Assembly (NCBI GenBank): GCA_021775385.1
Contig: JAJFHW010000317.1
Coordinates: 1 to 15,922 of the forward strand
Reading direction: 5' to 3'
Source of the DNA: Hyphomicrobiales bacterium
Lineage (GTDB): Bacteria; Pseudomonadota; Alphaproteobacteria; Rhizobiales; HXMU1428-3
Length of the DNA stretch: 15,922 nucleotides
The notes under the pieces were generated by a model. It had not been told where the DNA came from. It worked only from the letters and a program-made list of their open reading frames with translations, and searched no databases. The position numbers and the translations under genes were made by a program. Numbering within the stretch: position 1 is the stretch's first letter; each line of letters begins with the position of its first letter. Positions 1 to 15,922 of the stretch are shown one piece after another.

Positions 1-183
1 GGAGCCATCTGGCAAAACACAGCAAATGAAGTTGTGGCGTTAGCAGCCTTTAAAGAAGGTAAATATGATAGTGCAAAAACTAGGTTTTCAGATATTTTAA
101 CGAATAAATCTACTCCAAGTGCCTTAAAACGTCGTGCGCAAGTGATGATGGATGTCATCGCAACACGCCAAGCTCAAAAATAA
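1..183 (+). CDS. C-terminal end of a YfgM-like TPR protein (partial)
   Basis: The reading frame is open from the first base and ends at TAA 181-183, giving the last 60 residues of a protein whose start lies outside the window. The visible part has the helical, Ala-rich pattern of the end of a tetratricopeptide (TPR_21/YfgM-like) protein: an aromatic/Asn patch, an ALAAFKEGKYDSAKTRF helix pair, then a short KRRAQ helix and a basic tail. Genes of this type commonly lie directly before bamB and der in alphaproteobacteria, which is the order here. The family is an inner-membrane-anchored periplasmic protein linked to the Sec translocon and envelope quality control. The assignment rests on this short tail plus gene order. 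The last codons and stop (CTCAAAAATAA, 173-183) are repeated 15 bp downstream at 188-198, a small duplication over the stop. Confidence 0.6.
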   Translation, partial: GAIWQNTANEVVALAAFKEGKYDSAKTRFSDILTNKSTPSALKRRAQVMMDVIATRQAQK

Positions 184-482
184 CCGCCTCAAAAATAATT
201 GAAAGTTCAAGCGGTTCAAGTTTAAGTGCATTGAACGAATGAACGAAAGGCAGCTATTTTCAAAAGGAAGCTGAGCTGTTAACGTTTAAATGTCTGAAAA
301 ATGAAGGTTTATTGGGGATTATCAGGTGAGCGAACGTCTAAAAAACATAGACGTTCTTAAATCATGGTAAAATAAAAACCTAATTTGATATTTGTTTTGT
401 TGCGTGAACTTCTTATGGGATGAACTTTCTTAGCTTGCCCTCAAAAATTGAGGTAAGCGGAAAAAATTGGGACTTCTTCTGA
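184..482. other. Intergenic region before bamB
   Basis: This is 299 bases without a supportable gene. It contains the duplicated CTCAAAAATAA (188-198), direct GTTCAAG copies near 205-220 that can pair with TTGAAC at 231-236, and one strong inverted repeat at 332-356 listed separately. No convincing -35/-10 pair was seen, so whether bamB has its own promoter here or is read from upstream cannot be decided. Confidence 0.5.
332..356. other. Perfect 9-bp inverted repeat (hairpin or operator)
   Basis: GAACGTCTA (332-340) is followed by a 7-base A-rich loop and its exact complement TAGACGTTC (348-356). It lies about 125 bases before bamB. There is no T-run after it, so it is a poor intrinsic terminator. 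It could be a regulator site or a leader hairpin. The pairing is seen directly; the function is not known. Confidence 0.45.
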
Positions 483-1922
483 ATGGCGATAAGCATAAAT
501 TTACGAAATTTAGCAGCAAACAAAATAGGTTTTGCCAAAATGGGGTTGAGAGAGCACAAAGCACTATCAATTAAACTTTGTGTTGCAACTCTTGGGCTCT
601 CGCTTATGAGCGGTTGCAGCACCATGGAAGATGTGACAGGGCTTGAATCACCTGAACTCCCTGAGCTTTCATTACCTAAGTTTTCAAATCCATTTAAAAA
701 ACCAGAGCCTAAATTACCCGGTGAACGCATCCCTGTGATGAGTGCAAAACGGGGCGGAGCACCTGAACTTGACGTTGGCGCAGCCACTGTCATTACAGCT
801 CTGCCGGTTATCACAGCGAATAGTGAATGGACACAGCCTGGTGGTTTGGCAAGCAACGCTCCAGGCCATTTAGCTTTCTCTAATGCGGCCGCAACAAGTT
901 GGAATGCTGACGCCGGCCGTGGCTCTAATAAAAAAAGTCGCATCGTAGCAAGTCCTATTGTCTATGGTGGCCGTGTTTTCACGTTGGATGCCCGTGGTAA
1001 AGTTAGCGCATTCTCTCAATCAAGTGGGTCTCTCATTTGGCGTGTGAAAATGACCCCAGGTCAAGAACGCGACTATGAAGGTTACGGTGGTGGCCTGGCC
1101 ATTGATGGTGGTCGGCTTTATGTTGCCACTGGCTTTGGTAAAGTACATGCTCTTAACCCAAGCACCGGCAAAGAAATCTGGGTACAGCCGATTGGCGAAC
1201 CTGTCAGAGCTTCACCGACAGCTACAAATGGCAAAGTATTTACAACAACAGCATTAGGTAGCTTCATTTGCCTCAACGCTGAGGACGGCTCTGTACTGTG
1301 GCGCTATCAAGGTTTACCTGAGTCAGCGTCTCTATTAACAAATGCCTCTCCAGCTGTTTCTGGAAACATAGTCGTCGCCCCATATTCATCAGGTGAAGTT
1401 GTTGCCTTTGATGTTGAAACAGGCACACCTGTTTGGACAGAAACTTTATCTCGCGCACAAAGAGGTAACTCTCTTTCAGCATTGCGCAATGCATCGCGTC
1501 CGGTCATTTCCAACAATATTGTTTACGCTGTTGGTCATGGCGGCAGAATGACAGCGTCTGCATTAAGAACGGGCGAACGTTTATGGTCGCATAATATCCA
1601 AGGTGTTCAAGCTCCCTGGGTAGCAGGTAGTACCGTTTATGTCGTTGATATCGGCGGTGAGTTGATGGCGTTAACTGCCAAAGGCGGAAAACTACTATGG
1701 CGTGCTAAATTGCCTGGTGGTGGTCGTTGGAGTGGACCTGTATTAGCAGGTGGACAATTATGGTTGGTCTCAACTAAAGGTATGTTAGTGGGTGTCAATG
1801 CAAAGTTGGGCTCTGTTGCAGTTAAGAAAAACTTGGGAAACAAAATGACAATTGCACCGGTTGTAGCTGGTGGTCGTATGTTCCTTTTAACAGATAAAGC
1901 AAAATTATTAGCTCTAAGATAA
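483..1922 (+). CDS. bamB: Outer membrane assembly lipoprotein BamB (PQQ-repeat beta-propeller)
   Basis: BamB is a periplasmic lipoprotein of the BAM complex, which helps BamA insert beta-barrel proteins into the outer membrane. The 479-residue product has a basic start, a hydrophobic stretch ending LSLMSGC (lipobox, Cys about residue 45), a Pro-rich linker, then repeated propeller blades of the PQQ type with xxGxLxW/ALNPSTGKEIW-like motifs from about residue 155 to the end. Length without the N-terminal extra fits the family. The start is uncertain: ATG 483 follows a stop codon directly and has no clear ribosome binding site, while ATG 540 (Met20) would give a more normal 27-residue lipoprotein signal. 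Its position between a YfgM-like gene and der is the usual alphaproteobacterial order. A strong terminator follows at 1988-2019. Confidence 0.9.
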   Translation: MAISINLRNLAANKIGFAKMGLREHKALSIKLCVATLGLSLMSGCSTMEDVTGLESPELPELSLPKFSNPFKKPEPKLPGERIPVMSAKRGGAPELDVGAATVITALPVITANSEWTQPGGLASNAPGHLAFSNAAATSWNADAGRGSNKKSRIVASPIVYGGRVFTLDARGKVSAFSQSSGSLIWRVKMTPGQERDYEGYGGGLAIDGGRLYVATGFGKVHALNPSTGKEIWVQPIGEPVRASPTATNGKVFTTTALGSFICLNAEDGSVLWRYQGLPESASLLTNASPAVSGNIVVAPYSSGEVVAFDVETGTPVWTETLSRAQRGNSLSALRNASRPVISNNIVYAVGHGGRMTASALRTGERLWSHNIQGVQAPWVAGSTVYVVDIGGELMALTAKGGKLLWRAKLPGGGRWSGPVLAGGQLWLVSTKGMLVGVNAKLGSVAVKKNLGNKMTIAPVVAGGRMFLLTDKAKLLALR

Positions 1923-1987
1923 AAATTAAAGTACTGCAATTGATTAAATAAGCAGATTTTTTCTAATCTTGGTTTAGCAAAAAAGTT

Positions 1988-2019
1988 ACAGGCTGTTCTT
2001 ACAGCCTGTTTTGCTTTTT
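1988..2019 (+). terminator. Intrinsic terminator after bamB
   Basis: ACAGGCTGT (1988-1996), loop TCTT, and its exact complement ACAGCCTGT (2001-2009) form a 9-bp stem followed directly by TTTTGCTTTTT. This is a textbook Rho-independent terminator and separates the TPR protein-bamB transcript from der. Confidence 0.9.
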
Positions 2020-2140
2020 AAAAAACAAAAAATTAAGTAAATTAAGCGCGCCTACGGTCTTTAAAATAACCGTCATTCAAGAAAGAATGAAATTCAAGGT
2101 GAAAAAAAGTGTGGCGCTAAATTAGGTTTTGAGAAATTTC

Positions 2141-3493
2141 ATGTCTTTTACAGTTGCAATTATGGGGCGCCCAAATGTGGGTAAATCCACCCTTTTCAAT
2201 CGGCTAGCAGGCAAAAGACTTGCGCTAGTTGACCCGCGCCCCGGCATGACCAGAGACAGGCGCGAAGCCGAGATCGAATTTGGTGATATTAAAGCCAAAT
2301 TAGTCGATACAGCCGGATTGGAAGAAGGCGAAGACACAAGCATTGAGGGGCGTATGCGCCGCCAAACTCAAGCAGCGATTGTCGACGCTGATATTATTCT
2401 TTTTCTGATCGATGCACGCGCTGGGCTCACCCCAGCAGATGAAGTCTTCGCAGAGTTAGCACGTCAAACAGGAAAGCCAGTTACCCTTATAGTCAATAAA
2501 TGTGAAGGTCGTTCAGGTGATGAAGGCTATTATGATAGTTATGCGCTCGGTATTGGAGATCCTATTGCAATTTCAGCTGAACATGGTGAAGGCATCGGTG
2601 AGCTCTATAGTGTTTTGGCTGAAGGTTATGAAATATGGAAAGCAAGTCAGGCTAACTTTCTAGAAGAAGAGAGCACACGTGCCTTAAAGGTTGCCATTGT
2701 CGGCAGACCAAACGCTGGCAAATCAACCATGGTCAATTTGCTTCTAGGTGAAGACCGGATGATAACTGGCCCTGAAGCTGGTTTGACAAGAGATTCTATA
2801 TCGATCGATTTCAATTGGGGCGACCGAAAGGTCCGTTTGTTTGACACAGCTGGCCTTCGAAAAAAAGCAAGAATTAAAGAACGGCCAGAAAAAATCTCAG
2901 TCTCAGATGCTGTCCGCGCAATTAAATTTGCTGAAGTTGTTATCTTATTGCTGGACGCTGATTGCCCACTTGAAAAACAAGACCTGACCATTTGTGACCT
3001 TGTCGCAGAAGAAGGTAGAGCATTGATAATTGCAGTGAATAAAATTGACTTGCAAAAAGACAACTCAAAATTCTTATCCGGCATCAGAGAACGTGTTGAA
3101 CGCCTTCTACCGCAAATTAAAGGCGTGCCAGTCATACCTGTATCGGCTCTGCATAATCACGGCGTCGAAAAAATGATGGATGCCGTATTTGAAGTTGAGG
3201 AAACCTGGAACAAACGCATTGGCACTTCAGCTCTCAATCATTTTTTACGAGATGCAATTGATAGACACACACCACCCGCTGTAAGTGGTCGCCGTTTGAG
3301 AATGCGTTATATGACACAAGTAAATGCACGTCCACCAACCTTCATTTGTTTTTGTTCTCGTCCAGAAGTGTTGCCTACGTCTTATGTGAGATATCTGGTA
3401 AATAGTTTGCGCGAGTCGTTTGATATTTGGGGTGTTCCTGTGCGCATGCATATGCGCAAGGGGAAAAACCCTTATGATAATAAAGATGAATAA
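2141..3493 (+). CDS. der: Ribosome-associated double GTPase Der (EngA)
   Basis: Der is an essential GTPase that acts in the maturation of the 50S ribosomal subunit. The 450-residue product has two tandem G domains and a C-terminal KH-like domain. Domain 1: P-loop GRPNVGKST (residues 9-17), DTAG (56-59), NKCE (119-122) in place of NKxD, as is common in the first domain. Domain 2: GRPNAGKST (188-196), DTAG (235-238), NKID (300-303). The KH domain covers roughly the last 110 residues. ATG 2141 is chosen because MSFTVAI is the usual alphaproteobacterial Der start; a TTG four codons upstream is possible but less likely. The gene follows the bamB terminator, so it needs its own promoter in 2020-2140, which was not identified. 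holC starts 26 bases after the stop. Confidence 0.96.
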   Translation: MSFTVAIMGRPNVGKSTLFNRLAGKRLALVDPRPGMTRDRREAEIEFGDIKAKLVDTAGLEEGEDTSIEGRMRRQTQAAIVDADIILFLIDARAGLTPADEVFAELARQTGKPVTLIVNKCEGRSGDEGYYDSYALGIGDPIAISAEHGEGIGELYSVLAEGYEIWKASQANFLEEESTRALKVAIVGRPNAGKSTMVNLLLGEDRMITGPEAGLTRDSISIDFNWGDRKVRLFDTAGLRKKARIKERPEKISVSDAVRAIKFAEVVILLLDADCPLEKQDLTICDLVAEEGRALIIAVNKIDLQKDNSKFLSGIRERVERLLPQIKGVPVIPVSALHNHGVEKMMDAVFEVEETWNKRIGTSALNHFLRDAIDRHTPPAVSGRRLRMRYMTQVNARPPTFICFCSRPEVLPTSYVRYLVNSLRESFDIWGVPVRMHMRKGKNPYDNKDE

Positions 3494-3519
3494 CTGATCG
3501 ATAGGGGAAAGAGGCACAG

Positions 3520-3978
3520 ATGGAGTTGTTATTTTATCATCTTGAACAAGCAACCCTTGAGCGTGTCCTACCTGATCTTTTGTCAAAGAGCTTAGAGCGG
3601 GGATGGCGAGCCGTCGTCGAGACAAATGAGAGCAAACAAATAGAGGCTCTCGATACAATGCTCTGGACTTACAGTGCAGATAGCTTCCTACCACATAGTA
3701 CGACAAATGAAACTTTGTCCGAAGAGGCGCTTAAAAACCAACCAATTTTAATCACTGACAAAGCTGAAAATTTAAACAATGCAAATATTCGGTTTTTCAT
3801 TGATAGTGGTGAAGTCACCGCTCATCAAGGCTATGAACGCCTGGTCTATATTTTCAATGGAAACAATGAACCCCATTTAAAAAGAGCTCGTGAACAATGG
3901 AAAGCTGCAAAAGCGGCTGAGATCGAGGCCACTTATTGGCAACAAAATGCGAATGGGCGTTGGGAAAAAAAGGCTTGA
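3520..3978 (+). CDS. holC: DNA polymerase III subunit chi (HolC)
   Basis: HolC is the chi subunit of the replicative polymerase clamp-loader assembly; it links the clamp loader to single-strand binding protein. The 152-residue product has the family pattern throughout: FYHLE at the start, LLSKSLERGWRAVV (about residues 21-34), the LWTY...SFLPH block (about 48-58), PILIT (about 75-79), and the C-terminal TYWQQ...GRWEKKA block. A GAGG ribosome binding site at 3511-3514 sits 5 bases before the ATG and decides the start. It is 26 bases after der and 45 before a methyltransferase gene, so the three may share a transcript. The last codons and stop are part of a hairpin (3972-3997). Confidence 0.93.
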   Translation: MELLFYHLEQATLERVLPDLLSKSLERGWRAVVETNESKQIEALDTMLWTYSADSFLPHSTTNETLSEEALKNQPILITDKAENLNNANIRFFIDSGEVTAHQGYERLVYIFNGNNEPHLKRAREQWKAAKAAEIEATYWQQNANGRWEKKA

Positions 3979-3997
3979 TCTGGTAAGTAGTCAAGCC
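3972..3997 (+). other. Hairpin spanning the holC stop codon
   Basis: GGCTTGA (3972-3978, including the TGA stop) pairs with TCAAGCC (3991-3997) across a 12-base loop, a perfect 7-bp stem. There is no T-run after it, so it is unlikely to end transcription fully. It could slow 3' degradation or attenuate reading into the next gene. The function is inferred only. Confidence 0.4.
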
Positions 3998-4023
3998 CTT
4001 CATAATAACAAGTTAGATCCAAT

Positions 4024-4803
4024 ATGAGTGATGATAAACGCAAAGAAGCCCGCCGCCGAGCTGACCGGATGCGCGCAGAGTTCAAAGAAAAACAAAAGCC
4101 ACTTGATTGGTTTGAAGCTCTATATCAAGAAGCTGACGGTGATCCTGGGCTAATTCCCTGGGGAGGAAGCGCCGAGGTTGGATCTCCTGGGCCGGGATCT
4201 CCTGGGCAAGAGGAGGGGCAAAACACCAAAATACAGAACCCATGGGCTCATGGACAAGCTCGTCTTCCACTTATTGAATGGTTAGATAGAGATGAGCAAA
4301 AAAAAGAGCTAAGCACAGCTGCAATACAACTAAAAGCCCTCGATGTAGGGTGTGGTTTAGGGCACAATGCAGTAGCGTTATACAAAGCTGGATATCAAGT
4401 CACAGCATTTGACATTTCCGAAACTGCGGTGAAGTGGGCCGCACGTAATGCCGCTCAATTGCCCATTGAGTGGACAACACAAAATTTATTAAACTTGCCA
4501 GAAGACTGGTCTGAAAAATTTGATTTGGTCAGTGAAACCTTCACCATTCAAGCGCTCTATGGAGCAGAAAGAGAAATGGCAATAAAGTCTCTCACAAAAC
4601 TCGTGGCCCCAAAAGGTAAATTGCTCATCATTTGCAGAGGTCGACGTGATGATACAATTCCAAAATCCCCGCCATTGCCATTAATGCCCTCTGAATTAGA
4701 TCAGATAGAAAATTTCGGATTTGTTTCAACATTCAGAAAAGACTATTTCGATAATAAAACACCATCCAATTTGCATTTTGTCGCAGAATTCACCAAGGTT
4801 TAA
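4024..4803 (+). CDS. Class I SAM-dependent methyltransferase with an inserted Gly/Pro segment
   Basis: This 259-residue protein has a charged Arg/Lys-rich N-terminal helix (residues 1-25), a short DWFEALYQEADGD motif region (28-40), then a Rossmann methyltransferase core: motif I ALDVGCGLG (105-113) for SAM binding, acidic motif II FDIS (129-132), and a later VSETFTIQAL segment in the motif IV place. The substrate is unknown. It may be a small-molecule methyltransferase of the Methyltransf_25/UbiG-like group. Between IPWGG (44-48) and NPWAHGQ (72-78) there is an unusual Gly/Pro-rich stretch, GSPGPGSPGQ, coded by a 15-bp tandem repeat; in relatives, as far as I know the pattern, the PW and NP motifs lie closer together. 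The ATG has only a weak ribosome binding site. It is probably cotranscribed with holC. Confidence 0.8.
   Translation: MSDDKRKEARRRADRMRAEFKEKQKPLDWFEALYQEADGDPGLIPWGGSAEVGSPGPGSPGQEEGQNTKIQNPWAHGQARLPLIEWLDRDEQKKELSTAAIQLKALDVGCGLGHNAVALYKAGYQVTAFDISETAVKWAARNAAQLPIEWTTQNLLNLPEDWSEKFDLVSETFTIQALYGAEREMAIKSLTKLVAPKGKLLIICRGRRDDTIPKSPPLPLMPSELDQIENFGFVSTFRKDYFDNKTPSNLHFVAEFTKV
4180..4209 (+). repeat. 15-bp tandem repeat inside the methyltransferase gene
   Basis: GGATCTCCTGGGC occurs at 4180-4192 and again at 4195-4207, 15 bp apart and in frame, coding GSPGP then GSPGQ. The related GATCCTGGGC lies at 4141-4150. Perfect identity over 13 bases suggests a recent slippage duplication. It lengthens a linker before the SAM-binding core. 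Confidence 0.8.
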
Positions 4804-4878
4804 CTTTCTTGATTCATGAGAAAAATCAGCAAAGTAAGTTGGCGCTGAGAAAGTTGCAAAGGGTTTCAGAGAAAACAA

Positions 4879-5499
4879 ATGCTTGAAATAATCAATTTAA
4901 AAAACGATATTTTTGGACCCGTAACTTTAGAAATTGAGCAGGGACAATCAATTGTTGTTCGTGGCCCATCAGGGTCTGGCAAAACAAGATTTATGCGCGC
5001 CATTGCAGATTTAGATGAAGCAACAGGTGATCTATTCCTGGGCGGGCAAGATAGAAAAGGCCTATCCGCTTATGAGTGGCGTAAAAGAGTAAGGTTTGTT
5101 TCAGCTGATAGCACATGGTGGTTTGATCATGTTGAGGAACATTTCAGTCAGGATTATGAACTCAAAGAGAATATGGACAAACTGGCCTTAAAACCAGAAT
5201 TGAAGGACTGGCACGTAAGTAAGCTCTCTACCGGTGAGAGGCAAAGGCTGGCTTTCTTAAGGGCCATTTCAGATGAACCCCAAGTACTCTTATTAGATGA
5301 GCCAACAAGTGCTCTTGACGAGAACTCCGCTGGGAAGCTTGAAGAAATGATTGGAGAAGTGAAGGCGAATGGCACAATTGTTTTCTTAGCCAGTCACAAC
5401 CCGGAACAAGTCAAAAAATTTGGCCCAAAAGAAATTGTATTTACAAAGCCCAAAGAAATTGTATTTACAAAGCATAGTGTTGAAGTCAACAATCTTTAG
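4879..5499 (+). CDS. fetA: ABC transporter ATP-binding protein, FetA-like
   Basis: This 206-residue ATPase is the nucleotide-binding half of a transporter whose permease is the next gene. Motifs in order: Walker A GPSGSGKT (about residues 29-36), signature LSTGERQR (about 116-123; LSGGE is more usual), Walker B VLLLDEPTSALD (about 135-146), and a switch His in ASHN. Size and pairing with a UPF0014 permease match E. coli FetA/YbbL, part of an exporter implicated in iron homeostasis and oxidative stress resistance; the substrate here is inferred from that. The C terminus carries an exact 8-residue tandem duplication (PKEIVFTK twice). The start ATG follows a modest purine-rich site (CAGAGA). It lies 75 bases after the methyltransferase gene and 64 before the permease start. 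Confidence 0.8.
   Translation: MLEIINLKNDIFGPVTLEIEQGQSIVVRGPSGSGKTRFMRAIADLDEATGDLFLGGQDRKGLSAYEWRKRVRFVSADSTWWFDHVEEHFSQDYELKENMDKLALKPELKDWHVSKLSTGERQRLAFLRAISDEPQVLLLDEPTSALDENSAGKLEEMIGEVKANGTIVFLASHNPEQVKKFGPKEIVFTKPKEIVFTKHSVEVNNL
5425..5472 (+). repeat. 24-bp in-frame tandem duplication in the ABC ATPase gene
   Basis: Two adjacent 24-base units, 5425-5448 and 5449-5472, differ only at one third-codon base (CCA/CCC). Each codes PKEIVFTK. Near identity at DNA level points to a recent duplication. It lies after all ATPase motifs, so the enzyme core is untouched. Confidence 0.9.
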
Positions 5500-5563
5500 C
5501 TCCTGAGGCGACTTCTCTACAATTGAAAAATTAAGCAAGGGCAAACATAAGTAAGTGCAAACA

Positions 5564-6364
5564 ATGGATTATATCAATTTAACATTTTACGATTTAGCGC
5601 TCGCCTCATCGCTCATCTTAATAAATGGCGGGATCTCCATTGCGCTAGGTTTAGGACTAGAGCGAACTCTATTAATCAATGCAGTTCGTATGACGGTGCA
5701 ATTGATGGCCATTGGTTTTGTCTTGAAGTTTATTTTCATGCAGACCAGCCCAGTCTGGACCATAAGTTTGGCGTTGATCATGGTCGCGCTTGCTGGGAAA
5801 GAAATTTTAAGTCGACAAACATACCAGTTAAAAGGAGTGAACGCCTATGGTCTGGGGGCTTCAACATTATTTTGTGTCGGCTTCATTTGCACTTTATTCG
5901 CTATTTTTCTGCTTGTGCAACCAGACCCGTGGTATTCACCACGCTATTTCTTACCAATATTAGGTATGATAATTGGTAATACCATGACCGGTATTGGTTT
6001 AGGAATGGAAACATTAACAACCTCAGTAAAGAGGGATATAAAACTAATCGAAGATCGCCTTGCTTTAGGTGAGCCAAGGTTTGTGGCCCTGGGCGATCAC
6101 GTTAAAAAAGCCATGAAGACAGGTATGATGCCGATTATCAACGCGATGGCAGCATCTGGTATCATCTCATTGCCAGGTATGATGACGGGGCAGATTATCT
6201 CTGGAGTTGATCCGATTGAAGCAACAAAATATCAATTGATGATTATGTTTTTAATTGCAGGTGGCACTTCACTTGGGACCACAGGTGGAGTTGTTGGAAT
6301 GGTGTATCTTTTAACAGACGATCGCCACAGATTGAGATTAGAGAGACTTAAAGAGCAAAAGTAA
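5564..6364 (+). CDS. fetB: UPF0014-family ABC permease, FetB-like
   Basis: This integral membrane protein of about 266 residues is the permease partner of the ATPase just upstream. It has about seven hydrophobic segments: roughly residues 10-30, 38-58, 65-82, 95-118, 128-145, a weaker one around 195-215, and 228-255. The family signature is clear: SPRYFLPILGMIIGNTM (about 127-143) followed by a Gly-rich GLGMETL helix. The GMM...SLPGMMTGQIISG region is also typical. E. coli FetAB exports iron; the same role here is inference. ATG 5564 is preferred; an in-frame GTG at 5555 would add three residues, and neither has a strong ribosome binding site. The gene ends 34 bases before the convergent tetR-type gene, with no obvious terminator between them. 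Confidence 0.83.
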   Translation: MDYINLTFYDLALASSLILINGGISIALGLGLERTLLINAVRMTVQLMAIGFVLKFIFMQTSPVWTISLALIMVALAGKEILSRQTYQLKGVNAYGLGASTLFCVGFICTLFAIFLLVQPDPWYSPRYFLPILGMIIGNTMTGIGLGMETLTTSVKRDIKLIEDRLALGEPRFVALGDHVKKAMKTGMMPIINAMAASGIISLPGMMTGQIISGVDPIEATKYQLMIMFLIAGGTSLGTTGGVVGMVYLLTDDRHRLRLERLKEQK

Positions 6365-6397
6365 CAGGGGTAAGTGTGTTTCTTAGCTTTCGTGAGA

Positions 6398-7039
6398 TTA
6401 CGGTCTTGCAAGAATGTCTTCTGAAACATAGCCCTTAATAAATAAGTGAACAGATCTTTGAGCAGCTTCTTGGATTAAAATTTCACTTGGTGAATAGTCG
6501 ATGTCAAACAAAGCCCTCAGATGTGTATCCCCCCGAACTAAGGATAAAAACTGACTTGCAGCTTGGTTGCTATTGCTGATGTCCAATAGATTAGCTTTAT
6601 TGGCAGCTTCCAAATAATTGGAAAGATAATCGCAAATTTTAGCATGACCTGAATAATAAAACTGTTTTGCAACTTCTTGCGCGCGAGAAGCCATTGAGAG
6701 GCACATTCTAAAATTGGCTAATTTATCTTGCTCTAGAGTAATCTTTAAATAATTCTCTCCAATTTGAGAGAGTAATTTTTCTAATTCTTCAATGTTTTCT
6801 AGAATAATCGGGTTGTCGCTAATTGTGGCGTGAACAAGTTGTTCCGAGAGGTCTTCAGAAATAGCTATGAACAACTCTCTCTTACCGCCAAAAATGGTAT
6901 AAATCGCTGTTTTCGAAACACGAGCATTTTTAACAATGTCATCTAGGCGTGTCTCATCATAGCCCTTCAACAGAAATTGCTCTGAAGCTGCTTTCAAAAT
7001 TCTTTGTCTATTTTCTTCAATATTCTTATTCAGTGTCAT
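6398..7039 (-). CDS. TetR/AcrR-family transcriptional regulator
   Basis: This 213-residue protein has an N-terminal TetR DNA-binding domain: a helix starting around RQRILKAASEQF (residues 11-22), then GYDETRLDDIVKNARVSKTAIYTIFGGKRELF, the helix-turn-helix and YxxFxxKxxL signature (about 26-57). The C-terminal part, with SLVRGDTHLRALF near residue 170, resembles the ligand domain of regulators that control efflux pumps. ATG 7039 is preferred to an in-frame TTG at 7081. The gene is convergent with the permease gene, so it need not control that pair. The sequence upstream holds an operator-like inverted repeat (7160-7184), but there is no divergent gene for over 600 bases. Likely self-regulated; the target is unknown. 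Confidence 0.87.
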   Translation of the reverse strand: MTLNKNIEENRQRILKAASEQFLLKGYDETRLDDIVKNARVSKTAIYTIFGGKRELFIAISEDLSEQLVHATISDNPIILENIEELEKLLSQIGENYLKITLEQDKLANFRMCLSMASRAQEVAKQFYYSGHAKICDYLSNYLEAANKANLLDISNSNQAASQFLSLVRGDTHLRALFDIDYSPSEILIQEAAQRSVHLFIKGYVSEDILARP

Positions 7040-7692
7040 ATTCCAGTAATTTCTAGTAGCAATATCAATACGACTTAACAATTTCTTAACTAATGATAGA
7101 TGGCCATAACAACTCAGGCGAAAGAAATCAATAACTTATTTAGTTTTGATCAAGAAAAAGTTGACACTATTTACATTAGTCAACCTATGGGTGTTGAAGC
7201 GTTAACCACGACAAGCTGCAACATTAAGTATTTATAAGTAAGAGAGCAAAGCGTAGTTACGTGAGTTTAAATACTAATAAACACTAGTTTTTCCATGCCG
7301 ATATTTTCATTTATTTCAGTAATCGATAAAATGGAATGAAACAGACGTGTGCCAATCCTCGATATAGCAAAAATATATTTTAATTTTAAAATTTCAACAT
7401 GGTTAGCAATTTATAAAGACAAAGCTTAACCCTGAATGAACAAACGTTGTGTTTTAAACGGTTTTAAAAAATATTACTTTAATTGTTTCGTTTTAATACA
7501 ATAAATGAAATTTGTTTGCTGTTTATTATCCAACTATTTTTACTGTATATTTGAATTATCGTGTCAAGTTACTGAATAGCCACAAAGGTAAAACCTTCAT
7601 CTGAGGTAAGTTATGGGCAGAAGAAGGTATGTTTAGTGCGTACAAAAACAAAGCGAATGCTTAAGTTTTTGTTCTAATTAGGGAAGAGTGAT
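7040..7692. other. Long AT-rich intergenic region without a supported gene
   Basis: About 650 bases between the TetR-type gene (minus) and the Sel1 gene (plus). It contains the operator-like inverted repeat at 7160-7184 and many short A/T-rich palindromes. A 16-codon reading frame starts at the ATG at 7187, just after the inverted repeat, but has nothing else to support it. No RNA gene or clear -35/-10 pair was recognised. It could be the scar of a lost target operon of the regulator; that is inference. Confidence 0.45.
7160..7184. promoter_or_regulatory. Operator-like inverted repeat upstream of the TetR-type gene
   Basis: GTTGAC (7160-7165) and GTCAAC (7179-7184) form an inverted repeat with a 13-base centre. 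A perfect -35-like TTGACA starts at 7161, although no good -10 follows on either strand. Spacing and position, about 120 bases before the repressor start, suit a TetR-family dimer site. No binding evidence exists in the sequence itself. Confidence 0.4.
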
Positions 7693-7959
7693 ATGGCACG
7701 TTTAGATATGCCGATTAATGCTGAAATGGAATGTGCGACTGAAAGCAATTCTGTGGATGCACTATTTGAACTAGGTATTATGTATGCCGCAGGCCGCGAA
7801 GTGAGCCCAAATTTGGTTGTTGCTCACAAATGGTTCAATTTGGCAGCATTGCAAGGTAATAGAGCAGCTTTAAAATATCGCAAAGAAATAGCCAATGAAA
7901 TGTCAACGGCTGAAATCTCTGTAGCTCAAAAATTAGCAAGAGAATGGTTGGGTAAGTAA
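7693..7959 (+). CDS. Small Sel1-repeat protein
   Basis: This 88-residue protein has one full Sel1/TPR-like repeat: ALFELGIMYAAGREV (about residues 23-37) and VVAHKWFNLAALQGN (41-55), followed by a charged helix and a basic, Trp-containing end (AREWLGK). It has no signal peptide or membrane segment, so it is probably cytoplasmic. Sel1 repeats mediate protein-protein contacts. Small single-repeat proteins of this shape are familiar to me from alphaproteobacteria, but I know no firm function. GGGAAGAG just before the ATG is a good ribosome binding site and supports the start. It stands alone, after a long AT-rich gap and convergent with the next gene. Confidence 0.8.
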   Translation: MARLDMPINAEMECATESNSVDALFELGIMYAAGREVSPNLVVAHKWFNLAALQGNRAALKYRKEIANEMSTAEISVAQKLAREWLGK

Positions 7960-8094
7960 TTGACCGTTTAAAAGAGGCTGAATTCCTGTGAAGGTAATCA
8001 TTCTAATCGGTTAAGCTATTAAGTCTGGGCAATAATTAGCTCATGCCTATCTGTTCGGCAGAAGATAAATTAAAGCTGAGTTAAAGCTAAAACT

Positions 8095-8844
8095 CTAGTT
8101 GCCACATTTTGTAAAAAAACTAGTGAGGCATTCATAGGTCGTAGAAGCTGCATCACCTATACCTTGCCCAACTGTTTTAACTGATTTTTTCACAACAGTT
8201 GAGGTCTTGTCATAGGTTTTTTTGACAGTCTTAGATGTATTGTTAAAAGTCTTTTTAACTGTCTTGGTTGTCTTTTGATATGTCTTTTTAGATTCACCAA
8301 CCAGGGTAGGTTGATCTTTCTCAGTTGGCTCAACGTTGCTTTCTTGCTGTAATTGGTCTGGTTTAGGTTTAACGGGGACCAAAATTTGCTCAACTGAGGA
8401 GCTATTCTTCAATTGATAAATTTCTCCATTACAGTCTTTAAATGACTTACGGACAGCAGCACATTGACCATGTCCACCATATTGAGCAATTTCCTGAATA
8501 CAGGCAAATTGAAGGCCTTTAATATTGATGGTTGGAAGCTGACCAGAGGCATCAGGTTGATAAGAAGATTGCTTGTAAGTGCACTGGTAAACTTTCCCAG
8601 GGTCATTACAAATAACACATGCGCCGACTTCAGATGAGGTCGCCTCGTTAGCCATCGCTTGATTTATTAATGTAAAGTTTGAAATTTCAAAGTTAAAAAA
8701 TGCAAAGAATGAAACGCAATAAAGCCCTATCAAGCCAGTACGGCTTATTTTGAGAGCGCGGCGCTTGCATTTCCCTGCGACTGAAAGTTTAGGGGAAAAT
8801 TGCAATGGATCTAATGGGGATCTAAAACGAAACAAGCAATTCAT
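8095..8844 (-). CDS. Exported Cys-rich protein with 11-residue Lys/Thr repeats, function unknown
   Basis: I do not recognise this 249-residue protein. AAGGA at 8851-8855, 6 bases before the ATG, supports the start. The N terminus is long and basic (residues 1-35), then a hydrophobic stretch (about 36-60) and a likely signal peptidase site after AMA (63-65). The mature part has eight cysteines (76, 79, 88, 115, 128, 138, 239, 247), with CxxC at 76-79, fitting a disulfide-bonded periplasmic or secreted domain. A Pro/Gln/Glu-rich linker (about 155-183) leads to four 11-residue repeats beginning KK (186-229), then a short tail with two more Cys. The repeats predict a long, strongly basic amphipathic helix that could bind envelope, nucleic acid or polyanions; this is inference. 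It is convergent with the Sel1 gene and seems monocistronic. Confidence 0.7.
   Translation of the reverse strand: MNCLFRFRSPLDPLQFSPKLSVAGKCKRRALKISRTGLIGLYCVSFFAFFNFEISNFTLINQAMANEATSSEVGACVICNDPGKVYQCTYKQSSYQPDASGQLPTINIKGLQFACIQEIAQYGGHGQCAAVRKSFKDCNGEIYQLKNSSSVEQILVPVKPKPDQLQQESNVEPTEKDQPTLVGESKKTYQKTTKTVKKTFNNTSKTVKKTYDKTSTVVKKSVKTVGQGIGDAASTTYECLTSFFTKCGN
8158..8289 (-). repeat. Four 33-bp units coding 11-residue repeats
   Basis: On the minus strand, residues 186-229 divide into KKTYQKTTKTV, KKTFNNTSKTV, KKTYDKTSTVV and KKSVKTVGQGI. Three are close copies and the fourth is degenerate. An 11-residue period is that of hendecad helices, which place one face in line about every three turns. 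The DNA copies differ at several bases, so this is older than a fresh slippage event. Confidence 0.8.
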
Positions 8845-9102
8845 TTTTTTTCCTTAGGTCAATATAATTCGGTTCACAGCTATAAAACAAAGATAAATAT
8901 CAAGGAATTTGAAGAGATAATAAAACCTTAATTCCTCGTAATGTATCAAAAAAAATGAAGTCTGAATATGATCATTTTCTACAGTCTTTAAATTCTGCTT
9001 TGAACCATTATTTAAAGAGTTAAACGTAAAAAGATACGAAGGGCAAATTTAGATTAAATATCTAGAAGCAACATAAATATGATTGTTTTGATTGAAAATT
9101 TC

Positions 9103-9120
9103 TGATTTTGAGCAAAATCA
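9103..9120. other. Near-perfect 18-bp palindrome
   Basis: TGATTTTG and CAAAATCA are exact complements separated by two bases (AG). At the DNA level this would suit a dimeric regulator; as RNA it would be a poor hairpin with too small a loop, unless one base pair opens. It lies about 255 bases before the DUF2062 start. Confidence 0.35.
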
Positions 9121-9263
9121 TAGTGTAGTTTCAAAAAAACCTCTGTTGAAGCCAATTGGATATTCGTCTAAGAGCATGAGAAAAAGAACGAGAGCATGTC
9201 ACATATAATTGATATTCAATTCTAGGAAATAAGTAAATCTTCTGGATTCTTTTTGCGGATGCA

Positions 9264-9325
9264 GCTCCGGTTGCTTGTGGGCAACCTGAAGGAGCACTAA
9301 AAGAGTGGGCAACTGAAGGGGCTTT
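9264..9325 (+). repeat. Bulged hairpin repeat, copy A (plus half copy)
   Basis: Outer stem GCTCC (9264-9268) pairs with GGAGC (9291-9295); inner stem GGTTGC (9269-9274) pairs with GCAACC (9281-9286); loop TTGTGG; a one-sided TGAA bulge (9287-9290) separates the stems on the 3' side. A second right half (AGTGGGCAACTGAAGG) follows at 9304-9319 without its left arm. The same design recurs near era. Confidence 0.75.
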
Positions 9326-9375
9326 AAAAATGACTATCAATTACTTAAGAATTAGCTGGGGAGAATAGGTCCTTA

Positions 9376-9966
9376 ATGTTGTTTAAGCGTCGAGATAAAG
9401 CGTCCATATTAGAAGCAGTGCGAATTTTTTTATGGCCACGACGTAGTTGGTCACGCTCTGTAAATTATGTGATGCTTCGGGTCAATCGTTTAAGTGGCTC
9501 GGCTCATGCCATCGCTCTTGGTTGTGCAGTTGGAATATTTGTCTCATACTTGCCAATCATGGGGTTTCACTTTATTGCAGCGGCAGTAATAGCTTATATC
9601 GTTGGTGGTAACTTGTTAGCGTCCGCGCTCGGAACATTTTTCGGTAACCCAATCACTTTTCCGTTTATCTGGGCTTCAGCCTATAAATTTGGACACTGGA
9701 TTCTAGGAAATGAAGTAGGCGTATTCCGCGTTGCAGATTTGTTAGACACATTTTCAAACGGTATATTCTACGCAATTGATAATACATATGAGATTTATTT
9801 TAAACCAATGATGATTGGCGGTATTCCAGCCGGGTTTGTTTGCGGTTTTTTTGGGTACTTTATCATTAGAAAATTGGTTGAGAACTACCAAAGCCGCCGT
9901 GTAGAGTTATTAGCAGCCCGAGCACGTGAAGCTATATCGTCTGCGCCAGACAAACACAGAGCTTGA
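9376..9966 (+). CDS. DUF2062 inner-membrane protein
   Basis: This 196-residue protein belongs to the DUF2062 family: a basic N terminus with FLWPRRSWSRSVNY (about residues 18-31), a Gly/Ala-rich membrane segment (about 45-75) containing GxAVGIFVSYLP, the conserved FGNPITFPFIWASAY stretch (about 88-102), and a second membrane pair near 150-170. The C-terminal tail is charged and cytoplasmic-looking. The biochemical role of the family is not known to me. In many Hyphomicrobiales this gene stands directly before acpS, lepB, rnc, era and recO, the order found here. Its ATG has a weak AGGT site. acpS begins 52 bases after its stop, so they may share a transcript. Confidence 0.85.
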   Translation: MLFKRRDKASILEAVRIFLWPRRSWSRSVNYVMLRVNRLSGSAHAIALGCAVGIFVSYLPIMGFHFIAAAVIAYIVGGNLLASALGTFFGNPITFPFIWASAYKFGHWILGNEVGVFRVADLLDTFSNGIFYAIDNTYEIYFKPMMIGGIPAGFVCGFFGYFIIRKLVENYQSRRVELLAARAREAISSAPDKHRA

Positions 9967-10018
9967 AGAGCACGATGTTTAGCAACTGCTTGTAGGGTAA
10001 ATTTTTAGGTGATGATCT

Positions 10019-10420
10019 ATGATACTAGGAATTGGTAACGATATAATCGACGTCAGACGTATAGAAAAAACCATAGAAAAATATGGCGAGCGCTTTTTAA
10101 CGCGCGTCTTTACAGATCTAGAGAGGCTCAGATCTGAGAAAAAGCATCTCTCAGCTGCCTCATATGCCAAGCGTTTTGCAGCTAAAGAAGCTTGTTCAAA
10201 AGCTCTGGGAACCGGAATAGCCTCCGGCGTCGCCTGGAAAGACATGGGAGTGGTAAATAGCTCTTCTGGGGCCCCCTCAATGGAATTAACAGGAGGGGCA
10301 AAAGTGCAATTATTAAAAATGGTTCCAGATGGTCATAATCCTGTCATTCACCTAACAATAACTGATGATGGCCCAATGGCCCAGGCATTCGTCATTATTT
10401 CGGCACAAATCAAAGTTTAA
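10019..10420 (+). CDS. acpS: Holo-[acyl-carrier-protein] synthase AcpS
   Basis: AcpS transfers the 4'-phosphopantetheine arm of coenzyme A to a serine of acyl carrier protein, making it active for fatty acid synthesis. The 133-residue length is normal. Mg2+-binding motifs are present: [13 protein letters not shown] (residues 4-16, Asp8 as metal ligand) and [16 protein letters not shown] (51-66, Glu57 as second ligand). The C-terminal [15 protein letters not shown] strand pattern is also typical. AGGTGAT about 9 bases before the ATG supports the start. It lies between the DUF2062 gene and lepB as usual in alphaproteobacteria. A 263-base gap follows before lepB, with short palindromes such as AGCGC/GCGCT near 10523-10536 but no clear terminator. 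Confidence 0.95.
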
Positions 10421-10683
10421 TTTGTCTGAGTAGCCCAATTAAGACCTCAATTGAATAACTGTGCTACTTTTGTCCAGTTTTAGAGAATTAACTGATTATA
10501 ACAGAGATTTATTTGCAAACCTAAGCGCAAATGCGCTATATGGCACGTCTGGTAACTGGCTTGTTGAGCTGTGTACTTGCTAGATGAATTAGTACATTTT
10601 GTAAGCTAAAACTAACAGCCTGAATAAATTCAAGTCAAAATAGTCTGTTTAGAGCTATACTGACGTTTACAAGGAGTGAATAA

Positions 10684-11427
10684 ATGAGTGTTGACGTAGA
10701 GAAGAGCAGTACCTCTACCGATGAAGGATGGTGGGAGATTTTTAAAATCGTCTTTCATGCCATTCTCCTTGCGATCATTGTTCGCATTTTTATCATTCAA
10801 CCCTTTAATATTCCCTCTGGTTCTATGCAGGGCAACCTACTTGTTGGTGATTACTTATTCGTCAGTAAATTTAGCTATGGCTATAGCAAATATACCTTTG
10901 GAACGGATTTATTCTCAGGCCGCATCATCGCCAGTAAACCAGAGCGCGGCGATGTTGTTGTCTTCAAATTACCAAAAGATCCAACACAAGATTATATCAA
11001 ACGCGTCATTGGTCTTCCTGGCGATAAAGTCCAGATGATTGGCGGTATACTCCATATCAATGGAAACCCAATACCTAAAAAGAGAGATGGCCAGTTTGTA
11101 GAAGATTTAAGATCGACGCCAGTGGCCAGGTTCAGAGAGACATTACCAAATGGGGTGTCTTATCTTTCGCTAGACAGCAAGCCACATAATGGCAGGGCTT
11201 ATACAGACAACACGGATGTCTACACAGTTCCTGAAGGACATTACTTCATGATGGGTGATAATCGTGATAATTCGTCTGATAGCCGTGACCCAAGCGTGAG
11301 CTTTGTTCCGTTTGAAAATTTTGTTGGCAAAGCCCAACTGATCTTCTTTTCAAAAGGAGATACGACAGACCCCTCGACCGGCCTTTTCAACATTCGTTGG
11401 GCACGTATATTTAAAATAGTACGTTAG
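10684..11427 (+). CDS. lepB: Signal peptidase I LepB
   Basis: LepB is the inner-membrane peptidase that removes signal peptides from exported proteins. The 247-residue product has one membrane segment (about residues 20-38) and then the S26 catalytic domain facing the periplasm. The catalytic Ser is Ser47 in NIPSGSM; the general base is Lys106 in YIKRVIGLPGD (104-114); box E is GDNRDNSSDSRD. Box B reads SMQGNLLVGD, where SMxPTLxxGD is more common, a change away from the catalytic residues. AAGGAG at 10671-10676, 7 bases before ATG, is the best ribosome binding site in the window and fixes the start. rnc begins 15 bases after the stop, so lepB and rnc are very probably cotranscribed; lepB may have its own promoter in the 263-base gap upstream. 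Confidence 0.96.
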   Translation: MSVDVEKSSTSTDEGWWEIFKIVFHAILLAIIVRIFIIQPFNIPSGSMQGNLLVGDYLFVSKFSYGYSKYTFGTDLFSGRIIASKPERGDVVVFKLPKDPTQDYIKRVIGLPGDKVQMIGGILHINGNPIPKKRDGQFVEDLRSTPVARFRETLPNGVSYLSLDSKPHNGRAYTDNTDVYTVPEGHYFMMGDNRDNSSDSRDPSVSFVPFENFVGKAQLIFFSKGDTTDPSTGLFNIRWARIFKIVR

Positions 11428-11442
11428 TGGACTTATGCATTA

Positions 11443-12249
11443 ATGGACAAGGCAGACAAACCCGTAAGGATCGTAAACAAAGAGACCACCTCAAAAGGGA
11501 CTAAAAAGAAAAAGTCATCTTCAGGTAAGGGCCTTATTAGCAAGAGCGCTGAATTAAAAGCCCTTGAAACGAAGATAAACTACCAGTTCCAAGAAAGGTC
11601 TCTTTTAAGCTCAGCCTTAACCCATGCCAGCAGCATATCTCAAACTAAAAAAACGGGGCAAAGCCCTGATGAAGATAATGAACGTCTGGAATTCTTAGGT
11701 GACAGGGTTTTAGGGCTTTCAATTTCTGCCGTTCTAATAAAACTATACCCCGAAAGCCCTGAAGGTGATTTAGCTCGCCGTTATAATAATCTGGTACGAA
11801 GGCAAACCTGTACTGAGGTCGCAAAAGATTTAGACCTGGGGAAGTATCTAATTCTAAGCGCGGGTGAAGAACGCTCAGGTGGGCGCACAAAATCAACCAT
11901 TTTAGCCAATGCTATGGAAGCACTGTTGGGGGCGATTTTCCTTGATGGAGGATATGAAGCCGCCGATGAGATGATAAAGACATTTTGGCAAGAGAAAATT
12001 ACTGAAGGTGAGCAAATCGAACTTGATGCCAAAACAGCCCTTCAGGAATGGGCTCAAGGCCAAGGGTTTGACCTCCCACAATATACAAATCTTAACAGAA
12101 CAGGGCCAGATCATGACCCCATGTTTGAAACCAAAGTAACGGTTGAAGGTGTTGGTGATGGTGTGGGAAAAGGTCCATCAAAAAGAATAGCTGAACAAAT
12201 GGCTGCAAAGAACCTATTAGAAATAGAAAAAGTTTGGACCGAAGCTTAG
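11443..12249 (+). CDS. rnc: Ribonuclease III with Lys-rich N-terminal extension
   Basis: RNase III cuts double-stranded RNA, processing rRNA precursors and regulating mRNAs. The 268-residue product is longer than the usual 220-240: about 35 extra residues at the start include KKKKSSSGKG (21-30). The nuclease domain has NERLEFLGD (79-87), giving Glu83 and Asp87 (E. coli Glu41 and Asp45), and ANAMEALLGAIFLDGG (155-170), giving Glu159 (E. coli Glu117). The position of E. coli Asp114, also a metal ligand, is Asn156 here. A double-stranded RNA-binding domain covers about 195-262. It lies 15 bases after lepB. Downstream are a bulged hairpin and a tandem repeat array before era. The start is the first usable ATG; its ribosome binding site is weak. 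Confidence 0.94.
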   Translation: MDKADKPVRIVNKETTSKGTKKKKSSSGKGLISKSAELKALETKINYQFQERSLLSSALTHASSISQTKKTGQSPDEDNERLEFLGDRVLGLSISAVLIKLYPESPEGDLARRYNNLVRRQTCTEVAKDLDLGKYLILSAGEERSGGRTKSTILANAMEALLGAIFLDGGYEAADEMIKTFWQEKITEGEQIELDAKTALQEWAQGQGFDLPQYTNLNRTGPDHDPMFETKVTVEGVGDGVGKGPSKRIAEQMAAKNLLEIEKVWTEA

Positions 12250-12298
12250 CCTCCTAAAGAAAATTAGACATAAAAGACGTTCTAAGTTTACTATGAAT

Positions 12299-12332
12299 AA
12301 CCAGAACATAACACCTGAAGTGGTGTCTGGTT
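12299..12332 (+). other. Bulged hairpin after rnc, possible weak terminator
   Basis: AACCAG (12299-12304) pairs with CTGGTT (12327-12332) and ACACC (12311-12315) with GGTGT (12322-12326), around a 6-base loop, with a one-sided bulge AACATA on the 5' side. Three of the four Ts at 12331-12334 could act as a short U-tract, although two of them pair in the stem. It could partly end the lepB-rnc transcript. The function is inferred. Confidence 0.4.
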
Positions 12333-12345
12333 TTAGGGATGCTTA

Positions 12346-12490
12346 CACCGGTTGCTAGTGGGCAATCTGAAGGTGCACTAAAAAAGGCACCTGAATCACC
12401 AGCAAAATAGCGCGGATGCTCAGAGGGCATCTGAAGCACCAACAAAATAGTGCGGATGCTTTGTGGGCATCTGAAGCACCAACAAAAAAT
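12346..12490 (+). repeat. Bulged hairpin repeats, copies B, C and D in tandem
   Basis: Copy B: outer CACC (12346-12349)/GGTG (12372-12375), inner GGTTGC (12350-12355)/GCAATC (12362-12367) with one G-T pair, bulge TGAA. Copies C and D are exactly 40 bp apart, with inner GATGC/GCATC at 12415-12431 and 12455-12471 and only a 2-bp GC/GC outer stem. The tail CTGAAGCACCAACAAAA recurs at 40-bp steps (12391 diverged, 12431, 12471). B's right outer arm GGTGC can also pair with GCACC at 12387-12391, so two folds compete. The array ends 13 bases before the era start codon. Confidence 0.8.
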
Positions 12491-12503
12491 GAAAGAATTT
12501 TGA

Positions 12504-13484
12504 ATGACCACTTCAGATGACGATACGGCACCTGTTCAATCAATTGAACAAACAGATGCCACAGATGGAATGAATAAAACTGAAGAAGGTTTTAACACTA
12601 AATGTGGGTTCGTTGCTCTCATCGGTGCACCAAATGCAGGTAAGTCAACTTTGACCAATCGATTGGTGGGCACAAAAGTTTCAATCGTTACCAGAAAAGT
12701 TCAAACAACTAGAGCTCGGATCAGAGGTATTGCCATATTTGATGAAACACAAATCATCTTTGTGGACACTCCAGGAATTTTTGCTCCTAAAAGGCGTTTG
12801 GATAGGGCGATGGTCGATGCCGCTTGGGGAGGCGCAGCTGATGCTGATTTAGTGGTGCTACTGGTTGACGCCCAAAGAGGTCTGACTAAAGACGTTGCAA
12901 ACATTTTAAAGAGGCTAAAAGAAACAAAATACCCAATTGCTTTGGCGATCAATAAAATGGATCTAGTCCGCCGTGAAGATTTATTGAAACTGACCCAAGA
13001 CCTCACTGCAGATGTGAAATTTGATGAAGTTCTTTATATATCTGCTGAAAAAGGACAGGGTACCGGAGAACTTGTTGATTATTTAAAAACACGCTTACCA
13101 CTTAGCCCATGGTTATACCCCGAAGATCAATTAACAGATGCACCAATGCGCCATACAGCGGCTGAGATAACCAGAGAAAAACTGTTCTTACGGCTTCATG
13201 ATGAATTGCCATATGCCACGACTGTTGAGACCATTGATTGGAAAGTTAAAAAAGACAAATCAGTCCGCGTTGAGCAAGTGATTTACGTTGAGCGAGATAG
13301 TCAGAAAAAGATCGTGCTTGGTAAAAATGGTGATGCTGTAAAATCGATCTCTATGTCATCTAGAAGAGAATTAAGTGAAATTTTAGGAGTGCCAGTGCAT
13401 CTCTTCCTTTTTGTAAAAGTGAGAGAGCGCTGGGGCGATGACCCAGCTCGCTTCCGCGAAATGGGATTAGACTATACTAAATAG
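12504..13484 (+). CDS. era: Ribosome-assembly GTPase Era
   Basis: Era is a GTPase that binds the 3' end of 16S rRNA and helps 30S maturation at the inner membrane. The 326-residue product has a G domain with P-loop GAPNAGKST (residues 41-49), a QTTRARIRGI switch I region (67-76), DTPG (88-91) and NKMD (150-153), then a C-terminal KH domain with GKNGDAVKSI and LFLFVKVRERWGDD. It is about 25 residues longer than usual because of an acidic N-terminal extension (MTTSDDD...); ATG 12570 (Met23) would give a normal length. Neither start has a strong ribosome binding site. It stands between rnc and recO as usual, but each gap is filled by tandem hairpin repeats. The TAG stop at 13482-13484 directly abuts the next array. 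Confidence 0.95.
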   Translation: MTTSDDDTAPVQSIEQTDATDGMNKTEEGFNTKCGFVALIGAPNAGKSTLTNRLVGTKVSIVTRKVQTTRARIRGIAIFDETQIIFVDTPGIFAPKRRLDRAMVDAAWGGAADADLVVLLVDAQRGLTKDVANILKRLKETKYPIALAINKMDLVRREDLLKLTQDLTADVKFDEVLYISAEKGQGTGELVDYLKTRLPLSPWLYPEDQLTDAPMRHTAAEITREKLFLRLHDELPYATTVETIDWKVKKDKSVRVEQVIYVERDSQKKIVLGKNGDAVKSISMSSRRELSEILGVPVHLFLFVKVRERWGDDPARFREMGLDYTK

Positions 13485-13604
13485 CGCGGTTGCTAGTGGG
13501 CAAACGAAGCGTAACTAAGAAGACGCGGTTGCTAGTGGGCAAACGAAGCGCAACTAAGAAGACGCAGTTGCTCGTGCCGGTTGCTAGTGGGCAACTGAAG
13601 GCAC
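13485..13604 (+). repeat. Bulged hairpin repeats E1, E2, E3 after era
   Basis: E1 starts on the base after the era stop: outer CGC (13485-13487)/GCG (13509-13511), inner GGTTGC/GCAAAC with one mismatch, GAA bulge. E2 is the same 39 bp later (13524). A third left end at 13563, again 39 bp on, runs into E3: outer GTGCC (13574-13578)/GGCAC (13600-13604), inner GGTTGC (13579-13584)/GCAACT (13591-13596), loop TAGTGG. A decayed GCCGGTAACTAA fragment follows near 13616-13627. All copies have the sense orientation of era and recO. Confidence 0.8.
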
Positions 13605-13650
13605 ACGAAAAAAGAGCCGGTAACTAAAAAAAGTAATAACACGAAGAGGG

Positions 13651-13742
13651 AGCTCAGCCCAATTCGGGCTGAGGGACATGACGCCAAGGGCGTCCGGTGC
13701 CTAGCGCCGCCCCTCGGAGGCCCAAGCGCCTTAAGCGCTTGG
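13651..13742 (+). repeat. GC-rich multi-hairpin element before recO
   Basis: This block of about 90 bases is visibly richer in G+C than its surroundings and folds almost completely: CTCAGCCC/GGGCTGAG (13653-13660/13666-13673), ACGCC/GGCGT (13681-13685/13689-13693), CGGTGC/GCGCCG with one G-T pair (13695-13700/13704-13709), and CCAAGCGC/GCGCTTGG (13722-13729/13735-13742). It ends 20 bases before the recO start. The design recalls intergenic mosaic elements of rhizobia (RIME type), by architecture only. It could instead be a structured leader of recO. Confidence 0.65.
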
Positions 13743-13762
13743 AATAGCCGTGAGAGATAAGT

Positions 13763-14566
13763 ATGGAATGGAGAGATGATGGCATCGTGCTTTCAATAAA
13801 AGCACACGGAGAAACGAGTGTCCTGATTGATCTCTTCACGTCTGAGCGAGGGCGTCATTCTGGGCTTGTCCGCGGTGGTAAATCAAGAAAGATACGCCCC
13901 ATCTTACAAGTAGGCAATGTTGTGAGCGCAACATGGCGTGCTCGGCTTGATGAGCATCTCGGCAGCGCCACAGTTGAAATGGTCGAGCCTGTTGCTTCTC
14001 GTCTATTTGATGACCCGTTAGCTCTCGCGGGGCTTTCATCACTGTGCAGTTTATTGTCTCTCTTTCCAGAACGTGCCCCCCATCAAGGCCTCTATAAAGG
14101 CGCAAAACTCGTTCTCTCTCATATGGAAGATGATCAAATTTGGCCAGGGCTTCTAGTACGATTTGAAATGGAAGTGTTATCAGAGCTTGGCTTTCGATTG
14201 GATTTTTCAGAATGCGCGGCAACAGGCACAAAAGAAGAACTTGTTTATGTGTCACCAAAATCAGGAAGGGCCGTGTCACGAGGCGCGGGCTTACCCTATA
14301 AAGAAAAACTTCTTGAGCTTCCTCCGTTTTTAAGAGGAGAAAAAGAAAACGGCGTCAGTGATCAAGATATTTTAAATGGTTTTGCACTAACTGGCTTTTT
14401 CTTTGAACGGTACATTTTTAAGCCTGATCAGCAAGCAGGTTTCAGCGCTGGGAATTTTAAAAACATCAATAAGGGAACTGATCATTTTGGTGTACCAAGG
14501 TGTGAAGCAGCCCGAAGTAGTTTTTTAAAACGCTATAAAAAAATACGAACCCCTGAAAATTTATGA
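13763..14566 (+). CDS. recO: DNA repair protein RecO
   Basis: RecO works in the RecF recombination pathway: it binds SSB and DNA, anneals strands and, with RecR, loads RecA. The 267-residue product begins MEWRDDGIVL with an N-terminal OB fold (about residues 1-80, including RGRHSGLVRGGKSR and WRARLDEHLG), then a helical domain with CAATGTKEELVYVSPKSGRAVSR (two parts, about 153-175), the pattern of alphaproteobacterial RecO. The C-terminal tail after FFFERYIF is somewhat longer and more basic than usual. The start is clear from MEWRD; GAGA about 8 bases upstream is a modest ribosome binding site. It closes the acpS-to-recO cluster and ends 10 bases before the convergent hydrolase gene, with no terminator in the gap. 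Confidence 0.92.
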   Translation: MEWRDDGIVLSIKAHGETSVLIDLFTSERGRHSGLVRGGKSRKIRPILQVGNVVSATWRARLDEHLGSATVEMVEPVASRLFDDPLALAGLSSLCSLLSLFPERAPHQGLYKGAKLVLSHMEDDQIWPGLLVRFEMEVLSELGFRLDFSECAATGTKEELVYVSPKSGRAVSRGAGLPYKEKLLELPPFLRGEKENGVSDQDILNGFALTGFFFERYIFKPDQQAGFSAGNFKNINKGTDHFGVPRCEAARSSFLKRYKKIRTPENL

Positions 14567-14575
14567 ATTCCTAGT

Positions 14576-15838
14576 CTAGTTAGAGATTGCACTTTGTATA
14601 TGCCTGCCCAAATCCCCATAGGGGCGAATATTGTAATCGCTGCCATGGCGGTAAGGTAGTTTCCAATGCCAAAAACTAGTTCCCTTCAGCCAAGCGGCTT
14701 TATTGTTTTGATGAGACTTTATTTGCTCTCTCTTTAAGGAAGAAAGAAGCGCTTTGTAACCATTGGCCTGTTCGATAAAATCCATTAAAGCATCTTTTGA
14801 TTTGCCCCAAGGTGTTGCAATGGATTGATTAAATGACGTAAGTCCAAATTCAGTTAGATAAATCGGTCGGTTGTGTTGAAGAGAAAATTTATGTAGGTCG
14901 GAAAATTTTTCATCTATATTCTGCTGTATAATTGCTTGTGAAGGCGCGCCGATTTTTTTTGCCTCACGCGCTGTGCTGAGAGGAAAGTAAGCATTGATGC
15001 CAATCTCATCCATTTGCTTCCAAAATGGAAAACTTAAATATTCTTCCCAATGAGCCGCATAAATCAATGACAGATTATGAGAGCCATTTTGTTTTTGCTG
15101 CGCTTTCTTCAATCGATAAATCAGTTCTTCCCAAAAGGGACGGGCAGCGATGTTGTGAGTCAAACTTGCCAATTCAGAACCAATAAAAATATAGGGAGAT
15201 TCATGTGCGAGGCTGATCTCTACAATGTCGCCTATCAATTCCATATATTGCTGGAAGAAAGTCTCTAATGTACGACCGAAAAAATTAAGATTGCCTCGCC
15301 AGACCCCTCCAATCTGATGGGGGTTATCAATTTCAAGTACAGGGTAGAGAGACGCATGAATACCTCTTTGTTTTGCTACTTGTATCCCATGCGCCAAAAA
15401 AGAAAGGTCCGGTGATTGATTATTGTTAAATTGACTTTTCTTAGAAATTTTCCCCATGACAGGGTCAACAAAATAATAATTCAAGATAAAGCAATTGCGG
15501 ATTTTATGAGCTGATAAATCATGAAAGACTTCATTCCAAAATTTCTCAGGGTTTAAATGACCTTGGTGCCAAAGCGGTATGTGAACACTTATTGCTTTTG
15601 ACATTTGAGAAGATGTCTCTTGAGAAGAGGGGGAGACATCTCCAGCTTTGCTGAAAGTAGGGGCAATTGGCAATAGAGCGCTTGAAAGAGCTGTGCTGGT
15701 ACTAAGATATCCTAAGGTTGCACTAGCCGCTTTTAAAAACTTCCGTCGCCCAATGGCACAGTCAATGTCATCTGGACTTCCATCAACAAGATGGGGTGTA
15801 TTGCCTGAAGACGGTTGGAAAAATGTGGGCTTGGACAT
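14576..15838 (-). CDS. Tat-exported GH113-like glycoside hydrolase
   Basis: This 420-residue protein has a twin-arginine motif RRKFLK (residues 31-36) and a hydrophobic run ending near residue 65, so it should be exported folded by the Tat system. The mature part looks like a TIM-barrel hydrolase of the GH113 type: IFIGSELASL (about 217-226, with Glu222 as candidate acid/base), IYAAHWEEY (259-267), MDEIGINAYFPLS (276-288) and YLTEFGL (327-333, with Glu330 as candidate nucleophile), then FWHWKLP. Known GH113 members are beta-mannanases; the substrate here is not known. ATG 15838 is preferred to GTG 15853 because AGGTGAG lies about 10 bases upstream of the ATG. A good promoter is present at 15874-15902. 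It is convergent with recO and not part of that cluster. Confidence 0.75.
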   Translation of the reverse strand: MSKPTFFQPSSGNTPHLVDGSPDDIDCAIGRRKFLKAASATLGYLSTSTALSSALLPIAPTFSKAGDVSPSSQETSSQMSKAISVHIPLWHQGHLNPEKFWNEVFHDLSAHKIRNCFILNYYFVDPVMGKISKKSQFNNNQSPDLSFLAHGIQVAKQRGIHASLYPVLEIDNPHQIGGVWRGNLNFFGRTLETFFQQYMELIGDIVEISLAHESPYIFIGSELASLTHNIAARPFWEELIYRLKKAQQKQNGSHNLSLIYAAHWEEYLSFPFWKQMDEIGINAYFPLSTAREAKKIGAPSQAIIQQNIDEKFSDLHKFSLQHNRPIYLTEFGLTSFNQSIATPWGKSKDALMDFIEQANGYKALLSSLKREQIKSHQNNKAAWLKGTSFWHWKLPYRHGSDYNIRPYGDLGRHIQSAISN

Positions 15839-15873
15839 TTTAAAGTGGCTCACCTAAAAAGCTTGAAAGAGAA

Positions 15874-15902
15874 ATAATCTTAGCATGTCTTTCATTTGTC
15901 AA
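15874..15902 (-). promoter_or_regulatory. Sigma-70-type promoter for the glycoside hydrolase gene
   Basis: On the minus strand a perfect -35 TTGACA (15897-15902) is followed after exactly 17 bases by -10 GATTAT (15874-15879, 4 of 6 consensus). The start of transcription would be near 15867, giving a leader of about 30 bases that includes AGGTGAG before ATG 15838. This is the best housekeeping promoter seen in the window. Confidence 0.6.
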
Positions 15903-15922
15903 AATTATTTTCTCTCAACACC

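Follow-up and report, generated by a model that had tools for sequence, protein, structure and literature searches.

The window analysed here is a stretch of 15,922 nucleotides from a Hyphomicrobiales bacterium, in which we read seven copies of a bulged hairpin, named F1, all on the + strand. F1 is probably a family of non-autonomous mobile hairpins of ~40 nt that insert during a single-stranded stage at which the two chromosome strands differ. Some F1 copies are nested in hairpin loops, either of other F1 copies or of F2, a larger structured repeat, and their orientation tracks the chromosome strand more than the genes. F1 is abundant, as far as tested, solely in one uncultured Hyphomicrobiales genus.

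Copies in the window and the F1 fold

The conserved stretch of F1 is ~40 nt and forms a bulged hairpin whose stems covary, together with a conserved loop, a one-sided TGAA bulge and an A-rich 3′ tail. This A-rich stretch, with no T-run, lies directly 3′ of the hairpin. The initial annotation had described at least six hairpins of a single design. The family was confirmed with seven copies, and the design is shared except that the loop of the copy at 12410 is one base longer. Copy 1 (9264–9302) is a complete F1 of the form GCTCC-GGTTGC-loop-GCAACC-TGAA-GGAGC-tail. It is nested within another F1 copy, the halves of which had been missed: copy 1 disrupts this host between its 5′ inner arm GGATGC (9257–9262, +) and its 3′ half GTGG-GCAAC-TGAA-GGGGC (9305–9322, +). 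This host has an A-A mismatch at its third inner pair and is therefore either degenerate or a chimera. Copy 2 (12346–12383) is located in the rnc-era gap and has the outer stem CACC/GGTG. Its flanks (around 12337–12342 and 12386–12400) are able to pair, possibly as a decayed host hairpin. Copy 3 (12410–12447) has the inner stem GGATGC/GCATC, and copy 4 (12450–12487) reads GTGC-GGATGC ... GCATC-TGAA-GCAC. Copy 5 (13485–13520), in the era-recO gap, and its tandem copy 6 (13524–13559), 97% identical at a step of 39 nt, both have the outer stem CGC/GCG. Copy 7 (13574–13611), with the outer stem GTGCC/GGCAC, is preceded by a GCAGTTGC 5′ half (13564–13571). The outer arms GCTCC/GGAGC, CACC/GGTG, CGC/GCG (twice) and GTGCC/GGCAC are those originally reported. 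The inner swap from GTTGC/GCAAC to GATGC/GCATC, reported with no coordinates for the GATGC copies, was found at 12410 and 12450. The window also contains an F2 copy (13641–13757, +) with conserved linkers between covarying hairpins, which are ACGAAGAGGGAG, GGACATG, CCGG, CCCCTCGGAGGC and AATAGCCGTGAGAGA.

Among 59 aligned F1 copies, 91.7% of the cells were paired compared with 79.3% in shuffles, and the covariation score was 0.304 against 0.117 shuffled, with none of 500 shuffles as high. Pairs changed on both sides showed no excess (4 versus 3.5 in shuffles, 236 of 500 as high). The earlier statement that paired changes keep the fold is supported. Outer pairs 2, 3 and 4 were formed in 269, 250 and 266 of 343 unique copies, with shuffled values of 150, 134 and 138. 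The F1 stems covary, mainly the outer stem. The inner stem has 53 G-T pairs versus 7 A-C mismatches in the 343 copies, an excess which favours the originally drawn strand as the folding strand. Folding of one strand also agrees with G-A at outer pair 3 (43/343) and A-G at outer pair 2 (42/343). Outer pairs 1–4 of these copies have no G-T excess (G-T 50, A-C 55).

Spread in the genus and nesting in loops

A search of the genome, proposed with the initial annotation, revealed many more copies: the F1 core has 245 matches (≤1 mismatch) in its own genome, and the reversed pattern has 0. Matches numbered 338 in G002, 282 in G003, 294 in G006 and 100 in G007, and 13, 21 and 38 in the copy-poor G001, G004 and G005, with 0 or 1 per genome for the reversed-pattern control in G001–G007. 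With a covariance model under a scoring cap, species within the genus have from 4 to >160 copies. The genomes compared are drafts, and the copy-rich G000 is 79% complete. F2 is not confined to the genus, with weaker matches in genomes from other families. One F1 pattern had 0 exact matches in viral contigs, and phage carriage is not supported.

A complete F1 lies between the halves of another F1 in 13 distinct cases, which correspond to 23 rows since 10 cases are counted twice at one-base offsets. A 5′ half precedes the nested F1 in 23 of 43 rows, compared with 43 of 356 control F1 copies. For the outer arms of the hosts, 77 of 92 cells are paired compared with 64.5 after permutation, a test inflated by the doubled rows. 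Their inner third pair is mismatched in 5 of the 13 cases, and it matches no more often than in permutations (13 of 23 rows versus 10.8, p = 0.29). Flanks able to pair at ≤−15 kcal/mol surround 12 of 211 isolated F1 copies (mean 4.0 and maximum 8 in 30 permutations); at −10 kcal/mol the count is 49 of 211 (35.2 permuted, maximum 44). Most of the 211 isolated copies scanned lie outside any recognisable host hairpin.

Related genomes differ in the presence of F1 at the same site. In the era-recO gap, the loop of the last F2 hairpin contains F1 in G002 and G003 and none in the window. The rnc-era gap contains F1 in the window and in G006, and F1 is absent there in G002, G003, G007, G004, G001 and G005. 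No target-site duplication was recognised by eye among the alignments listed. In several F1 insertions, some bases of the loop were replaced as well. An empty-site scan of F2 placed at least 83 pairs from 89 queries, of which at least 14 were equal in size (within 12 bases) and at least 30 had >90 extra bases in the query, much of this tangled.

In-frame F1 copies were found inside genes for DUF3419 (two records), HisH and NadA (before the domain) and in one ORF without a Pfam match, and in-gene copies are a small minority of all copies. Copies in conserved coding sequence had been named as grounds for refuting the family. Few F1 copies are of this kind, and we read them as a sign of mobility by which the family is not refuted.

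We propose that new F1 copies would enter at times when a specific strand of the chromosome is exposed as a folded single strand. Entry on a folded single strand would make exposed hairpin loops the preferred landing sites and would fix the orientation. Arrays would grow afterwards through duplication. Copies would persist chiefly in gaps that are 3′ or convergent, since insertions into promoters and most coding sequence are presumably not tolerated.

Gene context and chromosome strand

All copies in the window lie in gaps and in the orientation of the genes, as originally noted, but this is no genome-wide rule. In a pooled, repeat-selected sample, F1 was on the gene strand in 67 of 88 co-directional single-orientation gaps (p = 9e-7). 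The effect was not significant when 1.06 Mb of G002 was taken as whole contig stretches with majority-strand copies only, and gene strand was rejected as the orientation rule. Here F1 occupied 23 of 209 gaps whose two genes share the strand of the element and 16 of 218 whose genes both lie on the other strand (p = 0.24), and F2 occupied 17 of 209 and 17 of 218. By gap type, F1 was present in 16 of 99 convergent versus 6 of 153 divergent gaps in G002 (p = 0.001). This enrichment, the covarying fold, the strand asymmetry of the inner stem and the 67 of 88 gaps would fit elements that act in RNA, as transcript hairpins stabilising, processing or terminating mRNA and kept by selection. We consider such a role unlikely, since no significant gene-strand effect is seen in the 1.06 Mb of G002, copies keep one orientation across hundreds of kb of mixed genes, the hairpin is followed by an A-rich stretch rather than a T-run, and a few copies lie within genes.

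On G002 contig C3, 56 of 57 F1 copies are on one strand, and its genes are 180+/163−; on contig C2 the count is 44 of 46. Through hundreds of kb in which genes lie on either strand, F1 points the same way, and F2 shares the same polarity. Exact F1 matches opposing the contig majority were 6 among the first 100 of 152 listed in G002 and 4 among the first 100 of 140 listed in G003. The sampled G004 DNA has few F1-like matches, on both strands (3+, 4−).

The hemE/maf locus is the likely replication origin of G002. To its left on C2, GC skew is −0.125, TA skew −0.129 and F1 27+/0−; to its right the values are −0.015, −0.098 and 17+/2−. TA skew, F1 and F2 thus cross the locus without a change of sign. 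Simple replichore symmetry, which predicts a flip at the origin, was rejected because none was observed in G002. A recent inversion of one arm is disfavoured as the cause of the missing flip because opposite-strand F1 is rare right of hemE (2 of 19, located in an F2 loop and in hisH, respectively). Contig C14 of G003 has the same skews as G002 C2. On G004 contigs C3 and C1 the skew changes in magnitude and not in sign, with F2 at 0+/2− on C3 (one each side of hemE) and 4+/0− on C1. On G004 C2 the skew is weakly negative in the first 20 kb and positive from 150 kb, so a sign change exists somewhere. Samples of 8 kb from other families (G026, G032, G019), meant as controls for a skew flip at hemE, had mostly weak skew and were uninformative. 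Gauging replication by the coverage of the contigs in one MAG allowed 8 of 25 to be placed, too few to be of use.

Signals of chromosome polarity, for example the skewed motifs KOPS and Chi, are known to reverse their strand at the replication origin and terminus. The strong polarity on C3 and C2, shared by F2, would be expected if F1 were likewise a chromosome-polarity signal, selected for orientation and read by a translocase, primase or segregation factor. This is improbable, as the F1 strand does not flip at hemE in G002 and the copy number by covariance model runs from 4 to >160 between species of the genus; nesting and gene insertions are unexpected of signals.

A further reading is that F1 and F2 record a one-directional single-strand process acting along the whole chromosome, in which this genus copies its main chromosome largely one way or otherwise exposes one strand. 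Hairpins would then enter the same strand, and the sign of the base skew would be equal to the left and right of the origin. The constant signs across hemE/maf in G002 C2, the like skews of G003 C14 and the unchanged skew sign in G004 C3 and C1, with their F2 counts, agree with this, and the weakly negative then positive skew of G004 C2 does not. We offer this reading tentatively and regard it as rather unlikely.

Arrays, mobilisers and known repeats

F1 arrays have steps of 33 to 41 nt, and one size difference between G002 and G003 is exactly one 40-nt unit. Neighbours within 150 nt are head-to-tail on the same strand in 149 cases versus 7 opposite. Tandem duplication accounts for part of the F1 copy number. 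Such arrays would arise even if F1 had no mobility of its own and were copied solely through errors of host replication, namely tandem slippage, gene conversion and template switching directed by hairpins. A strand-fixed template switch would yield polarity. No mobiliser of the two types searched (Y1_Tnp, RVT_1) is shared, as this explanation also expects. It has a low probability, however, because F1 also occurs singly in scattered, unrelated gaps (one copy in 85 of 143 gaps of the pooled sample selected for repeats) and in unrelated genes, which would require long-range copying.

A link to a RAYT had been suggested in the initial annotation. With a RAYT that is lost or unrecognised, F1 would be REP/REPIN-like, in keeping with its short, bulged form, its hundreds of copies, most of which lie in gaps, and the strand bias that single-strand transposition predicts. 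The Y1_Tnp domain (PF01797) was found in 1 of 8 genus genomes, with no match in the other 7, including the copy-rich G000, G002 and G006. Both Y1 transposase genes are flanked by AATTACGGTGACAGT-type repeats and not by F1. The GTAG tag is not in excess at F1 ends (23 forward and 15 reverse of 343 versus 28.2 and 22.6 expected), nor is CGTC on F1 (11 and 20 of 343 versus 23.6 and 43.6). REPs are reported to form mainly inverted pairs (PMC3116915, PMC3733652, in the parts available to us), whereas F1 neighbours are head-to-tail. With no gene link, no GTAG excess and no inverted doublets, RAYT mobilisation of F1 was rejected and is the least probable of these explanations. A group II intron or retroelement derivative was also rejected, since the reverse transcriptase domain RVT_1 was found in 2 of 8 genus genomes, G006 and G004, and is not common to the copy-rich genomes. 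Overall, the initial interpretation was borne out in fold, copy number and the absence of an Rfam match, and not in the RAYT or the gene-orientation rule.

Rfam gave 0 matches at gathering for the whole window and 0 at E ≤ 1 for 13440–13790, consistent with the earlier failure to recognise a named repeat family. F1 and F2 were not found described in the Rfam and paper collections searched, which are limited in extent, and no account was found among the papers listed of loop-nested repeats (by title) or of these strand-biased repeats. We know of no repeat family that explains loop-nesting, single-strand hairpins of the F1 kind.

Rickettsia palindromic elements are ~100–150 nt and insert in frame in genes. 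Compared by description, F1 is like them an alphaproteobacterial hairpin with in-frame gene insertion, but is ~40 nt, arrayed and strand-polar. The following comparisons draw on the available parts of the papers cited. F1 resembles the CGTC REPs of alphaproteobacteria, which are short and palindromic, some intragenic and mostly in downstream or convergent gaps (PMC3733652). No dedicated transposase is known for these, and the genus genomes with F1 were searched for Y1_Tnp and RVT_1. F1 differs in having no CGTC tag, a one-sided TGAA bulge, head-to-tail arrays instead of inverted dimers, loop nesting and a single strand kept. It is non-autonomous, hairpin-forming and present in hundreds of copies like REPINs and RAYT REPs (PMC3116915), but a RAYT link was not found for it, its doublets are not mainly inverted and GTAG is not in excess. 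Yeast GC clusters (PMC4478555) and sponge RHEs (PMC2800124) are also small mobile hairpins of unsettled mechanism with merging or tandem copies. Both are mitochondrial, whereas F1 is on a bacterial chromosome, and the available parts of these sources make no mention of loop nesting or a fixed strand. In outline, F1 resembles the single-strand transposition of IS200/IS605, where hairpins are recognised on one strand and insertion is tied to single strands exposed by replication (PMC6006769). It differs in that 7 of 8 genus genomes have no Y1 transposase match. For IS200/IS605-like elements a strand polarity set by the replication fork is expected; that of F1 is strong, with no flip at the inferred G002 origin.

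Short hairpin repeats are common in bacteria, and how those without a transposase spread is an open question, as stated for CGTC repeats in the part of PMC3733652 available. Landing in loops and a strand kept over long stretches make the spread of F1 testable. One-directional replication has been shown experimentally for a secondary chromosome of Pseudoalteromonas, called the first such demonstration in the accessible part of the report (PMC7858055). Were one-directional copying the cause of the F1 polarity, the chromosome concerned would be a main one.

Structure, spread and gene context of the F1 repeat

Seven copies of F1, the bulged hairpin repeat, were read directly in the window, upstream of the DUF2062 gene, in the rnc/era gap and in the era/recO gap. 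The draft genome containing the window (G000; 2.88 Mb, 400 contigs, 79% complete) gave 245 matches to the F1 core GGWTGCNNRNGGGCAWC with ≤1 mismatch, versus 0 for the reversed pattern. The other members of the genus, G001 to G007, gave 13, 338, 282, 21, 38, 294 and 100, the control matching 0 or 1 time in each; in 53 genomes of other families the core was matched 1 to 44 times and the reversed control 0 to 13 times. All genomes used were drafts. A longer exact pattern was found in at least 93 stretches of genome_contigs, and among the 80 listed were three Hyphomicrobiales MAGs and three records labelled Hyphomicrobiaceae or Hyphomicrobium, which may belong to the same genus. The named records sharing the pattern were metagenome-assembled Hyphomicrobiales, one being 'Methyloligella sp. 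DHS20C07'. An F1 covariance model matched at least 164 times in G000, 162 in G002, 158 in G003, 159 in G006 and 133 in G007 (these larger counts are lower bounds, since scoring covered 150 first-look candidates in each genome), and 48 times in G005, 27 in G004 and 4 in G001.

The fold was examined in 343 unique copies with ≤2 core mismatches and a recognisable bulge, bulge-less copies being excluded. Conservation extends from ~6 nt 5′ of the inner stem to the A-rich tail ~13 nt beyond the bulge. Outer pairs 2, 3 and 4 were formed in 269, 250 and 266 copies, versus 150, 134 and 138 after shuffling. The inner stem contained 53 G-T pairs versus 7 A-C mismatches, and outer pairs 1-4 had no G-T excess over A-C (50 versus 55). 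In an alignment of 59 copies, in which three or four window rows were misaligned and scored as unpaired, 91.7% of cells were paired versus 79.3% when shuffled, and the covariation score was 0.304 versus 0.117; double-change pairs showed no excess (4 versus 3.5). GGTTTC/GAAACC is an additional inner stem present in several copies. Copies with the GCGAC/GGAGC outer stem carry a tandem G-A motif (G-A at outer pair 3 in 43/343, A-G at pair 2 in 42/343), a motif stable on one strand only.

F1 lies in frame in the DUF3419 genes of two records, in one ORF without a Pfam match and in NadA ahead of the domain. The DUF3419 genes at L108:5880-7262 and L088:5448-6863 contain differing F1 sets at the same internal position. 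In hisH the copy is in frame, antisense and common to three loci (L117, L148 and G002:C2 361572-362252), the G002 copy being among the few that oppose the strand rule. Alignment of the copy-bearing HisH with a HisH of known structure is interrupted between residues 137 and 175, the region containing F1. The remaining 'in gene' calls stem from short ORFs or from the start codons picked by the gene caller, one adjoining RecR.

Loop nesting and the F2 and F3 repeats

F1 was found inside F1 in 13 distinct cases (23 rows, 10 cases being doubled at one-base offsets). The outer arms of the interrupted hosts were paired in 77/92 cells versus 64.5 when permuted, while their third inner pair matched in 13/23 rows (8/13 cases), not beyond permutation (p=0.29). 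Where an orphan 3′ half followed F1, a 5′ half preceded it in 23/43 rows, versus 43/356 copies without a following 3′ half. Hairpin loops of F2, the larger multi-hairpin repeat, also contain F1: in the era-recO gap the last F2 hairpin loop holds F1 in G002 and G003, and is short in the window. Among isolated copies (211 of 448), 12 had flank pairing of ≤-15 kcal/mol versus 4.0 on average and at most 8 in permutations, and weaker thresholds gave a small excess only. From these nesting and flank-pairing results, loop insertion is one preferred F1 route, though not the sole route observed.

The F2 copy at 13641-13757 of the window is ~117 nt long, with near-invariant linkers and covarying stems. 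Pooled loci, some of them overlapping, held 98 head-and-tail copies, of which 51 unique short copies were aligned. Over 23 pairs the hairpin cells comprised 1085 Watson-Crick, 49 G-T, 14 A-C and 20 other combinations, and double changes occurred at 15/27 predicted pairs (37 copies). No Rfam match was obtained at E up to 1. The F2 model, with ≤24 candidates scored per genome, matched 16/150 genomes of the order, namely five genus members drawn and 11/145 others; matches outside the genus were weaker (best 2.4e-12). F2 may represent a mobile repeat or a structured RNA not yet described. F3, a third hairpin repeat (ACAAGATCAGCCCGAACGGAGCGAAGCGAGTACGGATAAGCTGATCG with an A-rich end after it), lies within the loop of F2 hairpin 3 in G002 and G003 loci, e.g. 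near 390.7 kb of G002 C2, and its strand pattern seemed less strict.

Strand polarity, the probable origin locus and the proposed mode of insertion

With matches of ≤3 mismatches included, F1 was 2+/63- over 300 kb of G002 C3, where genes predicted with a simple script were 133+/132-, and 45+/3- over 357 kb of G003 C1 (genes 157+/168-). A fuller reading of G002 (C1 0-240 kb, C2, C3 apart from a 3-kb hole, and some 20-kb samples) gave 44+/2- in C2 and 1+/56- in C3; another counting rule gave 52+/3- and 1+/54-. Exact matches opposing the contig majority numbered 6 among the first 100 of 152 in G002 and 4 among the first 100 of 140 in G003. G002 C1 0-240 kb had 10+/4-, one of the four minus copies lying in an F2 loop and three being unlike F1 by eye. 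The minority copies elsewhere in G002 were one in an F2 loop and one in hisH in C2, and one in an F2 loop in C3. F2 followed the same pattern (G002 C1 5+/0-, C2 19+/0-, C3 0+/14-; G003 C1 13+/0-), with single head motifs against the strand three times in G002 C1 and once in C3, and a head and tail of opposite strand in one C1 sample.

Among 93 eight-kb tiles (8 mixed, ties omitted), TA skew split 52 mainly '+' from 37 mainly '-' tiles (p=5.6e-15), and GC skew did so less well (p=1e-4). In 21 G000 loci TA skew separated the F1 strands (p=3e-4) and GC skew did not (p=0.32); these samples and the tiles were picked for presence of copies. Both orientations occurred together in 4/143 gaps. Gene strand had no significant effect on copies in whole G002 contig stretches, where convergent gaps were occupied more often than divergent ones (F1 16/99 versus 6/153; F2 22/99 versus 5/153). 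In the repeat-selected pool, copies shared the strand of the genes in 67/88 co-directional gaps (21/23 in G000 alone). The unselected G002 sample is given more weight, and a gene-strand effect in G000 is possible.

The hemE/maf gap, which we take to be the replication origin in Rhizobiales, lies near 344 kb of G002 C2 (L221), between hemE (342694-343728, -) and, from 344196, a PEP-synthase-type regulator, maf, aroE, coaE, dnaQ and secB. PMC3794950 lists hemE and maf among origin indicator genes. At hemE the GC skew of G002 C2 changes from -0.125 to -0.015, while the sign is constant across it for TA skew (-0.129, -0.098), F1 (27+/0-, 17+/2-) and F2 heads (14+/0-, 18+/0-). G003 C14 is alike, with GC skew of -0.14 and -0.16 left of hemE, and values of -0.03 to 0.00 for the three tiles placed right of it; its left 16 kb contains neither F1 nor F2 and informs on skew only. 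In G004 C3 the GC skew lies at +0.07 to +0.09 and rises beyond hemE (103 kb) to values of +0.12 to +0.145; in C1 it starts at -0.01 to -0.07 and reaches -0.13 to -0.15 through a step located at 0.62-0.75 Mb. Neither contig changes sign there. TA skew shifts little at the hemE/maf locus in these contigs (G002 C2, G003 C14, G004 C3 and C1). Among the G004 matches listed, F2 was 4+/0- in C1 (0.25, 0.73, 0.73 and 1.18 Mb), 1+/14- in C2 and 0+/2- in C3 (89 and 335 kb). Two observations speak against constancy: G004 C2 has a weak sign change near its start, with GC -0.036 and TA -0.015 over its first 20 kb and positive values from 150 kb onward, and the few F1-like matches in G004 samples were 3+/4-. 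Four samples of G002 C4 had GC skews of +0.011, +0.118, -0.045 and -0.021, and 9/9 F1 among the matches listed lay on one strand. Constant polarity around the whole circle is an inference, as contigs cannot be mutually oriented.

One-directional chromosome copying would account for the constancy of both the polarity and the skew sign, although alone it leaves the change in GC skew size at hemE unaccounted for. The pattern may also come from several modes acting together, from a rearrangement long ago or from some different strand-specific process.

A Y1 transposase was found in 1/8 and a reverse transcriptase in 2/8 genomes of the genus. Two Y1 transposase (RAYT-like) genes (L124, L125; G003:C1 11.5-15.4 kb) are flanked by AATTACGGTGACAGT-type inverted repeats and lie amid small ORFs that look like a putative polymorphic toxin/immunity cluster.

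F1 thus has a structure that covaries, copies that are either solitary or nested in loops, presence/absence differences and a strand polarity. New copies would enter when one strand of the chromosome is single-stranded.
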